Part shown: positions 1 to 64,000 of the stretch, one piece after another
How the letters are laid out: every line of letters begins with the position of its first letter
Numbering within the stretch: position 1 is the first letter of the stretch
Assembly (NCBI GenBank): GCA_017992055.1
Contig: JAGOPK010000002.1
Coordinates: forward strand, 248,001 to 312,000
DNA length: 64,000 bases
DNA from: Burkholderiaceae bacterium
GTDB taxonomy: Bacteria; Pseudomonadota; Gammaproteobacteria; Burkholderiales; Burkholderiaceae_C
Direction of reading: 5' to 3'
Translations under genes and position numbers: made by a program
Notes under the pieces: model-generated
Told to the model about the DNA's origin: nothing
Databases searched by the model: none
Seen by the model: only the letters and a program-made list of their open reading frames with translations

Positions 1-984
1 GATCGGCAGCAGGTCGGCCGGCACATAGGGCCAGGGCGCGGCCTCCACCTTCTGCAGGATGTTGCTGGTGAACGGCGGCTTGACCTTCAGCGGCCCGTCG
101 ACGACGGCGCGGCTGTGGCCGCCCTCGTGCACGATCTGCACGCCGAACTTGGCGAAGGTGCGGTCCAGCAGCGGGAACTGCGCCACCGCGTCGTTGCGCA
201 CCAGCACGTCGCCGCCGGTGATGGCGCTCAGCGCCAGGAAGGTGGCGACCTCGTGGAAGTCGTCGGTGAAGGTGAATTCGGTGCCGCCCAGGGCCTCGAC
301 GCCGGTGATGCCCAGCTGCGAGCCGCCCTGGCCGTCGATCCTGGCGCCCAGCGCAGCCAGAAAGCTGCAGAACTCCTGCACATGGGGCTCGCAGGCGGCA
401 TTGGTCAGCGTGGAGCGGCCCTGGGCCGTGACCGCGCAGAGCACGAAGTTCTCGGTGGTGGTCACCGAGGCATATTCCAGCCAGTGGGCGGCGGCGGCAA
501 AGCGCCTGGGGCCGCCGCTGCCCGACGATCCACCCACCCGCACCGTGGTCATGCCCGGCGCATGCTCGACCGTGGCGCCGAAGGCGCGGAAGACCTCGAT
601 GTGCGGATCGACCTCGCGCACGCCCAGCGTGCAGCCGGTGACATCGTCCTGCAGCACGGCGATGCCGAAGCGGTGCAGCATGGCCGGCACCAGCATGATG
701 GACGAGCGCATGCCGGCGGGCATGCGGGCGCGCTCCACGTCCAGGTCGGTGCCATGCTGGATGCGCAGCGTGCCCGTGGCATGGTCCATGGCCACCGACG
801 AGCCCAGCTGCTCGAAGAAGGCCAGCAGCTTGCGCACATCGGTGATGTCGGGCACGCGGTGCAGCACCAGCGGCTGGTCGGTCAGCAGCGTGGCGCACAG
901 CACCGGCAGCACCGCGTTCTTGTTTGCCGAGGGGGCGATGCGGCCGCGCAGGGGACGGCCGCCATGGACGATCAGGTCACTCAT
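1..984 (-). CDS. MurA-family UDP-GlcNAc enolpyruvyl transferase, divergent paralogue (3' end outside window)
   Basis: The 328 visible residues follow the MurA/EPSP-synthase fold. A Lys22-Asn23 pair (KNAVLP) matches the substrate-binding KN of MurA, and a GCTLGVREVD loop carries the catalytic Cys (about residue 118) and the following Arg. MurA transfers enolpyruvate from PEP to UDP-N-acetylglucosamine in the cytoplasm, the first step of peptidoglycan synthesis. Sequence around the loop (VTGCTLGVREVD instead of PGGCxIGxRPVD) is unusually divergent, and the neighbour is ohrR rather than the mla/his genes that usually flank betaproteobacterial murA. I infer a second, specialised copy. The C-terminal ~90 residues lie beyond the window edge. 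The ATG at 984 is the only in-frame start near the divergent promoter region. Confidence 0.85.
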   Translation of the reverse strand, partial: MSDLIVHGGRPLRGRIAPSANKNAVLPVLCATLLTDQPLVLHRVPDITDVRKLLAFFEQLGSSVAMDHATGTLRIQHGTDLDVERARMPAGMRSSIMLVPAMLHRFGIAVLQDDVTGCTLGVREVDPHIEVFRAFGATVEHAPGMTTVRVGGSSGSGGPRRFAAAAHWLEYASVTTTENFVLCAVTAQGRSTLTNAACEPHVQEFCSFLAALGARIDGQGGSQLGITGVEALGGTEFTFTDDFHEVATFLALSAITGGDVLVRNDAVAQFPLLDRTFAKFGVQIVHEGGHSRAVVDGPLKVKPPFTSNILQKVEAAPWPYVPADLLPI

Positions 985-1017
985 GGACGGATTGTGCGAT
1001 GACCCTATTGATTGTGC

Positions 1018-1030
1018 GCAATTGAATTGC
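1018..1030. promoter_or_regulatory. Putative OhrR operator palindrome
   Basis: GCAATTGAATTGC is a perfect inverted repeat (GCAATT, one base, AATTGC) 17 bases before the ohrR ATG. It resembles known OhrR boxes built on CAATT/AATTG. Just upstream, ATTGTGCG occurs twice, at 991-998 and 1011-1018, exactly 20 bases apart. The site lies in the ohrR/murA-like divergent spacer, so it could autoregulate ohrR-ohr and also touch the divergent gene. No comparable box precedes ohr itself, consistent with one operon. Confidence 0.6.
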
Positions 1031-1047
1031 TCGCTACAGTTCGCCCC

Positions 1048-1542
1048 ATGCCCTCGCGCCGCCCTGCTCCCGAACACACCGCCGCACCGGCCGCCGAGGC
1101 CTGGCTGGCGCTGGACCAGCAGCTGTGCTTTGCGCTGTATTCGGCCTCGCTGGCGATGACCAAGATGTACAAGCCGCTGCTGGAGCCGCTGGGCCTGACC
1201 TATCCGCAGTACCTGGTGATGCTGGCGCTGTGGGAGCAGGACGACCAGAACGTCAGCGCCCTCGGCCAGCGCCTGCACCTCGACTCGGGCACGCTGACGC
1301 CGCTGCTCAAGCGCCTGCAGCTGCAGGGCCTGGTCGAGCGCAGCCGCGATGCCGCCGACGAGCGCCGGCTGCGCGTCACGCTCACCCATGCCGGCCGGGC
1401 CATCAAGGCCCGCGCGCTGGCCGTGCCCCAGGCCGTGGCCTGCGCCACCGCCTGCGACCTCGACCAGATCCAGCGCCTGACCTCCGAGCTGCGCCAGCTG
1501 CGCGAGCAGCTCGCCACCCTGTCCCCCGCCGCGGCGGCCTGA
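1048..1542 (+). CDS. ohrR: OhrR, MarR-family organic peroxide-sensing repressor
   Basis: A 164-residue MarR-type winged-helix protein. The N-terminal [12 protein letters not shown] motif carries the reactive Cys27 that organic hydroperoxides oxidise in OhrR. Cys132 lies 105 residues later, the same spacing as the Cys22/Cys127 pair of Xanthomonas OhrR, so this looks like a 2-Cys sensor that forms a disulfide. The wing ([16 protein letters not shown]) is intact. I chose the ATG at 1048 because the upstream ATG at 1012 overlaps the operator. The target gene ohr follows 58 bases downstream on the same strand. Confidence 0.93.
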
Positions 1543-1600
1543 AGTCCAGGCCACCGCTTTTTGTCCACCCCAGCCCCCTGTCCCGCCAAAGGAGCCCCGC

Positions 1601-2035
1601 ATGGCCATCAACCCGACCCTGTACACCGCCACCGCCACCGCCACCGGCGGCCGCACCGGCAGCATCGAATCCAGCGACGGCCGCCTGAAGGGCTCGCTGT
1701 CCACGCCCAAGGGCCTGGGCGGCGACGACGGCCCCGGCACCAACCCCGAGCAGCTGTTTGCCGCCGGCTACTCGGCCTGCTTCATCGGTGCGATGAAGGC
1801 CGTGTCGATGCGCCAGAAGATCAAGCTGCCGGCCGAGGTCAGCATCACCAGCCAGGTCGGCATCGGCCCGCTGGTCGGCAAGGAAGGCGCCTTCGGCATC
1901 TCGGTGGCCATGAGCATCAGCGTGCCGGGCATGGACCGCGCGGCGCTGGAGGCCCTGGTGGCCACGGCCCACGAGGTCTGCCCGTACAGCAATGCCACCC
2001 GCGGCAACATCGACGTGACGCTGACCGTGGTCTGA
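1601..2035 (+). CDS. ohr: Ohr, organic hydroperoxide reductase
   Basis: A 144-residue OsmC/Ohr-family thiol peroxidase of typical length. It reduces fatty-acid and other organic hydroperoxides in the cytoplasm, using lipoylated proteins as reductant. The two catalytic cysteines are visible as Cys60 (YSACFIGAM) and Cys127 ([14 protein letters not shown]). The active-site Arg18 and Glu50 that cycle with them are also present. An AAAGGAG ribosome-binding site precedes the ATG. It sits directly downstream of its regulator ohrR. Confidence 0.96.
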
Positions 2036-2050
2036 GCGGCCACGGCCTGA

Positions 2051-2077
2051 TCCCCCCGGCCCATGGGGTCGGGGGGA
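2051..2077 (+). terminator. Strong GC hairpin after ohr, probable terminator
   Basis: A 12-base arm beginning TCCCCCCGG pairs with a 12-base arm ending TCGGGGGGA around an ATG loop, with one G-T pair. It starts 15 bases after the ohr stop codon. No T-run follows, so termination may be Rho-assisted or the hairpin may only stabilise the mRNA. Confidence 0.5.
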
Positions 2078-2078
2078 T

Positions 2079-2107
2079 CGGTCACAAGACCGTCACCGGA
2101 CGGTCAC
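2079..2107 (+). promoter_or_regulatory. Pho-box-like triple direct repeat
   Basis: Three 7-base units, CGGTCAC (2079-2085), CCGTCAC (2090-2096) and CGGTCAC (2101-2107), are each separated by exactly 4 bases, an 11-base period. This is the PhoB architecture (CTGTCAT-N4-CTGTCAT) with a GC-shifted core TCAC. It stands about 50 bases before the start of a phytase-like secreted esterase. A TAGCCT at about 2117-2122 could be the -10 element. Phosphate-starvation control of the downstream gene is an inference. Confidence 0.6.
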
Positions 2108-2158
2108 CGAGGCTGCCTAGCCTGCTGCCCTTTACACAGCAGCAAAGCAGGAGCCTCC

Positions 2159-3634
2159 ATGCCCTTCACCCTCCGCGCCCTGGCCGCGGCCGCCACGCTG
2201 GCGCTGGCCGGCACCGCCATAGTGCCCGCCGCGGCGCAAAGCCTGACCAACGTCAGCTTCGTCAACGGCCTGGCGATCGCCGGCGACAGCGTCGACCTGA
2301 GCAGCGGCAGCACGTTTGACCGCCGCGTCGGCTTCTTCTCCGACCTCTACTACGACCGCAGCCGCAACGAATGGTGGGGCCTGTCCGACCGTGGCCCGGG
2401 CGGCGGCACGCTGAACTATGCGACCCGCATCCAGCGCTTCACGCTGGACGTTGATGCGGCCACCGGCGCGATCAGCAACTTCCAGGTCGTGCAGACGGTC
2501 CAGTTCATGAACCGCGCCCGGGTCATGAATGGCATTGCGCCCAGTGCGCCGGGCACGATGCTGGGCACGTCCTTCGACCCCGAGGGCATGGTCATCAACC
2601 CGAAGAACGGCAACCTGCTGGTGTCCGACGAATACGGGCCTTCGCTGTACGAGTTCAACCGCAGCGGCACCCTGGTCAAGAGCTACACCGTGCCGGCCAA
2701 CCTGGTGCCCAAAGTCGGCAACGACATCAACTACAACGCCACGCCCGCCCAGCTGACCAGCGGCCGCGAGGGCAACCGCGGCCTCGAAGGCCTGGCCATC
2801 AGCCCCGACGGCAACTACGCCTATGCCATGCTGCAGGACGGCACCGTGGTCGACGGCAACCTCAGCGGCGGCTCGCTGACGCGCAGCTTCTACACCCGCA
2901 TCGTCAAGTACGACACCACCACCGGCCTGGCCGTGGGCCAGTACGCCTACAAGCTCGACCGCAATGGCCAGGGCCAGGGCATCTCGGCCCTGGTGGCCCT
3001 GGGCAATGACAAGTTCCTGGTGCTGGAGCGCAACAACCGCGGCGTCAGCACCGAGCCCACCAACACCGTGGGCGGCGCCGACAAGAGCGTCTACCAGATC
3101 GACCTGGCCGGCGCCAGCGACGTGACCGGCCTGGAACTGCCGCACACCAACACCGGCCTGCCGGCCGGCTACACCGCCGTGAGCAAGAGCGCCGAGATCG
3201 TCGATCTGTCGGCCAACACCCTGGCCGCCCTGGGTGGCAAGTCGCCCGAGAAGTGGGAAGGCCTGGCCGTGGGCCCGCAACTGGCCGACGGCAGCTACCT
3301 GGTGCTGGCCGGCACCGACAACGACTACAGCGTGACGCAGAACGGCACCGGCACGCAGTTCGACGTGTGGTTCGACTTCTCGCTGGCCAACCCGAATGCC
3401 GACTCCATCCAGTGCCCGGTGGGCAGCGTGGTCGGCTGCACCTACAGCACCGGCGGCGGCGCGGCCACGCTGAGCTCGGCCTATACGCTGATGCCTGGCG
3501 TGCTGCATGCCTACAAGGCCGACATCGCCGGCTACGCCGCCCCGGTGCCCGAGCCCGGCAGCTGGGCGCTGATGGCCGGTGGCCTGCTGGGCCTGGGCGC
3601 GCTGGCACGGCGCCGCGGCCGCAGCCAGGGCTGA
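2159..3634 (+). CDS. Phytase-like esterase with PEP-CTERM sorting signal
   Basis: A 491-residue secreted protein. Residues 1-26 form a signal peptide ([18 protein letters not shown]..., cleavage near AAAQS). The body matches the phytase-like esterase family (PF13449), with [17 protein letters not shown] and KWEGLAVGP blade motifs of a beta-propeller. The C-terminus is a PEP-CTERM tail: VPEPGSW, a short hydrophobic helix, then an ARRRGRS basic end, which is recognised and cleaved by an exosortase at the inner membrane. No exosortase gene lies in this window. Substrate is unproven; the Pho-box-like repeats upstream favour phosphorus scavenging. The ATG at 2159 follows a GCAGGAG ribosome-binding site and begins the signal peptide; an in-frame upstream start at 2063 would cover the repeats. 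Confidence 0.85.
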
Positions 3635-3641
3635 GCCCGAC

Positions 3642-4622
3642 TCAGCGCGGCCTGAGCAGCTGCAGCTGCAAGGCCACGCGGGCCTGCCAGGGCGTCAGCG
3701 CCGCGGCGGGTCCGGCGGCCTCGCCCAGCACCACGCCGTCGGCGCAGCGGCTGCAGATCCACACCGGCACGCCGCTGTCGCGGGCCTGCGCCAGCGCCGG
3801 CTCCAGCGCCCGGTGCAGCGTGCCATTGCCGGTGGCGGCGATCACCAGGCCGCGCACGCCGGCATCCAGCAGGGCCAGCACCGCCTCGGGCCGGGCGTCG
3901 GCATGGCTGCTGAGGATCTCCACCCAGGGCCAGCCGGCGGCGTCGGCCGGCAGGGCCTGCAGCGGCAGCGGGGCCGCGCTCGCCAGCGGCCAGGGCCTGA
4001 AGGCACGCAGCCGGCCTTCTTCGATCACGCCCAGCGGACCGGCCTCGCCAGCCGCCGCGCCGACGCCAAAGGCATCGGGCCGGTAGCCGTGGCGCTTGCG
4101 CAGCTCGGCCGCCGCATGCACGGTGCCGGCCAGCACCGCCAGCACGCCGCGGGCGCCGGGCCAGCGCGCCAGCGTCACCGCATCCAGCAGGTTCTGCGGA
4201 CCGTCGGCGGCCAGGGCCGTGGCCGGGCGCATGGCCGCGGTCAGCACCAGCGGCTTGGCCGCGGTGTCGTCCGCCAGCAGGGCCTGCAGCAGCCAGCCGG
4301 TTTCTTCCAGCGTATCGGTGCCGTGGGTCACCACCAGGCCGGCCACCTCGGGCCGGGCCAGCTGCTGCGCGGCCGCCAGCGCCAGGCTGCGCCAGGTCAG
4401 CACGTCCATGTCCTTGCTGTCGAGCTGGGCCAGTTGCAGCGCCTCGATGGCCGCGCCGGCCAGCGCCGGCACCGCCGTCAGCAACTGCTGCACGCTGCGC
4501 TGGGCCGCGGTGTAGCCGATGTTGTCGCCGGTGCGCTCGGCGGTGCCGGCGATGGTGCCGCCGGTGCCCAGGATCACCACCAGGCCGCCGGTCGGCACGG
4601 CGGGAACGGAATTGCTTGGCAT
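3642..4622 (-). CDS. L-asparaginase
   Basis: A 326-residue asparaginase hydrolysing L-asparagine to aspartate and ammonia. Both catalytic threonine motifs are intact: [11 protein letters not shown] near residue 19 and [11 protein letters not shown] near residue 97. There is no signal peptide, so a cytoplasmic location is expected. It converges on the PEP-CTERM gene with a 7-base gap and is divergent from lexA. Its start lies only 12 bases from the first SOS box, so LexA binding could also influence its transcription. Confidence 0.92.
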
Positions 4623-4633
4623 CAGGCCCTCAT

Positions 4634-4649
4634 CTGGATGAAAATACAG
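4634..4649. promoter_or_regulatory. SOS box 1 of lexA
   Basis: CTGGATGAAAATACAG fits the CTG-N10-CAG LexA-box core. It is the distal of two boxes before lexA and lies 12 bases from the divergent asparaginase start. Confidence 0.8.
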
Positions 4650-4652
4650 CCA

Positions 4653-4668
4653 CTGGATGGATTCTCAG
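4653..4668. promoter_or_regulatory. SOS box 2 of lexA
   Basis: CTGGATGGATTCTCAG is a second CTG-N10-CAG site, 3 bases after the first and sharing its CTGGATG half. Its right end overlaps the CAGGAG ribosome-binding site of lexA. Two adjacent boxes reproduce the E. coli lexA operator layout. Confidence 0.72.
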
Positions 4669-4676
4669 GAGTTCGC

Positions 4677-5351
4677 ATGTTCGAGAGCCCCAAGCTCACC
4701 GCCCGGCAGCAACAGATTCTGGACCTGGTGCAAAGCACCATCGAGCGCACCGGCGCCCCGCCGACGCGGGCCGAGATCGCCTCCGAGCTGGGCTTCAAGT
4801 CGGCCAATGCCGCCGAGGAGCATCTGCAGGCCCTGGCGCGCAAGGGCGTGATCGAACTGGTCAGCGGCACCTCGCGGGGCATCCGCCTGCGCTCGGATGC
4901 GCTGCGCGCCCTCAATGCCTCGCGCACCAAGCAATTTTCGCTGCCGCTGGCCAGCCTGCAGCAGCTGACCCTGCCCCTGGTCGGCCGCGTCGCCGCCGGC
5001 AGCCCCATCCTGGCCCAGGAGCACATCGACCAGACCTATGCCGTCGAGCCCACGCTGTTTGCGCGCCAGCCCGACTACCTGCTGCGCGTGCGCGGCATGA
5101 GCATGCGCGATGCCGGCATCCTGGATGGCGACCTGCTGGCGGTGCAAAAGACCCAGGAGGCCAAGAACGGCCAGATCGTCGTCGCCCGCCTGGGCGACGA
5201 GGTCACGGTCAAGCGCCTGCACCGCACCCGCCATGGCATCGAGCTGCTGCCCGAGAACCCCGACTTCCAGCCCATCGTCGTCGGCCCCGAAGAGCCGTTC
5301 GAGCTGGAAGGCATTGCCGTGGGCCTGATCCGCAACACCATGCTGATGTGA
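4677..5351 (+). CDS. lexA: LexA, SOS response repressor
   Basis: A 224-residue LexA. The N-terminal winged helix (residues 1-70) carries the DNA-reading helix around [20 protein letters not shown]. The C-terminal S24 self-cleavage domain shows the AAGSPI segment with the Ala-Gly scissile bond, the catalytic Ser in GMSMRDAGI and the catalytic Lys in EVTVKRL. RecA-stimulated autocleavage releases SOS genes. The ATG at 4677 follows TCAGGAG inside the second SOS box. The next gene overlaps its stop by four bases. Confidence 0.97.
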
Positions 5352-5671
5352 GCGCCGTCCGCCCTGCCCTGCGCCGCTTCAAGGCGCCCAAGGCCGCCAG
5401 CGCCGCCGAATGCCGCACGCTGGAGCAACTGCCCAACATCGGCCCGGCGATGGCCGCCGACCTGCGTGCGCTGGGCATCCAGCAGCCGCAGCAGCTGGCC
5501 GCACAGGATGCGCTGTCGCTGTACCAGGCGCTGTGCCGGCACAGCGGCAAGCGCCAGGACCCCTGCGTGCTGGACACCTTCCTGGCCGCCACCGACTTCA
5601 TGCGTGGCGCCGCACCGGCGCCCTGGTGGGCCTACACGGCCGAGCGCAAGCGGCTGTACCGCGACATCTGA
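5348..5671 (+). CDS. Helix-hairpin-helix protein of the Cdd1 (pathogenicity-locus) family
   Basis: A 107-residue protein beginning at a GTG that overlaps the lexA stop (GTGA), so it is probably translationally coupled. A helix-hairpin-helix motif ([20 protein letters not shown]) binds DNA non-specifically in related proteins. The remainder, with the [16 protein letters not shown] segment, matches the small Cdd1-type family (PF11731). Its function is unknown. Co-transcription with lexA places it under SOS control, which suggests a DNA-repair accessory role; that is inference. Confidence 0.72.
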
Positions 5672-5694
5672 GCCGCGGCGCCGGGGGCCGCAAG

Positions 5695-6417
5695 TCAGCC
5701 CTGGCCGCGTGCCAGCAGTTCCACTGCTTCCACCAGGCGCCCGGCCTGGTCGGCCAGCGGCCGCTGCTCGTCGGCGGCCAGGCGTGACAGCCGCGCCTGG
5801 GCCTCGCTGCGCTGCAGCGAATAGCGGTGCATCAGGATGCCGATGGCCACCGCCACCAGGTCCAGGCGCTCGGGCGTGGCCACGGCCGGCGCGGCCGGCA
5901 CCGGCCCGGCCGGGGCAGCCGCGGCAACGGCCGGCAAAGCGGCTGCCGCAGTTGCAGCCGCAGCCGCCGCTGCCGCCGCATGCCGCTGCGGCAGATTGGC
6001 AAAGGCCGCTGCCACCGTGGGCAGGATCTGGCCGATGTCCAGCGGCTTGACCAGATAGGCCACGGCGCCCAGTTCACGCACCTGCTGCACCGTCTCGTCG
6101 TCGGCAAAGGCCGACAGGAACATGAACGGGATGTGCAGGTACTCGCGCAGATAGGCGGCGACATCGAAGCCGCTCTTGCCCTCCATGCGGATGTCCAGCA
6201 GCGCCAGCTCGGGCCGGTGCTCGCGGGCCAGCAGGATGGCGTCGTCACCGTTGTCGGCATCGATGACCTCGTAGCCGGCCTGCGACAGGCCATGGGTCAC
6301 GGTGGCCAGCACCAGGCGGTCGTCGTCGACGACCAGGATGCGGCCCTTGCCGGAGGCCGGCGCGGTGTCGCTGCGGCCGGCGGAAGGGCTGGGGGCATGG
6401 TCCAGGCTGCTGATCAC
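5695..6417 (-). CDS. Response regulator with RNA-binding ANTAR domain
   Basis: A receiver domain (about residues 28-145) has the DDD acidic pocket (VVDDDRLV), the phospho-acceptor Asp in LALLDIRM and the switch Lys in YLVKPLD. A long Ala/Pro linker (about 50 residues, including runs of alanine) leads to a C-terminal ANTAR domain with the AIGILMHRYSLQRSEA signature. ANTAR regulators bind two-hairpin RNA and block transcription termination. It lies 90 bases downstream of a HisKA_2 kinase, the usual partner of ANTAR proteins. I chose the GTG at 6417, just before the receiver; an in-frame GTG at 6486 would add an unlikely Arg-rich leader. Confidence 0.85.
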   Translation of the reverse strand: MISSLDHAPSPSAGRSDTAPASGKGRILVVDDDRLVLATVTHGLSQAGYEVIDADNGDDAILLAREHRPELALLDIRMEGKSGFDVAAYLREYLHIPFMFLSAFADDETVQQVRELGAVAYLVKPLDIGQILPTVAAAFANLPQRHAAAAAAAAATAAAALPAVAAAAPAGPVPAAPAVATPERLDLVAVAIGILMHRYSLQRSEAQARLSRLAADEQRPLADQAGRLVEAVELLARGQG

Positions 6418-6507
6418 GTCGTGGGCTCTAGGGTCGCGGGCGTTGCGGAAGCGGCGCCGTCGTGGCGATTGTCGCAAAGCCCGCACGCCGGGCGATGCCG
6501 CGCCGGC

Positions 6508-9500
6508 TCACAGGGGTTCCAGCAGCGAGATGCTGGGCGGCACCAGCACCACCCGGGCCTCGACCTCGACGCCGGCCTGGGCCAGGGTCAGCGTGGCGCT
6601 GCGCCGCGGCAGCAGGGCGCGCACCAGGCCCAGGCCCGATACGCCGGGCGGCACCTGGGCCAGGCTGAAGCCGGCGCGCAGCTGGCCGGGGTTGCGGATG
6701 GCCACGGTCAGCCGCGCCTCCTCGAACAGCAGCGCGCAGACGATGGGCGTGGGCCCCGGCGTGCTGTGCTTGATGGCATTGGTCAGCAGCTCGTTGACGG
6801 TCAGCGCGATCGGGATCGACTCGGCCTCGGGCAGCGCAAAGCGGTGCGGCGCCAGGCCCTCGACCTGCACCTGCACCTCGCGGCCGAAGGTGCGCTGCAC
6901 GCTGGCGGTGATGGCCTCGACCAGCGGCTTGACGCGCAGCGGCCCGCTGACACCGACCTGCAGCCCGTGCACCTGGGCGATGGCCTGCACCTGGCCCACG
7001 GCCTCGCTGATCAGCGGCGCCACCTCGGGCCGGCGCGCCGCGGTCTGCTGCAGCAGGCCGGCCACGCCCTGCAGGTTGTTCTTGATGCGGTGGTGCACTT
7101 CCTTGACCAGCATCTCGCGCTGCGAGATCGCGGCCTCGAAGCGGGCCTGCTCGGCCGCACGCTGCTCGGTCACGTCGCTGGCCACCAGCAGCAGCTGCGG
7201 CTCGGCGCCGGCCGAGTCCAGCGTGATGATGCGCATGTCCCAGATGCGCGTCTCGGCCAGGCCGGGCTCGTCGCTGCGCGACGGCCGCGACAGCTCGCGC
7301 CTGAGCCCGCCATCGTGGCCGGCATCGTGGCCGCCGTCGCCGTCCGCACGGCGCCGGGCGGCATCCAGGTCAGCGCGCAGCACCGCGGCATCGGCCGGCG
7401 CAAACCATTCGTCGGGCACGCGGCCCAGCACGGCCTCGACCGGGCGGCCGAAGAACATCGCCGCCATCTGGTTCAGGCGCAGCACGCGGCCGCTGGCGGC
7501 ATCGAACAGCGCAATCGCCAGCGGCGCGGTCTCGATGATGCGCTGCAGGCTGGCCTGGGCCTGGGCGATGCTGAACTCGGCCTGGCGGCGGCGCTCGATG
7601 TCCAGCAGCGCAAAGGTGATCTGCTGGCCCGGGCCGGCCACGCCGCCGGTGCCACGGCCGGCGCTGTCGCGGCCGGTGACCACGGCATTGCCGACGACCC
7701 AGAACTCGCGCCCGTCGCGGCCGCGCAGCCGGCATTCAAAGGTCTCGGCCTGGCCGTCGGACAGCGAGCGCTGGTAGTGGGTGGCGCGCAGCGGATGGTC
7801 GGCATCGGCGGTGGCCACGATGGCAATCGGCTCGCCGACGAAGTCGGCCAGCTCGCCGCCGAACATGCGCCGAGCCGAGCGGTTCATCCATTCGATGCCG
7901 CCGTCGCCGACGGTGACGATGCCGACCAGCACCGAGTCGAGGATGGCGCGCGTGCGCTCGGCCTGCAGCTGCACCGCCTCGCGGGCGCGGCGGCGCTCGT
8001 CGACATCGACATACGAGCAGATCAGGCCGGCGCCGGCATCGTTGTCGTCGACGCGGCGCTTGCTGACCTGCACCCACAGCAGGCGGCCGTCGCGGCGGCG
8101 CAGCCGGCGCTCGCCGCGCCACAGGCCGGCGCTGTCCAGCGCCTGCTGCTGCTGCGGCAGCAGCTGCTGGTGCGCCACCTCGTCCTCGAACAGCGCCGAC
8201 AGCGGCATGTGCTGCAGCTCGCCGACGGTGTAGCCGGTGAGCTGGGCCAGGGCCTCGTTGGCGCGCGCGATGCGGTCCTGGCGCAGATAGCTCAGGCCCA
8301 CGTCCGACAGGTTGAACATCAGCTCGCGCTCGCGCGCCAGCGCCTCCAGCTCCACCTGCTGGGCCTTCAGCCGCGACACATCGGTGAGCACCACCACCAG
8401 CTCGGGCTGGCCGTCGTCGGCCAGGGCCCGGCTGGCCGACAGCGCCAGCCAGCGCGCCGGCTGCGGGCCGGCAACAGCGTCGGCGGCCACCGCGGCGCGC
8501 TGCTGGAACTCGGTCTCGTGCCGCCCCTCCTCGGCCAGCGCGCGCTGCAGCAGCTCACGCACCGCCGGCGCATCGGGCAGCAGGTCGTCGAGGCGGGCGC
8601 CGGTGGCCAGGCCCTGCGGCAGGCCCAGCAGCACCTCGAACTGGCGGTTGCAGCGCAGCAGGTGCTCGCCGCGCAGATAGCCGATGCCGGCGGTCGTGCC
8701 TTCGAGGATGGTCGACAGCTCGCGCAGCAGCTGCTCGCTGCGACGGTGCGCCTCCTCCTGCTCGGTGACGTCGAGCGTGACCACGCTGAGCGCGGCACGG
8801 CCGCCGGTCAGCTCGCCCGGCTCGACCCGCGTCAGCAGCCAGCGCGTGCCCAGCTCCGGCACCTGCACCGCATAGCGCACCTGCACGCGCTGGCCGTCGC
8901 GCAGCGCGCGCTGCAGGCGCTCGAAGGCCTCGCGCGAGCCGGGCTCGACCTGCTCGCGGCCGATGGCCTGCAGCCCGGCCGGCAGGCCGGCCGCCGGCGC
9001 CTGGCCATCGCCGCCGGCCGCGCCGGGCCGCGCCGAGCGGCTGTTGACCCAGCCGCGCGAGGCCTCGTAGGTGGCCACGCCGACGCCGGCGGTGTCCATC
9101 AGCGCGCCGATCTCCAGCTGGGCCAGGTCGTGCTCGTCCTCCAGGCTGCGGTCCTCGACCACGGCCATCACGCGCAGCGCGCCCTGCTCGCTGCGGAAGG
9201 CGCGCAGCCGCGCGCGCAATCGCTGGCGCTGGCGCCGGCCGTCCTGGCCGCTGCTGCCGCTGCCGCCGGAGGCCGGCGGATGCGTCACCGTCGCCAGCAC
9301 CTCCAGCGGCGGCGCATCCGGGCGCAGGTCGGGATGCGGGCCGTCGCCCTCCCAGGCCAGCAACTGGGCCAGGTCGGACGGCGCCTCGTGCAGCAGCACC
9401 GGGCTCTGGCCGACCAGGGCCTCGAAGGCGGCATTGCTGCGCACCACCAGGCCGGCGGCGTCGTAGACCAGCATGCCGATCGGGCTGAGATCAAACCAGT

Positions 9501-10311
9501 GCTCCAGCTCGTGGCCCGATTGCTCGGCCTGCGAGCGCGCCTGGTGCTCGCTGGTCACGTCCTGCATCACCACCAGCAGCAGCGGCCGGCCGTCGTCGGC
9601 GCTGACCCAGCGCGGGAACTGGCGGAACCAGCGCCACTGGCCCTGCTGGTCGCGCAGCCGGCGCTCGGTCTGGTAGGTGCTGGGCTGGCGCCGGCCGTCG
9701 CGGGCCTCGAGCAGCTCGCTGCGGCCGCGCAGCACGCCCTCGTGATCCTCGGGCGCCATCAGCTGCAGCGGGTCCTGGCCGATCAGCGCCTCGGGCGGGC
9801 ATTGCAGGGCCGCGCACAGCGCCCGGTTGGCGGCCACCAGCACGAAGTGCTCGTCCTGCACCATCAGCGGCGCCGGCGAGTCCCACAGCAGCTGCACCAG
9901 CTCGGTGGTGGCGCCGGCGGCCAGCGGCGGCAGCAGCGGCGCCGGTGCATGCAGCGGCGCGCGCAGCACCCAGCCGTTGCCCACGCCACGCGACAGCGTG
10001 AACGGCAGCCAGGGGCCGCCGGCCAGGCGCAGGTTCAGCGTGGTGTCGGTGCCGGATTCGGCCCGACCGCCGCCCGGCTGGGCCTGGGCCAGCACGGCCA
10101 AGGCGGCCTGGCGGCTGGCGGGCTCGAGTGCGGCCAGCGCGGCCTCGGCGCCCTGCCCCGGCTCGCAGCCCAGGCGCTGGCTGGCGGCGCGGCTGCACCA
10201 GGCCAGGCGCCCGCGGCCGTCGAGCAGCAGCAGCAACTCGTCCACGCGGTCGAGCACGGCCAGCAGCTGGGCGTTGGACGGCGGCGTGGCATGGCGCGCA
10301 AGCAGGGGCAT
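6508..10311 (-). CDS. Giant multi-PAS sensor histidine kinase (HisKA_2 type)
   Basis: A 1267-residue soluble-looking kinase with no clear membrane segments. The first ~1050 residues are a string of about seven to eight PAS/PAC sensory domains; repeated NRALC, NRQFEVLLGLP, NEALAQLTGYT and NRSARRMFGG segments mark their starts. The HisKA_2 dimerisation domain has the phospho-acceptor His near residue 1072 in KEVHHRIKNNLQG. The ATPase follows with the N-box NELLTNAIKH (about 1174) and G-box SGLGLVRAL (about 1230). This family typically pairs with the ANTAR regulator encoded next. Signals cannot be read from sequence; some PAS domains could bind haem or flavin. Confidence 0.88.
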   Translation of the reverse strand: MPLLARHATPPSNAQLLAVLDRVDELLLLLDGRGRLAWCSRAASQRLGCEPGQGAEAALAALEPASRQAALAVLAQAQPGGGRAESGTDTTLNLRLAGGPWLPFTLSRGVGNGWVLRAPLHAPAPLLPPLAAGATTELVQLLWDSPAPLMVQDEHFVLVAANRALCAALQCPPEALIGQDPLQLMAPEDHEGVLRGRSELLEARDGRRQPSTYQTERRLRDQQGQWRWFRQFPRWVSADDGRPLLLVVMQDVTSEHQARSQAEQSGHELEHWFDLSPIGMLVYDAAGLVVRSNAAFEALVGQSPVLLHEAPSDLAQLLAWEGDGPHPDLRPDAPPLEVLATVTHPPASGGSGSSGQDGRRQRQRLRARLRAFRSEQGALRVMAVVEDRSLEDEHDLAQLEIGALMDTAGVGVATYEASRGWVNSRSARPGAAGGDGQAPAAGLPAGLQAIGREQVEPGSREAFERLQRALRDGQRVQVRYAVQVPELGTRWLLTRVEPGELTGGRAALSVVTLDVTEQEEAHRRSEQLLRELSTILEGTTAGIGYLRGEHLLRCNRQFEVLLGLPQGLATGARLDDLLPDAPAVRELLQRALAEEGRHETEFQQRAAVAADAVAGPQPARWLALSASRALADDGQPELVVVLTDVSRLKAQQVELEALARERELMFNLSDVGLSYLRQDRIARANEALAQLTGYTVGELQHMPLSALFEDEVAHQQLLPQQQQALDSAGLWRGERRLRRRDGRLLWVQVSKRRVDDNDAGAGLICSYVDVDERRRAREAVQLQAERTRAILDSVLVGIVTVGDGGIEWMNRSARRMFGGELADFVGEPIAIVATADADHPLRATHYQRSLSDGQAETFECRLRGRDGREFWVVGNAVVTGRDSAGRGTGGVAGPGQQITFALLDIERRRQAEFSIAQAQASLQRIIETAPLAIALFDAASGRVLRLNQMAAMFFGRPVEAVLGRVPDEWFAPADAAVLRADLDAARRRADGDGGHDAGHDGGLRRELSRPSRSDEPGLAETRIWDMRIITLDSAGAEPQLLLVASDVTEQRAAEQARFEAAISQREMLVKEVHHRIKNNLQGVAGLLQQTAARRPEVAPLISEAVGQVQAIAQVHGLQVGVSGPLRVKPLVEAITASVQRTFGREVQVQVEGLAPHRFALPEAESIPIALTVNELLTNAIKHSTPGPTPIVCALLFEEARLTVAIRNPGQLRAGFSLAQVPPGVSGLGLVRALLPRRSATLTLAQAGVEVEARVVLVPPSISLLEPL

Positions 10312-10378
10312 GCGGGCAGTTTAGCCCGCGACCTTTGCTGCTCTGCAGCGGTGCCGCCCGAGCGCCGGGCCGCCCCAA

Positions 10379-10427
10379 GCCGGGCGGCCAACCCGCCCGG
10401 CGGGTGGTGCCGCGTACCCGCGGCACC
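10379..10427 (-). other. Two adjacent perfect hairpins between the HDOD gene and the PAS kinase gene
   Basis: On the plus strand GCCGGGCGG / CCGCCCGGC (10379-10401, 5-base loop) is followed after 4 bases by GGTGCCGCG / CGCGGCACC (10406-10427, 4-base loop). Both stems are perfect 9-mers. They lie just after the HDOD stop and about 70 bases before the kinase start. A terminator or processing signal for the HDOD transcript is the plain reading. ANTAR proteins recognise paired hairpins, but these loops are shorter than the six-base ANTAR loops. Confidence 0.45.
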
Positions 10428-10443
10428 GGGTGCTCCAGTCAGC

Positions 10444-11649
10444 TCAGTCGAGCTGGCGGGCGGCGACCAGCGAGCGCAGCACGGCCCGGTTGACGGTGGG
10501 CAGCGACATCATCAGCGCGTCGGCGCTGTCGCGCAGGTCGAACAGCGCGCCGGCCTCGACGGCCTGCACCAGGTTCAGATAGGGCTGGTGCGGGCCGCTC
10601 TGCGACACCAGGGCGGCGCGCACGGCCTCGCTGGTGGGCACGGTGGCCAGCAGGCTGTCGAAGGGCTGCTGCATCAGCCGGTCGAGCAGCGAGAACACGC
10701 CGCAGATGAACAGGTCGCCGCGCTGCTCGTCGTCGGCGCCGGTCTCGCGGCCCAGTTCCTCCATCAGCAGGCCGCGGCGCACCGCGGCATAGATCACCGG
10801 CTTCAGGTTGGCATCCTTGCTGCCGGCGGCCAGCAGCAGGGCCAGCCAGCGCTTCAGGCGCTGGTAGCCCAGCATCATGATGGCGTGGCGGAACGAGCTG
10901 ATCTCCACCGACAGGCCGAAGGCCGGCGAGTTGATGTAGCGCAGCAGCCGGTAGGCCATGGTCGGATCGTTCTTCATCACCGCCTCGAGCCGGTCCGGCG
11001 GCTCGCCACGGTCGACGCGGTTGATCAGCTCGACGATGGCCTGCAGCTGCGGCTGGGCCTGGGCGGCGCGCGCGGCCGGCGCCGAGGCCGGCGCGGCATC
11101 GTCGATGGGCCAGCCCAGCACCGCATAGGCGCCGCGGCCGAAAGCATCGTTCATCTCCAGCAGCGTGCGCACGCCGGACTGCACATGCGGGATGGTGCGC
11201 GACACACCACCGGGCGGCGGCAGGCCGTCGCGGCGCTCGTCGGCCAAGTCGATGATGGAGTACGAGAAGCAGGGCAGCAGCTCGCGCGGCAGCGGCGCCA
11301 GCGGCCGGCCCTTGATCAGCAGGGTGTTGCCGGCGCGGTGCAGCACCTGCAGCGCCAGGCCATGCTCGGCCTGGCCGGCGATGAAGGCCGGCACCTCCAG
11401 CATCAGGTGCGGCGGCAGCTCCAGCTGCAGCATCTGCGCCAGCAGGGCCTCGCCGGCCAGGTTGAGCGACAGCCGGCCGGCATTCGCCGGCCAGGCCTCG
11501 CCCAGCACCGCCAGCAGCGCGGCGGCATCGGGGGCCTGGTCGGGGCCGGCAGGAAACACCGTCAACCGCAGCGCGGTGATGTTGCGGTGGCGGTCGATCA
11601 TCGGCGAGTAGCCGAGGGCCAGCTGGCCGAGCACGGGATGGTCGTTCAT
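10444..11649 (-). CDS. HDOD-domain signalling protein with degenerate EAL-like N-terminus
   Basis: A 401-residue protein. The C-terminal half (about 200-390) is an HDOD domain: NDPTMAYRLLRYINSPAFGL, then SFRHAIMMLGYQRLKRWL. HDOD domains relate to HD phosphodiesterases but lack the metal-binding residues. The N-terminal half resembles the degenerate EAL domain of the YuxH family, without recognisable catalytic motifs. Such proteins act as scaffolds in motility and c-di-GMP signalling. It follows flgL by 57 bases on the same strand, so a flagellar link is likely but inferred. Confidence 0.8.
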   Translation of the reverse strand: MNDHPVLGQLALGYSPMIDRHRNITALRLTVFPAGPDQAPDAAALLAVLGEAWPANAGRLSLNLAGEALLAQMLQLELPPHLMLEVPAFIAGQAEHGLALQVLHRAGNTLLIKGRPLAPLPRELLPCFSYSIIDLADERRDGLPPPGGVSRTIPHVQSGVRTLLEMNDAFGRGAYAVLGWPIDDAAPASAPAARAAQAQPQLQAIVELINRVDRGEPPDRLEAVMKNDPTMAYRLLRYINSPAFGLSVEISSFRHAIMMLGYQRLKRWLALLLAAGSKDANLKPVIYAAVRRGLLMEELGRETGADDEQRGDLFICGVFSLLDRLMQQPFDSLLATVPTSEAVRAALVSQSGPHQPYLNLVQAVEAGALFDLRDSADALMMSLPTVNRAVLRSLVAARQLD

Positions 11650-11706
11650 CAGGGGGGCAGTGTGCGCCAGCCGTGGCGCGGACAGGGGCAGAGCCTACTA
11701 CGCCGG

Positions 11707-12909
11707 CTACTTGATGTAGTCCAGCAGCGACATGCGCTGCACCATCGCATAGCTCTGCAGCGCCGCCTGGTAACCAGTCTGCTGGTTCTGGAAGTCCGAC
11801 AGCACCTGCACCATGTCGGCGTCCTCGGCGCTGGACTGCACGGTGGCGGCCCACAGCGCGCGGTCCTGGTTGCGGTTGTCCAGCGCATCCAGCCGGGTCA
11901 GCGTGGCGCCGGCGTCGGCGCGTGCGGCCTGGAACTGCGACATCACCGCATCCAGGTCGCGCAGGCCGGTGTTCACCGCCTGGGCCACCTCGGTGCCGGT
12001 GGCATTGACATCGGACAGCGCGGCAATGGCCTTGTCCAGCGCGGCAAACGGGCTCAGGTTGGACTGCGACGGCGTGACGTCGAAGCTGTCGCCATTGGCC
12101 GGGTCGCCGCTGATGACCATGCTCATGCCGTCGATCTCGATGGCCCGGCCCGAGGCAAAGGGCTGGGCTGTCAGCGCCGTGGCCGCGCCGTCGCGCAGCA
12201 CGCTGTAGGTCATGCTGCCCGAGCTGTTGTCGAACACGATCTGGTAGCTGGAGGCGGTGTTGGCCGAGGGGTCGGTGACATGGCCGGCATTGATCCAGGA
12301 CTGGCCCGAGTTGGGCGTGCCCGGCGCGGTGACGAACACGCCATTGCCTGAGCGCGCCGACAGCCACACCGCCTCGCCGTCCACCGTGGTCGGCATGGGC
12401 TCGCGCGACGAGGCCTGGGTCTGGCCGGCGGCGGCGGCCGAGACCACGCCGGAGGCATAGTCGATGAAGGGCACGGTGTCGGCGCTGTTGCCGGCGAACA
12501 CATAGCCGCCGGCGCCATTGCTCTGGTTGGCCAGCGACATCAGCTGCTGGCGCACGTTCTTCAGCTGCTGCACCTGGGCCAGGCGCTCACCCGGCGTGTA
12601 GCTGGCATTGCCGGCGGCGACCAGGGTCTCGCGCGCGTCCTGCAGCCGGTCGACGGCCTGGCCCAGCGAGCCTTCGGCCAGCTCCATGGCGGCGCGGCTG
12701 GCGGCCACGGCGCGCTGGTCGGCCTCGATGCGCTGCTGGGCGATGAAGGCCCGCTCGGCACGGGCGGCGCCGGTGGGGTCGTCGCTGGGCCGGCTGATGC
12801 GCTTGCCGGTGGTCATCGCGGTCTGCAGTTCGGCCAGGTCGCGCTGGCGCTTCTGCAGCTGGCTGATGCCTTCCTCGAAGCGCCAGGAGGTCGAGACACG
12901 CATCGTCAT
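11707..12909 (-). CDS. flgL: FlgL, hook-filament junction protein
   Basis: A 400-residue flagellin-like protein with the conserved N-terminus RVSTSWRFEEGISQLQKRQRDLAELQTAMTTGKR... and a helical C-terminus ending YQAALQSYAMVQRMSLLDYIK. FlgL (HAP3) joins the filament to FlgK and is exported by the flagellar type III system. The start could be Met1 (12909) or Met3 (12903). It is the last structural gene of the flgB-L series and lies 41 bases after flgK. Confidence 0.93.
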   Translation of the reverse strand: MTMRVSTSWRFEEGISQLQKRQRDLAELQTAMTTGKRISRPSDDPTGAARAERAFIAQQRIEADQRAVAASRAAMELAEGSLGQAVDRLQDARETLVAAGNASYTPGERLAQVQQLKNVRQQLMSLANQSNGAGGYVFAGNSADTVPFIDYASGVVSAAAAGQTQASSREPMPTTVDGEAVWLSARSGNGVFVTAPGTPNSGQSWINAGHVTDPSANTASSYQIVFDNSSGSMTYSVLRDGAATALTAQPFASGRAIEIDGMSMVISGDPANGDSFDVTPSQSNLSPFAALDKAIAALSDVNATGTEVAQAVNTGLRDLDAVMSQFQAARADAGATLTRLDALDNRNQDRALWAATVQSSAEDADMVQVLSDFQNQQTGYQAALQSYAMVQRMSLLDYIK

Positions 12910-12950
12910 CGTGGTTCACCCATGTGGTGTGTGAGCGCCGTCCGTCCGGC

Positions 12951-14939
12951 TCAATTGCCGACCATGCCGATCAGCGAATCGAGCAGGGTCTGGGCGGTCT
13001 GCAGGATCTTGGCGGCGGCCTGGTAGCCCTGCTGGTGCTGCAGCAGCCGGGCCACCTCCTCGTCGACATTGACGCCGGTGACGGCCTGCACCGCCTCGGT
13101 GGCCAGCGACAGCGAGGTCGCCGTGGCATCGGCGGCGCTGCTGGTGCTCTGGGCGCGCACGCCGATCTGCGCAAACAGCGCCGCCCAGGCCTCGGCGGCG
13201 GTCTCGCCGTCCACCAGCTTCAGGCTGGCCAGGCCGTCCAGCGTCAGCGCATTGCTGTTGTTCGAGGCCGGCGCGGCGGTGATGCTCAGCGAGATGCGGT
13301 CGCCGGCATGAGCCGTGGGATCGCCGGGCCAGGCCGCGTCGGCGACCTTGGGCGCGCCGCTCAGCGTCAGCTCCAGGCCGTTCCACTGCAGCGGCGTGCC
13401 GGGCGTGAACGTGCCGTTGCCGATGACGCTGCCGCTGCCGTCGGTGACCTCGAACAGCATGTTGCGGCCGCTGCTGTCGGACGGGTCCATGCCGGTGAAG
13501 CGGATGTTGGCCGCGGCGTAGGGCACGCTGGGGCTGTCGGCGACGTCGATGGCGCTGATCTGCATCGTGCCGTGGTTGCCATTGGCCACCACCGCCGTCA
13601 TCGGGCCGGCGGCGGCCAGGCCACGCGGGTTCTTCAGCGCCAGCTCGGCGCTGGCGGCGATGTCGCTGACGCCCTGCACCAGAAAGCTGTCGCCGGTCTG
13701 CGGCGCGGTGCCGGCGATGGTGAAGCGCAGGCCGTCGTAGACATCGCCGCTGGCGATGCTCACCGCCGTGGCACCCGGGCCATCGGCCAGGCGCGTGACC
13801 AGCAGGCGCGAGCTGTCGGCCGGATCGCCGGTAACGCGGTATTCGCTGGCCTTCAGCGCCGAGACATCGGCACGCTCGATCTCCAGCGCGGCCAGCGGCT
13901 GGCCGCTGCCGTCCACCGCATTGGTCGAGGCCGGCAGCGCGCGTGGCGGCGACAGCGTGAACAGCGCCGTGCCGGGCGTGCCGCTGAGGTCCAGGCCGCG
14001 GGTCTGCTGCTCGTTGAGCGAGCCGGCCACCGCGGCGACGAACTGGCCCAGGCGGTTGCGCGCGTCGTTCAGGTCGGTGTTCTGGAAGCGCAGCAGGCCG
14101 CCGATCTTGCCGCCCTGCACGAAGTCGTCGGCCAGCAGCGTGAGCTCGCCGCCGACCTCGATGCCGATGCCCGCGCGCGTGGCATCGTAGGGATCGGGCT
14201 TGAGCACCACGGTGCTGGCCACCGTGCCCACCACCAGCGACTGGCCGGTGGCCACGAACACCGAGACCTGGCCGTCCGAGGCCTGCACGGTCTGCACGTC
14301 GATCTGCTCGGCCAGGCGCTGCACCAGCAGGTCGCGCTGGTCCAGCAGGTCGTTGGGCTGGTGGCCGGCGCCCACCGCGATGCCGATCTGGCGGTTCAGG
14401 TCGGCGATCTGGCGCGCATAGCCGTTGACCTCGCTGACCGAGCCCTTCAGGTCGCTCATCACATTGGCCTGCAGCGCCGTCACCAGCTCGCCGGTGTTGC
14501 GCGCGGCGCTGGCAAAGTCCTCCAGCCGGCCGACCACGGCCTGGCGCGCCGACAGGTCCGACGGCGTGGCCGCCAGGTCGGAGAAAGCGTTGAAGATCTC
14601 GGTGGCCGCATAGCCCAGGCCGGCCTCGCCGCCGGTGAACACGTTCTCCAGCTGGCGCTGCAGGTCGGCCGCCGTGGCATCGGCCGCCGCCGCCGACTGC
14701 AGGGCCTGCACGCGGTCGGTGAGAAAGGCATTCGCCGCGCGCTGCACGCTGGCGATGGTCACGCCGCGGCCCAGGTAGCCGACGCCGGTGTCCTGCGCCG
14801 ACATCGTGGCCTGCACATTGGTCTGGCGCGAATAGCCCTCGGTGTTGGCGTTGGCGATGTTGTGGCTGGTGGTCTGCACCTGCCGGTAGGCGGTGAACAG
14901 GGCCTGCGAGCTGAGGGACAGCAGCGAGGAGGCGCTCAT
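12951..14939 (-). CDS. flgK: FlgK, hook-filament junction protein
   Basis: A 662-residue HAP1 protein. The N-terminus (SSLLSLSSQALFTAYRQVQTTSHNIANANTEGYSRQ) carries the rod/hook family signature NxxNANTxGYxRQ. The C-terminus (GVNVDEEVARLLQHQQGYQAAAKILQTAQTLLDSLIGMV) is the matching helix. It is longer than E. coli FlgK (about 547 residues), the difference lying in the variable surface-exposed middle. FlgK caps the hook before FlgL and filament assembly. Confidence 0.95.
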   Translation of the reverse strand: MSASSLLSLSSQALFTAYRQVQTTSHNIANANTEGYSRQTNVQATMSAQDTGVGYLGRGVTIASVQRAANAFLTDRVQALQSAAAADATAADLQRQLENVFTGGEAGLGYAATEIFNAFSDLAATPSDLSARQAVVGRLEDFASAARNTGELVTALQANVMSDLKGSVSEVNGYARQIADLNRQIGIAVGAGHQPNDLLDQRDLLVQRLAEQIDVQTVQASDGQVSVFVATGQSLVVGTVASTVVLKPDPYDATRAGIGIEVGGELTLLADDFVQGGKIGGLLRFQNTDLNDARNRLGQFVAAVAGSLNEQQTRGLDLSGTPGTALFTLSPPRALPASTNAVDGSGQPLAALEIERADVSALKASEYRVTGDPADSSRLLVTRLADGPGATAVSIASGDVYDGLRFTIAGTAPQTGDSFLVQGVSDIAASAELALKNPRGLAAAGPMTAVVANGNHGTMQISAIDVADSPSVPYAAANIRFTGMDPSDSSGRNMLFEVTDGSGSVIGNGTFTPGTPLQWNGLELTLSGAPKVADAAWPGDPTAHAGDRISLSITAAPASNNSNALTLDGLASLKLVDGETAAEAWAALFAQIGVRAQSTSSAADATATSLSLATEAVQAVTGVNVDEEVARLLQHQQGYQAAAKILQTAQTLLDSLIGMVGN

Positions 14940-14967
14940 CGTCGTCGGGGCTCAGGTGCGGCCGGGC

Positions 14968-15864
14968 TCAGGCCAGGTCGCGCTGCAGGCGCTGCGTGGT
15001 GTCGATGACCCGCGCCAGCTTGGTGGCGTACTGCGGATCGGTGGCATAGCCGCCGTTCTGCAGACCCTGGGCGAAGGCCTTGGCATTGGCGCCGGCCTTC
15101 AGCGCGCCGGCGTAGCGCGGGTTCTCGCCGATCAGCCGCGCATAGTCGGCAAACGACTCGGCATGGCTGGCATAGGCGCGGAACTTCTGCACCACCTTCT
15201 GCGCCTGGCCGTTGATGACCTCGGTGGTGGTGACATCCACCGTGGGCCCGTTCCAGCTGCTGCCGGCCTTGATGCCGAACAGGTTGTTCGAGCGCGTGCC
15301 GTCGCGGCCGATGATCTCCTTGCCGCCCCAGCCGGTCTCCAGCGCCGACTGCGCGATCATGAAGTTGGCCGGAATGCCGGTGGCGCGCTCGGCCTTCTGC
15401 GCGGCCTCGGTGTGCTGCTCGACAAACGCCGCCGCCGAGCCCTTGGGCACGCGCGGCGTGTCGGCGCTGGTGCGCACCGCCGGCAGCGCGGCATTGGCCG
15501 GCTTGCTCTCGGGCTGCACGCCCATCTGGCGCTCCAGCTGCTTGGCGATCAGCTCGGCCAGGCCGCCGGGCTTGCCGGCGCTGCCGCTCATCAGCTGGGC
15601 GTCCAGCATCTCGGTGCCCAGGCGCGTGCTGGCGTTGTCCATCAGACCGGCAGCGCCGGCCTCGCTGGCCGCGCGCATGCTCTTGAGCACCTGCTGCATG
15701 AACAGGGCTTCGAACTGCTTGGCCGCCTCGCGGGCGGCGTTCTTCGGATCCTTGGCGGCGCTGCGGCGCAGGCCGTCCAGCGCGCTGGCGTCGCTGGCCA
15801 GCGTCTGCTGCGGGCTCTGGCCGGCGCCACGCGCGGCCAGCACATTGTTCGGGATCGCAGCCAT
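14968..15864 (-). CDS. flgJ: FlgJ, rod-binding protein with peptidoglycan hydrolase domain
   Basis: A 298-residue two-domain FlgJ. Residues about 40-110 form the rod-binding domain (AREAAKQFEALFMQQVLKSMR... and MLDAQL). Residues about 145-298 are the beta-N-acetylglucosaminidase domain, with the catalytic Glu in AQSALETGWGGKEI and the NLFGIKAG motif. It is exported to the periplasm, caps the growing rod and opens the peptidoglycan. It starts 1 base after the flgI stop codon. Confidence 0.95.
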   Translation of the reverse strand: MAAIPNNVLAARGAGQSPQQTLASDASALDGLRRSAAKDPKNAAREAAKQFEALFMQQVLKSMRAASEAGAAGLMDNASTRLGTEMLDAQLMSGSAGKPGGLAELIAKQLERQMGVQPESKPANAALPAVRTSADTPRVPKGSAAAFVEQHTEAAQKAERATGIPANFMIAQSALETGWGGKEIIGRDGTRSNNLFGIKAGSSWNGPTVDVTTTEVINGQAQKVVQKFRAYASHAESFADYARLIGENPRYAGALKAGANAKAFAQGLQNGGYATDPQYATKLARVIDTTQRLQRDLA

Positions 15865-15865
15865 G

Positions 15866-17038
15866 TCAGATCACTTCAAGCTCGGCGTTCAGGGCACCGG
15901 CACTCTTCATCGCCTGCAGGATGGCCAGCAGGTCCTGGGGCGTGGCGCCCAGCGTGTTCAGCGCGCGCACCACGTCGGCCAGCCGCGCGCCGGGCGGCAG
16001 CTGCATCAGCGCCCCGCCCTGCTGGGTGATGGCGATGTCCACCTTCTCGGTCTTGGTGGTCTGGCCCTGCGAGAACGGCGCCGGCTGACTGACCTGGGGC
16101 GTGGCGTTGACGGTCACCGTCAGCGCGCCATGCGCGACCGCGCAGGTGCCCAGGGTCACCGATTCGTTCATCACCACCGAGCCGGTGCGCGCATTCAGCA
16201 CCACCCGCGCCGCGGGCTTGGCCAGTTGCACGTCCAGGTTCTCCAGGTCGGCGACGAAGCCCACATGCTCGGCGGCGTCGGCCGGCATGCGCACCTTGAC
16301 CACCCGGCCATCCACCGCCTGGGCGGTGCCGCGGCCCTTGGCCTGGTTGATGGCATTGGCCACCGCGCGCGCGGTGGCAAAGTCGTTGGCCGCCACGTCC
16401 AGCTGCAGCCAGCCGCCGGGCGCCAGCGTGGTGGCCACGCCGCGCTCCACCGTCGCGCCCTCGGGCACGCGGCCGGCCGCCAGGTGGTTGATCTGCACCT
16501 TGGAACCGCCGGCCGAGGCGCCGGCGCCGCCGACGATGACATTGCCCTGGGCCAGCGCATAGATCTGGCCGTCGGCGCCCTTCAGCGCGGTGGCCAGCAG
16601 GGTGCCGCCACGCAGGCTCTTGGCATTGCCGGCCGAGGCCACGGTGACGTCCAGGCGCTGGCCGGGCTGGGCAAAGGGCGGCAGCTCGGCCGTGACCACC
16701 ACCGCCGCCAGGTTGCGCGGCTGCATCTGCGCGCCCGGCGGCAGCGTGATGCCGTGCTGCTGCAGATAGGCCGCCAGCGCCTGCGGCGTGAACGGCGCCT
16801 GCGTGCTCTGGTCGCCGGTGCCGTCCAGGCCGAAGATCAGGCCGAAGCCGGTGAGCTGGTTGCTGCGCACGCCCTGCACGCTGGCCACTTCCTTGATGCG
16901 CGCGGCCTGGGCCGGCCACACCAGGGCGGCGCAGCACAGGGCCACGCTGACGGTCAGCACCCAGCGCATCCAGCCGGGCGTGCTGTCGTCGCAGCCCGGG
17001 ATGTCGAGAAAGTCGTCGGCGCGGCGGTCGCGGGGCAT
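15866..17038 (-). CDS. flgI: FlgI, flagellar P-ring protein
   Basis: The periplasmic P-ring subunit. The mature part begins ARIKEVASVQGVRSNQLTGFGLIFGLDGTGD, which is highly typical. The C-terminus contains the conserved region of ring subunits (GARLADVVRALNTLGATPQDLLAILQAMKSAGAL). A Sec signal peptide (MRWVLTVSVALCCAALVWPAQA) starts at an internal ATG at 16969. The upstream ATG at 17038 has a better ribosome-binding site (GAAGG) and would add a 23-residue n-region, so the true start is uncertain. Confidence 0.93.
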   Translation of the reverse strand: MPRDRRADDFLDIPGCDDSTPGWMRWVLTVSVALCCAALVWPAQAARIKEVASVQGVRSNQLTGFGLIFGLDGTGDQSTQAPFTPQALAAYLQQHGITLPPGAQMQPRNLAAVVVTAELPPFAQPGQRLDVTVASAGNAKSLRGGTLLATALKGADGQIYALAQGNVIVGGAGASAGGSKVQINHLAAGRVPEGATVERGVATTLAPGGWLQLDVAANDFATARAVANAINQAKGRGTAQAVDGRVVKVRMPADAAEHVGFVADLENLDVQLAKPAARVVLNARTGSVVMNESVTLGTCAVAHGALTVTVNATPQVSQPAPFSQGQTTKTEKVDIAITQQGGALMQLPPGARLADVVRALNTLGATPQDLLAILQAMKSAGALNAELEVI

Positions 17039-17054
17039 GGCAATGGCCTTCAGA

Positions 17055-17756
17055 TCAGATCGGCAGCACGTTGAGGAAGAAGCGGCCCAGCCAGCCGATG
17101 CGCTGGGCTTCTGCGGCCTGGCCGCGGCCACGCTGCTCGACACGCACATTGGCGATCTGCGTGCTGGCGACCTGGTTGCCCGGGGCGATGGAGCGCGGAT
17201 CGACCTGGCCCGAGAAGCGCAGCACGTCGACATTGGCGTTGACGCCGATCTGCTTCTCGGCCGACACGATCAGGTGGCCGTTGGGCAGCACCTGCACCAC
17301 GGTGGCGGTGATGGTGCCGCTGAAGTCGTTGCTGTTCTCGGTCGTGCCCTTGCCTTCGAAGGTGTTGCTGCTGGCGCCGGTGGCGGTGGCCCGGGTCAGC
17401 GCCGAGTTCTTCAGAAAGGGCAGCGCGCTGACCGTGGCGCTGACATCGCCCGTGCGGTCCAGCGTGCTGGTCGAGCGCTGGGTGGCGCTGACCTTCTCGA
17501 TGATCTGCACCGTCAGCGTATCGCCGACCAGGCGCGCGCGGTGGTTCTCGAACAGCGGCCGGTAGACCTCGGAGCGGAAGATCGCGCCATTGGCCGACGG
17601 CGCCGGCTGCGCCTGGACCAGTTGCGGCTGCGGCTGCGGCAGCGCGGCCGTGGGCAGGGCCAGCTCGACCTCGGGCTGGCGCAGCATCGGCAGGGCGCAG
17701 CCGACCAGCGACGGGCCCAGCAGCAGGCACAGCAACAGGCTCAGGCCGGCGCGCAT
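17055..17756 (-). CDS. flgH: FlgH, flagellar L-ring lipoprotein
   Basis: A 233-residue outer-membrane L-ring subunit. Lipoprotein signal [20 protein letters not shown] ends in a lipobox with Cys20. The conserved segments GAIFRSEVYRPLFENHRARLVGDTLTV and NGHLIVSAEKQI are present. Its ATG overlaps the flgG stop (TGATG), indicating coupling. Confidence 0.95.
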   Translation of the reverse strand: MRAGLSLLLCLLLGPSLVGCALPMLRQPEVELALPTAALPQPQPQLVQAQPAPSANGAIFRSEVYRPLFENHRARLVGDTLTVQIIEKVSATQRSTSTLDRTGDVSATVSALPFLKNSALTRATATGASSNTFEGKGTTENSNDFSGTITATVVQVLPNGHLIVSAEKQIGVNANVDVLRFSGQVDPRSIAPGNQVASTQIANVRVEQRGRGQAAEAQRIGWLGRFFLNVLPI

Positions 17757-18538
17757 CACAGCTGCCCCAGCTTCTGCAGCATCTGGTCCGAGGTCGACAC
17801 GGCCTTGGAGTTGACCTCGTAGGCGCGCTGCGTCTGGATCATCGTCACCAGTTCCTCGACCATGTTGACATTGCTGGTCTCCAGGTACTTGTGCTTGAGC
17901 TGGCCCAGGCCGTTGCTGCCCGGCGCGCCGGCCTGCGGCGCACCCGACGAGGCGGTCTCGGCAAACAGGTTCTCGCCGCGCGGCTCCAGGCCGGCCGGAT
18001 TGATGAAGTTGGCCATCTGCAGCTGGCCCAGGTTCTGCGGCGTGGCCTGGCCCGGCACCGAGACGCTGACCGTGCCGTCGTCGCCGATGCTGATGTTGGT
18101 CGCATTGGCCGGGATGGTGATGCCCGGCAGCACCGGGTTGCCGCTGTTGGTGACCACCTGGCCCTGGGCATTGAGCTTGAAGGCGCCGTCGCGGGTGTAG
18201 CCGGTGGTGCCGTCGGGCAGCTGCACCTGGAAGAAGCCCTGGCCGTTGATGGCCACGTCCAGCGAGTTCTCGGTGCTCTGCAGGCTGCCCTGCGAGAAGT
18301 TGCGCGCCATGCCGGCCGCACGCACGCCCAGGCCGACCTGCAAGCCGGTGGGCAGCGTGGTCTGCTCGGTGGCATTGCCGCCGGCCTGGCGCAGGTTCTG
18401 GTACATCAGGTCCTCGAACACCGCATGGCCACGCTTGTAGCCATTGGTGGCGGCATTGGCGAGGTTGTGCGACACCGCATCCATCTGCAGCTGCTGCGCC
18501 TCCATGCCGGTCTTGGCGGTCCAGAGTGAACGGATCAT
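17756..18538 (-). CDS. flgG: FlgG, distal rod protein
   Basis: A 260-residue rod protein of standard length. The N-terminus [36 protein letters not shown] and the C-terminus [35 protein letters not shown] match FlgG almost residue for residue. It is preceded by an intrinsic terminator in the flgF-flgG spacer, so its transcription may depend partly on its own promoter. Confidence 0.97.
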
Positions 18539-18613
18539 GGTGTGGCCTCGGACGGTTGGCGGCTGTGCATGGGCACGATGATCCGGGCAACTTGAGGGTC
18601 GCCAACAACGGAA

Positions 18614-18635
18614 AAGCGCCGCAGGGGCGGCGCTT
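18614..18635 (-). terminator. Intrinsic terminator between flgF and flgG
   Basis: Read on the minus strand, AAGCGCCGC, loop CCCT, GCGGCGCTT is a perfect 9-bp stem that runs straight into TTTTCC. It lies 30 bases downstream of the flgF stop and about 75 bases before the flgG start. Its form is that of a Rho-independent terminator inside an otherwise continuous flagellar operon. Confidence 0.72.
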
Positions 18636-18665
18636 CTCGTCGATGTGTGGCGGCGCGGGGCCGGA

Positions 18666-19397
18666 TCAGGAGCTGTTGCCCAGCAGCCGGGTGGCCGACT
18701 GCTCGCGCTCCTGCGCCGACTGCAGCATCTTCATCTGCTGCTCGAACTGGCGCGCGGCCGAGATCATCGCCACCATCGATTCGACCGGGCTGACATTGCT
18801 GCCCTCCAGCGCACCGTCCTGCAGCCGGGCATTGGCATCGGCCGGCAGGTCGGCGCCGTCGGCGGCGCGGAACAGGCCGTCGTTGCCACGCGCCAGGCGC
18901 TCCTCGGGCGTCACCAGCTTGAGCCGGCCCACGCCCTGCGGCGCGGCATTGCCGACGCGGGCGGTGATGCTGCCGTCACTGCCGATGCTGACCTGGGCAT
19001 TGGCCGGCAGCGTGATCGGGCCGCCATCGCCCAGCACCGGCAGGCCGCCGCGCGTGACCAGCTGGCCCTGGGCGTCGACGTCCAGCGAGCCGTTGCGGGT
19101 GTAGGCCTCGGTGCCGTCGGCGCCCTGCACCGCCAGCCAGGCATTGCCCTTCATGGCCACGTCGAGGTTGCGGCCGGTGGTGCTGACCGGGCCGGCCTCG
19201 TCCTTGTAGCCCAGCGTGGTTTCCAGCGCATAGACGCGGGTGCTGGCGCCGTCGCCCTGCACCGGCACCGAGTGGAAGGCCGCCAGCTCGGCGCGAAAGC
19301 CCGGCGTGGAGGCATTGGCCAGGTTGTTGGAGACGACTTCCTGGCGCTGCAGCGTGGCCTTGGCACCGGCCATGGTGAGGTAGATGACGCGGTCCAT
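18666..19397 (-). CDS. flgF: FlgF, proximal rod protein
   Basis: A 243-residue rod protein. [41 protein letters not shown] is the rod-family N-terminal signature, and [25 protein letters not shown] the C-terminal one. FlgF sits in the proximal rod between FlgB/C and FlgG. It follows flgE by 50 bases. Confidence 0.95.
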
Positions 19398-19447
19398 GGC
19401 TCAGCCCGGGGTGCGGATCGGCGTTGGCGAGGTTGGCGCAGCGGCGG

Positions 19448-20731
19448 TCAGCGCAGGCTGACCAGGGTCTGCATCACCGAGTCCTGGGTCTTGATGGTCT
19501 GCGCATTGGCCTGGTAAATGCGCTGCGCGACCATCATGTTCACCAGTTCCTGGGTCAGGTCCACATTGCTCTCCTCGACCGCACGCGAGTCCAGCAGGCC
19601 CAGGCTGCCGCTGCCCGGCGTGCCGCTGACCGGATCGCCCGAGGCATAGGTCGAGGCCCACATGTTGCCGCCCAGCGGCTGCAGGCCCTGCGCATTGCGG
19701 AAATTGGCCAGCTCCACGCGGGCGATCGGCGCCGACTGGCCGGTGGAATAGGTGGCCACGACCAGGCCGTCGTCCTGGATGTTGATGCCGGCCAGCAGGC
19801 CCGGGGCCGAGCCGTCCTGGGTCAGCGCCGTGGGGCTGAACGAGGCGCCGAACTGGGTGATGGACGACAGGTCCAGCTCGATCGGCGTGGTCAGCGTGCC
19901 GATCTGCACCGTCTCGGCCGAGGTGCCGGCGCCGGTGGCCGGGATGATCAGGCCCAGCGGCGACACCGGCGAGGTGGGCGCGCTGCCGTCGCTGGGAAAG
20001 CTCAGCGTGGTGATGGGCAGCGGGTTGCCGGTGGAGGCATCCTCCAGCACCGACTCGCCGTTGGCCGCGGCATAGATGTTCCAGGTGTCGTTGCCGGCCT
20101 TCTGGAAGAAGTAGGTCAGCGTCACCGCCTGGCCCTTCTCGTCGTAGACCTTCATCGAGGTGGTGTTGTTGTAGGTCTTGGCGTCGGTGAAGCTGACCGT
20201 GGTCAGCGGATTGCCGCTGGAATCGGTGGGCGTGACGGCGCGCGAGTCCAGGTTCAGCTCCAGGCCGATCTGGCTGGTCTGCGCCGGCGCGATGCCGGTG
20301 GTCGGCAGCTGCAGCGGCACGGCCTTGCCGGGGATCTGGCCGTCGTTGTAGGTGGTCGGGATGGCCAGCAGGTTCATGCCCTGGGCATTCACGACATAGC
20401 CCTCGCGGTCGACCTTGAACTGGCCGTTGCGGGTGTAGAAGGCGGCGCCGTCGGCATCGGTGAGCTGGAAGAAGCCCTCGCCGTTGATGGCCACGTCCAG
20501 CGGGTTGTCGGTGGCCGTGACGCTGCCCTGCTTGAACTGCTGGGCCACCGCCGCCACCGACACGCCCAGGCCCACGGCCCCGCTGTCGCCCGAGGCGCGG
20601 GCATAGATGTCGGCGAACTCGGCCCGCGACGACTTGGCGCCCACGGTGCTGGCATTGGCCACGTTGTTGCCGATCACGTCGAGGTTGCGGCCGGCGCTGT
20701 TCAGGCCCGTCACGCCTTGCTGGAAACTCAT
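19448..20731 (-). CDS. flgE: FlgE, flagellar hook protein
   Basis: A 427-residue hook subunit. N-terminus MSFQQGVTGLNSAGRNLDVIGNNVANASTVGAKSSRAEFADIYA; C-terminus NVDLTQELVNMMVAQRIYQANAQTIKTQDSVMQTLVSLR. I chose the ATG at 20731 because it begins the conserved MSFQQG and follows CAGGAGTG; an in-frame start at 20764 adds 11 unconserved residues. The 139-base spacer before it holds a 9-base triple repeat. Confidence 0.96.
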   Translation of the reverse strand: MSFQQGVTGLNSAGRNLDVIGNNVANASTVGAKSSRAEFADIYARASGDSGAVGLGVSVAAVAQQFKQGSVTATDNPLDVAINGEGFFQLTDADGAAFYTRNGQFKVDREGYVVNAQGMNLLAIPTTYNDGQIPGKAVPLQLPTTGIAPAQTSQIGLELNLDSRAVTPTDSSGNPLTTVSFTDAKTYNNTTSMKVYDEKGQAVTLTYFFQKAGNDTWNIYAAANGESVLEDASTGNPLPITTLSFPSDGSAPTSPVSPLGLIIPATGAGTSAETVQIGTLTTPIELDLSSITQFGASFSPTALTQDGSAPGLLAGINIQDDGLVVATYSTGQSAPIARVELANFRNAQGLQPLGGNMWASTYASGDPVSGTPGSGSLGLLDSRAVEESNVDLTQELVNMMVAQRIYQANAQTIKTQDSVMQTLVSLR

Positions 20732-20824
20732 CGCATCACTCCTGGTGCTGTCGTCGGCCGCCACGCTGCTGGCGCCGGCCGGGGTGAGGGCTCCGCGTGG
20801 CCGCGGCGCCGGTTCGGAAATCGG

Positions 20825-20851
20825 GACTGCTGGAACTGCTGGGACTGCTGG
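20825..20851. repeat. 9-bp unit repeated three times between flgD and flgE
   Basis: (G/A)ACTGCTGG occurs three times in tandem, at 20825-20833, 20834-20842 and 20843-20851, with one base variation. It lies between the flgD stop and the flgE start, and slippage could change that spacing. Confidence 0.7.
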
Positions 20852-20870
20852 ATCGGCGTGACGCCGCGCG

Positions 20871-21551
20871 TCAGCGCAGCGCGCGTACGCTGTCGTAGGC
20901 CACGGTCTGGCCGTTGGCCAGTTCCAGCTGCAGCGCGCCGCCGCTGGTGCTGACCGAGTTGACCTTGGCGCTGGTCAGCGCCGTGCTGCTGATGGTGCTG
21001 CCGCTCAGGCTGGCATTGACGCGGAAGCTGTACTGGCCGGTGGCCTCCAGGCCGCTGGCCGAGAACGAGAAATCGTGGCGGCCGCTGGCCTGCGCACCCA
21101 GGTCCAGGGTCTTGATGACCTGGCCGGCGGGGTTGAGCACGTCCACCGTCACCTTGTCCGCGGCCGAGCTCAGCTCGTAGCCGGCGCCGGCCTTGCCGTC
21201 GGCGATGCCGATGGCGTCGCCCGGCACCACCACCTCGCGGCCGACCATGGCCGCGCCCTGCAGCGCCTGCATCTGCACGAACTGCGTGCCCAGGCTGCCG
21301 ATGCTGGCATTGAGCTGCTCGATGCCGGTGACGGTGCTGATCTGCGCGATCTGCGAGGTCATCTGCGCGTTGTCCATCGGGTTCAGCGGGTCCTGGTTGG
21401 TCAGCTGCGTGGTCAGCAGCTTCAGGAAACGCTGGTTCTGCTCGCTGGACGTGGGCGTGGCGCCGCTGGACTTGCTGCTGCTGGTGCTGCTGCTGGCCCC
21501 GTTGAGGAAGTCGTAGGGATTGCTGGTGCTGTTGGAGACGGTGGCGGCCAT
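20871..21551 (-). CDS. flgD: FlgD, hook capping / assembly protein
   Basis: A 226-residue hook scaffold protein. The conserved N-terminal half contains QNQRFLKLLTTQLTNQDPLNPMDNAQMTSQIAQISTVTGIEQLN, the FlgD hallmark. The C-terminal half is the Tudor/FnIII-like domain (YELSSAADKVTVDVLNPAGQVIKTLDLG). A Ser-rich stretch (residues about 19-35) precedes the core. It caps the growing hook and is later displaced by FlgK. Confidence 0.95.
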   Translation of the reverse strand: MAATVSNSTSNPYDFLNGASSSTSSSKSSGATPTSSEQNQRFLKLLTTQLTNQDPLNPMDNAQMTSQIAQISTVTGIEQLNASIGSLGTQFVQMQALQGAAMVGREVVVPGDAIGIADGKAGAGYELSSAADKVTVDVLNPAGQVIKTLDLGAQASGRHDFSFSASGLEATGQYSFRVNASLSGSTISSTALTSAKVNSVSTSGGALQLELANGQTVAYDSVRALR

Positions 21552-21591
21552 GGCGTCTTTCTGCGTTCAGTGCGTCAACGGGGCGCGGCGA

Positions 21592-21999
21592 TCAGGACTG
21601 GCCCATCTGCAGCGTCTTCAGCAGCAGGCTCTTGGCGGTGTTCATGACTTCGATGTTGTTCTGGTACGAGCGCGAGGCCGAGATCATGTTCACCATCTCC
21701 TCGACCGCGTTGACGTTGCTATAGCTGATGTAGCCCTGGTCGTCGGCGTCCTGGTGGCCGGGGCTGTAGACCTTGCGGTGCTCGGCGTTGGACTCGACCA
21801 CGTTGCTGACGCGCACGCCGGCCGCGGTGACCTCGCCCATCAGCGTGGTCTCGAACACCACCTGGCGCGCCTTGAACGCCGGGTTGTTGCCCTTGGAGGT
21901 GCTGTCGACGTTGGCCAGGTTGCTGGCCACCACGTTCAGGCGCTGGGTCTGGGCGCTGACGGCACTGCCCGAGACATCGAAGATCTTGAACATGCTCAT
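21592..21999 (-). CDS. flgC: FlgC, proximal rod protein
   Basis: A 135-residue rod protein. N-terminal MSMFKIFDVSGSAVSAQTQRLNVVASNLANVDS and C-terminal YSNVNAVEEMVNMISASRSYQNNIEVMNTAKSLLLKTLQMGQ are the FlgC signatures. It lies between flgB and flgD with 37- and 40-base spacers. Confidence 0.96.
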   Translation of the reverse strand: MSMFKIFDVSGSAVSAQTQRLNVVASNLANVDSTSKGNNPAFKARQVVFETTLMGEVTAAGVRVSNVVESNAEHRKVYSPGHQDADDQGYISYSNVNAVEEMVNMISASRSYQNNIEVMNTAKSLLLKTLQMGQS

Positions 22000-22036
22000 G
22001 GCGGGGCTCCTGGGCGATTGCGGATCTCAGCGGGCA

Positions 22037-22456
22037 TCAGCCCTGGCTGGCGCTCTTCATCGCGTCCAGCATCGAGCGCACGCTGCCGTTGATGAAACGC
22101 AGCGTGGCCTCGTAGCGCACGGTGTTGTCGGCCAGGCTGGCGCGCTCGCGGTCCAGGTCCACGGTGTTCTGGTCCACCGAGTCCTGGGCATTGCGGGCAT
22201 AGACCAGCGGGTTGTCGCCGTCCAGGCGCTGGCTGCCAGCCAGGCGCGACAGCCGCGCCAGGCCGCTGTTCGGGTCCAGCCCGGTCGGCGTATCGGTGCC
22301 GGTGGCTTCGCGCAGCGCCCGCTCGAAATCCATCTCCAGCGCCACATAGCCGGGGGTATCGGCATTGGCGATGTTTCCTGCCAGCAGACGCTGACGCTCG
22401 GACCGCAGGTTCAGCGCCTGGGCCTGGAAGTCGAGCGATTGGGTCAGTCGTTGCAT
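22037..22456 (-). CDS. flgB: FlgB, proximal rod protein
   Basis: A 139-residue rod protein starting MQRLTQSLDFQAQALNLRSERQRLLAGNIANADTPGYVALEMDFE and ending with VRYEATLRFINGSVRSMLDAMKSASQG. It is the first gene of the minus-strand rod/hook series and is divergent from flgA across a ~115-base spacer in which I could not identify a convincing promoter. Confidence 0.96.
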   Translation of the reverse strand: MQRLTQSLDFQAQALNLRSERQRLLAGNIANADTPGYVALEMDFERALREATGTDTPTGLDPNSGLARLSRLAGSQRLDGDNPLVYARNAQDSVDQNTVDLDRERASLADNTVRYEATLRFINGSVRSMLDAMKSASQG

Positions 22457-22570
22457 GGGGGGACCTGGTGATGCGATGGCATTGTGGGCAGGCCGCGCCG
22501 GAACATGAGCGCGAAAAGCCGCCGCAAGGCCGCTCAATTCGCCGCCATGGCCACGGCGCCCGCAGGCACC

Positions 22571-23347
22571 ATGCGCAGCGTGATGAAACGCCTGTGTCAG
22601 CGCCCGTGCGCCCGCGCCCTGCCCCATGCCCTGGCCAGCGCCGCGGCCATGGCCATGGTGGCGACGGCCATGGCCCAACCCCTGCCGCGCGACGGACAGG
22701 ACCCGGCGCAGGACCTGGCCCTGGCCCGTCACATTGAAAGCATGGTGCGCGAGGCCGCCGCCCTCGCCTGGCCCCAGGCCCAGCCCGCGCCGCGGGTCGA
22801 GGTGGTCGTGGGCCGGCTTGATGCGCGGCTGAAGCTGGCGCCCTGCCGCCAGGTCCAGCCCTATCTGCCCACCGGCAGCCGCGCGGTGGGCAATGTCCGC
22901 ATCGGCCTGCGCTGCGTGCAGGGCGAGAAGGCCTGGAACGTGTATCTGCCGGTGAGCGTCAAGGTGTTCGGCCGCTCGCTGGTGGCCGCCGGCCCCCTGC
23001 CGGCTGGCACCCGGCTGACCGAGGCCCATCTGGTGGAGGCCGAGGTCGACCTGGCCGCGCGCAACGACGTCGCCATCGGCCAGCCCGCGCTGGCCCTGGG
23101 CCGCACCCTGGCCAACGGCCTGAATGCCGGCCAGCCGCTGTACCGCGGTGACCTGCGCGTGCGCCAGTGGTTCAAGGCCGGCGACGTGGTGCGGGTGGTG
23201 GCCATGGGCCCGGGTTGGCAGATCAGCAGCGAAGCCCGCGCGCTGGATGCCGGCCAGGAAGGCCAGCCGGTGCGTGCGCGCACCGACAATGGCCATGTGG
23301 TGACCGGTCTGGCCACCGCCGAACGGCGCCTGGAGGTGCCGCTGTGA
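22571..23347 (+). CDS. flgA: FlgA, P-ring assembly chaperone
   Basis: A periplasmic chaperone that assists FlgI polymerisation. A signal peptide (hydrophobic core ASAAAMAMVATAMA) precedes the mature chain. The SAF domain is visible as LVAAGPLPAGTRLTEAHLVEAEVDL, and the end (WQISSEARALDAGQEGQPVRARTDNGHVVTG) is typical of FlgA. Several in-frame ATGs exist (22484, 22547, 22571, 22583); I prefer 22571, or 22583 for the shortest leader. Confidence 0.92.
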   Translation: MRSVMKRLCQRPCARALPHALASAAAMAMVATAMAQPLPRDGQDPAQDLALARHIESMVREAAALAWPQAQPAPRVEVVVGRLDARLKLAPCRQVQPYLPTGSRAVGNVRIGLRCVQGEKAWNVYLPVSVKVFGRSLVAAGPLPAGTRLTEAHLVEAEVDLAARNDVAIGQPALALGRTLANGLNAGQPLYRGDLRVRQWFKAGDVVRVVAMGPGWQISSEARALDAGQEGQPVRARTDNGHVVTGLATAERRLEVPL

Positions 23348-23359
23348 AGACCGCCCAAG

Positions 23360-23374
23360 CCCCGAAATGCGGGG
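23360..23374 (+). terminator. Weak hairpin after flgA
   Basis: CCCCG, loop AAATG, CGGGG, followed by TGTTTTCC, starting 13 bases after the flgA stop. The stem has only five base pairs, so termination would be partial at best. It separates flgA from the flgM sigma-28 promoter. Confidence 0.4.
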
Positions 23375-23384
23375 TGTTTTCCGA

Positions 23385-23397
23385 TTTCGCAGCGAAA
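23385..23397. repeat. Palindrome beside the flgM promoter
   Basis: TTTCGC-A-GCGAAA is a perfect inverted repeat whose right edge is 4 bases before the -35 of the flgM promoter. It could be a regulator-binding site. No binding protein can be named from the sequence. Confidence 0.4.
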
Positions 23398-23401
23398 GCC
23401 C

Positions 23402-23428
23402 TAAAGTCCGGCCTGGCCGGGTCGATAC
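23402..23428 (+). promoter_or_regulatory. Sigma-28 (FliA) promoter of flgM
   Basis: TAAAGTCC (23402-23409), an 11-base spacer, then GTCGATAC (23421-23428) match the FliA consensus TAAAGTTT-N11-GCCGATAA with exact spacing. It lies about 50 bases before the flgM ATG, as expected for class 3 expression of the anti-sigma factor. Confidence 0.8.
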
Positions 23429-23480
23429 CCCGTTCATGTCATAGGAGAGGCCGACCCGGCCCTCCTTGCTGGAGTCCACC

Positions 23481-23771
23481 ATGAAGATCGGTCAACTGGA
23501 AACCAAGGGCGTCACCCCGGCGGTGAGCGAGCGTCGCGCAGGCAGCGCGGCGTCGAGCACGGCGGCAGGCGAGGCCAGTGCCAAGGTCGAGCTGTCGGCC
23601 ACCGCCGCGCAGCTGAAGGCCGATGGCGCCGAAGGCGTGTTCGACGCCGAGAAGGTCAAGCGCATCTCGGATGCCATCCGCGACGGCAAGTTCGAGATCA
23701 ATGCCGACGCCATCGCCGACAAGCTGATCAACAACGCCCGCGAACTGCTGGGCAACGTCGGCAAGTCCTGA
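23481..23771 (+). CDS. flgM: FlgM, anti-sigma-28 factor
   Basis: A 96-residue protein starting MKIGQLETKGVTPAVSERR. The C-terminal half (VKRISDAIRDGKFEINADAIADKLINNARELL) is the FliA-binding helix region of FlgM. It holds FliA inactive until hook completion allows FlgM export. It is preceded by a FliA promoter and followed by a hairpin and flgN. Confidence 0.93.
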   Translation: MKIGQLETKGVTPAVSERRAGSAASSTAAGEASAKVELSATAAQLKADGAEGVFDAEKVKRISDAIRDGKFEINADAIADKLINNARELLGNVGKS

Positions 23772-23778
23772 TCCACCC

Positions 23779-23799
23779 TCCCGGCCCGCAAGGCCGGGA
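23779..23799 (+). other. Perfect hairpin in the flgM-flgN spacer
   Basis: TCCCGGCC, loop CGCAA, GGCCGGGA gives an 8-bp perfect stem 8 bases after the flgM stop. No T-run follows, so it is more likely an mRNA-stability or partial-attenuation element than a full terminator. Confidence 0.5.
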
Positions 23800-23817
23800 C
23801 CACCGCGACGCCCAGGC

Positions 23818-24243
23818 ATGCAGTATTCGAGCGCTGAGATGGCCGCCGTGCAGGCACAGGCCGGCCTTTCCAAGGATCAGGATCTGGATCCGCTGGTGAC
23901 CCAGGTCGAGCAGCGCCTGCAGGCGCTGGCCGATGCGCTGCGCAGCCGCGATGCCCCAGCGGTGGAACTGCACGCCAGCGAGCTGCACCACGATCTGGCC
24001 CGCGCCGTCGAAGCCTGCATGCACCAGGCCCGCCATGGCGGCGTGCCCGCGGCCATGCGCCTGCGCCTGGCCCAGGCCGGGGCGATGGTTGCGCACCAGC
24101 GCGAGATGATGGCCCGCGCCACCGCGGCGCTGGACCGCGCCATCGACGTGCTGATGCCGCCGGCCAGCAGCGGCCGCGGCGCGCTGTACGGCGCCAACGG
24201 CCGCGCCGACGGCTATTCGCGCAGCGGCGGCTTCAACGCCTAA
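23818..24243 (+). CDS. flgN: FlgN-like export chaperone for FlgK/FlgL
   Basis: A 141-residue, predominantly helical protein beginning MQYSSAEMAAVQAQAG. Position (directly after flgM, as in most proteobacteria), size and a central heptad-like helical region support FlgN, the cytoplasmic chaperone delivering FlgK and FlgL to the export gate. Sequence conservation of this family is low, so the call rests largely on context. It converges on hslO with a 12-base gap. Confidence 0.75.
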   Translation: MQYSSAEMAAVQAQAGLSKDQDLDPLVTQVEQRLQALADALRSRDAPAVELHASELHHDLARAVEACMHQARHGGVPAAMRLRLAQAGAMVAHQREMMARATAALDRAIDVLMPPASSGRGALYGANGRADGYSRSGGFNA

Positions 24244-24255
24244 ACCAACCGCGCC

Positions 24256-25242
24256 TCACTGCATCGCCGACGACGACGGCGGCGCCTCGCGCCCGGGCGT
24301 CAGCAGCTCGGCCACGTCCACCGGGTCGAAGCGGTACTGCGCACCGCAGAAGTCGCAGCCCACCTCCACCGCGCCGCGTTCGGCCAGGATGCCCTCCAGC
24401 TCCTCGGCGCCCAGCCCCTGCAGCATGCCGCTGACCTTGCCGCGCGAGCAGCTGCAGGCAAAGCGCGGCGCCAGCGGCTCGAACACACGCACCGTCTCCT
24501 CCCAGAACAGCCGGCGCAGCAGCTCGGCGGGCTGCAGCGTCAGCAGTTCCTCGCGCGTCAGCGTGCCGGCCAGCATGGCGATGCGCTGGTAGTCCTCCTG
24601 CGTGCCGATGTGGCGCTCGTCCTGCCGCCCGCCCTCCAGCGGCAGGCGCTGGATCAGCAGGCCCGCGGCCACCTCGTCGTCGGCCGCCAGCACCAGGCGC
24701 GTATCGAGCTGCTCGGACTGCAGCATGTAGTGCTCCAGCACCTGCGACAGCTGCTGCAGCGGCTCGCGCTGGTCGCCATGCAGCGGCACCACGCCCTGGT
24801 AGGGCTGCTGGCCCGGCAGGCGGTCACGCGGATCCAGCGTGATCGCGCAGCGGCCCTGGCCGCCGACATTGACCAGGGCCTCCAGGCCCGGCCCGCCGGC
24901 GCCGGCGGCCTCGCCGCCCACCTCGCCCACCACCTCGCCCACCACCTTGGCGGTCACGCGAAAGCTCAGCTCCGGCTGCGTCTCGCACACCGCCAGGCGC
25001 ACCGGGCCGTCGCCCTGGATCTGCAGCACCAGGGCACCGTTGAACTTCAGGTTGGACTGCATCAGCACGCCGGCGGCGGCCATTTCGCCCAGCAGCGCCC
25101 GCACCGGCGGCGCAAAGGCATGGCCGCCGTCGCTGACCGTGGCGCGGCGCGACATGGCCTCGCGCCAGGCCGGGCCCAGGCGCACCAGCATGCCGCGCAC
25201 CGGCAGACCCTCGAACATGAACTTCAGCATCTGATCCATCAC
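24256..25242 (-). CDS. hslO: Hsp33, redox-regulated chaperone
   Basis: A 328-residue Hsp33. The C-terminal zinc-binding redox switch is complete: CSC (FACSCSRGKVSGML) and CDFC (VGCDFCGAQYRF), spaced as in the family. Oxidation releases zinc and activates holdase function in the cytoplasm. A Gly/Val/Glu-rich insertion (VVGEVVGEVGGEAAGAGG, residues about 100-117) is unusual. Start is the double Met at 25242/25239. It follows the carbonic-anhydrase-like gene by 12 bases. Confidence 0.94.
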   Translation of the reverse strand: MMDQMLKFMFEGLPVRGMLVRLGPAWREAMSRRATVSDGGHAFAPPVRALLGEMAAAGVLMQSNLKFNGALVLQIQGDGPVRLAVCETQPELSFRVTAKVVGEVVGEVGGEAAGAGGPGLEALVNVGGQGRCAITLDPRDRLPGQQPYQGVVPLHGDQREPLQQLSQVLEHYMLQSEQLDTRLVLAADDEVAAGLLIQRLPLEGGRQDERHIGTQEDYQRIAMLAGTLTREELLTLQPAELLRRLFWEETVRVFEPLAPRFACSCSRGKVSGMLQGLGAEELEGILAERGAVEVGCDFCGAQYRFDPVDVAELLTPGREAPPSSSAMQ

Positions 25243-25254
25243 CGGCCTCCGCGC

Positions 25255-25794
25255 TCAGCCGCCGTGCGGCAGGTCGATGCGCTGCAGCTGCTGGCGGTGG
25301 CGCTGCTGCTGCTGCACGTAGTAGGCGGCGCTGAGCTTCAGGCGCTCGATCTGCTCGGGCGTCAGCTCGCGCACCACCTTGGCTGGGCTGCCGACGATCA
25401 GCACGCCGTCGGGAAACTCCTTGCCCTCGGTGACCAGGGCACCGGCGCCGACGATGCAATGGCGGCCGATGCGCGCGCCGTTGAGGATCACGCTGCCGAT
25501 ACCGATCAACGAGCCATTGCCTATGCTGCAGCCGTGCAGCATCACCTGGTGGCCGATGGTCACGCCCTCGCCCACCGTCAGCGGCACGCCATGGTCGGTG
25601 TGCAGCACGCTGCCGTCCTGCACATTGCTGTCGCGGCCGATGCGGATGTGGTCGTTGTCGCCGCGCAGCACGGCGCCGTACCAGACGCTGGCGTTCTCGG
25701 CCAGCGTGACGCGGCCGATGACCTCGGCGCGCTCGGCCACCCAGGCGCTGGGATGGATGTCGGGGTTCAGATCGCCGAGACGGTAGATGGCCAT
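25255..25794 (-). CDS. Gamma-carbonic-anhydrase-like left-handed beta-helix protein
   Basis: A 179-residue hexapeptide-repeat protein (repeating I-G-x-x-x-V units). The residues VLHTDHG and [10 protein letters not shown] supply the three histidines that bind metal in gamma carbonic anhydrases (YrdA/PaaY type). The trimer would be cytoplasmic. Catalysis cannot be assumed, because many family members show no CO2 hydration. The ATG at 25794 begins the conserved [21 protein letters not shown]. Confidence 0.85.
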
Positions 25795-25837
25795 CGAAAG
25801 AGGTCCTGTGCTGGGGCTGCGGTCTATCATTTTAGGG

Positions 25838-26647
25838 ATGACCCTCGATCCCGTCCCCGGCTCGCTGAGACAGGCCGCGCTGCAGGCGCTGCAGATCGCC
25901 GACCCCGCCGCCAAGGCCCAGGCCGCGCAGCAGCTGCTGCAGGCCGCCCGCGCCGGCCGGCTGCGGCCCGACCCCGGCCTGGACCTGGCCGAGCCGGCCG
26001 GCCTGCCCGGCCGCCCGCCGCGGCCGCGGCTGGTGCCGCCCAAGCAGGTGCCCACGCGCAGCGTGCACACGCCGCAGGGACGTGCCGCGCTGCTGCATGC
26101 GGTGGCGCACATCGAGTTCAACGCCATCAACCTGGCACTGGACGCGGTGTGGCGCTTTGCCGGCCTGCCCGAGGCCTACTACCTGGACTGGGCCCAGGTC
26201 GCCGGCGAGGAGGCCCTGCACTTCGGCCTGCTCAGCGCCCACCTGGCCACGCTGGACCACCGCTACGGCGACTTCGATGCCCACGACGGCCTGTGGACCA
26301 TGACCGAGCTCACCAAGCACGATCCGCTGGCGCGCATGGCCCTGGTGCCACGCACGCTGGAGGCGCGCGGCCTGGATGCCACGCCGCCGATGCAGGCCAA
26401 GCTGGCGGCCGCCGGCGACACCGCCGCGGTGGCCATCCTGGACATCATCCTGCGCGACGAGATCGGCCATGTGGCCATCGGCAACCGCTGGTACCGCTGG
26501 CTGTGCCAGCGCGACGGCATCGATGCCGAGGCGGCCTATCCTGAACTGGTGCAGCGCTATGCCGCGCCGCGGCTGCGCCCGCCGTTCAACCACCCGGCGC
26601 GACGGGCGGCGGGCTTCAGCGAGCAGGAGCTGCAGTCGCTGGGCTGA
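25838..26647 (+). CDS. DUF455 ferritin-like protein
   Basis: A 269-residue protein of the DUF455 ferritin-like family (PF04305). Likely metal ligands appear as [19 protein letters not shown] (ExxH) and [13 protein letters not shown] (ExxH), the pattern of a di-iron helical bundle. Family function is not established. It is divergent from the carbonic-anhydrase-like gene over 43 bases, and its 3' end overlaps the convergent nucleotidyltransferase gene by 32 bases. Confidence 0.85.
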
Positions 26648-27761
26648 AACGCGCCATCCAGGCCTTGCGCAGCAGGTGTGGCAGCAGCAGGTGCAGGGGC
26701 ATGCGCAGCCAGTGCGAGCGCAGGTAGGCGGCCGATGCCAGCAGGGCCCGGCCCGGCCCCGGGCCGCCGCCGGGCTCGGGACTGAGCATCTCGGCCAGCA
26801 TCAGGCGCAGCATCCAGGCACTGGGTCCACGCGGTGCCCAGCCCGCCAGGCGCCGGGCGGCAAGCGCCGGCGGCACCACATCCAGCATTGCCTCGGCCTG
26901 CGACACCACGGCCCACAGCGGCCGCTGCAGCTGCAGGGCCTCGGCCCGGTCCAGCAGACGGGTCCAGAAATCCGGCTCGTCGGCGGCGAAGTGGTGCAGG
27001 AGATCGCGGATGTCCAGCAGATCGCGCAGACCACGCTCGAAGTCGCCGTCGGTGTACAGGTGCACGGCCGAGTGCAGCACCATGTCGACCGGCTGCAACA
27101 CCCAGAAGCGCGGGTCCGGCCCCGCCGGCCGGATGGCCGCCAGCAGTTGCCCGCCGTCGACGCGGAACCTGGAGGTCGGCGGAACAATCGTGTGGTGCAC
27201 GTCGAGCACGGAGCCGCGCTTGAAGTGCGTCAGCGGCGGCAGCTCGTGCATCCACTGCCGGTAGTAGCGCTGGTTGTACGCGTCCTGCTCGGTCGAGATC
27301 CAGCCGCCGCCCAGCAGTGCAGCCTCGGCCGCGGCCAGCGCCTCGTGCGGCACCAGCAGGTCGATGTCGCCAAAGACCCGGCCACGCGCAGGCGGCAGGC
27401 CGGCCAGCAGATAGGCCGCGCCCTTCAGCAGCACCGTGCGGTGGCCGGCCACCGCCAGCGCGTCCGCCACACGCTCGCATTCGACCTGCACCGCTTCGGC
27501 GCGGCGGGCCGCCATCAGCAGCGCCGCCCGCAGATGGGGCTCGGGACCGGACGCCTCGATTGCGGCAGCCTCGCTGCCGATCATGCCCTGCGACGCCAGA
27601 CGCCGGTCCGGGATCAGCGGGTCTGCCCCCCCCGGCAGACTGTTGCGCGCCAGCCGCGCCAGCACGCCCGCCCGGCGGGCCTGGCCGATCAACCGCTCCC
27701 AGTCGGCAGCGGGCAGGCCATCCAGGCCATTGCGGGCGCAGAGTGCAGCAGCCAGCAGCAT
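26616..27761 (-). CDS. Nucleotidyltransferase-family protein of the HPr-rel-A module
   Basis: A 381-residue protein of the PF14907 nucleotidyltransferase family. The catalytic-type motif is visible as TVLLKGAAYLL followed by GRVFGDIDLLVPHEALAAAEAALLGGGW (Asp-x-Asp near residue 132). Downstream HHTIV and VLHSAVHLY are typical of the family. Homologues act as accessory enzymes in some lasso-peptide clusters. Here it is the last gene of a three-gene run after the PqqD-like protein and HprK-like kinase, with a 5-base spacer, so it is presumably co-expressed with them. Substrate is unknown. Confidence 0.8.
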   Translation of the reverse strand: MLLAAALCARNGLDGLPAADWERLIGQARRAGVLARLARNSLPGGADPLIPDRRLASQGMIGSEAAAIEASGPEPHLRAALLMAARRAEAVQVECERVADALAVAGHRTVLLKGAAYLLAGLPPARGRVFGDIDLLVPHEALAAAEAALLGGGWISTEQDAYNQRYYRQWMHELPPLTHFKRGSVLDVHHTIVPPTSRFRVDGGQLLAAIRPAGPDPRFWVLQPVDMVLHSAVHLYTDGDFERGLRDLLDIRDLLHHFAADEPDFWTRLLDRAEALQLQRPLWAVVSQAEAMLDVVPPALAARRLAGWAPRGPSAWMLRLMLAEMLSPEPGGGPGPGRALLASAAYLRSHWLRMPLHLLLPHLLRKAWMARFSPATAAPAR

Positions 27762-27766
27762 CGCCG

Positions 27767-28765
27767 TCAGGCCCGGACCCGTTCACCCGGTCGGGCATCG
27801 CACGCCCCGGGCCGGGCCTCGGGCGGCAGCCAGCCTGTGTCGGCCAGGGCACAGAACCATTGCATGGCCTCGCCGAGACGGCTGTACTCGAAGTCGAAGC
27901 ACTGTGCGCCGGCCACCAGCCGGCAGATCAGGTCGAAGCCATCGCGGCCGAACAGGTTGATGTTGAAGGCATTGCGCCCGACGGCCACCACGGTGGACGC
28001 CCTGGAGCGGGGTTGCGCCTGCATCGGTGCCTCGGCCCGATAGCGTGGAAACACGATCCAGCGCAGCACGGCCGGTTCTTCCATGCGCAGCACATGGTCC
28101 GACGGCACCCGCAGATGGGCCACCCTGCCCTTGGAGGTTTCCCGCACCTCCGGACTGAAGACCGCCGAGGGCACGAACGCCCGCATCACCTCGATGGAGG
28201 CATTCTTCAGGCTGACCGGGCGGCACAGCGGCCAGATCCGACCGTCGCGCACCGACACCAGGGCCAGTTCGTCCGAGAGCAGCCGCCAGCCGGAGTGCAT
28301 CAGCGCCGCGCACAGCGTGCTCTTGCCCGAGCCGGGTGGCGCTGGCAGCAGCAAGGCGCCGCCGTTGCGCTCCAGCACCGCCGCATGGACGATCAGAAAC
28401 CAGTGCGCATGGCTGGAAATGCACCAGTTCATGCCCCATTCCAGCAGCGGAAAGGCCTGGCTCTGCGGCAGGGGCTCGAACGGCGACTGCCCGTCGAACA
28501 GGAAGCGCGCCTGGCGATGCCACCAGCGATGCACACCCCGGCCCGGCGCCAGCGAGACATCGAAGTCGACGAAGTCCCCGTCCCCGGCCAGGGGCATGTC
28601 CGGGTACAGCAGGCCCAGGCCTTCGGCCACGCCCTCGTGGACAGACCGGATGCGAAAGCGGAACGGGCCCGTGCGCAGCCTCAGACCGGCCCCGGCCAGG
28701 CGCTGACGCAGCGCCTGCGCCTCCAGGCTGCCCAGCGTCGGCTGCCGGCGGTCGGCTAGCGACAT
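27767..28765 (-). CDS. HprK-related kinase A
   Basis: A 332-residue protein related to HPr kinase/phosphorylase. A P-loop (LPAPPGSGKSTLCAALMHSG) follows HAAVLERNGGALL near residue 140, and LLSDELALV supplies the acidic motif after it. It lacks the N-terminal DRTGL-type domain and is not near an HPr or PTS gene, so sugar regulation is unlikely. This matches the HPr-rel-A kinase family as I recall it (TIGR04352). Related kinases phosphorylate serine in peptide natural products. Its start lies inside the end of the PqqD-like gene (10-base overlap). Confidence 0.85.
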   Translation of the reverse strand: MSLADRRQPTLGSLEAQALRQRLAGAGLRLRTGPFRFRIRSVHEGVAEGLGLLYPDMPLAGDGDFVDFDVSLAPGRGVHRWWHRQARFLFDGQSPFEPLPQSQAFPLLEWGMNWCISSHAHWFLIVHAAVLERNGGALLLPAPPGSGKSTLCAALMHSGWRLLSDELALVSVRDGRIWPLCRPVSLKNASIEVMRAFVPSAVFSPEVRETSKGRVAHLRVPSDHVLRMEEPAVLRWIVFPRYRAEAPMQAQPRSRASTVVAVGRNAFNINLFGRDGFDLICRLVAGAQCFDFEYSRLGEAMQWFCALADTGWLPPEARPGACDARPGERVRA

Positions 28766-29049
28766 TCGAGGATCAGGCCCATGTCGAGCAGTTCGCCCAG
28801 GCCGTCGGTGACATGCTGCCGCAGCGAGGCCGTTGGATCGGCCGCCTGGGCCGACTCGTTGCCCAGATGCTCGAACAACTCGGACGGGCTCTTCGGCCCG
28901 TCCTCGAGCAGCACCAGCGCGGCGGCCGTCCAGGGCTCGGGGCGCAGCAGAACTCCGGTGCGAGGCTGGAACACCACCCACTCGCCATCCAGTTCCGTCC
29001 AGACCAGCGGCGACTCCAGCGCATACCGGCTCGGGTGAACACCCTCCAC
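28756..29049 (-). CDS. PqqD-like peptide chaperone of the HPr-rel-A system
   Basis: A 97-residue protein from a GTG start. VVFQPRTGVLLRPEPWTAAALVLLEDGPKSPSELFEHLG has the PqqD fold pattern: a beta hairpin with a Gly turn, then an L-L-xx-G winged-helix-like region. PqqD proteins bind the leader peptide of a substrate and present it to modifying enzymes. No PQQ genes occur here; the kinase and nucleotidyltransferase downstream are the partners. It matches the PqqD variant I recall as TIGR04353. Confidence 0.78.
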   Translation of the reverse strand: MEGVHPSRYALESPLVWTELDGEWVVFQPRTGVLLRPEPWTAAALVLLEDGPKSPSELFEHLGNESAQAADPTASLRQHVTDGLGELLDMGLILECR

Positions 29050-29092
29050 CTTGCTCAGCCGCCCTGCCCTCGGGCCATCCCGGCCGCGCCGA

Positions 29093-29899
29093 TCACCAGC
29101 TGCTGGCCGTGCAGAGTGCCCGGAAGAACTTGATCGCGCCGGCGCGGTTGTCGCGGTACTGCTTGGCCATGTAATTGGCGTCGAGCGGGATGCGGCCGCC
29201 CTCCTGCAGGTTCGAGACGGCGTTGTCGTCCTTGGCCGCGCTCAGGTAGGCCGCGGCCGCAAAGGATTCGTCGGAGTTGTTGAAGAGCACTCGCAACACA
29301 TGGACATCGGGCGACAGGGACACCCCCATCATCACGCCGAAAAAGGCCAAGGCCTGGATCACCGAGGTGGGGAACAGGCTGGACGCCCGCACCCACTGGA
29401 TGGTGCCCCCCGAACCGGTTCTGAACGTCTGCCAGTAGATCGTCGTCCCGATGCCCACGGTTCCCCCAGCGATCAGGGTGTTGGCATTGGTGAAACTCAG
29501 CGTCACCGGCGGCGTCAGGCTGGCAAACGCGGCCGTCAGGCCGGCAACCTGCCGGGCATTGCCCGAATTGCTGCCGGTCGTGGCGTCTGCGTAATTGAAG
29601 GTGCCGGACTCGATCAGCGCCGAGGGCTTGAGACCGACGCAGGTGGTCAGGGTCTGGCCCGGGGCCACCGAGATGGCAGCCGACTGGAAACCCGACACCG
29701 AGCAATAGCCATTGCCGGGCGGCACCAGGGTCTCGTTGCGCAGCACATAGGACCGCGTGGCGTGGCTGGCCAGCGGCGCCCCGACCAGGCCCGCCGCGGC
29801 CGCGCCCTTGCCCAGCGCAGCCAGCACTCTGCGACGGTGGGCGACGGCTTCATCGACCGACGCCTCAGCGGGTGCGATGGATTGGGGAGGCAGGGACAT
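29093..29899 (-). CDS. Exported protein of unknown function with Tat-like signal, upstream of HPr-rel-A genes
   Basis: A 268-residue protein that I do not recognise. The N-terminus AHRRRVLAALGKGAAAAGLVGAPLASHA resembles a twin-arginine signal with cleavage after SHA. The mature part is rich in Ser, Thr, Gly and Asn, with three cysteines (NGYCSVS, LTTCVG, RALCTASSW), and ends in TASSW. It reads as a folded secreted protein. It is the first gene before the PqqD-like gene (43-base spacer, same strand) and could be the substrate of the module, but nothing proves this. The region 29900-30087 upstream contains no further gene I can support. Confidence 0.6.
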   Translation of the reverse strand: MSLPPQSIAPAEASVDEAVAHRRRVLAALGKGAAAAGLVGAPLASHATRSYVLRNETLVPPGNGYCSVSGFQSAAISVAPGQTLTTCVGLKPSALIESGTFNYADATTGSNSGNARQVAGLTAAFASLTPPVTLSFTNANTLIAGGTVGIGTTIYWQTFRTGSGGTIQWVRASSLFPTSVIQALAFFGVMMGVSLSPDVHVLRVLFNNSDESFAAAAYLSAAKDDNAVSNLQEGGRIPLDANYMAKQYRDNRAGAIKFFRALCTASSW

Positions 29900-30087
29900 G
29901 GTAAGACGCTCCGAGCGGGGCCGCCGGGCGGACGACCTACGGCGATGAGTTTACCGACCGCAGCACAGCGGCTTTCGCTCGGGCCTCCCCGTGGATGGGG
30001 GTTCCGCCACAAGATGCATGCGAAATCGGCCACGTTTGACGGCAAACCCGGCGCAAACAGAGTGCGCAAGCCCTCCAACGGCCCGGT

Positions 30088-30993
30088 TCACGCCCTGGGA
30101 TGGTGCTTCTGGTGCAACTGCCGCAGCCGCTCGCGCGCCACATGGGTGTAGATCGTTGTGGTGGCGATGTCGGCATGGCCGAGCAGCATCTGCACCGCGC
30201 GCAGGTCGGCGCCGTGGTTCAGCAGGTGCGTGGCAAAGGCATGGCGCAGTGTGTGCGGCGACAGCGGAACCTCGATGCCGGCCTCGCGGGCATGGCGCTT
30301 GACCAGGGTCCAGAACATCTGCCGCGTCATCGGTCCGCCGCGGGCGGTGACGAACAGCGCGTCGCTGAGCTGGCCGGACAGGATCACCGGCCGGGCCTCG
30401 CGCAGATAGCGCTCCATCCACTCGCCGGCCTCGACGCCGAACGGCACCAGGCGCTCGCGGCTGCCCTTGCCACTGACCCGCAGCACGCCCTCGGCCAGGC
30501 CCACGCGCACCGTGGCCAGGCCGACCAGCTCGCTGACGCGCAGGCCGCTGGCGTACATCAGCTCCAGCATGGCGCGGTCGCGCAGGCCCAGCGGCTGGGC
30601 CAGGTCCGGCGCCGCCAGCAGGGCCTCGACCTGGGCCTCGCTGAGCACCTTGGGCACGCGCATGGGCATGCGCGCGCTGTCCAGGCGCAGCGTCGGATCG
30701 GCCTGGATGCGCCGCTCGCGCAGCGCCCAGCGGAAATAGCGCTTGAACACCGTCAGCCGGCGGTTGGCGGTGCTGGCCCGGCTGCCGGCATGGCGGTGGG
30801 CGGCGTAGCCCAGCAGATCGCTTTCGCGGGTCTCGTCCAGGTCGCGGCCGCTGCCGTCGGCCAGCCAGTGCGCATACAGCGTCAGGTCGCGGCGGTAGGC
30901 TTCCAGCGTCAGCCTGGCCAGGCCGTCCTCCAGCCACAGCGCATCGCTGAAGCGGCGGATGGCCTCGCGGCTGGCCGCCGACAGGCTGGGCAT
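30088..30993 (-). CDS. xerD: XerD, site-specific tyrosine recombinase
   Basis: A 301-residue recombinase resolving chromosome dimers at dif with XerC and FtsK. The full catalytic set is present: Arg in YASGLRVSEL, Lys in VSGKGSRERLV, HxxR in SPHTLRHAFATHLL, His in LLGHADIATT and nucleophile Tyr in TTIYTHVA. Length and end (ERLRQLHQKHHPRA) are typical of XerD. The ATG at 30993 begins MPSLSAASREAIRRF. No dif-like site is visible nearby. Confidence 0.92.
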   Translation of the reverse strand: MPSLSAASREAIRRFSDALWLEDGLARLTLEAYRRDLTLYAHWLADGSGRDLDETRESDLLGYAAHRHAGSRASTANRRLTVFKRYFRWALRERRIQADPTLRLDSARMPMRVPKVLSEAQVEALLAAPDLAQPLGLRDRAMLELMYASGLRVSELVGLATVRVGLAEGVLRVSGKGSRERLVPFGVEAGEWMERYLREARPVILSGQLSDALFVTARGGPMTRQMFWTLVKRHAREAGIEVPLSPHTLRHAFATHLLNHGADLRAVQMLLGHADIATTTIYTHVARERLRQLHQKHHPRA

Positions 30994-31018
30994 GGGGCGG
31001 CGCGGACCCGGTGGGCGA

Positions 31019-32005
31019 TCAGTCGAGCTTGAGCTTCTGCGTCTCGACGACCTTCTTGTAGACCTCGTACTCGGCCTTGGCCTGGGCCTGGAACTCGGCC
31101 GGGGTGTTGAGCACCAGCAGCGAGCCGGTGTCCTCGATGCGCTTCTTGACCTCGGGCAGGTTGGCCGTGGCCTTGACGGCGGCAAACACCTTGTCGACCA
31201 CTTCCTTGGGCAGGTTCTTGGGCCCGTGGATGCCGTAGTAGGCCATGCGGTTGACGGGCTCCAGGCCGACTTCCTTGAAGGTCGGCACATTCGGCAGCTG
31301 GCTCAGGCGCTGCGGCGCGGCGACCACGATGGGGATCAGCCGGCCGTCCTTGATGAAGGGCAGCGCCGACGGCAGGTTGTCGAAGATCATCGGCACCTGG
31401 CCGGCCACGGTGTCGTTGAGCGCCGGGCCGGCGCCGCGGTAGGGGATGTGGGTGACGAAGGTGCCCGACAGGCTCTTGTACAGCTCCATCTGCAGGTGGC
31501 CGATGCCGCCGGTGCCCGAGCTGGAATAGCTGTACTTGCCGGGGTTCTTCTTCAGCTCGGCCAGAAAGCCCTTGTAGTCGCGCGCCGGGAACGACGGATG
31601 CACGGCGATGACATTGGGCGTGGCCGCGACATTGGTGACGTAGCTGAAGTCGGTCTGCGGGTTGTAGGCGATCTTGGCATTGATGGCCGGGTTGGCGGCC
31701 GTGGTCGACACCGTGGCCATGCCCAGCGTGTAGCCGTCGGCCGGCGCGCGCGCGATCTCTGTTGCGCCCACTGAGCCGCCGCCGCCGGCCTTGTTCTCGA
31801 CCACCAGGGTCTGGCCCAGGGCCGGGCCGATCTTCTCGGCCAGCACGCGGGCCACGATGTCGGTGGTGCCGCCCGGGGCGAAGGGCACGACCAGGCGCAC
31901 CGGCTTGGACGGATAGGCCTGGGCCAGCACGGCGGTGGGCAGGCCCGCCAGCGGCAGGGCCAGCAGCGACAGGGCGGGGATCAAGCGGCGGCGGTGCAGC
32001 GTCAT
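31019..32005 (-). CDS. Bug/TctC-family periplasmic substrate-binding protein
   Basis: A 328-residue protein. Signal peptide MTLHRRRLIPALSLLALPLAGLPTAVLAQ, then AYPSKPVRLVVPFAPGGTTDIVARVLAEKI, the Bug signature. GTGGIGHLQMELYKSLSG and VPYRG-like IPYRGAGPALNDTVAGQV are also canonical. Such proteins bind carboxylates for TctAB-type transporters or for sensing. Orphan copies are abundant in Burkholderiales, and no tctAB accompanies this one. Ligand unknown. I use the ATG at 32005, which begins the signal peptide. Confidence 0.92.
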   Translation of the reverse strand: MTLHRRRLIPALSLLALPLAGLPTAVLAQAYPSKPVRLVVPFAPGGTTDIVARVLAEKIGPALGQTLVVENKAGGGGSVGATEIARAPADGYTLGMATVSTTAANPAINAKIAYNPQTDFSYVTNVAATPNVIAVHPSFPARDYKGFLAELKKNPGKYSYSSSGTGGIGHLQMELYKSLSGTFVTHIPYRGAGPALNDTVAGQVPMIFDNLPSALPFIKDGRLIPIVVAAPQRLSQLPNVPTFKEVGLEPVNRMAYYGIHGPKNLPKEVVDKVFAAVKATANLPEVKKRIEDTGSLLVLNTPAEFQAQAKAEYEVYKKVVETQKLKLD

Positions 32006-32081
32006 CTCAGGGGTCTCCAGGGCAATATCGCAAAGGCGTCGGGCCATTCTAGGCAGGCCGGGACTGGCACACTGCGCGCCG

Positions 32082-32984
32082 ATGCCCGACGCCCTGCTGC
32101 TGCTGCCCGACTTTGCGCTGATCGCGCTGGGCTACCTGGTGTGCCGCCACACGCCGCTGGACCGCCCGGTGTGGGACGGTGCCGAGCGCCTGGTGTACTA
32201 CCTGCTGTTTCCCTGCCTGCTGTTCCACGCCATCGTGAAGAACCCGATCCGGCCGGCCGACATGCTGCAGGTCGGCGGCGCCGGCCTGGCGGTGGTGGGC
32301 GCGGGCATCGTGCTGAGCTATGCGCTGGCGCGGCTGCCGGGCGTGCATGCCGGGCTGCATGCCTCGGGGGCGCAGACGGCCTTCCGCTTCAACAGCTATG
32401 TGGCCCTGGCCCTGGCCGAGCGCCTGGCCGGTGCCCAGGGCGTGGCCTGGCAGGCCCTGCTGGCCGCGGTCTGCGTGCCGGTGTGCAATGTGGCAGCGGT
32501 GTGGCCGCTGGCCCGTCACGGCGGCCAGGGCTATCTGCGCGAGCTGTCGCGCAATCCGCTGATCCTGTCCACCGTGGCCGGCCTGGCCTGCAACCTGCTG
32601 GGCCTGAAGCTGCCCGAGCTGGCCGGCGTGACGCTGTCGCGCATCGGCGCGGCGGCGCTGCCGCTGGGCCTGATGGCGGTGGGCGCCGGCCTGCGCTTCG
32701 GCGCGCTGCGCGAGGCGCCCTGGCTGGCCTCGGGCTTCATGGCCATCCGCCACCTGCTGCTGCCGCTGGGCGCCATCGCCCTGGTGCTGTGGCTGGGCCT
32801 GCCGCCGGCGCAGCAGGCGGTGATCGTGGCCTTTGCCGCCATGCCCACGGCCAGCAGCGCCTATGTGCTGGCCACGCGCATGGGCGGCCATGGTGGATTT
32901 GTCGCCGGCCTGGTGACGGTGTCGACCCTGCTGGCCATGCCGGGCCTGCCGTTGGCGCTGGCGCTGCTGGGCGCGCTGCGCTGA
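32082..32984 (+). CDS. AEC-family (auxin efflux carrier) transporter
   Basis: A 300-residue inner-membrane protein with about ten hydrophobic segments. The family motifs LVYYLLFPCLLFHAIVKNP, FRFNSYVALALAERL, NPLILSTVAGLACNLLGLKLP and AAMPTASSAYVLATRMGG are clear. AEC members export or exchange small carboxylates such as malate. It is divergent from the Bug receptor gene over 76 bases and converges on the EamA gene. Substrate unknown. Confidence 0.88.
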   Translation: MPDALLLLPDFALIALGYLVCRHTPLDRPVWDGAERLVYYLLFPCLLFHAIVKNPIRPADMLQVGGAGLAVVGAGIVLSYALARLPGVHAGLHASGAQTAFRFNSYVALALAERLAGAQGVAWQALLAAVCVPVCNVAAVWPLARHGGQGYLRELSRNPLILSTVAGLACNLLGLKLPELAGVTLSRIGAAALPLGLMAVGAGLRFGALREAPWLASGFMAIRHLLLPLGAIALVLWLGLPPAQQAVIVAFAAMPTASSAYVLATRMGGHGGFVAGLVTVSTLLAMPGLPLALALLGALR

Positions 32985-32994
32985 CGCCGGCCGT

Positions 32995-33918
32995 TCAGCC
33001 CGGCCGCGACAGGCGCCGGCCCAGCCACACCATGGCCATCACCGCCAGCGCGAACAGGCCGCTGCTGGCGGCCACCGGCTCGCCATGGATGGGCCAGGCA
33101 AAGGCCATCGCGAAGAAGGGCTGCAGCAGCTGCACCTGGCCCACGCGCACCGCATCACCCAGGGCCAGTGCGCGATACCAGGCGAAAAACGCGATCCACA
33201 TCGAGAACAGGCTGACATAGGCAAAGCCCAGCCAGGCCGACGGCGCCAGGCTGGCCAGCGGCGGCTGCTCGGCCCAGGTCAGCAGGCTGCCGGTCAGCGT
33301 CACCGGCAAGGCCGTGATCGTGACCCAGCAGATCACCCGCTCGGCGCCCAGGACCGGCGTGATGCGCGCGCCGGCCACATAGCCGATGGAGGCGGCCAGC
33401 ACGCCCAGGGCCAGGCCGATGTCGGCCGGCGATGGCCGCCAGCCCTGCCCGGCCTGCTGCGCCCGCCACAGGCTGAAGGCCAGCACCAGGGCGCAGCCGG
33501 CGACGGCGCAGGCCCAGAAGCCGGCGCCGGCGCGCTGGCGCAGCACCAGGGCCGCGGTGGCCGAGGTCAGCAGCGGCGCCAGCGCGGTGATCACCGCCGC
33601 ATGCTGGGTCGGGCCCTCGCGCAGCGCCAGCGCCAGCAGCAGCGGGTAGGCGATGGCGTTGCCGGCCGCGGCCACGGCCAGCGGCGCCCACTGCCCGCGC
33701 GTCGGCCAGGGCGAGCGCGTGGCCCACAGGAACAGCGCCGACAGCGCCGCCGCAACCACGCCGCGGGCGCAGGTCACGAACAGCGGCGTCAGCTGCGGCG
33801 CCTGCTCGCTGCCGGTGGCCAGGCGGGTCATCGGCAGGGTCATGCCGAACAAGGCCATCGCCACCACGCCCAGCCACAGCCCGCGGGCCGCCGCCTGCTC
33901 GCGCCCGGCACCGGCCAT
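32995..33918 (-). CDS. EamA/DMT-family transporter
   Basis: A 307-residue protein with ten predicted membrane segments in two EamA repeats (LWLGVVAMALFGMTLPMTRLATG and DIGLALGVLAASIGYVAGARI...). It starts 2 bases after the stop of the nicB-like gene, so it is probably co-transcribed with the nicotinate genes. It could export a pathway intermediate or import a pyridine compound. Family membership is sure; substrate is not. Confidence 0.85.
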   Translation of the reverse strand: MAGAGREQAAARGLWLGVVAMALFGMTLPMTRLATGSEQAPQLTPLFVTCARGVVAAALSALFLWATRSPWPTRGQWAPLAVAAAGNAIAYPLLLALALREGPTQHAAVITALAPLLTSATAALVLRQRAGAGFWACAVAGCALVLAFSLWRAQQAGQGWRPSPADIGLALGVLAASIGYVAGARITPVLGAERVICWVTITALPVTLTGSLLTWAEQPPLASLAPSAWLGFAYVSLFSMWIAFFAWYRALALGDAVRVGQVQLLQPFFAMAFAWPIHGEPVAASSGLFALAVMAMVWLGRRLSRPG

Positions 33919-33920
33919 GC

Positions 33921-36900
33921 TCAGTGCGGCGAGGCGCGCAGCCGCGCCACCGCCGCCGGCAGGTCGGCCCAAGGCGGCTGCTGCGGCGCATAGCGCTGGC
34001 GCATCCAGGCCGCCAGCTCGGCGATCTGCGCATCGTCCAGCGCATGGCGGAAGGCCGGCATGTGGCCGATCTCCACAAAGGCCGGGCGCTGGATGCCGTC
34101 GAGGATGCTGCGCAGCAGGTTGTCGGGCCGGGCGCTGTGCAGCGTGGCATTCAGCGCCAGCGGCTGGTTCAGGCCCAGCAGCTGCGGGCCATCGCCGTCG
34201 TGGTGGCAGGCGCCGCAGGCGTTGTCGAACAGGCGCTGGGCCGGGCCCAGCAACTGCGGCCGCTGGGCCGCGGCGGCCGCCACCAGGGCCTGGGCGTCGA
34301 CCGCAGGCCTGGGCGTCTGCAGCGACACCAGGTAATGCGCCATGGCCTGCACATCGGCCTCGTCGGCCTGGGCCAGGCCCTGCACCACGCTGGCCATGGG
34401 CCCGCCGGCGATGCCGTGCTCGGCATGGTGGCCGCGTTGCAGGTACTGCAGCATCGCCGCTTCGGTCCAGGGCACCGGCGAGGTGGACAAGGCGCCGAGG
34501 GCCGGCGCCTCCCAGCCGTCGATGACCGCGCCACCCAGGTAGGCGCTGCGCGACAGCTCGCCGCCGCGGGCGTCGCGCGGCGTGTGGCAGGCCGTGCAAT
34601 GGCCCAGGCCGTTGACCAGGTAGGCGCCGCGGTTCCACTGCGCGCTGCGTGTGGCATCGGCGGCCACCGGGGCGGCGTCGTGGTACAGCGCATTCCACAG
34701 GCCCATCAGCGGCCGCTGGTTGTATGGGAAGGCCAGCCGCGTCTCGGGCACGGCCTGGCGCAGCGCTGGCTGCGACATCAGGTAGGCATAAATCGCCTGC
34801 AGGTCGGCATCGCCGGTCTGGGCGAACGAGGTGTACGGGAACGCCGGGTAGAGCCGGTGGCCGTCGCGCGAGATGCCCTCGCGCATCGCACGCTGGAAGG
34901 CGCTGAAGCTCCAGGCGCCGATGCCGGTATGTGCGTCGGGCGTGAGGTTGGTGGTGTAGACCGTGCCGAAGGGCGTCACCATGGGCCGGCCACCGGCCAT
35001 GGGCGCGCCGCCCTCGGCCGTGTGGCAGCCGGTGCAGTTGCCGATGGCCGCCAGCTGGCGGCCGCGCTCGATTACCTCGGGCGCGTAGAGGCCGGCGCTG
35101 CTGGCCTGCACCGGGGCGATGGCCGGCTTCCAGCCCAGCCAGCCGGCGCCCAGGCCGATGAAGCCGGCCGCCAGGCCACCGGCCACGGCCCAGGCCGGCC
35201 TGGCGCGGCGCTGTGGATCGGCCACCGGCGGCGGGGCTGGCGGTGGCGGCGCCGGCGCGGCCGCCGCAGCGGCCTGGGCCGGCTGCTGCGCCGGCAGGCC
35301 CTGCATCGCCGCCCTCACCACCTCGGGCGTGAACGGCGGCTGGCGCAGGCGCACGCCGGTTGCGTCGAAGATGGCATTGGCGATCGCCGCCGTGCCGGGC
35401 ACCGAGGCCGATTCGCCCACGCCCAGCGGCGCTTCGCCCGGCCGCGGCATCAGCAGCACATCGACCACCGGCACTTCGCGGAAGTTCAGGATCGGGTAGC
35501 CGCCCCATTCCCGGCTCTGCGGCAGCCTTCTCTGCGGCTCGACCGCCAGCTGCTCCTTCAGCGCGCGGCTGGTGGTCTGCAGCACATTGCCATGCACCTG
35601 CTGGGTCACGCCCAGCGGATTGACCATCAGGCCGCTGTCCTGGCCCACCACCACGCGCTTGACATGCACCTCGCCGGTGTCGCGGTGCACGGCCACATCG
35701 GCCACCCAGGCCGCCCAGGCCGCGCCGAAGCCGGGAAACTTGCTGTGGATGTAGCGCGCATAGGCCACGCCCTGGCCCTGCAGCCAGGCGCCATCGGCGG
35801 GTTTTTGCTGCGGCTGGCTGTGCGCCACCCAGCCGGCCTTGGCGGCGGTGGCGCGCAGCAGCTCGGCGGCGCGCTGATCGGGCAGGTGCTGCAGCCGGTA
35901 GGCCACCGGGTCGGCGCCGGCGGCCTGGGCCAGCTCGTCGATGTAGCACTCGTGGGCAAAGCTGTTGGGCAGGGCCGAGACGCCGCGCAGCCAGCTGGCG
36001 CGCAGGATGGGCGCCATGTCGTTGACGGTGATGCGCTGGGCCGCATAGGCATAGGGCGGCACCGAGGTGCGGTCGCCCATCTCGAAGGCCTGGCTCGCCG
36101 CCGGCACGCGGCCGGTCAGCAGCAAGGCCAGCGTGGGCGCGCCATTGCTGGGATAGCTGGTGGCGAAGTCGTAGGCCAACGGCGCGCCCTGCCCGTCCAG
36201 GCCACCGCGGATCTGCATCAGCTGGGCCGCGCCCTTGGGCTCCCAGGCATGCTCCTGCTCGCGCGTCAGCTGCACGCGCACGGCGCGGCCGGGGGCCACG
36301 GCGCGGGCCAGCAGCAGCGCATCGGCGGCCACGTCGTCGGCGCCGTTGCGGCCGTAGCAGCCGGCGGCCTCCAGCCGCACCACGTCGATGGCAGTGGCGG
36401 CCAAGCCGGTCAGGCGGGCCAGGTCGGCGCGCAGCACATGCGGGTTCTGCGTGCCGGCCCACACCGTGGCCGTGCTGCCATCGGCAGCGCATTCGGCCAC
36501 CGCGCAGGACGGGCCGATCGACGCATGCAGCTGGTAGGGCCAGACGTACTGCCGGTCCAGGCGCTGGGCGGCGCCGTCCAGCGCGGCGTCCACATCGCCC
36601 TGCTGCGACACCACGCGCGGCGTGGCCGGGTGGGCGCTCAGCGCCGCGGCCAGGTCGGGCAGCAGGGCCTGCGCGCCCTGCGGCGTGAACGGCGCCCAGT
36701 GCACGCGCAGCGCGTGCATCGCGGCCTCGGCCTGCTCCTCGCGCTCGCAGACCAAGCCGATGAAGTCGCCCTCCACCACCAGGGCCACAAAGCCCGGCAG
36801 GCCGGACACCGAATCGCGGTCCACGCCCAGCAGCGAGCGGCCGACGAAATCGCCCGCGTCCATGCCGGCATAGGGTGGGCGCACCACGCGGCCATGCAGC

Positions 36901-37586
36901 ATGCCGGGGCGGCGCACATCGTGCACATACACCGGCTCGCCCTGCAGCGCGCCGCCGGTGGCCTTGGCCGGCAGGTCCACGCGCGGCGTGGACTGGCCCA
37001 CCAGCCGGTAGTCGGCGGCGGCCTTGGTGGGCGTGGCCGCATCCAGCATCAGCTCGGCATGGCCGCCGGCCACCAGGGCGGCATAGTCCAGGCGGCGGCC
37101 GTCGCCGGCGTGCACCGCGCCATCGGCGGTGTGCAGTGTCTCCACCGCCAGGCCCCAGTGCGCGGCGGCCCGCTGCAGCAGCCAGGCCCGGGCCTGGGCC
37201 GCGGCCAGGCGCAGCGGCTGGGCATGGATCTGGATCGTGCCGCTGGCGATCGTCGGGCCCTGGTTGGGCGCACGGCCGGTGTCGCCCAGCAGCATGCGCG
37301 TGCGTGCCAGCGGCTGGTCCAGCTCCTCGGCAATGATCTGGGCCAGCGCGGTGGCGATGCCGGTGCCCAGGTCCACATGGCCGCCCAGGCCGACCAGCCA
37401 GCCGTCGTCGCAGACCGCCAGCAGGATCTCCGGGCCTTCGGCCGGGTCACCGGGCACCATCGGCGGCTGGCCCTTGGCCGGCGGCGGCGGCGGTGGCGGA
37501 TCGCGCAGCACCAGCAGCACGCCGGAGGCAGCGCGGAAGTGGGCGCGGCTGCGCCAGGCCAGCGCGCGGGGCATGGCCGCCGTCAT
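33921..37586 (-). CDS. nicB: NicB-like molybdopterin dehydrogenase fused to a triheme cytochrome c
   Basis: A 1221-residue fusion. Residues about 1-750 are a xanthine-oxidase-family molybdopterin subunit of the IorB/NicB type (LVGLGGHVDLGTGIATALAQI; AAGCYGRNGADDVAADALLLAR; PLGVGESASVPGTAAIANAI). A proline-rich linker and membrane helix (AWAVAGGLAAGFIGLGAGWLGW, about 800) follow. Three heme c sites are CTGCH (about 850), CTACH (about 996) and CGACH (about 1122). This is the plan of nicotinate dehydrogenase NicB of Pseudomonas putida, which hydroxylates nicotinate at C6 and passes electrons to the respiratory chain. The ATG overlaps the nicA-like stop (ATGA). An isoquinoline or aldehyde substrate is possible, but the neighbours argue for nicotinate. 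Confidence 0.82.
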   Translation of the reverse strand: MTAAMPRALAWRSRAHFRAASGVLLVLRDPPPPPPPAKGQPPMVPGDPAEGPEILLAVCDDGWLVGLGGHVDLGTGIATALAQIIAEELDQPLARTRMLLGDTGRAPNQGPTIASGTIQIHAQPLRLAAAQARAWLLQRAAAHWGLAVETLHTADGAVHAGDGRRLDYAALVAGGHAELMLDAATPTKAAADYRLVGQSTPRVDLPAKATGGALQGEPVYVHDVRRPGMLHGRVVRPPYAGMDAGDFVGRSLLGVDRDSVSGLPGFVALVVEGDFIGLVCEREEQAEAAMHALRVHWAPFTPQGAQALLPDLAAALSAHPATPRVVSQQGDVDAALDGAAQRLDRQYVWPYQLHASIGPSCAVAECAADGSTATVWAGTQNPHVLRADLARLTGLAATAIDVVRLEAAGCYGRNGADDVAADALLLARAVAPGRAVRVQLTREQEHAWEPKGAAQLMQIRGGLDGQGAPLAYDFATSYPSNGAPTLALLLTGRVPAASQAFEMGDRTSVPPYAYAAQRITVNDMAPILRASWLRGVSALPNSFAHECYIDELAQAAGADPVAYRLQHLPDQRAAELLRATAAKAGWVAHSQPQQKPADGAWLQGQGVAYARYIHSKFPGFGAAWAAWVADVAVHRDTGEVHVKRVVVGQDSGLMVNPLGVTQQVHGNVLQTTSRALKEQLAVEPQRRLPQSREWGGYPILNFREVPVVDVLLMPRPGEAPLGVGESASVPGTAAIANAIFDATGVRLRQPPFTPEVVRAAMQGLPAQQPAQAAAAAAPAPPPPAPPPVADPQRRARPAWAVAGGLAAGFIGLGAGWLGWKPAIAPVQASSAGLYAPEVIERGRQLAAIGNCTGCHTAEGGAPMAGGRPMVTPFGTVYTTNLTPDAHTGIGAWSFSAFQRAMREGISRDGHRLYPAFPYTSFAQTGDADLQAIYAYLMSQPALRQAVPETRLAFPYNQRPLMGLWNALYHDAAPVAADATRSAQWNRGAYLVNGLGHCTACHTPRDARGGELSRSAYLGGAVIDGWEAPALGALSTSPVPWTEAAMLQYLQRGHHAEHGIAGGPMASVVQGLAQADEADVQAMAHYLVSLQTPRPAVDAQALVAAAAAQRPQLLGPAQRLFDNACGACHHDGDGPQLLGLNQPLALNATLHSARPDNLLRSILDGIQRPAFVEIGHMPAFRHALDDAQIAELAAWMRQRYAPQQPPWADLPAAVARLRASPH

Positions 37587-38062
37587 GCCGCGCCGCCCCG
37601 CTGCAGCAGCAGATCGGCCGCGCACTGCACGGCCTGCAGGATCTCGAGATGCGTGCCGCAGCGGCACAGGTTGTGCGACAGCGCGGCGCGGGCCTGGGCT
37701 TCGCTGGGCTGTGGCGTGCGGCGCAGCAGGGCCGCGGTGGCCATGACCATGCCGTTCAGGCAATAGCCGCACTGCGCGGCCGAGCACTGGATGAAGGCCT
37801 GCTGCACCGGATGCGGGGCCTGGGCCGAGCCCAGGCCTTCCAGCGTGGTGACTTCGCGCCCGGCCAGGCCCTCGACCGGCATCACGCAGGCGCGTGCGGC
37901 CACGCCATCCACCAGCACGGTGCAGGCACCGCACTGGCCCAGGCCGCAGCCGTACTTGGGGCCGTTCAGGCCCAGGTCGTTGCGCAGCACGGTCAGCAGC
38001 GGCGTGCCGGCGGCGGCCGGCACCTGGTGCTCGGCACCGTTGACACGCAGCGTATAGCCCAT
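37583..38062 (-). CDS. nicA: NicA-like [2Fe-2S] small subunit of the dehydrogenase
   Basis: A 159-residue xanthine-oxidase-type iron-sulfur subunit. The plant-ferredoxin-type cluster motif is YGCGLGQCGACTVLVDG...C. The second, alpha-helical cluster motif is QCGYCLNGMVM...NLCRCGTHLEI. It shuttles electrons from the Mo cofactor of the downstream NicB-like subunit to its hemes. It lies 16 bases after the nicotinamidase gene and overlaps nicB by four bases. Confidence 0.85.
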   Translation of the reverse strand: MGYTLRVNGAEHQVPAAAGTPLLTVLRNDLGLNGPKYGCGLGQCGACTVLVDGVAARACVMPVEGLAGREVTTLEGLGSAQAPHPVQQAFIQCSAAQCGYCLNGMVMATAALLRRTPQPSEAQARAALSHNLCRCGTHLEILQAVQCAADLLLQRGGAA

Positions 38063-38078
38063 GCGCGCGAGCCACCGA

Positions 38079-38816
38079 TCAGACGGCGATGTCGGAGGAC
38101 TGGATGCGCTTGACGCCCTTGGCCGCCATCTGCTTCCAGGCCGCGGCCAGCGAGCCGTTCAGGTCGATGCCGCGGCAGGCGTCCTCGACCACATAACACT
38201 GGAAGCCGGCGGCGCGTGCATCCATCGCCGTCCAGGCGACGCAGAAGTCGGTGGCCAGGCCGGTGACGAAGACGGTGTCGATGCCACGCGCCTTCAGGTA
38301 GCCGGCCAGGCCGGTGACGGTCTTGCGGTCGGCTTCCTGGAAGGCCGAGTAGCTGTCCACGCCCTTGTTGTAGCCCTTGCGGATGATCAGCTGGGCGGTG
38401 GGCAGCTTCAGGTCCTTGTGCAGCGCGGCGTCATCCGTGCCCTGCACGCAGTGGTCGGGCCACAGCACCTGGGTGCCGTACTTCAGCGTGGTGGTCTCGA
38501 AGGGCTTCTTGCCGCCGTAGGCGCTGGCAAACGAGGCATGGCCGGCCGTGTGCCAGTCCTGCGTGACGACGATGTTGGCAAAGGCCGGCGCCAGCGCATT
38601 GATCACCGGCACCACCTGCTCGCCGTCCTTGACCGGCAGGGTGCCGCCGGGGATGAAGCAGTTCTGCACGTCGACGACGATCAGCGCGGCCTTGGCGCCG
38701 GGGTTGATCTTGCCGGCGGCCGAGGCGATCAGCGGCAGGCCGGCGATGCCGGAAATGGCAGCCAGGCCGCCCAGCACATGGCGACGGTTCACGGTGGACG
38801 TTTTCATGCGGTTCAT
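38079..38816 (-). CDS. Nicotinamidase (PncA family) with twin-arginine signal
   Basis: A 245-residue isochorismatase-fold hydrolase. The catalytic triad is visible: Asp in LIVVDVQNCF, Lys in TTLKYGTQVLWPDHCVQGT and Cys in VTGLATDFCVAW. The metal motif is DWHTAGHASFA. It converts nicotinamide to nicotinate and ammonia. Unlike cytoplasmic PncA it carries an N-terminal signal (NRRHVLGGLAAISGIAGLPLIASA) with a twin-arginine motif, so periplasmic export is likely. The ATG at 38816 follows CAGGAGTGAGC. It lies between livF and nicA on the same strand. Confidence 0.9.
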   Translation of the reverse strand: MNRMKTSTVNRRHVLGGLAAISGIAGLPLIASAAGKINPGAKAALIVVDVQNCFIPGGTLPVKDGEQVVPVINALAPAFANIVVTQDWHTAGHASFASAYGGKKPFETTTLKYGTQVLWPDHCVQGTDDAALHKDLKLPTAQLIIRKGYNKGVDSYSAFQEADRKTVTGLAGYLKARGIDTVFVTGLATDFCVAWTAMDARAAGFQCYVVEDACRGIDLNGSLAAAWKQMAAKGVKRIQSSDIAV

Positions 38817-38855
38817 GCTCACTCCTGGGTTTGACAACGAAACAACCTGGAACGC

Positions 38856-39593
38856 TCAGACCGACAGATAGGCGCGACGGGTCGCCTCGTCGGCCGCCAG
38901 CTCGGCCATGCTGCCCTGCCAGCGCATCTGGCCCTTCTCGAGCACATAGGCGCGGTCGGACACCAGCTCGGCGAAATGCATGTTCTGTTCCGACAGCAGG
39001 ATGGACACGCCCTGGCGCTTCAGCGACAGGATCATCTGCGCCATCTGCTCGACGATGACCGGGGCCACGCCCTCGCTGGGCTCGTCCAGCAGCACCAGAT
39101 AGGGATTGCCCATCAGCGTGCGTGCCACGGTCAGCATCTGCTGCTCGCCGCCGGACATGCGACCACCCGGCCGGTCCGGCATCTCGCCGAGGTTGGGAAA
39201 CAGCTGGAACAAGGCCTCGGGCGCCCAGCTGGGCGCGGCCGTGCCGTCGGGCCACTGCCGCGGCGGCTGGCGGCCCACGGCCAGGTTCTCCATCACCGAC
39301 AGGTCACTGAAGATGCGCCGGTCTTCCGGCACATAGCCCAGGCCCAGGCGGGCGATGGCATGGGGCTCGCTGCGCGAGATGTCGCGGCCCATGAAGCGCA
39401 CCTGGCCGCTGCGCTTGGCCAGCATGCCCATCAGCGTCTTCAGCGTGGTGCTCTTGCCGGCGCCGTTGCGGCCCATCAGGGCCACCACCTCGCCGCGCCG
39501 CACCTCCAGATCGACGCCGTAGAGGATCTGCGCCGCGCCATACCAGGCGCCCAGGCCGCCGGCCTGCAGCAGGACTTCGGGCGTGCTCGTCAC
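38856..39593 (-). CDS. LivF-type ABC transporter ATPase
   Basis: A 245-residue ATPase of the branched-chain amino-acid (HAAT) class. Walker A ALMGRNGAGKSTTLKTLMG, signature RMSGGEQQMLTVARTLM and Walker B LVLLDEPSEGVAP are present. The GTG at 39593 overlaps the livG stop (GTGA) and follows AAGGAGG. With its partners it powers an importer; the location between a substrate-binding protein and nicotinamidase suggests a pyridine carboxylate substrate, which is inference. Confidence 0.9.
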   Translation of the reverse strand: MTSTPEVLLQAGGLGAWYGAAQILYGVDLEVRRGEVVALMGRNGAGKSTTLKTLMGMLAKRSGQVRFMGRDISRSEPHAIARLGLGYVPEDRRIFSDLSVMENLAVGRQPPRQWPDGTAAPSWAPEALFQLFPNLGEMPDRPGGRMSGGEQQMLTVARTLMGNPYLVLLDEPSEGVAPVIVEQMAQMILSLKRQGVSILLSEQNMHFAELVSDRAYVLEKGQMRWQGSMAELAADEATRRAYLSV

Positions 39594-40366
39594 AGTGCCG
39601 CCTCCTTGGACTTCTTCTCGAAGGTGGTGCCGCTGCCGAAATACACCTCCTGCACCTTGGCATGGTCGCGGATCTCGGCCGGCTTGCCTTCGGCGATCAG
39701 CCGGCCGCGGGCCAGCACGATGCTGCGGTCGGCATAGGCGAACACCACGTCCATGCTGTGCTCGGTGAACAGCACGGCCAGTCCTCGCTCGACCACCAGC
39801 TTCTTGGTCAGGGCCATCAGCTCGTTGCGCTCCTTGGGCGCCATGCCGGCGGTGGGCTCGTCCATCAGCAGCAGCTTGGGATCGTTGGCCATGGCGATGG
39901 CCAGTTCCACGCGCTTGACGTCGCCATAGGCCAGCACGCTGCAGGGCCGGTCGGCCTGGGCGTCCATGCCCACCTGGCGCAGCAGCTCGATGGCATCGGC
40001 GCGGCGGTGGGCCGCGGCGCGGCGCCACATCGAAAACAGCCGGCCGTCGGCCGAGATCAGCGCCATCTGCACGTTCTCGACCACGGTCAGCGAGGCAAAG
40101 GTCTCGGCGATCTGGAAGGTGCGGCCCACGCCCATCTTCCAGATCTCGCGCGGCTTGCGGCCGATCAGCTCGGCACCGCCCAGCGTGATCGAGCCGGTGT
40201 CGGGCTTCAGCTGGCCGTTGACCATGTTGAAGGTGGTGCTCTTGCCGGCGCCGTTGGGGCCGATCAGGGCCAGCAGCTCGCCGGCGGCCACCGAGAAGCT
40301 GATGCCATCGACGGCGCGGTTGCCGCCAAAGCTCTTGCCCAGGTTGTTGACGGTGAGCAGGCTCAT
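39590..40366 (-). CDS. LivG-type ABC transporter ATPase
   Basis: A 258-residue HAAT ATPase. Walker A LIGPNGAGKSTTFNMVNG, GVGRTFQIAETFASLTVVENV (LivG hallmark) and Walker B LLLMDEPTAGMAP. The ABC signature reads VLAYGDVKRVELAIAMA instead of LSGGQ, as in many LivG-like proteins of this class. It overlaps both flanking genes by four bases. Confidence 0.9.
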   Translation of the reverse strand: MSLLTVNNLGKSFGGNRAVDGISFSVAAGELLALIGPNGAGKSTTFNMVNGQLKPDTGSITLGGAELIGRKPREIWKMGVGRTFQIAETFASLTVVENVQMALISADGRLFSMWRRAAAHRRADAIELLRQVGMDAQADRPCSVLAYGDVKRVELAIAMANDPKLLLMDEPTAGMAPKERNELMALTKKLVVERGLAVLFTEHSMDVVFAYADRSIVLARGRLIAEGKPAEIRDHAKVQEVYFGSGTTFEKKSKEAAL

Positions 40367-42270
40367 GCTGCAGCTCCTTGCGCCTGCTTGCGCATCGTCC
40401 AGCGCTCGGCCAGTTGTGCCGCAAAGCCGGCAATGCCCTGCGGGAAGGCCAGCACCAGCAGCAAGATGATGCCGCCCAGCAGCGCGCGCCAGTACTCGGT
40501 GGCGCGGGCCACGCTGTCCTGCAGCCAGGTGAAGCTGACCGCGCCCACCACCGGTCCGGCCAGGGTCTGCACGCCGCCCAGCAGCACCATCACCAGGCCG
40601 TCCACGCTTTTGCCCACGGCCATCGCATCGGGCGAGATGCTGCCCTTGCTGAACGCATACAGCGCGCCCGACAGGCCGGCGGCCAGGCCGGCGATGACGA
40701 AGGCCACCCACTGCACGGCCTTGATGTCGATGCCGATGGCATCGGCGCGCAGCGGCGAATCGCGCCCGGCCCGCATCGCATAGCCGAACGGCGAGAACAG
40801 CACCCGGCGCAGGCCCAGCACGCCGGCGGCCACCAGGGCCAGGCTGAGGTAGTAGTAGGCACGCTTGTCGCTCAGCCATTCGGCCGGCCACACCCCGGTG
40901 AGGCCGTTGCTGCCGCCGGTGACATCGTCCCACTGGAAGGTGATGGACCAGCAGATCTGCGCAAAGGCCAGGGTCAGCATGGCCAGGTACACGCCCGACA
41001 GCCGCACGCAGAACCAGCCGAACAACAGCGCTCCGGCCGCCGCCACGAAGGGCGCGCCGATCAACGCGGCCAGCATCGGCAGACCGGCCTTGAGCATCAG
41101 CAGGGCCGCGGCATAGGCGCCCAGGCCGAAGTAGGCGGCATGGCCGAAGGAATGCATGCCGGCCGGCCCCATGATGAAGTGCAGGCTGGCGGCAAACAGC
41201 GCGGCGGTCAGCAGGTCGATGGCCAGCACCACCGCATAGGGGTTGTCGCTGGTGAACAGCGGCAGCAGCAGCAAGGCGCTCAGGCCCACGGCGGCCACCA
41301 GCAGCAGCGGCCGGCCGGCAGCACGCAGCGGTGCCTCGGCCTCGCCCACGTTGCGCGTGGCCGCCTGGGCCTTGCCCATCAGGCCCCAGGGCCGCCACAC
41401 CAGCACCACGGCCATCACCAGGAACTCGGCCACCAGGGTCAGCTTGCTGAAGCTGAAACTGAAGCCCAGCCATTCCACCGTGCCCAGGCCCACGCACAGC
41501 GCCTTGATCTCGGCGATCAGCAGCGCCGCCACATAGGCGCCGGGGATGGAGCCCATGCCGCCGACCACCACCACGACGAAGGCATCGCCGATGGTCAGCA
41601 GGTCCAGGCCGAGCGCCGCCGGCTCGCGCGGCAGCTGCAGCGCGCCGCCCAGGCCGGCCAGCAACGCGCCGAGGGCAAACACGCCGGTGAACAGCCAGGC
41701 CTGGTTGACGCCGAGTGCGCCGACCATCTCGCGGTCCTGCGTGGCGGCGCGCACCAGGGTGCCCCAGCGGGTGCGTGTCAGCAGCAGGGTCAGCAGGCCC
41801 AGCACCAGCGGGCCGATGACGATCAGCAGCAGGTCGTAGGTGGGAAAGCGCCGGCCCAGGATGTCCACCGAGCCGGTGAAGCCCGGCGCCCGCGGGCCCA
41901 GCAGATCTTCAGCGCCCCACAGGGCCAGGGCCGCGTCCTTGATCACCAGCACCAGGGCAAAGGTGGCCAGCAGCTGGAACAGCTCGGGCGCACGGTAGAT
42001 GCGGCGCAGCAGCAGCACCTCGGTGAGCGCGCCGAACACCCCCACGCCGAGGGCCGCCAGGCCCAGCGACGGCCAGAAGCCGATGTGCGGCCCCAGGTGC
42101 TCGACCAGACTGTAGGCACCGTACACGCCCAGCATGAAAAACGAGCCGTGGGCGAAGTTGACGATGCGCGTGACGCCGAAGATCAGCGACAGCCCGGCCG
42201 CCACCAGGAACAGCGACGAGGCGCCGGCCAGGCCGTTGAGCAGTTGGACGATGAATCCGGAAAGTCCCAT
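40363..42270 (-). CDS. Fused LivH-LivM permease of a HAAT-type ABC importer
   Basis: A 635-residue single polypeptide with two permeases. Residues about 1-300 match LivH (GVTRIVNFAHGSFFMLGVYGAYSL; DREMVGALGVN; GGMGSIPGAYVAALLI). Residues about 320-635 match LivM (HFIMGPAGMHSFGHAAYFGLGAYAAALL; AMRAGRDSPLRADAIGID; LLGGVQTLAGPVVGA). They are usually separate genes, and I see no frameshift, so the fusion looks native. It is followed by livG with a 4-base overlap. Confidence 0.88.
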   Translation of the reverse strand: MGLSGFIVQLLNGLAGASSLFLVAAGLSLIFGVTRIVNFAHGSFFMLGVYGAYSLVEHLGPHIGFWPSLGLAALGVGVFGALTEVLLLRRIYRAPELFQLLATFALVLVIKDAALALWGAEDLLGPRAPGFTGSVDILGRRFPTYDLLLIVIGPLVLGLLTLLLTRTRWGTLVRAATQDREMVGALGVNQAWLFTGVFALGALLAGLGGALQLPREPAALGLDLLTIGDAFVVVVVGGMGSIPGAYVAALLIAEIKALCVGLGTVEWLGFSFSFSKLTLVAEFLVMAVVLVWRPWGLMGKAQAATRNVGEAEAPLRAAGRPLLLVAAVGLSALLLLPLFTSDNPYAVVLAIDLLTAALFAASLHFIMGPAGMHSFGHAAYFGLGAYAAALLMLKAGLPMLAALIGAPFVAAAGALLFGWFCVRLSGVYLAMLTLAFAQICWSITFQWDDVTGGSNGLTGVWPAEWLSDKRAYYYLSLALVAAGVLGLRRVLFSPFGYAMRAGRDSPLRADAIGIDIKAVQWVAFVIAGLAAGLSGALYAFSKGSISPDAMAVGKSVDGLVMVLLGGVQTLAGPVVGAVSFTWLQDSVARATEYWRALLGGIILLLVLAFPQGIAGFAAQLAERWTMRKQAQGAAA

Positions 42271-42385
42271 GCGATCGGTGCTGCGCTAAAAGTGTGGACA
42301 AGCGCCCGGCCAGCCGGTCCCGTGCAGGGGCCGGTGGCAGGTGCTTCATGCGGGGGGCGCGCGGCCTGGGCCGGCGGCAGAGGGC

Positions 42386-43588
42386 TCAGTCGGCCGGGCG
42401 AAGCTTCTTGACCTCGGCATCGCTGGGCTGGTACTTGGCACCGTCGAGGTAGACATAGTCGACCATCGTGCCGCGGCCCTTGTCGAGCTTGGTCTTGCCG
42501 ACGTAGGCGCCCATGGTGCTCTGGTTGTCTTGCGGCCGGTAGACGGTCTTGCCCATCGGCGTCATCAGCTCCAGGCCCTTGAAGGCGGCGACCAGCTTCT
42601 CGGTGTCGGTGCTCTTGGCCTTGGCAATGCCGGCGGCGATGCTCTTGATGGCCGAGTAGCCGACCACCGAGCCCAGGCGCGGGTAGTCATTGAACTTGCG
42701 GTGGTAGGCCAGGTAGAAGGCCTTGTGCTCGGGCGTCTGGATGCCGTACCAGGGATAGCCGGTGACGATCCAGCCCTCGGGCGTCTCATCCTTCAGTGGA
42801 TCCAGGTATTCGGGTTCGCCGGTGAGCATGCTCACCACGGCCGTTTTCTGGAACAGGCCGCGGGTATTGCCTTCGCGCACGAACTTGGCCAGGTCGGCGC
42901 CGAACAGCACATTGAAGATGGCATCGGGCTTGGCATCGGCCAGGGCCTGCACCACGCTGCCGGCGTCCAGCTTGCCCAGCGGCGGCGCCTGCTCGGCGAC
43001 GAACTCCACATCGGGCTGGGCCGCCTTCAGCAAGGCCTTGAAGGTGGCCACCGAGCTCTGGCCGTATTCGTAGTTGGGGTAGACGATGGCCCAGCGCTTC
43101 TTCTTCAGCTTGGCCGCCTCGGGCACCAGCATCGCGCTCTGCATGTAGGTGCTGGGGCGCAGCCGGTAGGTGTACTTGTTGCCGTTGCCCCAGACGATCT
43201 TGTCGGTCAGCGGCTCGCTGGCCAGGTAGAAGAACTTCTTCTGCTTGGCAAAGTCGGTCAGCGCCAGGCCGATGTTGGACAGGAAGGCGCCGGTCAGCAC
43301 GTCGACCTTCTCGCGCGACACCAGCTCCTCGGCCGCGCGCACCGCGTCACCGGGGTTGCCGTTGTCGTCGCGCGTGATCAGCTGCACCTGCTTGCCCAGC
43401 AGGCCGCCGGCGGCATTGATCTCCTCGACCGCCAGTTCCATGCCCTTCTTGTAGGGCTCCAGAAAGGCCGGCTGCACCTTGTAGCTGTTGACCTCGCCGA
43501 TCTTGATCACGCCCTGGGCCTGGGCGGGGATGGCAGTGATGGCGGCCAGGCTGGCGGCAGCGGCGGCGATGAAGGTTCTGCGGGTCAT
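42386..43588 (-). CDS. HAAT-type periplasmic substrate-binding protein
   Basis: A 400-residue Leu/Ile/Val-binding-protein family member. Signal peptide MTRRTFIAAAAASLAAITAIPAQA, then QGVIKIGEVNSYKVQPAFLEPYKKGMELAVEEINAAGGLLGKQVQL. It feeds the LivHM-LivG-LivF importer encoded just downstream. In an operon of nicotinate genes the ligand is likely nicotinate or a related compound rather than an amino acid. GAGGAC precedes the ATG. Confidence 0.9.
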   Translation of the reverse strand: MTRRTFIAAAAASLAAITAIPAQAQGVIKIGEVNSYKVQPAFLEPYKKGMELAVEEINAAGGLLGKQVQLITRDDNGNPGDAVRAAEELVSREKVDVLTGAFLSNIGLALTDFAKQKKFFYLASEPLTDKIVWGNGNKYTYRLRPSTYMQSAMLVPEAAKLKKKRWAIVYPNYEYGQSSVATFKALLKAAQPDVEFVAEQAPPLGKLDAGSVVQALADAKPDAIFNVLFGADLAKFVREGNTRGLFQKTAVVSMLTGEPEYLDPLKDETPEGWIVTGYPWYGIQTPEHKAFYLAYHRKFNDYPRLGSVVGYSAIKSIAAGIAKAKSTDTEKLVAAFKGLELMTPMGKTVYRPQDNQSTMGAYVGKTKLDKGRGTMVDYVYLDGAKYQPSDAEVKKLRPAD

Positions 43589-43664
43589 GGCGTCCTCGGG
43601 ATTCGCTCGGGGGTTCGGGAGGGGAAGGAAAGAACGATAACGCGTGGCGGGGCAGCAGCGGCGC

Positions 43665-44249
43665 TCAGCGCAGGCCGTCCTGGCCCTGGATCTCGTGCAC
43701 CTGCAGGCCGCCGATGCGCGGCAACGGCCGGCCGCTGTCGGTGACGGCCACCGCGACGACGATCTCGTCGGCCCGCGGCGCATCGGCCACGCGGGCCTCG
43801 ATGGCATCGAAATGGCTGCGCACAAAGGCCGCGTCCTTGTGGCCCAGCGGCACGTCGATGGCCGTGCCCAGGCCGCCCTGCTTCTTGGCCGAGGGCACCA
43901 GGGCCGCGCCCTTCTCCACCGCCCGGCGCAGCGGCGCGCCCAGCTTGGGATGCAGGATGGCCGCCGCATGCTCCAGCTCGCCGGCCTCGCCGACGATGGC
44001 CGCCTTGCCATAACTCTGGGCCGCGCCGGGCGCGATGCCCAGGGCCTGCACGCATTTGTCGCCGAGCAGGCCGCCGAGCTCTTCGCCGATGTTGATCAGC
44101 TCGTCCAGCGACTCGGCATAACGCCCGGCAAAAGGATTGGCGATGACCGCGATGGCCAGCGCGCGGCGGGTGGGCGGCTGGATCGCGCGGCCCATCTCGC
44201 GGTGGGTCTCGTCGACCTGGACGATCAGCTTGCGGATTTGTGCGGACAT
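43665..44249 (-). CDS. PF06684 (DUF1185, 'amino acid synthesis') family protein, copy 1
   Basis: A 194-residue protein of the PF06684 family, whose solved member has a chorismate-mutase-like fold but no proven activity. Conserved segments are ALAIAVIANPFAGRYAESL, GKAAIVGEAGELEHAAAILHPKLG, GTAIDVPLGHKDAAFVRSHFDAI and ADEIVVAVAV. A paralogue lies directly upstream (19-base gap). Association with 6-hydroxynicotinate reductase suggests a role in pyridine degradation, perhaps acting on ring-cleavage intermediates; this is inference. No signal peptide. Confidence 0.85.
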   Translation of the reverse strand: MSAQIRKLIVQVDETHREMGRAIQPPTRRALAIAVIANPFAGRYAESLDELINIGEELGGLLGDKCVQALGIAPGAAQSYGKAAIVGEAGELEHAAAILHPKLGAPLRRAVEKGAALVPSAKKQGGLGTAIDVPLGHKDAAFVRSHFDAIEARVADAPRADEIVVAVAVTDSGRPLPRIGGLQVHEIQGQDGLR

Positions 44250-44268
44250 GTTCAATGGCTCCCGGGCT

Positions 44269-44910
44269 TCAGCGCTGGCCGTCCCACTTGGCGATGGCCG
44301 AGGCGGCCAGGCCGCCGACCCGGGCATGGACCCGCGCGCCGGTGCTCATGGCCAGGATCACCACCATCTCGTCGGGCCGTGGATGGCCGGGCACGCGCAC
44401 CTCGATGGCATCGAAATGGCTGCGCACATAGCTGGCATTGATGTTCGTCAACGGCACATCCAGCGTGGCGCCCGGGCCGCCCACCTTCTTGGTGCTGGGC
44501 ACGATGGCCAGGGCATTGCCGGTCTGGCCCCCGCTGTACTGACCCTGGGCATAGGCCTTGGCATCGCCCTTCCAGCCCAGCAGCTCGCGCATCGCATAAC
44601 CGCCGGGCACATGCCACAGCGCACCATGCTCCTGCTCGCCGGCGGCGCCGATGATGGCGCCCTTGCCATAGCCCTGGATGGCCTCGGCCGGCACGGCCAT
44701 CGCGGCCAGCAGGCGCCGCGCCAGATCCAGGCCCACCGGATTGAGCGCCTCCATCATCGGCAGGATGTCGGGCTCGTAGCGGCCGGCATAAGGATTGGTC
44801 AGCACCGCGGCGATGCTGCCGCGGCGCAGCGGTTGCTCGGCACGCGGCCCGCCCTCGTGGAAGATGTCTTCGACGCTGGTGAGGATGCGGCGGATGTCGA
44901 TCAGGCTCAT
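44269..44910 (-). CDS. PF06684 (DUF1185) family protein, copy 2
   Basis: A 213-residue paralogue of the downstream gene, sharing AAVLTNPYAGRYEPD, GKGAIIGAAGEQEHGALWHVPGG, GATLDVPLTNINASYVRSHFDAIEVRV and PDEMVV in the same order. The two copies differ most at the N-terminus and around the acidic loop, consistent with a heteromer or two successive steps. It starts 29 bases after the UPF0280 gene. Confidence 0.85.
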   Translation of the reverse strand: MSLIDIRRILTSVEDIFHEGGPRAEQPLRRGSIAAVLTNPYAGRYEPDILPMMEALNPVGLDLARRLLAAMAVPAEAIQGYGKGAIIGAAGEQEHGALWHVPGGYAMRELLGWKGDAKAYAQGQYSGGQTGNALAIVPSTKKVGGPGATLDVPLTNINASYVRSHFDAIEVRVPGHPRPDEMVVILAMSTGARVHARVGGLAASAIAKWDGQR

Positions 44911-44939
44911 GTTCGGGGACTCTGCAACTCGTGTAGCAA

Positions 44940-45848
44940 TTACTGAACCAACAACAGGTCCGGGGGCGACTTTAGCGGCTGCACGGGCATCACCTCAGCG
45001 AGGGAACCCTGACACACCAGGGCCGCGGCCTGGATCAGGCCCAGGCGCTGCAGTTCACGCGCGCGCTGCTGGCCACGCGCCAGCGCCGAGCGCACATCGC
45101 AGGGCGGCAGCGAAGGCACGTCGACGGTGACCAGGCGCTGGCCCAGGTCGCTGTCGTCGCGCAGCTCGCAGGCGGGCCGGCGGCGGATGGCCGGATGGTC
45201 GCAATCGACCGCATTGGCGATCACCGTGGCCGCGGCATCGGCCTGGGCGGCGGTGGCCGCCAGCACGGTGACGCTGTCGGCAATGCCGAGCGAGAAGCTG
45301 CGGCCGCGCCAGCCGCTGGTGGCGATGCCACGCACGCCGTCGCCATGCCGCACCACAAAGCGGCCATCGGCCCGGCCCTGCCCTGCCGCGGTGCGCAGCG
45401 CGGTGGCGGTGTCGAAGCGCGACAGGTCGGCCACCAGGCCCACGGCGACCTCGGTGCCGGGCGTCAGATGCAGGGCGATGTCGCCGCCGTTGTTGACCCA
45501 GGCGCGCTGCACGCCGGGGCGCTGGTAGCAGGCGATCAGCGCCTGGGCCACGGCGCCGGCCACCGCCGCCATCGGCGTGATGAAGCCCCAGGCGGCCATC
45601 GGCGCGCAGGCCGCGGCCATGTCGCGCGCCACCGGCCCCTGCAGCCGACCGGCCGCTGCGTCCACGGCCTGGCGCAGCCACGCCAGCTCGGCCACCAGCT
45701 CGGCCAGCAGCGGCTGGAAGCGCAGCCAGGCCTGCTCATGGGCCGCGGCCAGGGCCTGCGGCTCGCCGTCGGCACCGATCACCAGGTCGATGGGCCCGTG
45801 CTGGAAATGCCAGCGCCCACCGGGCAGGCTGTGGCGTGTGGCCTGCAT
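44940..45848 (-). CDS. UPF0280 protein (ApbE-like superfamily)
   Basis: A 302-residue member of UPF0280. Conserved segments include FITPMAAVAGAVAQAL, WVNNGGDIALHL, GIATSGWRGRSFSLGIADSVTVLA and AADAAATVIANAVD-like QADAAATVIANAVDCD. The NGGDI and GIATSG motifs parallel those of ApbE (FAD:protein FMN transferase), and the family is placed in the ApbE-like structural superfamily. It starts 7 bases after 6-hydroxynicotinate reductase, whose E. barkeri homologue has covalent flavin, so a flavin-transferase role is an attractive hypothesis. The ATG at 45848 is chosen by context. Confidence 0.85.
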   Translation of the reverse strand: MQATRHSLPGGRWHFQHGPIDLVIGADGEPQALAAAHEQAWLRFQPLLAELVAELAWLRQAVDAAAGRLQGPVARDMAAACAPMAAWGFITPMAAVAGAVAQALIACYQRPGVQRAWVNNGGDIALHLTPGTEVAVGLVADLSRFDTATALRTAAGQGRADGRFVVRHGDGVRGIATSGWRGRSFSLGIADSVTVLAATAAQADAAATVIANAVDCDHPAIRRRPACELRDDSDLGQRLVTVDVPSLPPCDVRSALARGQQRARELQRLGLIQAAALVCQGSLAEVMPVQPLKSPPDLLLVQ

Positions 45849-45855
45849 GCCGCGC

Positions 45856-47496
45856 TCAGCCCAGCACCGGCGCGCGGCCGAGCGGGAACGGGTTGGGCCA
45901 GGGGTTGTCGCCCGCTCCCACATCCACAAAGCGCCGCGCGGTGGGTGCGCCATCGTCGTGCCAGGCGCCCTGGGCCAGGCTGTGCTGCAGCGTGCGGATG
46001 TAGGCCATGTGGCCGCCCAGCGCCTGGTAGTCGTCGCGGCGCATGCTGAACTCGATGGGCGCCACGATGGCCGGCGTGGGCACGGTGCCGAAGGCGTTGT
46101 CGGGCATGCGCATCACATCGACCATCACCGTGATGCCGCCGCCCGGCCAGACATAGGCCGGCGCGCCGCCGCAGCTGACATTGACCAGCGAGCGCTTGAT
46201 GGCCTGGGTCAGGCGCACCGGGTTGTCGGTGACGCCGGCCCGCAGGCTGCCACCGGCGCCGGCCAGGAACAGCACCGTGCACAGCGAGGGTTCGCAGTTC
46301 TCGCCGATGCGCTCGACGATGGCGCGCACGGCCTCGGGCATCTCGGCCGGCTGCGGCTTCAGCTGCCCGTCCAGCACATACCAGGCGCTGTGCTCGCCGG
46401 TGGTCGAGACCATCAGCAGACGCTGGCCGGGCCAGGCCTCGTCGGCATCCCAGGGGTCGAGGATGGACAGCGGATCGGCGATGTCGGTGCCGCCCCAGCC
46501 GGTGCCGGGATTGGCCACCTGAAACCAGCGGCCCGGCGTGCTCTTGCGGCCGCGGATCTTCAGCCCCGAGGGCCGCATGTGCAGGCAGCGGCCGGCCTGG
46601 TGCTCGGTGAGCACGCCGGTGATGTGGTCGTCGACCACCACCACCTCGTCGGCCAGGCCCTGGAACTGCTGGGCGAAGATGCCCACCGTGGCCGAGCCGC
46701 AGCCCACGCGCATGCGCTGCTCGGGCACGCCGTTGACCACCGGCGCGCGGCCGGCCTGCACCAGCACCTGGGCGCCGCCGTCGATGGTGAGTTCCACCGC
46801 CTGCTTGTTGCCCAGGCGCTGCATCATGTCCACCGTGACCCGGCCCTCCTTCTTGCTGCCGCCGGTGAGGTGGTGCACGCCGCCCAGGCTGAGCATCTGC
46901 GAGCCGTATTCGGCGGTGGACACATGGCCCACCACCTCGCCCTGGCAGCGCACATTGGCCTGCTCGGGGCCCAGCCAGCGGTCGGTGTCGATCTTCAGCT
47001 TCAGGCTGCAGTAGCTGAAGATGCCCTCGGTGACCACGGTGACCATGTCCACGCCATCGAGCTGCGAGCCGACGATGAAGGGCGCGGGCTTGTAGTCCGG
47101 GTAGGTGGTGGAGGCGCCGACCGCGGTGACGAACAGCGCCGCTTCGTCGGCGACAGCGGCCACTGCGTCGACAGCGGCGACATCGGTCGGCGCTGGAACG
47201 AAGGGCACCAGTTCGCCCAGCTCGCCGGCGGCCAGGCGGCGGTCGACGATCAGCACCGGATCGACGCGGATCAGCCGCCCGCCCTGGTTGGCATAGCGGT
47301 CGCAGGCACCGACCTTGCCCTCGCTGATCTGGCACAGCACCGGACAGGCATTGCACTCGATCTTGTGCGCGCCCATGCGCTCGTTGCGCGGCGCCGAACG
47401 CCAGGCCGCCGGCGGCGCGCCCGCCGAGGCGCCATCGCCGGCCAGCGGCGGCGCCTCGCCCAGGCCGTCGGTCTTGGTGTGCTCATGCTCGGACAT
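45856..47496 (-). CDS. 6-hydroxynicotinate reductase
   Basis: A 546-residue protein matching 6-hydroxynicotinate reductase, which reduces 6-hydroxynicotinate with ferredoxin to 1,4,5,6-tetrahydro-6-oxonicotinate. The N-terminal Fe-S motif ECNACPVLCQISEGKVGAC holds Cys48, Cys51, Cys55 and Cys65. The C-terminal domain contains GGSLRAGVTDNPVRLTQAI and AYVWPGGGITVMVDVMRM. The first ~40 residues are a poorly conserved leader; the ATG at 47496 follows GGGGGGCGACG. It heads the long minus-strand operon and is divergent from a ferredoxin reductase gene. An electron donor from that gene would be consistent. Confidence 0.87.
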   Translation of the reverse strand: MSEHEHTKTDGLGEAPPLAGDGASAGAPPAAWRSAPRNERMGAHKIECNACPVLCQISEGKVGACDRYANQGGRLIRVDPVLIVDRRLAAGELGELVPFVPAPTDVAAVDAVAAVADEAALFVTAVGASTTYPDYKPAPFIVGSQLDGVDMVTVVTEGIFSYCSLKLKIDTDRWLGPEQANVRCQGEVVGHVSTAEYGSQMLSLGGVHHLTGGSKKEGRVTVDMMQRLGNKQAVELTIDGGAQVLVQAGRAPVVNGVPEQRMRVGCGSATVGIFAQQFQGLADEVVVVDDHITGVLTEHQAGRCLHMRPSGLKIRGRKSTPGRWFQVANPGTGWGGTDIADPLSILDPWDADEAWPGQRLLMVSTTGEHSAWYVLDGQLKPQPAEMPEAVRAIVERIGENCEPSLCTVLFLAGAGGSLRAGVTDNPVRLTQAIKRSLVNVSCGGAPAYVWPGGGITVMVDVMRMPDNAFGTVPTPAIVAPIEFSMRRDDYQALGGHMAYIRTLQHSLAQGAWHDDGAPTARRFVDVGAGDNPWPNPFPLGRAPVLG

Positions 47497-47609
47497 CGTC
47501 GCCCCCCAAGGCCGCAAGCCCATGGCACTGATCTACCGCAAGACCCCGCCCCCAGGGCAAACCCCAGGCTTGAGGCAAAATCGGCAACCATGCCGCGCAC
47601 CGGTGTTTC

Positions 47610-47627
47610 ATGTAGTGCCTGCTAAAC
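47610..47627. promoter_or_regulatory. Second, imperfect copy of the TetR-type operator
   Basis: ATGTAGT-GCCT-GCTAAAC matches the perfect site at 47632 in its left half, and its right half has 5 of 7 bases. Site starts are 22 bases apart, about two helical turns. Confidence 0.5.
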
Positions 47628-47631
47628 TTTG

Positions 47632-47649
47632 ATGTAGCCGATGCTACAT
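47632..47649. promoter_or_regulatory. TetR-type operator in the reductase/ferredoxin-reductase divergent promoter
   Basis: ATGTAGC-CGAT-GCTACAT is a perfect 18-bp inverted repeat. The same arrangement recurs at 51180-51197 before the enamidase gene. It lies 80 bases before the ferredoxin-reductase ATG and 135 bases from the 6-hydroxynicotinate-reductase start, so one bound repressor could control both directions. The nearby TetR gene (48518) is the natural candidate. Confidence 0.75.
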
Positions 47650-47729
47650 TCACGATGCGGGCCATGCAAGCCGCATGCCGCGGCAAGCGTTGCCGCCGTC
47701 CTCCTCAGCCGTTCAAAGCCTTCGTCACC

Positions 47730-48503
47730 ATGAGCGCCTTCCACGAAGAAAAAGTCCTGTCCGTCCACCACTGGACGGACCGTCTGTTCTCGTTCACGAC
47801 CACGCGCGACCCGGCGCTGCGCTTCTCCAACGGCCACTTCACGATGATCGGCCTGCGCGTCAACGGCAAGCCGCTGCTGCGTGCCTACAGCGTGGCCAGC
47901 GCCAACTACGAGGAGACGCTGGAGTTCCTGAGCATCAAGGTGCAGGACGGCCCGCTGACCAGCAAGCTGCAGCACATCCAGCCCGGCGATACGCTGATCG
48001 TCGGCAAGAAGCCCACCGGCACCCTGGTCATCGACTACCTGCTGCCCGGCAAGCGCCTGTACCTGATCAGCTCGGGCACCGGCCTGGCGCCGTTCATGAG
48101 CATCATCCGCGACCCCGACACCTACGAGCGCTTCGAAGAGGTGGTGCTGGTGCACGGCGTGCGCCAGGTCAATGAGCTGGCCTACCACGACTACATCACG
48201 CAGGAGCTGCCGCAGCACGAGTTCCTGGGCGAGATGGTGTCCAAGCAGCTGAAGTACTACCCGACGGTGACGCGCGAGCCGTTCAAGAACCAGGGCCGCA
48301 CCACCGACCTGATCGAGAGCGGCAAGCTGTTCGCCGACCTGGGCGTGCCGGCGCTGGACCCGGCGGTGGACCGGGTGATGATCTGCGGCAGCCCGGGCCT
48401 GCTGAAGGACCTGAAGCGCATCCTCGAGGAGCGCGGCCTGAAGGAAGGCAATACCACCACGCCGGGCGACTACGTGGTCGAACGCGCCTTCGTCGAGCAG
48501 TAA
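47730..48503 (+). CDS. Ferredoxin-NADP(+) reductase
   Basis: A 257-residue flavoprotein of the bacterial Fpr class. The FAD motif is RAYSVASANYEETLEFLSIKV, the NADP part LYLISSGTGLAPFMSIIRD and CGSPGLLKDLKRILEERGL, and the C-terminus YVVERAFVEQ is typical. It can move electrons from NADPH to ferredoxin. In this position it probably supplies reduced ferredoxin to 6-hydroxynicotinate reductase; no ferredoxin gene lies in the window. An upstream in-frame ATG at 47655 would run through poorly conserved sequence, so 47730 is preferred. Confidence 0.9.
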   Translation: MSAFHEEKVLSVHHWTDRLFSFTTTRDPALRFSNGHFTMIGLRVNGKPLLRAYSVASANYEETLEFLSIKVQDGPLTSKLQHIQPGDTLIVGKKPTGTLVIDYLLPGKRLYLISSGTGLAPFMSIIRDPDTYERFEEVVLVHGVRQVNELAYHDYITQELPQHEFLGEMVSKQLKYYPTVTREPFKNQGRTTDLIESGKLFADLGVPALDPAVDRVMICGSPGLLKDLKRILEERGLKEGNTTTPGDYVVERAFVEQ

Positions 48504-48517
48504 ACACGGCGCTGGCC

Positions 48518-49228
48518 ATGGCCACCCAGCCTGCCGCCAACAAGCCTGCCAAGAAGGCGGCGCGGAAGAACGGCACCCGAGCCGCCGCCGACGGCACGCG
48601 CAAGCCCGGCGTGCGCGAGCTGGCGGCCCAGGCCACGCGCGAGGCCATCCTGCGCGCGGCGACCAAGGTGTTTGCCAAGAGCGGCTACGACGGTGGCCGC
48701 ATCGAGGCCATCAGCAAGGCCGCCAAGTCCTACGACCGGATGATCTACTACTACTTCGGGTCGAAGGAGGGGCTGTTCGTCGCGGTGCTGGAAGACACCT
48801 ACCGCCGCTTCAACGAGGCCGAGCAGGCGCTGGAGCTCGATGCCTCCAAGCCGCTGGCGGCGCTGACCACGGTGATCCGCTTCGTCTGGGGCTACTACCA
48901 GAAGAACCCCGAGTTCATCACGCTGCTGAACACCGAGAACCTGCACCGCGGCCGCCACCTGGCCAAGAGTCCGCGGGCGCGCGAGTACTCGTCGCCGGTG
49001 ATCGCCATCACCGACGGCGTGCTGCGCAGCGGCCAGCAGCAGGGCCTGTTCCGCAGCGGCCTGGCGGCGCGCGACGTCTACCTGATGATCGCGGCCATGG
49101 CCTACTTCTACCTCAGCAACCGCCACACGCTGTCGTCCTTCCTGGGCGAGAACCTGGAGGCGCCGGCGGCACTGGCGCACTGGGAAGGCTTCGTCATCGA
49201 GGCGGTGCAGCGGGCGGTCCGGGCCTGA
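48518..49228 (+). CDS. TetR-family repressor, probable regulator of the nicotinate genes
   Basis: A 236-residue TetR-type protein. A Lys/Ala-rich tail (1-33) precedes the HTH domain AILRAATKVFAKSGYDGGRIEAISKAAKSYDRMIYYYFGSKEGLF. The ligand domain includes the TetR_C-like segment PLAALTTVIRFVWGYYQKNPEFI. It lies 14 bases after the ferredoxin-reductase gene, presumably in the same operon, downstream of two copies of an 18-bp inverted repeat. The ligand may be nicotinate or 6-hydroxynicotinate; this is inference. Confidence 0.88.
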   Translation: MATQPAANKPAKKAARKNGTRAAADGTRKPGVRELAAQATREAILRAATKVFAKSGYDGGRIEAISKAAKSYDRMIYYYFGSKEGLFVAVLEDTYRRFNEAEQALELDASKPLAALTTVIRFVWGYYQKNPEFITLLNTENLHRGRHLAKSPRAREYSSPVIAITDGVLRSGQQQGLFRSGLAARDVYLMIAAMAYFYLSNRHTLSSFLGENLEAPAALAHWEGFVIEAVQRAVRA

Positions 49229-49231
49229 GGC

Positions 49232-50713
49232 TCAGACCGCAGCGGCGGCAGCGGCCAGACGCTGCGCCAGCCCGCCCAGCTGCTGCAGCGCGGCCTCGAC
49301 CTGGGGCGTGTGCTCGGCACCGCAGCTCAGGCGGATGTGGTGGCGGCAATGGCCGCTGTTGGAGAACAGCGCGCCCGGCGCGATCTTGATGCCGCAGGCC
49401 AGCGCGGCCTCGAACAGCGCCAGACTGTCCACGCTCTCGGGCAGCTCCAGCCACAGCATCAGGCCGCCGGCGGGCAGGCACAGCCGCGTGCCCGGCGGAA
49501 ACCAGCGTGCCACGGCCTCGGCCATGGCCGTGCGCTGGCGGTTCAGCGCCGCGCGCAGCCGGTGCAGGTGGCGGTCGAAGGCCGGGCTGTCGATGTACTC
49601 GGCCGCCACCGCCTGCCACAGCGGCTCGGTGTAGCGGCTCTGGGTGTACTTCAGCATCTCGATGCGCGCCTGCCAGCGCCCGCCCAGCATCCAGCCCAGC
49701 CGGATGCCCGGCGCCAGCAGCTTGTTCAGCGACTGGCAGTGGATGACCTGGCCGCGGGTGTCCCAGGCCTTCAGCGGCTTCAGCGGCCGGTCGTCGGCCG
49801 TCATCTCGGCATAGATGTCGTCCTCGATCAAGGCGACGTCGTGCTGCTCGCACAGCCGCACCAGGCGCTGCTTGTGCCCATCGGGCATCACTGTGCCCAG
49901 CGGGTTGTGCAGATTGGGCATCACCAGTACTGCCTTCGGGCGGGGCTGCAGCTGCTCCAGCACCACCTGCAGCGCATCCAGCGACAGGCCGGTCTGCGGG
50001 CTGGTGGGCAGTTCCAGCGCGCGCAGGCCCAGGCTTTCCAGCACCTGCAGCAGGCCGAAGAAGGTGGGCGACTCCACCACCACGGTGTCGCCGGGCTGGG
50101 TCACCGCGCGCAGCGCCAGGTTCACCGCCTCGATGCAGCCATGGGTGACGATGACCTCGTGCGCCGCCACCTGCATGCCACGCGCCAGCGCGCGCCGCGC
50201 CAGCGCCGCCTGCAGCGCCGGCTGGCCATGGCGACGCGGCATCTGGGCCAGCTGCTGGGCCTGACGGGGCAGCAGGCGCGCCATGCCACGCTGCAGGGCG
50301 GCGGCCGGATACAGGTCTGGCGCGCCCACACCCAGCGCGAAGTTGCTGTGCACCGCGGCCCGCTCGCCACGGGCCAGCACCTGCGAGACACGCTCGTGCA
50401 GGCCACGGTAGTCGGCGGTGGCCTCCGGTGCGGCCTGCGCGGCGGCCGCACTCGGCTCGCGCGCCGGCGGCAGACGCTCGCGCTGCGGTCGGCGCACGAA
50501 ATAGCCCGAGCGCGGCCGGGCCTCCAGCCAGCCCTGGTCCTCCAGCTGGCGGCAGGCTTGCAGCGCGGTGCTCAGGCTGACCTGGTGGTCGCGCATCAGC
50601 CGCCGCACCGACGGAAAGCGCTCGCCGCTGGCCAGCGTGCCGGCATGGATGGCCTCGAGGTAATGCTGGGCCAGGCGGCGGTACAGCGGGGACTGGGACA
50701 TGGCGATGGACAT
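49232..50713 (-). CDS. MocR/GabR-type regulator (GntR wHTH fused to aminotransferase fold)
   Basis: A 493-residue protein. The N-terminal GntR winged helix (YRRLAQHYLEAIHAGTLASGERFPSVRRLMRDHQVSLSTALQACRQLEDQGW) is followed by a fold-type I aminotransferase domain. That domain has the PLP-lysine segment QSLNKLLAPGIRLGW and the PNLHNPLGTVMP motif. MocR proteins are PLP-dependent regulators, seldom true aminotransferases. It converges on the TetR gene and is divergent from a small DUF2917-like gene, its likely target. Confidence 0.9.
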   Translation of the reverse strand: MSIAMSQSPLYRRLAQHYLEAIHAGTLASGERFPSVRRLMRDHQVSLSTALQACRQLEDQGWLEARPRSGYFVRRPQRERLPPAREPSAAAAQAAPEATADYRGLHERVSQVLARGERAAVHSNFALGVGAPDLYPAAALQRGMARLLPRQAQQLAQMPRRHGQPALQAALARRALARGMQVAAHEVIVTHGCIEAVNLALRAVTQPGDTVVVESPTFFGLLQVLESLGLRALELPTSPQTGLSLDALQVVLEQLQPRPKAVLVMPNLHNPLGTVMPDGHKQRLVRLCEQHDVALIEDDIYAEMTADDRPLKPLKAWDTRGQVIHCQSLNKLLAPGIRLGWMLGGRWQARIEMLKYTQSRYTEPLWQAVAAEYIDSPAFDRHLHRLRAALNRQRTAMAEAVARWFPPGTRLCLPAGGLMLWLELPESVDSLALFEAALACGIKIAPGALFSNSGHCRHHIRLSCGAEHTPQVEAALQQLGGLAQRLAAAAAAV

Positions 50714-50744
50714 GGGCGCATGCTGCGCGCGCGGGCGCGATGGA

Positions 50745-50782
50745 AACAGATACAGCCGGCCAATGATTGGGCCATAACAGAT
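50745..50782. promoter_or_regulatory. Putative MocR operator with direct repeats
   Basis: AACAGAT occurs at 50745-50751 and again at 50776-50782, starts 31 bases apart (three helical turns), as is common for MocR/GabR sites. Between them GGCCAAT-G-ATTGGGCC (50758-50773) is a near-perfect inverted repeat. The elements lie 32-69 bases from the MocR start and before the divergent small gene. Confidence 0.5.
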
Positions 50783-50863
50783 GCCGCGCCACCCCGCTGT
50801 GCCGCCACAAATGCCGCCGGCCTGTGCCTGTTGCCCAGCGCCGCCGCCGGACACAGTGGCGGC

Positions 50864-51133
50864 ATGACCTCCAATGCTCCAATCGAAGAAAGCCAGCGCC
50901 TGCTGGACCAGCAGCCGGCCTCACGCTGGGTCAGCGCCGGCAGCGGCCTGTGGGTGGCCAGCGGCTCGGTGCTGGTGCAACTGCCGCCACTGGCGCTGGA
51001 AGGCCATGGCGGACCGGCGGCGCCGCTGCGTCTGCACTGCGGCATGGGCCTGGTGCTGCCGCGCACCGGCTGGGTGCGGCTGCAAGCCCGTGGCGATGCG
51101 CGCGTGCTGTGGCGCCGCCACGCGGCCGGCTGA
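50864..51133 (+). CDS. Small DUF2917-like protein
   Basis: An 89-residue protein divergent from the MocR gene. The pattern WVSAGSGLWVASGSVLVQLPP...LHCGMGLVLPRTGWVRLQARGDARVLWRR is an all-beta, cupin-like alternation reminiscent of DUF2917. Genes of this kind often sit beside MocR regulators in Burkholderiales, and regulation by that neighbour is likely. Function unknown. The ATG at 50864 is the first suitable start before the conserved region. Confidence 0.6.
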   Translation: MTSNAPIEESQRLLDQQPASRWVSAGSGLWVASGSVLVQLPPLALEGHGGPAAPLRLHCGMGLVLPRTGWVRLQARGDARVLWRRHAAG

Positions 51134-51179
51134 GAGCTTGACAAGCCGGCCGGCCAGGCTTGAGCGCACGCGCCGATTC

Positions 51180-51197
51180 ATGTAGCCTGCACTACAT
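51180..51197. promoter_or_regulatory. TetR-type operator before the enamidase gene
   Basis: ATGTAGC-CTGC-ACTACAT has the same 7-4-7 layout and near-identical arms as the site at 47632. A TTGAGC-N17-TAGCCT promoter candidate (51156-51184) would overlap it at the -10, fitting repression. It ends 27 bases before the enamidase ATG. Confidence 0.7.
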
Positions 51198-51224
51198 CAA
51201 CAATCGTCGCAGGAGCGTCAGAGC

Positions 51225-52415
51225 ATGGCCGAAGTCGCAGCCGGGGCAAAGTCCGGCAAGGTGGTGATCCGCAACATCGGGCTGTTGCTGTCCGGCGATC
51301 TGGAGCGGCCCATCCTGGACGCCGACTGCATCGTGGTGATGGATGGCGTGATCACCGCCGTCGGCAAGGAGAAGGACTGCGACACCGCCCAGCCCACCAC
51401 GCTGATCGACGCCCGCGGCAGCTGCGTCTGCCCGGGCCTGATCGACAGCCATGTGCACCCGGTGTTCGGCGACTGGACGCCGCGGCAGAACCAGATCGGC
51501 TGGATCGACAGCACCATGAACGGCGGCGTGACGACGATGATCTCGGCCGGCGAGGTGCACCTGCCCGGCCGGCCGAAAGACATCGTCGGCCTGAAGGCCC
51601 TGGCCATCACCGCCCAGCGCGCCTTCGACAACTTCCGCCCCGGCGGCGTCAAGGTGGTGGCCGGCGCGCCGGTGATCGAGAAGGGCATGGTCGAGAGCGA
51701 CTTTGCCGAACTGGCCGGCGCCGGCGTCAAGCTGCTGGGTGAAGTGGGCCTGGGCTCGGTGAAGGCGGGCTATGAAGCCAAGGAAATGGTCGCCTGGGCG
51801 CGCAAGCATGGCATCCAGAGCACCATCCACACCGGCGGCCCCAGCATCCCCGGCTCGGGCCTGATCGACAAGGACGTGGTGCTGGAGGCCGATGCCGACG
51901 TCATCGGCCACATCAACGGCGGCCACACCAGCCTGCCCGAACGCGATGTGTGCACGCTGTGCGAGAAAAGCAGCCGCGCGATCGAGATCGTGCACAACGG
52001 CAACGAGCGCGTGGCCATCGCCGCGGCCCAGGCGGCGCTGCAGCTGAAGTGTCCGCACCGCGTGATCCTGGGCACCGACGGGCCGGCCGGCTCGGGCGTG
52101 CAGCCTCTGGGCATGCTGCGGCTGATCGCCCTGCTGTCCAGCCTGGGCGGCATCCCGGCCGAGCTGGTGTTCTGCTTTGCCACCGGCAACACGGCCAGGA
52201 TCCGCTCGCTGAACTGCGGCCTGATCGAGGTCGGCCGCGACGCCGACTTCGTGTTCATGGACCGCGCCCAGCACACCGCCGGCAAGACCCTGCTGGAGAG
52301 CGTTCAGCTCGGCGACATTCCCGGCGTGGGCATGGTCATGATCGACGGCATCGTGCGCGCCGGCCGCAGCCGCAATACGCCTCCCGCCACCGAGGTGCCG
52401 GTGGTCGTCGCCTGA
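51225..52415 (+). CDS. Enamidase-like amidohydrolase
   Basis: A 396-residue amidohydrolase closely resembling Eubacterium barkeri enamidase (recalled similarity: the HGGVTTMISAG, PGRPKD, PAGVKV and SRNTPPA segments all recur here). The enamidase opens 1,4,5,6-tetrahydro-6-oxonicotinate to 2-formylglutarate and ammonia. Metal ligands are visible as DSHVHP, GEVGLG, IHTGGPS, HINGGHTS and the Asp in GTDGPAG. It stands 27 bases after a copy of the reductase operator, and catalyses the step after 6-hydroxynicotinate reductase. Confidence 0.87.
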   Translation: MAEVAAGAKSGKVVIRNIGLLLSGDLERPILDADCIVVMDGVITAVGKEKDCDTAQPTTLIDARGSCVCPGLIDSHVHPVFGDWTPRQNQIGWIDSTMNGGVTTMISAGEVHLPGRPKDIVGLKALAITAQRAFDNFRPGGVKVVAGAPVIEKGMVESDFAELAGAGVKLLGEVGLGSVKAGYEAKEMVAWARKHGIQSTIHTGGPSIPGSGLIDKDVVLEADADVIGHINGGHTSLPERDVCTLCEKSSRAIEIVHNGNERVAIAAAQAALQLKCPHRVILGTDGPAGSGVQPLGMLRLIALLSSLGGIPAELVFCFATGNTARIRSLNCGLIEVGRDADFVFMDRAQHTAGKTLLESVQLGDIPGVGMVMIDGIVRAGRSRNTPPATEVPVVVA

Positions 52416-52419
52416 CGCC

Positions 52420-53184
52420 CTACTCCAGCACCAGCCCGCCCAGGTGGCCCAGGCTGCGGCCCTGGGTGTTGTCGGCATCGGCGCCCACGCCGATACCGAT
52501 CAGCGGCGGCACGGTCTCGGTCTCGTCGCCGAACAGGCGCAGGTAGTCGGCCACGATGTCGCGGCGCTCGGACTGCCACTGGTGCAGCGCGGCCTCGGGC
52601 CCGCGCAGCACGATGGTGCGGATGCGCCGCGTGAAGGCATTGGGCAGGGCCGTGCCCGGCGCCAGCTGGCTGTCCCAGACATAACAGACGCTGGCCGCGG
52701 GCAGCGGCTCCTCGCTCATGCCGCGCAGCATGCGCAGCACCTGGCGCTCGACAAAGGGCACGGCGCCCAGCGGCTCGTCGAAGAAGGCGCAGACCTTCAG
52801 CGGGCTGTCGTCGCCGTCCTTGCGCCGCAGGTCGGTGCCGGCCAGCGGCTCGTCCAGGCGCCAGCGCCAGCTCAGCCAGCGCGCACTGGTGTGGGCCGGC
52901 ACCGCATGCACCAGGTTGCCGTAGGAGCGCTCGGCCTCGATGCGCAGCACACGCTCGCCGTCCAGCTGCACCAGGCGGAAGCGGGTGAAGGGCTTGGCCT
53001 GGCGTGGCAGGCCGGCCACATGCCAGGGCGCGGGCGGCTGCTCGGCGGTGCCACCGGTCAGCGCATTCAGCCAGGGGCCGGCGGCCAGAACCTCGGGCGC
53101 CAGCCAGGCCAGTGCAGCGATGCTGGCCAGACAGAACATCGCCATCCAGGCGGCGGCAGAGCATTGGCGGGGGGTGGGCATCAT
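52420..53184 (-). CDS. DUF3047 secreted protein
   Basis: A 254-residue protein. An N-terminal hydrophobic segment (AMFCLASIAALAWLAPEVLA) indicates export. The body matches DUF3047: RLVQLDGERVLRIEAERSYGNLVHAV, WLSWRWRLDEPLAGTDLRRKDGDDSPLKVCAFFD and VCYVWDSQLAPGTALPNAFTRRIRTIVLRG. No biochemical role is known for the family. An in-frame upstream Met (53262) would add a second hydrophobic stretch but overlaps the divergent hydrolase start. It converges on the enamidase gene with a 4-base gap. Confidence 0.8.
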   Translation of the reverse strand: MMPTPRQCSAAAWMAMFCLASIAALAWLAPEVLAAGPWLNALTGGTAEQPPAPWHVAGLPRQAKPFTRFRLVQLDGERVLRIEAERSYGNLVHAVPAHTSARWLSWRWRLDEPLAGTDLRRKDGDDSPLKVCAFFDEPLGAVPFVERQVLRMLRGMSEEPLPAASVCYVWDSQLAPGTALPNAFTRRIRTIVLRGPEAALHQWQSERRDIVADYLRLFGDETETVPPLIGIGVGADADNTQGRSLGHLGGLVLE

Positions 53185-53260
53185 CGCCCGGTGATGATCG
53201 CCCAAAGCCAAGCACAATGCGCCGGCCAGCCATCCCCTAAGCCACAGCAGAAAGTTGCGC

Positions 53261-54109
53261 ATGCAGATCGTCGAGACCCTCGATGTCCAGGGCTGCCAGG
53301 TGCGCATCGACGGCCATGGCGCCGACACCCTGCTGATGCTGCATGGCTGGCCCGATACGCTGCGGCTGTGGGACGGCCTGGTCGACCGGCTGCGCCAGCG
53401 CCTGGACAGCAGCCACCGCTGCGTGCGCTTCACGCTGCCGGGCTTCGAGCCCGGCGCCGCGCGCGATGCGGCCTCGGTCGAGCGCATCGTCGCGCTGATG
53501 GCGGCGATCGCCGAGCGGGTCAGCCCGGACCGCCCGCTGACCCTGGTGCTGCACGACTGGGGCTGCCTGTTCGGCTATGCCTTTGCCCAGCGCCATCCGC
53601 AGCGCGTGGCGCGCATCGTGGCCATCGACATCGGCGATGCCGGCTCGCCGGCCCATCTGCGCAGCCTGGGCTGGCGCGCCAAGCTGGGCGTGGCCGGCTA
53701 CCAGCTGTGGCTGGCCCTGGCCTGGCGCCTGGCCGGCCTGCGGCCGGCCCTGGGCGACCGCATGGCGCGGGCCATGGCGCGCTGGCTGCGCTGCCCCACG
53801 CCGGCCGACCAGGTGCATGCCGGCCAGTGCTACCCCTATGACATGGCCTGGACCGGCTCGCAGGGCGGGCTGCGCCGCATCCGCCCGCCCGAGCCCCAGG
53901 CCGCGCACAGTCCGCCGATGCTGTATGCCTTCGGCCGGCGCAAGCCCTTCCAGTTCCACAGCCGCGACTGGGCCCAGCGCCTGGCGGCGCAGCCGGGCAA
54001 CCGCGTGCAGCCGATGGCCACCGGCCACTGGGTGATGGTCGAGCAGCCCGAGGCCCTGGCCCAGGCCATGGCCGACTGGCTGGCGCCCAAGGCCTTGGCC
54101 GCGGCCTGA
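53261..54109 (+). CDS. Alpha/beta hydrolase with Asp nucleophile (epoxide hydrolase / dehalogenase type)
   Basis: A 282-residue alpha/beta-hydrolase. MLHGWPDTLRLWDGL gives the oxyanion HGWPD motif. LVLHDWGCLFGYAFA places Asp in the nucleophile elbow, as in epoxide hydrolases and haloalkane dehalogenases. GHWVMVEQPEALAQAM provides the catalytic His. A TTG at 53255 is an alternative start. Substrate cannot be read. It is followed closely by a convergent Nudix gene. Confidence 0.85.
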   Translation: MQIVETLDVQGCQVRIDGHGADTLLMLHGWPDTLRLWDGLVDRLRQRLDSSHRCVRFTLPGFEPGAARDAASVERIVALMAAIAERVSPDRPLTLVLHDWGCLFGYAFAQRHPQRVARIVAIDIGDAGSPAHLRSLGWRAKLGVAGYQLWLALAWRLAGLRPALGDRMARAMARWLRCPTPADQVHAGQCYPYDMAWTGSQGGLRRIRPPEPQAAHSPPMLYAFGRRKPFQFHSRDWAQRLAAQPGNRVQPMATGHWVMVEQPEALAQAMADWLAPKALAAA

Positions 54110-54115
54110 GGGGTT

Positions 54116-54793
54116 TCATTTCCAGGCGAAGCGCGGCTGCTCGTAGTGGCCCACGCGCGTGGGCCGGCCCAGCAGGCAGACCTCGCGGAACTGGTAGATC
54201 AGGGCCGCAGTGGGCGCGGCGATCCAGCTGCGGCCCACCGGCATCTTCAGCACCGGATGCTCGCTGCCGGCCAGCGGCTCCAGCAGCGGCGCGTCCTCGC
54301 GCAGAAACTCGGCCAGGCGGATGCGGTGGATGCTGGCCACCTCGGCCGGATTGGGCTGCAGCTGCGCGGCCACGCCGGCCCACAGCACCACCGGCGTGAT
54401 GGCATAGCCCGAGCGGGTGACAAAGTCGTCCAGCCGGCCCAGCACGGCCTCGACCGGCAGGTCCAGGCCCACTTCCTCCAGCAGCTCGCGGCGCACCGTG
54501 TCCTCGGCCGTCTCGCCGGAGTCGCAGCGGCCGCCGGGCAGCGCCCACTGGCCGGCATGGCCGCGCAGCGTGGCGGCGCGCCGGGTCAGGATCAGCGCCG
54601 CGGCTGCGCTCCAGCCGTCCCTGGCGCGTGGCCGTTCCAGGCCGGCGACACGGGCGCCGCGGCCTTCGTCGGCAATCGCCAGGGCCACGGCCGCCTGCTT
54701 GACGGCCGGGCCTTGCCGGGCATCGTGGGCCTGGCGCGGCCAGGCCGCCAGGCGCTGCTGCACCAGCTGCTGCAGGGCGGCGTCGCGCTGCAT
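54116..54793 (-). CDS. Nudix hydrolase, CoA-pyrophosphatase-like
   Basis: A 225-residue Nudix protein with the intact box GRCDSGETAEDTVRRELLEEVGL. The region before it (AAALILTRRAATLRGHAGQWALPGG) is typical of NudL/CoA pyrophosphatases, which cleave the diphosphate of CoA and acyl-CoA. A variable N-terminal extension of about 55 residues is present. It starts 10 bases after the crotonase gene and is probably co-transcribed. Confidence 0.85.
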   Translation of the reverse strand: MQRDAALQQLVQQRLAAWPRQAHDARQGPAVKQAAVALAIADEGRGARVAGLERPRARDGWSAAAALILTRRAATLRGHAGQWALPGGRCDSGETAEDTVRRELLEEVGLDLPVEAVLGRLDDFVTRSGYAITPVVLWAGVAAQLQPNPAEVASIHRIRLAEFLREDAPLLEPLAGSEHPVLKMPVGRSWIAAPTAALIYQFREVCLLGRPTRVGHYEQPRFAWK

Positions 54794-54803
54794 GCCGTGA
54801 GCG

Positions 54804-55640
54804 TCAGTCCTTGAACTGCGGCGCGCGCTTTTCCAGGTTGGCCATCACCGCCTCCACCTGGTGGGGCGCGCCCATCAGCGCCACCTGCTCGTCGCTCTCG
54901 GCCTGCAGCACGGCGCCGGCGCTGTCGTCCAGCGTGCGGCCGGCCAGGTTCATCAGCCGCTTGGCGGCGCGCAGTGCGCTGGGGCTGCGCTGGGCCATGG
55001 CCGCGGCCAGGGCACGCGCCTCGGCCAGCGGATCGGCGGCCACGCGCGTGGCCAGGCCCAGGGCCACGGCCTCGTCGCCGCGCACCTCGCGGCCGGTGTA
55101 GGTGAGCTCGCGCACATGGTCGTCGCGCACCAGGCCGCGCAGCAGGGCCACGCCGGCCATGTCGGGCACCAGGCCCCACTTGATCTCCATCACGCTCATG
55201 CGCGCCTCGGGCGCGATCAGGCGGATGTCGGCGCCCAGCGCCAGCTGCAGGCCGCCGCCGAAGGCCACGCCCTGCACCGCGGCGATCACCGGCACCGGCA
55301 GCTCGCGCCAGCCCAGGCCCAGGTACTGGGCCGAGTTGGCCAGGCCATGGGTGCGCGGACGCAGGTCGCGCACACCGCCATCGGCGCCGGCGGCGATCTT
55401 GGAGAAGCGGCCCATGTCCAGGCCGGCGCAGAAGGCCCGGCCCTCGCCGTGCAGCACCACGGCGCGCAGGCCCGGCAGGTCCTTCAGCCGGTCGATGCTG
55501 CGGGCGATGGCATCGAACATGGCCTGGTCCAGCGCATTCATCTTGTCGGCGCGGCTCAGGCAGACCTCGGCCACGCCCTGCGCGTCCAGGCTCAGGCGCA
55601 CGCGGCTGGGGTCGATGTCGGCTTGCAGATCGGGGCTCAT
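54804..55640 (-). CDS. Enoyl-CoA hydratase/isomerase (crotonase) family protein
   Basis: A 278-residue crotonase. The oxyanion-hole segments GEGRAFCAGLDM and GVAFGGGLQLALGADIRL are present. VMEIKWGLVPDMAGVALL carries one acidic residue of the active-site region. The exact reaction (hydratase, isomerase or other) is undetermined. The ATG at 55640 was chosen because it begins MSPDLQADIDPSRVRLSLDAQGVAEV; an upstream extension to 55793 is not conserved in character. Confidence 0.86.
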   Translation of the reverse strand: MSPDLQADIDPSRVRLSLDAQGVAEVCLSRADKMNALDQAMFDAIARSIDRLKDLPGLRAVVLHGEGRAFCAGLDMGRFSKIAAGADGGVRDLRPRTHGLANSAQYLGLGWRELPVPVIAAVQGVAFGGGLQLALGADIRLIAPEARMSVMEIKWGLVPDMAGVALLRGLVRDDHVRELTYTGREVRGDEAVALGLATRVAADPLAEARALAAAMAQRSPSALRAAKRLMNLAGRTLDDSAGAVLQAESDEQVALMGAPHQVEAVMANLEKRAPQFKD

Positions 55641-55710
55641 GCGGGTCTCCGGCGGGGCTGTGGTTTCAGACCATTCTGCCCAGCGCCCCGCGGCGCCGCT
55701 GTCGCGCAGG

Positions 55711-55737
55711 TTCAGCCGCTTCAGCCGCTTCAGCCGG
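55711..55737. repeat. 9-bp unit repeated three times at the end of the ArsC-like gene
   Basis: TTCAGCCG(C/G) occurs in tandem at 55711-55719, 55720-55728 and 55729-55737. On the minus strand every unit contains a TGA in the same frame, so the ArsC-like stop codon is followed by two further in-frame stops. Confidence 0.7.
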
Positions 55738-56083
55738 TGTGGCGCCCGAACTCCGCCGCCTCGAAGCCCACGGTGATGGCACCGTCGGCCCACTCGACCA
55801 CCGGCCGCTTGATGACGCTGGACTGGGCCAGCATCAGCGCGCGCGCGCCGGCCGCATCGGCGGCGCTGGCCTGGGCCGCGGCATCGAGCTTGCGCCAGGT
55901 CGTGCCCTGGCGGTTGAGCATGCGCTGCCAGCCGGCGGCGGCGATCCAGGCGTCCAGCCGCTCGGCCGGCACGCCGGACTTCTTGAAGTCGTGGAACTGC
56001 ACGGCCACGCCATGTTCGGCCAGCCAGGCGCGGGCGCGCTTGACGGTGTCGCAGTTGGGGATGCCGTAGAGCGTGGTGGTCAT
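55730..56083 (-). CDS. ArsC/Spx-superfamily protein (YffB type)
   Basis: A 117-residue thioredoxin-fold protein starting MTTTLYGIPNCDTVKRARAWLAEHGVAVQFHDFKKSGV, the YffB subgroup signature with a single Cys. The C-terminal KRPVVEW segment is conserved in ArsC-like proteins. Most members of this group are glutathione-dependent reductases of unknown substrate rather than true arsenate reductases. It follows the BamE-like gene by 10 bases. Confidence 0.85.
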   Translation of the reverse strand: MTTTLYGIPNCDTVKRARAWLAEHGVAVQFHDFKKSGVPAERLDAWIAAAGWQRMLNRQGTTWRKLDAAAQASAADAAGARALMLAQSSVIKRPVVEWADGAITVGFEAAEFGRHTG

Positions 56084-56093
56084 GGCCAGCCCC

Positions 56094-56609
56094 TCACTGC
56101 GACACATCGCAGGCCGGATCGGGCAGCTCGGCGCCACCCTGGATCACCCGGCCCAGCGGCGACAGCGTGACCGCGAAGATCAGGCATTCGTAGGTGGGAA
56201 AGCGCCAGTACCAGGTCTGGCGGTCCTGGTATTCGCGCTGCATCTTGCCGGGCCGGCCCAGCAGCAGGGTCAGCTCCTGGGCCGTCATGCCGTTGCGCAC
56301 CTCGGCAAAGCGGCGCGGGTTGAGCACCTGCTCCACCGCGCTGATGCGGCCGGCACCATCCAGGTCGACCATCCAGGTCTGGTGGCCCAGCGGGCCCTTG
56401 GCAAATTCCAGCCGCGTGCCGCCCTGAGGCAGCGTGTAGCGGTTGGTCAGCGGGCCCAGCTCGGCCACGGCCGCGGCCTCGTCCTGGCCCGGCCTGAGCT
56501 TGGGCGTGGCCAGATCGGCAGGACGGGGAACGCCGGCGCAGCCGGCCAGCAGGCCGGCCACGGCCAGCGACAGGGTCAGCGGCGGGGCCAGGCGGCGAAA
56601 GAGGTTCAT
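56094..56609 (-). CDS. SmpA/OmlA (BamE-like) lipoprotein
   Basis: A 171-residue outer-membrane lipoprotein. MNLFRRLAPPLTLSLAVAGLLAGC ends with lipobox Cys24. Two BamE-like repeats are recognisable, the second as RFAEVRNGMTAQELTLLLGRPGKM, then WYWRFPTYECLIFAVTLSPLGRVI. It may be a variant of the outer-membrane assembly factor. Extra in-frame ATGs at 56618, 56627 and 56630 precede the one chosen, which gives a normal-length signal peptide. Confidence 0.78.
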   Translation of the reverse strand: MNLFRRLAPPLTLSLAVAGLLAGCAGVPRPADLATPKLRPGQDEAAAVAELGPLTNRYTLPQGGTRLEFAKGPLGHQTWMVDLDGAGRISAVEQVLNPRRFAEVRNGMTAQELTLLLGRPGKMQREYQDRQTWYWRFPTYECLIFAVTLSPLGRVIQGGAELPDPACDVSQ

Positions 56610-56662
56610 CACATGCATGACCCGCATCATCGCGCATCGCGGCGCCCTGCCCATGCCGCACA

Positions 56663-57873
56663 TCACTCGTGGCGCAGGGCCTCGATGGGATTGAGCCGCG
56701 CCGCCCGCCGCGCCGGAAAGAAGCCGAACACCATGCCGATGGCCGCCGAGAAGCCGAAGGCCAGCAGGTTGATCTGCGCATCGAAGGCATAGGGCAGGTT
56801 CAGCACGCTGGCCAGGCCCAGGCTGGCCAGCGTGGCCAGCGCAATGCCCAGCAGGCCGCCAAAGGCCGACAGCACCACCGCCTCGATCAGGAACTGCAGC
56901 AGCACCTCGCGCTCGAGTGCGCCGATGGCCAGGCGGATGCCGATCTCGCGCGTGCGCTCGGTCACCGACACCAGCATGATGTTCATGATGCCGATGCCGC
57001 CCACCAGCAGGCTGACCGCGGCCACCGCGCCCAGCAGCGTGGTCATGGTGCGGATGGTGCCCGACAGGGTCTCGGCCAGCTGCTTGGTGTCGAGCACGTT
57101 GAAGTCGTCGTTCTTGCCGTCGCTGATCTTGCGCCGCTCGCGCATCAGCTGCTCGATCTGCGCCTTGACGCGCTCGGTGCCGTCGGCGCTGGCCGCCGAG
57201 ACCATGATGCTGCCGATGTCGGTGCTGCCGGTCAGGCGGCGCTGGGCGGTGCGCAGCGGCAGCGCCACCAGGTCGTCCTGGTCGTTGCCCATCGCGCCCT
57301 GGCCCTTGGCGCCGAGCAGGCCGATGACCTCGCAGCTGAAGTCGCGGATGCGCAGCTCGCTGCCCAGCACGGCCTGGCCCTGGCCCGGGAACAGCTCGCG
57401 CCGCACGCGGTCGCCCAGCAGGCAGACGGCGCGGCCCGAGCGCAGCTCGGCATCGCTGAACAGCCGGCCGGCCGACAGCGTCCAGTTGGCGGCGGCAAAC
57501 CATTCGTTGGTCACGCCATTGGCCTGGGTGCTCCAGTTGCGCGCCGCGGCCACCGCGGTGACGGCCTTGCTGACGGTGGGCGCCACCGCGGCCAGGCCGG
57601 CGATCTGCTGGACGATGGCCTCGGCGTCGGCGGGCTTCAATGGCGGCGCGCCCTGGCTGCTGCCGGGCCCGGGACGCTGGCCCGAGCGCAGGATCAGCAG
57701 GTTGCTGCCCAGGCTGGAGATCTGCGTGGCCACCGAGGCGGTGGCGCCGTTGCCCAGCGTGACCATGGTGATCACCGCGGCCACGCCGATGACGATGCCC
57801 AGCGTGGTCAGCACCGAGCGCAGCAGGTTGCGGCGGATGGCGCGCAGCGCCAGCAGCAGCGTGCTCCACAGCA

Positions 57874-57874
<1 letters not shown>
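56663..57874 (-). CDS. MacB-type ABC permease
   Basis: A 403-residue FtsX/MacB membrane protein: one N-terminal helix ([26 protein letters not shown]), a large periplasmic domain (residues about 50-270), and three C-terminal helices (ending [26 protein letters not shown]). In E. coli MacB the ATPase is fused; here it is a separate gene overlapping by 1 base (TGATG). It works with the adjacent HlyD-type adaptor and outer-membrane factor to export a substrate that cannot be read from sequence. Confidence 0.9.
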
Positions 57875-58607
<733 letters not shown>

Positions 58608-58611
<4 letters not shown>

Positions 58612-59939
58612 CGCTTGGCCTCGATGGCTTCGGTGATCACCGCCTGGCCGGCCTGCAGCGCGCCGCCGGTGATCTGCGTCAGCTTGCCGTCGCTGGCACC
58701 CACGGTCACCGCCACCGGCTGCGGCCGGCCCTGGGCATCCAGCACCCAGACCTGCTGGTTGGCGCCACGCGCCGGCTTGGCCGCCGCGGCATTGCGCGGC
58801 GTGCCGAAGCCGCCCGGCGGCCGCGGCATCAGGCTGCCGATGACGCTGTTGCGGCTGCCCGAGGCGGGCTGGGATGCGGCGGCCGCCGCCGGCGGGCTCC
58901 AGCGCAGCGCCGCATTGGGCACGCGCAGCACGCTGTCGCGCTGCAGCGTGATGATCTCGGCGGTGGCCGTCATGCCCGGGCGCAGGCTCAGGTCGCTGTT
59001 GTCCACCGCCAGCTGCGTGGCATAGGAGACGACGTTGTTGGTGGTGGTCGCGCCCAGGCCCACGCGCAGGATGGTCGCCGGATAGCGCCGGTCGGCATGG
59101 GCATCGACGCTGAAGCTGGCCTTCTGGCCGGCCTGCACCTGGCCGACGTCGGCCTCGTCGACATTCACCACCAGGCGCATCTGCGCCAGGTTCTCGGCCA
59201 GCGTGAACAGCGTCGGCGCCTGCAGCGAGGCGGCCACGGTCTGGCCCGGCTCGACCTTGCGCGCCAGCACCACGCCGTCGATCGGCGAGCGGATCACCGC
59301 CTTGTCGAGGTTGGTGCGGTCCGAGCGCAGCGTGGCCTGGGCCTGGCGCACGGCGGCCTGGGCCGCGACCTCGGCGGCCTCGGCGCGGGCCAGCGTGGCC
59401 TCGGCCGTGCTCAGCTCGGCCGCGGCCGGCAGCTGGCCGGCGGACAGCCGCGCCACATGGCGCAGCCGGTCCAGCGCCACGCGCGCCTCGGCCGTGCTGG
59501 TGCGGGCCTGCAGCAGCTGGGCCTCGGCCTGGGCCAGCGCGGCCGAGCTGCGGGCCACGGTGTCGGCCAGCTTGGCCGTGTCCAGCCGTGCCAGCACCTG
59601 GCCCTTCTTGACGCGGTCGTTGTCGTCGACCAGCACCTCGGTGACCGTGCCCGACTGCTCGCTGCCCACGTCGACCTGGTTCACCGGCTCCAGGTTGCCG
59701 GTGGCCGAGACGCTGACCGTCAGCGGCCCCATGCTGGCCGGCGTGCTGCGGTACTGCGGCGTCGGCGCGGCCTCGTTGGAGCGCCAGGCCAGCCAGCCAG
59801 CCAGGCCCAGGCCGGCCAGCAGCACGGCCGCCAGCGGCAGACGCCAGCCACGCAGCGCTCCGCCACGGCCTGCGCCGCCAACTATGCCGGCCACGTCATC
59901 GGCCTCGGCGGTGGGCGATTGGGACACGGGCTGACTCAT
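58608..59939 (-). CDS. HlyD/MacA-type periplasmic adaptor
   Basis: A 443-residue membrane-fusion protein with an N-terminal anchor ([19 protein letters not shown]). It has a lipoyl domain split by a helical hairpin ([40 protein letters not shown] and [22 protein letters not shown]), and a beta-barrel region ([19 protein letters not shown]). These resemble MacA. It links the inner-membrane ABC pump to the outer-membrane factor encoded upstream, whose stop overlaps its ATG. Confidence 0.92.
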
Positions 59940-61414
59940 GGTGCGGATCCTGTGGCCGCTGCGGCCGGTGATGCGGAAGAGGACGACGGCGGCTCGGCCC
60001 CGGCGGCAATGGCCTTGGCCAGCGCCACCCAGGCGGCCAGGGCCTCGCCGCGGGCGGCGGCCAGGCTGTCTTCGGCCGACAGCCGGCTGCGCTCGGTCTC
60101 GAGCACGCTGGCAAAGTCGATCAGGCCGCCGCGCCAGCGGGCCTGGGCCAGCGTGGCGGCGCGGCCAGCGGCCTGGGCGGCCTCGGCCAGCAGGGCCGTC
60201 TGGCGCTGGCGCCCGGCCAGCGTGGCCAGCGCCGTCTCGACCTCGGACAGCGCCGTCAGCACCGCCTGGGCATAGGCCTCGGCATAGCGGTCCTGCACCG
60301 CCTGCTGGATGTCCAGCGTGGCGCGCAGCCGGCCGGCATCGAACAGCGGCGCGCTCAGGCCCGCCAGCAGCGAGCCCCGCAGCGCATCGCCCAGCGGCGC
60401 CAGGCCGGCCAGGCTCAGCGCCTGCAGGCCGATGCTGCCGCTGAGGTTGAGCCGCGGCAGCAGATTGGCCCGCGCCTGCTCGCTGCGGCCGGACTCGGCC
60501 AGCCACTGCAGCGCCGCCTGGCGCACGTCGGGGCGCTGGCGCAGCAGCTCGGCCGGCAGCGGCAGCAGGCTTTGCGGCGGCAACGCGGCCAGGCTGGGCA
60601 GGTCGTCGCCGGGCTCCACCCGGCTCGCCAGCTCGTCCAGCAGCGCCGCGGGGGGCAGGCCCAGCAGCAGTTCCAGCTGCTGGCGCGCCAGCTCGGCGTT
60701 CAGGAGCAGCAATTGCTGCTGGGCGCGGGTGCTGTCCAGGCTGGCCTGGGCCTGGTCACGCTCCTGCACGCTGGCCAGCCCGGCCTGCACCCGCCAGCCG
60801 CTCAGCTGCAGCGTCTGCGCCTGGCTGTCGGCACTGCGCCCGGCCACCGCGGCGCGGCGCTGCAGGCTGCGCAGCGCCAGGTACTGGCGCACCACCTCGG
60901 CCCGCAGCGTGACGCGGGCATAGGCCAGGGCCTCGGCCGCGGCCTGGGCATCGGCCCGGGCCGCGGCATCGCCGGCGGCGAGGCGGCCGAACAGGTCGAT
61001 CTCCCAGCTGGCATCCAGACCCAGCGACCACAGCGAGCTGCCGCTGGACGGCGACACGCCGGCCTGGCTGCGGCTGGCCTGGGCCTCGGCCGACACCGAC
61101 GGCCCGCGGTTGGCCGCCGCCAGCTTCTCGCGCGAGCGGGCCTCGCGCAGCCGCAGTGCCGCAGTGCGCAGATCGGGGGCACCGTCGTCGGCGCGCTGCA
61201 CCAGGCGGTCCAGCGTGGCATCGCCGAGCACCGTCCACCAGCGTGGCCCCAGGGCTGCTGCCGGCGCCTGGCTGGCCGGCGGCAGGGACTGCCACTGCTC
61301 CGGCAGACCGGCCGGCGCCAGCACCGCCTGACCCGGGGGCGGCGCGGTGGCGCAGCCGGCCAGGCACGCGGCCGCCAGACACAGGCCGGGGGTTTTCCAG
61401 AACAAGACTGCCAT
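59936..61414 (-). CDS. Outer-membrane factor lipoprotein, NodT/TolC family
   Basis: A 492-residue efflux outer-membrane protein. Lipoprotein signal KTPGLCLAAACLAGC has Cys at 21. Two OEP repeats show SWEIDLFGRLAAGDAAARADA and the second RPDVRQAALQWLAESGRSEQARANLLPRLNLSGSIG, with the typical NodT helical pattern (DAGRLRATLDIQQAV). It completes the tripartite exporter and is the first gene of the four-gene operon. Confidence 0.92.
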   Translation of the reverse strand: MAVLFWKTPGLCLAAACLAGCATAPPPGQAVLAPAGLPEQWQSLPPASQAPAAALGPRWWTVLGDATLDRLVQRADDGAPDLRTAALRLREARSREKLAAANRGPSVSAEAQASRSQAGVSPSSGSSLWSLGLDASWEIDLFGRLAAGDAAARADAQAAAEALAYARVTLRAEVVRQYLALRSLQRRAAVAGRSADSQAQTLQLSGWRVQAGLASVQERDQAQASLDSTRAQQQLLLLNAELARQQLELLLGLPPAALLDELASRVEPGDDLPSLAALPPQSLLPLPAELLRQRPDVRQAALQWLAESGRSEQARANLLPRLNLSGSIGLQALSLAGLAPLGDALRGSLLAGLSAPLFDAGRLRATLDIQQAVQDRYAEAYAQAVLTALSEVETALATLAGRQRQTALLAEAAQAAGRAATLAQARWRGGLIDFASVLETERSRLSAEDSLAAARGEALAAWVALAKAIAAGAEPPSSSSASPAAAATGSAP

Positions 61415-61513
61415 GGCCGCACGTTAACGCGGTGGCGTGAAGCAGTGTTGCCGCAGCACAGGCCCGGGTGAACGCGGGCGGCCGAATGCAGAAAGACAAA
61501 GCCAGAAAGACGA

Positions 61514-61541
61514 AAGGCCTGGCGATTTCTCGCCAGGCCTT
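61514..61541 (-). terminator. Intrinsic terminator of the tRNA-Lys operon
   Basis: AAGGCCTGGCGA and TCGCCAGGCCTT form a perfect 12-bp stem around a 4-base loop. On the minus strand a T-rich tail (TTTCGTCTTTCTGG) follows. It begins 10 bases after the tRNA-Lys(CUU) 3' end. The stem could also act on plus-strand transcripts. Confidence 0.85.
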
Positions 61542-61551
61542 CGATCTGTTT

Positions 61552-61627
61552 TGGTGGGCCCTGAGTGACTCGAACACTCGACCAACGGATTAAGAGTCCG
61601 CTGCTCTACCAACTGAGCTAAGAGCCC
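61552..61627 (-). tRNA. tRNA-Lys (anticodon CUU)
   Basis: A 76-base cloverleaf read on the minus strand. It starts GGGCTCTTAGCTCAG, has the anticodon loop CTCTTAA (CTT), a TTCGAGTC T-arm and an encoded CCA end. The acceptor pairs GGGCTCT with AGGGCCC (one G-U). It decodes AAG. Confidence 0.95.
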
Positions 61628-61682
61628 GAAAACTATTGCCGGAGTTTTGATCCGACGCCTGCTCGGCTTGGTGACCGGCAGG

Positions 61683-61758
61683 TGGTGGGTCGTGCAGGAC
61701 TTGAACCTGCGACCAACGGATTAAAAGTCCGCTGCTCTACCGACTGAGCTAACGACCC
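61683..61758 (-). tRNA. tRNA-Lys (anticodon UUU)
   Basis: A 76-base cloverleaf on the minus strand. It starts GGGTCGTTAGCTCAG, has the anticodon loop CTTTTAA (TTT), a GTTCAAGTC T-arm and encoded CCA; the acceptor pairs GGGTCGT with ACGACCC perfectly. Its first 48 bases differ little from the neighbouring tRNA-Lys(CUU), suggesting duplication. It decodes AAA and AAG. Confidence 0.96.
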
Positions 61759-61775
61759 CTCCGGCAGAGCCTCGC

Positions 61776-61805
61776 ATTCTAGTACATGTTTTTTGGATCT
61801 GTCCA
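61776..61805 (-). promoter_or_regulatory. Sigma-70 promoter of the tRNA-Lys operon
   Basis: On the minus strand TGGACA (61805-61800), an 18-base A-rich spacer and TAGAAT (61781-61776) resemble the -35 and -10 consensus. Spacing places transcription about 10 bases before tRNA-Lys(UUU). The discriminator is GC-rich, as is usual for stringently controlled tRNA promoters. Confidence 0.7.
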
Positions 61806-61820
61806 GCGTGTGCGAAAAAT

Positions 61821-62651
61821 TTATGACGCCGCCGCGCCCGCGCTGCGCAGACGCTCGATCACGCAGTTGGCCGCCACCAGGCCGAAGGTGGCGGTGACGG
61901 TGACGGTCGAGCCATAGCCATGGCAGTTGAGGCTGCTGTCCCGGTCGGCGCCGCAGGCCGCGTCGATCGGCGCGGCCACGCTCTCGCGCGAGAACACGCA
62001 GTCCAGGCCGAACCGTGCCAAGCCCTTGCCCCGGGCCTGGGGCGGCGGCCCGGCCTTGCGCAGCCGCTGGCGCAGTGTGGCCAGCAGCGGGTCGTGGGTG
62101 ACCTCGGCCAGGTCGGCCACCTCCACCGCCTGCGGCCTGACCTTGCCGCCGGCCGCGCCGCAGACCACCAGCGTCACACCGGTCTCGCGCGCCCAGCGGG
62201 CGATGGCCAGCTTGGCCTGGCCCTGGTCGCAGGCGTCGATGACCGCGTCCACCGGACCCACCAGCAGGGCCGGCCAGTTGTCCGCGCCGGCAAAGTCCTC
62301 GATGGTCTGCACCTGGCAACCCGGGTGGATGTCGGCAATGCGCTGCTGCAGTGCCACGGCCTTGGCCTGGCCGACGGTGGCGCCCAGGGCCTGCACCTGG
62401 CGGTTGATGTTGCTCTCGGCCACATGGTCGAGGTCGATCAGCACCAGGCCGGCCACGCCGCAGCGCGCCAGCGCCTCCACCGCCCAGGAGCCGACGCCGC
62501 CCAGGCCGACCACGGCCACGCGGGCCGAGCGCAGGCGCCGGTAGCCGGCCTCGCCGTACAGGCGGCGCAGGCCGCCGAAGCGGCGCTCCAGATCGGCCTC
62601 CTCGTCCGCGGGCACCTGGACATCCGTCCGCAAGGCCGTGGCCAGCGTCAT
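61821..62651 (-). CDS. tcdA: TcdA, tRNA ct6A37 synthase (threonylcarbamoyladenosine dehydratase)
   Basis: A 276-residue E1/ThiF-like enzyme. The nucleotide-binding motif is VAVVGLGGVGSWAVEALARCGV, then LIDLDHVAESNINRQVQAL. The TcdA signature FGLDCVFSRES and GYGSTVTVTATFGLVAANCVIERL follow. It cyclises t6A at position 37 of ANN-decoding tRNAs, which include tRNA-Lys. It lies directly upstream of two tRNA-Lys genes and overlaps the TsuA-like gene by four bases. Confidence 0.92.
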   Translation of the reverse strand: MTLATALRTDVQVPADEEADLERRFGGLRRLYGEAGYRRLRSARVAVVGLGGVGSWAVEALARCGVAGLVLIDLDHVAESNINRQVQALGATVGQAKAVALQQRIADIHPGCQVQTIEDFAGADNWPALLVGPVDAVIDACDQGQAKLAIARWARETGVTLVVCGAAGGKVRPQAVEVADLAEVTHDPLLATLRQRLRKAGPPPQARGKGLARFGLDCVFSRESVAAPIDAACGADRDSSLNCHGYGSTVTVTATFGLVAANCVIERLRSAGAAAS

Positions 62652-63769
62652 GCCTGGCGCTCCAGCCGCCACATCTGCCAGCGCAGCGCCAGCCAGGCGC
62701 CGGCGACGATGGCGGCCACGGCAATGAAGCTGCCCAGCGACAGCGTCGACAGGCCGCTGAGCCCCTGGCCGATGGTGCAGCCCAGCGCCGTGACGCCGCC
62801 CACGCCCATCAGCAGCGCGCCCACCAGGTGGTTGGCCGTGTCCTCGACGCCGCGGAAGCCCTCCCAGCGGAAGCTGCGTGTGGCCAGCGCGACGATGGCG
62901 CTGCCCAGCACCACGCCGGGCACGATGGCCATGGCCAGGGTCATGCGCCGGCTGGCATCGCTGGCGAACACCAGGCCTTCCAGCACATAGGCCAGCGGCG
63001 CGACGAAGCTGAACGATTCCATGCGCTGGCTGTTGGTGGCCAGGAACACTTCTTCCAGCGTCTGCGGATGCTCGGCCAGATGGCCGGCCACGCCGCTCAG
63101 CCACCACAGCGCCACCACCAGGCCGCCGATGCCCAGGCCGCCCAGCAGCACGTCGGCCGAGCGGCCCTCGCGCCGTGCCAGCGCCCAGACCATCAGGCCG
63201 CCGCCGATCAGCGCAGCCAGGCCCAGCGCCCGCTGGCCCGGCGTGCCGCCCAGGCCCAGACCGGCCGCGGCCAGGCTGGGCAGGTCCTGCCCGGCCGGCA
63301 GGGCCAGCTGCACCTGGTCCACCGTGGCCACGCGCAGCAGGGCCGTGGCGCCACGCAGCGTGGCCCAGGCCGACAGGCCCAGCACCGCAAACACCACCAG
63401 GGCCTTGAGGTTGCCGCCGCCCAGGCGCACCAGGGTCTTGCTGCCGCAGCCCGAGGCCAGCACCATGCCGACGCCGAACATCAGGCCGCCGACGCTCAGC
63501 GACAGCCAGGGCAGCGAGGCGCCGGCATAGACGCTGTGGCCGGCGCTCACCCAGCCGGCGGCGACCATGGCGTTGAAGCCCAGCATGGCCACGCCCACGG
63601 CCAGCGCCCACATGCGCAGCCGGGCCGTGTCGCCCATGTTCACCAGGTCGGCCACCGCGCCCATGGTGCAGAAATGCGTGCGCTGGGCCACCGCGCCAAA
63701 CAGCAGGCCCAGCGCAAAAGCGCCCCACAGCAGCTTGTTCAGCAGCAGGGGCAGATCGGCTTCGGTCAT
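62648..63769 (-). CDS. YeeE/YedE (TsuA-like) thiosulfate transporter
   Basis: A 373-residue membrane protein of about ten helices. The conserved Cys motifs of the YeeE/YedE family are AQRTHFCTMGAVADL, VLASGCGSKTLVRLGGGN and GVTALGCTIGQGLSG, which line the thiosulfate path in the solved structure. It imports thiosulfate as a sulfur source. Coupling to tcdA (ATGA overlap) is notable, as TcdA depends on the CsdA-CsdE sulfur relay in E. coli. Confidence 0.88.
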   Translation of the reverse strand: MTEADLPLLLNKLLWGAFALGLLFGAVAQRTHFCTMGAVADLVNMGDTARLRMWALAVGVAMLGFNAMVAAGWVSAGHSVYAGASLPWLSLSVGGLMFGVGMVLASGCGSKTLVRLGGGNLKALVVFAVLGLSAWATLRGATALLRVATVDQVQLALPAGQDLPSLAAAGLGLGGTPGQRALGLAALIGGGLMVWALARREGRSADVLLGGLGIGGLVVALWWLSGVAGHLAEHPQTLEEVFLATNSQRMESFSFVAPLAYVLEGLVFASDASRRMTLAMAIVPGVVLGSAIVALATRSFRWEGFRGVEDTANHLVGALLMGVGGVTALGCTIGQGLSGLSTLSLGSFIAVAAIVAGAWLALRWQMWRLERQA

Positions 63770-63800
63770 GCGCGAAGCAATTGCGGCGGCCGCGGCGGCC

Positions 63801-64000
63801 TCAACCCTTGACCCCGGCCAGGCGTTCCTTGCCGGCGGCGGCGGCCTCGCTGTTGGGATAGGCCTTGGTCAGCTCCTCGATGGTGCGGCGCGCGGCGCGG
63901 GCGTCCTTCATCTCCAGCTGGCAGTTGGCCACCGCCAGCAGGGCCTCGGGCGCCCGCGGATGCTGGGGCGCCGCGCTGACCATGGCGCGGAACGAGGTGA
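63801..64000 (-). CDS. cpoB: CpoB (YbgF), C-terminal end; starts outside the window
   Basis: The last 65 codons of a tetratricopeptide-repeat protein: HPRAPEALLAVANCQLEMKD and RTIEELTKAYPNSEAAAAGKERLAGVKG are the final TPR units of YbgF/CpoB. This is the periplasmic protein coordinating Tol-Pal with PBP1B during division. The 5' part, including the signal peptide and coiled coil, would lie beyond 64000. It ends 31 bases before the TsuA-like start. Confidence 0.75.
   Translation of the reverse strand, partial: TSFRAMVSAAPQHPRAPEALLAVANCQLEMKDARAARRTIEELTKAYPNSEAAAAGKERLAGVKG

Follow-up and report, generated by a model that had tools for sequence, protein, structure and literature searches.

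Four codirectional genes on the minus strand of the window (the whole stretch of 64,000 nucleotides that was analyzed) probably encode a RiPP-like system that uses a Tat signal for both leader function and export, with serine tagged before the export step. We propose such a system because an exported partner protein almost always accompanies the other three genes, which encode a PqqD-like protein, an HprK-related kinase, and a nucleotidyltransferase (Table 1). The observations behind the proposal come from conservation of the partner and of its twin arginine and serines, from the RRE fold predicted for the PqqD-like protein, from intact catalytic motifs, and, in other loci, from a related leader on some short precursors and from fusion of PqqD to the kinase.

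A four-gene module with an exported partner

The initial annotation had described three tightly packed genes, and the coordinates agree: the kinase and PqqD-like reading frames share 10 bases (28756 to 28765), and a 5-base spacer (27762 to 27766) lies between nucleotidyltransferase and kinase. Its description of a stripped-down kinase/nucleotidyltransferase/PqqD module is supported, as no lasso machinery was present in the genes that were scanned, but the exported partner gene, which ends 43 bases before pqqD and lies inside the annotated range, had been overlooked. As that annotation also stated, no PQQ-enzyme, PTS, or lasso-cyclase family scored over its cutoff in the eight proteins scanned (24256 to 30981). 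In the same eight proteins, no macrolactam cyclase or B2 leader peptidase family was over its cutoff, and no archaeal-type SpI peptidase or MsbA-like transporter was found. An ABC-ATPase-like neighbor, named by reading, is present at 11 of 121 kinase loci. Exopolysaccharide/PEP-CTERM-like genes, as we take them to be from reading their sequences, adjoin the module in many other species; these neighbors recur at other loci and were not seen around the window module.

Table 1. Coordinates of the module and of its conserved sites in the window
Feature	Position	Strand	Remarks
Exported partner, proposed precursor/substrate	29093..29899	-	268 aa; R23-R24 Tat-type signal, C66, S69-G-F-Q-S73 motif
Twin arginine codons R23-R24	29828..29833	-	RR in 125/125 family rows
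Proposed modification site C66-S-V-S69-G-F-Q-S73 (conserved Cys plus [ST]-[GA]-x-x-S motif)	29681..29704	-	Family alignment conservation
PqqD-like protein, proposed leader-binding chaperone	28756..29049	-	97 aa; RRE fold (predicted)
HprK-related kinase A	27767..28765	-	332 aa; TIGR04352; Walker A and HprK-type acidic pair intact
PF14907 nucleotidyltransferase	26616..27761	-	381 aa; D132-x-D134, D187, H189, H190 invariant

The kinase scored 384.1 bits against TIGR04352 (HprK_rel_A; cutoff, 200) and the nucleotidyltransferase 169.8 bits against PF14907 (cutoff, 31.2). The identities first assigned to the three proteins hold. The Walker A residues G145-x-G147-K148-S149-T150 and the pair D165-E166 were invariant in an alignment of 24 kinases, as were D132-x-D134, D187, H189, and H190 in an alignment of 22 nucleotidyltransferases. 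Thus, the inactive motifs that the initial annotation had named as evidence against its own reading were not found. A likeness of the nucleotidyltransferase to AbiEii-type toxins (PDB profile, E 0.065) was too weak and was set aside.

The PqqD-like protein scored under the cutoff both for TIGR04353, its best and sole family match (25.9 bits; cutoff, 35), and for PF05402 (13.6 bits; cutoff, 23.4). A model from which the window and a same-genus relative (L065) had been excluded recovered the gene at E 7.2e-13, with 0.23 for the runner-up among 674 window frames. Using the predicted structure (pLDDT, 89.3), the best Foldseek match was TbiB1 in complex with leader peptide (5v1v; E 6.0e-4). The structural model suggests an RRE fold, and the nearest solved structures are lasso RREs bound to leader peptides.

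Conserved residues of the partner

A leave-out model made in the same way recovered the partner at E 4.6e-8 (runner-up of 674 window frames, 0.22), and no Pfam or NCBIfam family was over its cutoff. Mean column identity across the partner family is only 12 to 13%. The twin arginine is invariant (125 of 125 rows) and stands mostly within S/A-RR-R/K-L/F; a cysteine is conserved in 123 rows and the Asn of an LNA motif in 112. In the [ST]-[GA]-x-x-S motif, the first Ser/Thr is present in 123 of the 125 rows (absent in 2) and the second Ser in 119 (absent in 6), a Ser-Gly conservation that could be structural. In 107 of the 125 rows, 5 to 9 residues separate the first motif Ser from the end of the signal; in the window partner, the distance is about 20 residues. 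The window partner is also divergent, in that LNA has become LSA and the aromatic residue of the GYW motif has become Leu. By its twin-arginine motif alone, the partner qualifies as a predicted Tat substrate; Pfam TAT_signal reached E 0.01 in just 1 of 81 members.

The partner had no match in the PDB (best E, 2.4), and so its function is not derivable from structure. A hit to gliding-motility AgmC was rejected as chance (20.5 bits versus a cutoff of 275; 1 of 81 members), and a likeness to steryl-sulfatase (PDB profile, E 0.13) was set aside as too weak. Giant open reading frames (ORFs), located on a different contig from the kinase or far from it, contain the GYW/LNA domain as well. Since seven of the eight domain matches in these ORFs start at profile position 78 at least (the other starts at 69), behind the Ser motif at about positions 70 to 74, this motif is mainly partner specific. 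Among the matches listed, three class genomes (G279, G298, and G413) matched the domain half of the partner strongly and had no kinase over the cutoff.

Linkage of partner and kinase across genomes

Using stop-to-stop model searches, we located a partner homologue at 120 of 121 kinase loci, on the kinase strand every time; two loci (L043 and L074) are one contig, leaving 120 distinct loci. The partner model was trained on 105 of the 120 partner-positive loci, after a regular-expression pick allowing R[RHKSQ], and the partner was found at 15 of the 16 loci left out of training. At one locus (L083), neither partner nor PqqD was found. The lack of a conserved partner across such loci, which the initial annotation had said would count against a modification system, was thus not what we observed. 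The PqqD-like gene adjoins the kinase start at 118 of 121 loci, and the nucleotidyltransferase was present at 40 of 40 loci when the window protein was the query. The partner-kinase link outlasts rearrangement, because the partner is downstream of the kinase rather than upstream in 7 loci and present in two copies in 5.

The partner was present in 49 of 49 kinase genomes versus 9 of 151 others in one genome draw and, among the matches listed, in 39 of 41 kinase genomes versus 13 of 328 others in another. The A3 model and the genomes of one scanned set have members in common, and one relative set consists of the best 80 of at least 345 relatives. Less affected by circularity are the 16 loci left out of training, the partly independent class draw, the leave-out models applied to the window, and the nonseed matches of the short-peptide model described below.

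Short precursors and gene fusions

Some distant relatives adjoin Tat-leader peptides of 56 to 90 amino acids with Gly-Ser after the signal, and others have none; the short-precursor loci carry the same kinds of enzymes. A model built from 13 such peptides gave just 36 matches in 369 genomes and recovered 10 long partners next to TIGR04352 kinases. Nine of the 13 short-peptide matches near a kinase are the model's own seeds. Among the matches listed, 13 of the 36 lie away from any listed kinase, and a hand count of the 23 nonseed matches placed 14, including 10 long partners, no farther than about 3 kb from an HprK-like kinase and 9 elsewhere. One nonseed match that is not near a kinase (G550:C135) has PqqD-like and nucleotidyltransferase genes alongside. 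Leaders are heterogeneous: the model misses the window partner and recovers just 20 of the 125 long partners. Among nine distant loci chosen by kinase alone (L168, L169, L175, and L182 to L187), our own models found a Tat-type peptide only in L168; a Tat leader is therefore not a general feature across the wider group of kinases. At one short-precursor locus (L179), genes for the nucleotidyltransferase, PqqD, a 58-aa peptide, and the kinase follow one another in a single run. L168 also contains a PqqD::kinase fusion ORF (Pfam); our own models found such ORFs in L178, L181, and L184 as well, and L175 has a kinase::glycosyltransferase ORF.

Comparison with known systems

By our comparison, the closest known systems appear to be the LPP peptides of Bacillota and paeninodin/pseudomycoidin, although the kind of target would differ here. 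LPP (linear polyphosphorylated peptide) RiPPs were published in May 2026, and the part of that report available to us describes a cyclase-free combination of RRE, HprK-like kinase, and NTP-transferase (genes LppA, LppB, LppK, LppN, LppS, and LppD) (PMC13381572). Therefore, the earlier statement that the role had not been described fails for the general kind, but our literature search found no paper on a proteobacterial, Tat-leader version and no functional paper on the NCBIfam HPr-rel-A pair. According to the same part, LppK phosphorylates core S3, the S3A exchange abolishes phosphorylation, and the precursors, first seen in capsular polysaccharide loci, have 35 to 200 amino acids and a conserved N terminus (PMC13381572). 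The module here has the same combination of discrete RRE, HprK-like kinase, uncharacterized NTP transferase, and no macrocyclase (among the proteins scanned), and the Ser proposed behind the signal parallels the phosphorylated Ser near the LPP core N terminus. However, as far as the available text describes LPP, its motif (YxxPxVLxHQxIxFETxxS) is absent from our partner by reading, the signal here being of the RR type, and the archaeal-type signal peptidase and MsbA-like exporter of the LPP cluster are not among our four genes. LPP belongs to Bacillota, whereas the module here, with its twin-arginine leader, is found mostly in Proteobacteria, and its substrate would usually be a protein of about 200 amino acids for which a folded domain is predicted.

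Paeninodin and pseudomycoidin share an HprK-like kinase and a nucleotidyltransferase (PadeK, PsmK, and PsmN) that act on a precursor Ser; in the available part of the source, Ser is phosphorylated by PsmK and requires PsmN to acquire a hexose, with a host glycosyltransferase not excluded (PMC9266682). They differ in having a lasso macrocycle, cyclase, leader peptidase, and C-terminal Ser, whereas no cyclase or peptidase family was found in the proteins scanned here. NCBIfam HPr-rel-A (TIGR04352 and TIGR04353) resembles the module in that the kinase is over its cutoff and the PqqD family is the chaperone's best match, but the chaperone is under its cutoff and the partner family lacks an entry in NCBIfam or Pfam that scores over the cutoff. 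Bufferins and other MNIO RiPPs likewise replace the leader with a signal peptide, and some of their precursors are long for RiPPs, but these systems, in the part of the account available, rely on Sec rather than Tat signals and involve MNIO enzymes as well as DUF2063-type partner proteins (PMC12452194).

Alternative explanations

The partner could be the substrate and yet be modified on another residue, such as the Cys or the LNA Asn, with [ST]-[GA]-x-x-S a structural or sorting signal. Both residues are likewise conserved, and in giant ORFs away from the kinase, the GYW/LNA domain resembles a plain extracellular domain. We nevertheless consider this unlikely, given that the Ser motif is found mainly in partners, the Asn is replaced by Ser in the window partner, and the published kinases of this type target Ser in the parts of the reports available (PMC13381572 and PMC9266682). 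Quite unlikely is that the module regulates export, with the PqqD-like protein as a Tat-signal chaperone, the kinase phosphorylating chaperone or signal as a release switch, and the mature protein unmodified. Dedicated Tat chaperones exist, the RR signal is invariant, and most loci have the PqqD gene placed between those of the partner and the kinase; however, this explanation does not account for the nucleotidyltransferase, present at all 40 loci tested for it, the RRE fold is nearest to RiPP leader binders, and the conserved serines follow the signal rather than forming part of it.

It is also very unlikely that the short- and long-precursor systems have no relation beyond drawing on one enzyme kit and sharing a generic Tat signal, which would make the RiPP-like label wrong for the long partner. 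The limited reach of the short-peptide model among long partners, the resemblance of generic Tat signals to each other, and the lack of such a peptide at most of the distant loci chosen by kinase alone are consistent with that explanation, whereas the rarity of matches to this model and the location of 14 of the 23 nonseed matches near HprK-like kinases, mostly at long partners, argue against it. Scarcely credible is an ordinary carbon-catabolite HPr kinase/phosphatase in disguise. The kinase profile does align to the HprK structure 1jb1 (E 8.6e-5), but the protein scored just 13.6 bits against TIGR00679 (HPr kinase/phosphatase; cutoff, 240), a canonical HprK (321.6 bits) is encoded elsewhere in the same genome, and none of the four module genes matches an HPr family. 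The HPr/PTS reading was rejected on the TIGR00679 score and the separate HprK.

Proposed mechanism and significance

For the four-gene tagging system, we infer the identity of the substrate, the Ser used, the order and chemistry of the steps, Tat export, and the biological role as follows. The partner would be synthesized carrying a twin-arginine signal at its N terminus, and this signal would double as its leader; the PqqD-like RRE would bind the leader in the cytoplasm and present the partner to the kinase. The kinase would phosphorylate, and possibly polyphosphorylate, the motif Ser behind the signal (S69 and/or S73 in the window), and the nucleotidyltransferase would extend the phospho-Ser with a nucleotidyl group or a sugar. 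The decorated partner would exit via Tat and lose its signal, leaving a small Cys-containing domain that bears the tag near its N terminus outside the membrane. More tentatively, the module may represent a widespread, mainly proteobacterial class of RiPPs and modified proteins in which an RRE reads the Tat signal, kinase and nucleotidyltransferase build a phospho- or phosphoglyco-Ser in the cytoplasm near the future N terminus, and Tat exports a peptide of about 25 to 60 amino acids, or a folded domain of a kind unmatched in the PDB, to the envelope or exopolysaccharide matrix.

The NCBIfam HPr-rel-A pair thereby gains a defined partner and a testable candidate substrate with two named Ser residues. 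If the proposal is true, RiPP-type chemistry would extend to Tat-exported proteins, and a Tat signal would serve as an RRE leader, where the signal-type leaders reported in the sources available are Sec. Cytoplasmic decoration would then be a route to tagging extracellular proteins, and the loci with short peptides would offer immediate targets for natural-product discovery.

A fourth gene accompanies the kinase module

The three module genes were confirmed at the positions (Table), strand, 10-base overlap and 5-base gap initially annotated. The kinase is a TIGR04352 member (384.1 bits) and the nucleotidyltransferase a PF14907 member (169.8 bits), and the PqqD-like protein scores below the cut-offs of both TIGR04353 and PF05402. 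A co-directional fourth gene, whose start coincides with the end of the initially annotated range, ends 43 bases from pqqD; its product, the partner, matched no Pfam or NCBIfam family above cut-off. The module lies between a DUF455 gene and an XerD-type recombinase gene, and close by (19448-24243) are what look, by sequence, like flagellar rod/hook genes and flgM/flgN-like ORFs. The genome carries two exosortases, located away from the module.

To follow the partner across kinase loci, we used 121 loci: the window, 40 from same-family genomes and, out of 345 relatives in named genomes, the best 80, with L043 and L074 being the same contig. In the named set, beta- and gammaproteobacteria predominate, with some alphaproteobacteria and Malonomonas. 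A partner model built on 105 candidates from a crude pick found the partner in 120 of 121 loci, among them 15 of the 16 absent from its training; L083 was the sole miss. All 125 partner rows share the kinase strand. The partner is upstream of the kinase in 113 loci and downstream in 7 (in one of these, L050, it directly follows the nucleotidyltransferase), and 5 loci have two copies. A PqqD-like gene stands at the kinase start in 118/121 loci, using a model trained on 103 of them; it is downstream in L120, and none was found by this model in L073 or L083. The nucleotidyltransferase was present in all 40 loci checked. Recurrent neighbor clusters, presumably exopolysaccharide export, chain-length, sugar-transferase and PEP-CTERM TPR-like genes, occur in 29, 28, 16 and 23 of the 121 loci, respectively. 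The DUF455/XerD-type neighbors of the window module are unlike the exopolysaccharide/PEP-CTERM-like surroundings of many loci.

Co-occurrence was scored with partner matches at E 1e-3 or better. Among 200 genomes drawn from the same family, 49 had the kinase above cut-off, and a partner match was found in 49/49 of these versus 9/151 others, where all matches were weak (5.9e-5 to 9.0e-4). In the class draw of 369 genomes, the proportions among the matches listed were 39/41 and 13/328. In one of the two exceptions (G456), the kinase lies at the edge of a contig, and in the other (G290) two further searches found an RR-signal partner beside the kinase. Of the 13 genomes lacking a kinase above cut-off, six (G235, G300, G382, G482, G515 and G557) encode short peptides close to HprK-like kinases that score under it, three (G279, G298 and G413) have strong matches confined to the partner's domain half, and the remainder have weak matches.

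Conserved residues of the partner and the enzymes

The mean column identity of the partner alignment is just 12-13%, and the twin-arginine pair is invariant (125/125 rows). Behind the signal, a Cys (123 rows), a Ser/Thr (123), a Ser (119), a third Ser (103) and a second Cys (107) are conserved. In 107/125 rows, the first Ser of the motif follows the signal end by 5-9 residues; in the window protein (R23-R24, C66, S69, S73), it does so by ~20 residues. The window partner is divergent; a model built without it and L065 still recovers it at E 4.6e-8, with the next of 674 frames at 0.22.

The remainder of the partner forms a small domain bearing GYW and LNA motifs, for which no Pfam family was matched. 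A predicted structure of the Sulfuricella member L100 (mean pLDDT 79.3, at least 90 at 114/237 residues) has a confident core and no PDB match by Foldseek (best E, 2.4). A GYW/LNA-like domain also appears, away from the kinase, in giant ORFs that the window genome shares with three further genomes, amid repeats resembling SdrD-type proteins; there, the domain is conserved and extracellular looking. Beside more divergent kinases, L068, L072, L170 and L177 encode partners that keep the same RR signal but differ in the body, which ends near a Cys; these may form a second type of long partner.

Walker A, D165-E166 and H127 are invariant among 24 aligned kinases, and the kinase profile aligns to HprK of 1jb1. 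D132-x-D134, D187, H189 and H190 are invariant among 22 nucleotidyltransferases. The top six Foldseek matches of the PqqD-like model (pLDDT 89.3) are lasso RREs whose structures were solved with leader peptides (TbiB1 five times, then the 6jx3 B1 protein), four of them at E <0.001, followed lower down by ThcOx, PqqD, PbtF and MccB. The same two lasso RREs rank first, weakly (E 0.0063 and 0.0098), by sequence profile.

Putative short precursors and gene fusions in distant relatives

Some class kinases below cut-off adjoin 56-90 aa peptides with the pattern SRRxFLKKxAYVAPAILTLxAxPAxA and then Gly-Ser, which lies a few residues from the signal in 13/13 aligned peptides. L162, L165, L167 and L173 also have PqqD-like genes, and L165 and L173 have PF14907 genes besides; L163 and L164 show just peptide and kinase. 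L179 lines up the genes for a nucleotidyltransferase, PqqD, a peptide of 58 aa and the kinase one after another; in L180 the four are distributed over both strands, and three of them occur in L188, whose short piece of sequence does not include the kinase.

A model built from the 13 peptides gave 36 matches in 24/369 genomes; by hand count, 23 were within ~3 kb of an HprK-like kinase among those listed and 13 were not. With the seeds excluded, 14 matches were near a kinase (4 short peptides, 10 long partners) and 9 were not. Short Tat-leader Gly-Ser peptides also occur in L166, L171, L172 and L189, where the sequence retrieved contains no kinase; their kinase may act in trans or be lost at contig ends.

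Among 19 scanned kinase-bearing loci, 11 had a Tat-type peptide, most having been chosen for a peptide match, and 8 (L169, L175 and L182-L187) had none. In the nine chosen by kinase alone, the peptide was found solely in L168. Several ORFs are fusions or, where our own models alone indicate it, look like fusions (Table); that of L175, from its domain content, hints at glycosylation of a phosphorylated product.

Features of the window module, fusion ORFs and giant repeat ORFs
Feature	Locus	Position	Strand	Remarks
Nucleotidyltransferase	window	26616-27761	-	
HprK-related kinase	window	27767-28765	-	
PqqD-like gene	window	28756-29049	-	
Partner	window	29093-29899	-	
PqqD::kinase ORF	L168	1562-2821	-	PqqD 51.1 bits, Pfam
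PqqD::kinase ORF	L178	4138-5346	-	our own models
PqqD::kinase ORF	L181	4293-5480	+	our own models
PqqD::kinase ORF	L184	2098-3312	-	our own models
Kinase::GT2 + GT25 glycosyltransferase ORF	L175	2871-5306	-	812 aa; PqqD-like and nucleotidyltransferase genes beside
Giant repeat ORF	L158	3582-9080	-	window genome, contig 3; two GYW/LNA-like domain copies
Giant repeat ORFs	L158 and L159-L161			about 1300-2200 aa; two domain copies each

A possible Tat-led class of modified proteins

Linear polyphosphorylated peptide (LPP) clusters of Bacillota combine an RRE, an HprK-like kinase and an NTP transferase with no cyclase, and LppK phosphorylates core S3; that study did not identify the final product (PMC13381572). 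In pseudomycoidin, PsmK phosphorylates a Ser, and the hexose on it needs PsmN, with a host enzyme not excluded (PMC9266682). Signal peptides serving as leaders have a precedent for Sec (PMC12452194). By analogy, the window system would follow the same order, with the Tat signal as leader. We found neither the LPP leader motif in the partner nor the peptidase, exporter or cyclase of LPP and lasso systems among the eight proteins scanned in 24256-30981 and, therefore, assign it to neither. Literature searches under the family names returned nothing or papers on lasso peptides, RRE-Finder, RiPPER and LPP, and those for a RiPP with a twin-arginine leader surfaced only lanthipeptide phage-display and lantibiotic-complex work. 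Because just one of nine distant loci chosen by kinase alone had a Tat peptide, we slightly lowered our confidence and propose only tentatively, as a possibility falling somewhat short of even, that these loci may represent a class of RiPPs or modified proteins led by a Tat signal, read by an RRE and decorated on Ser before export.
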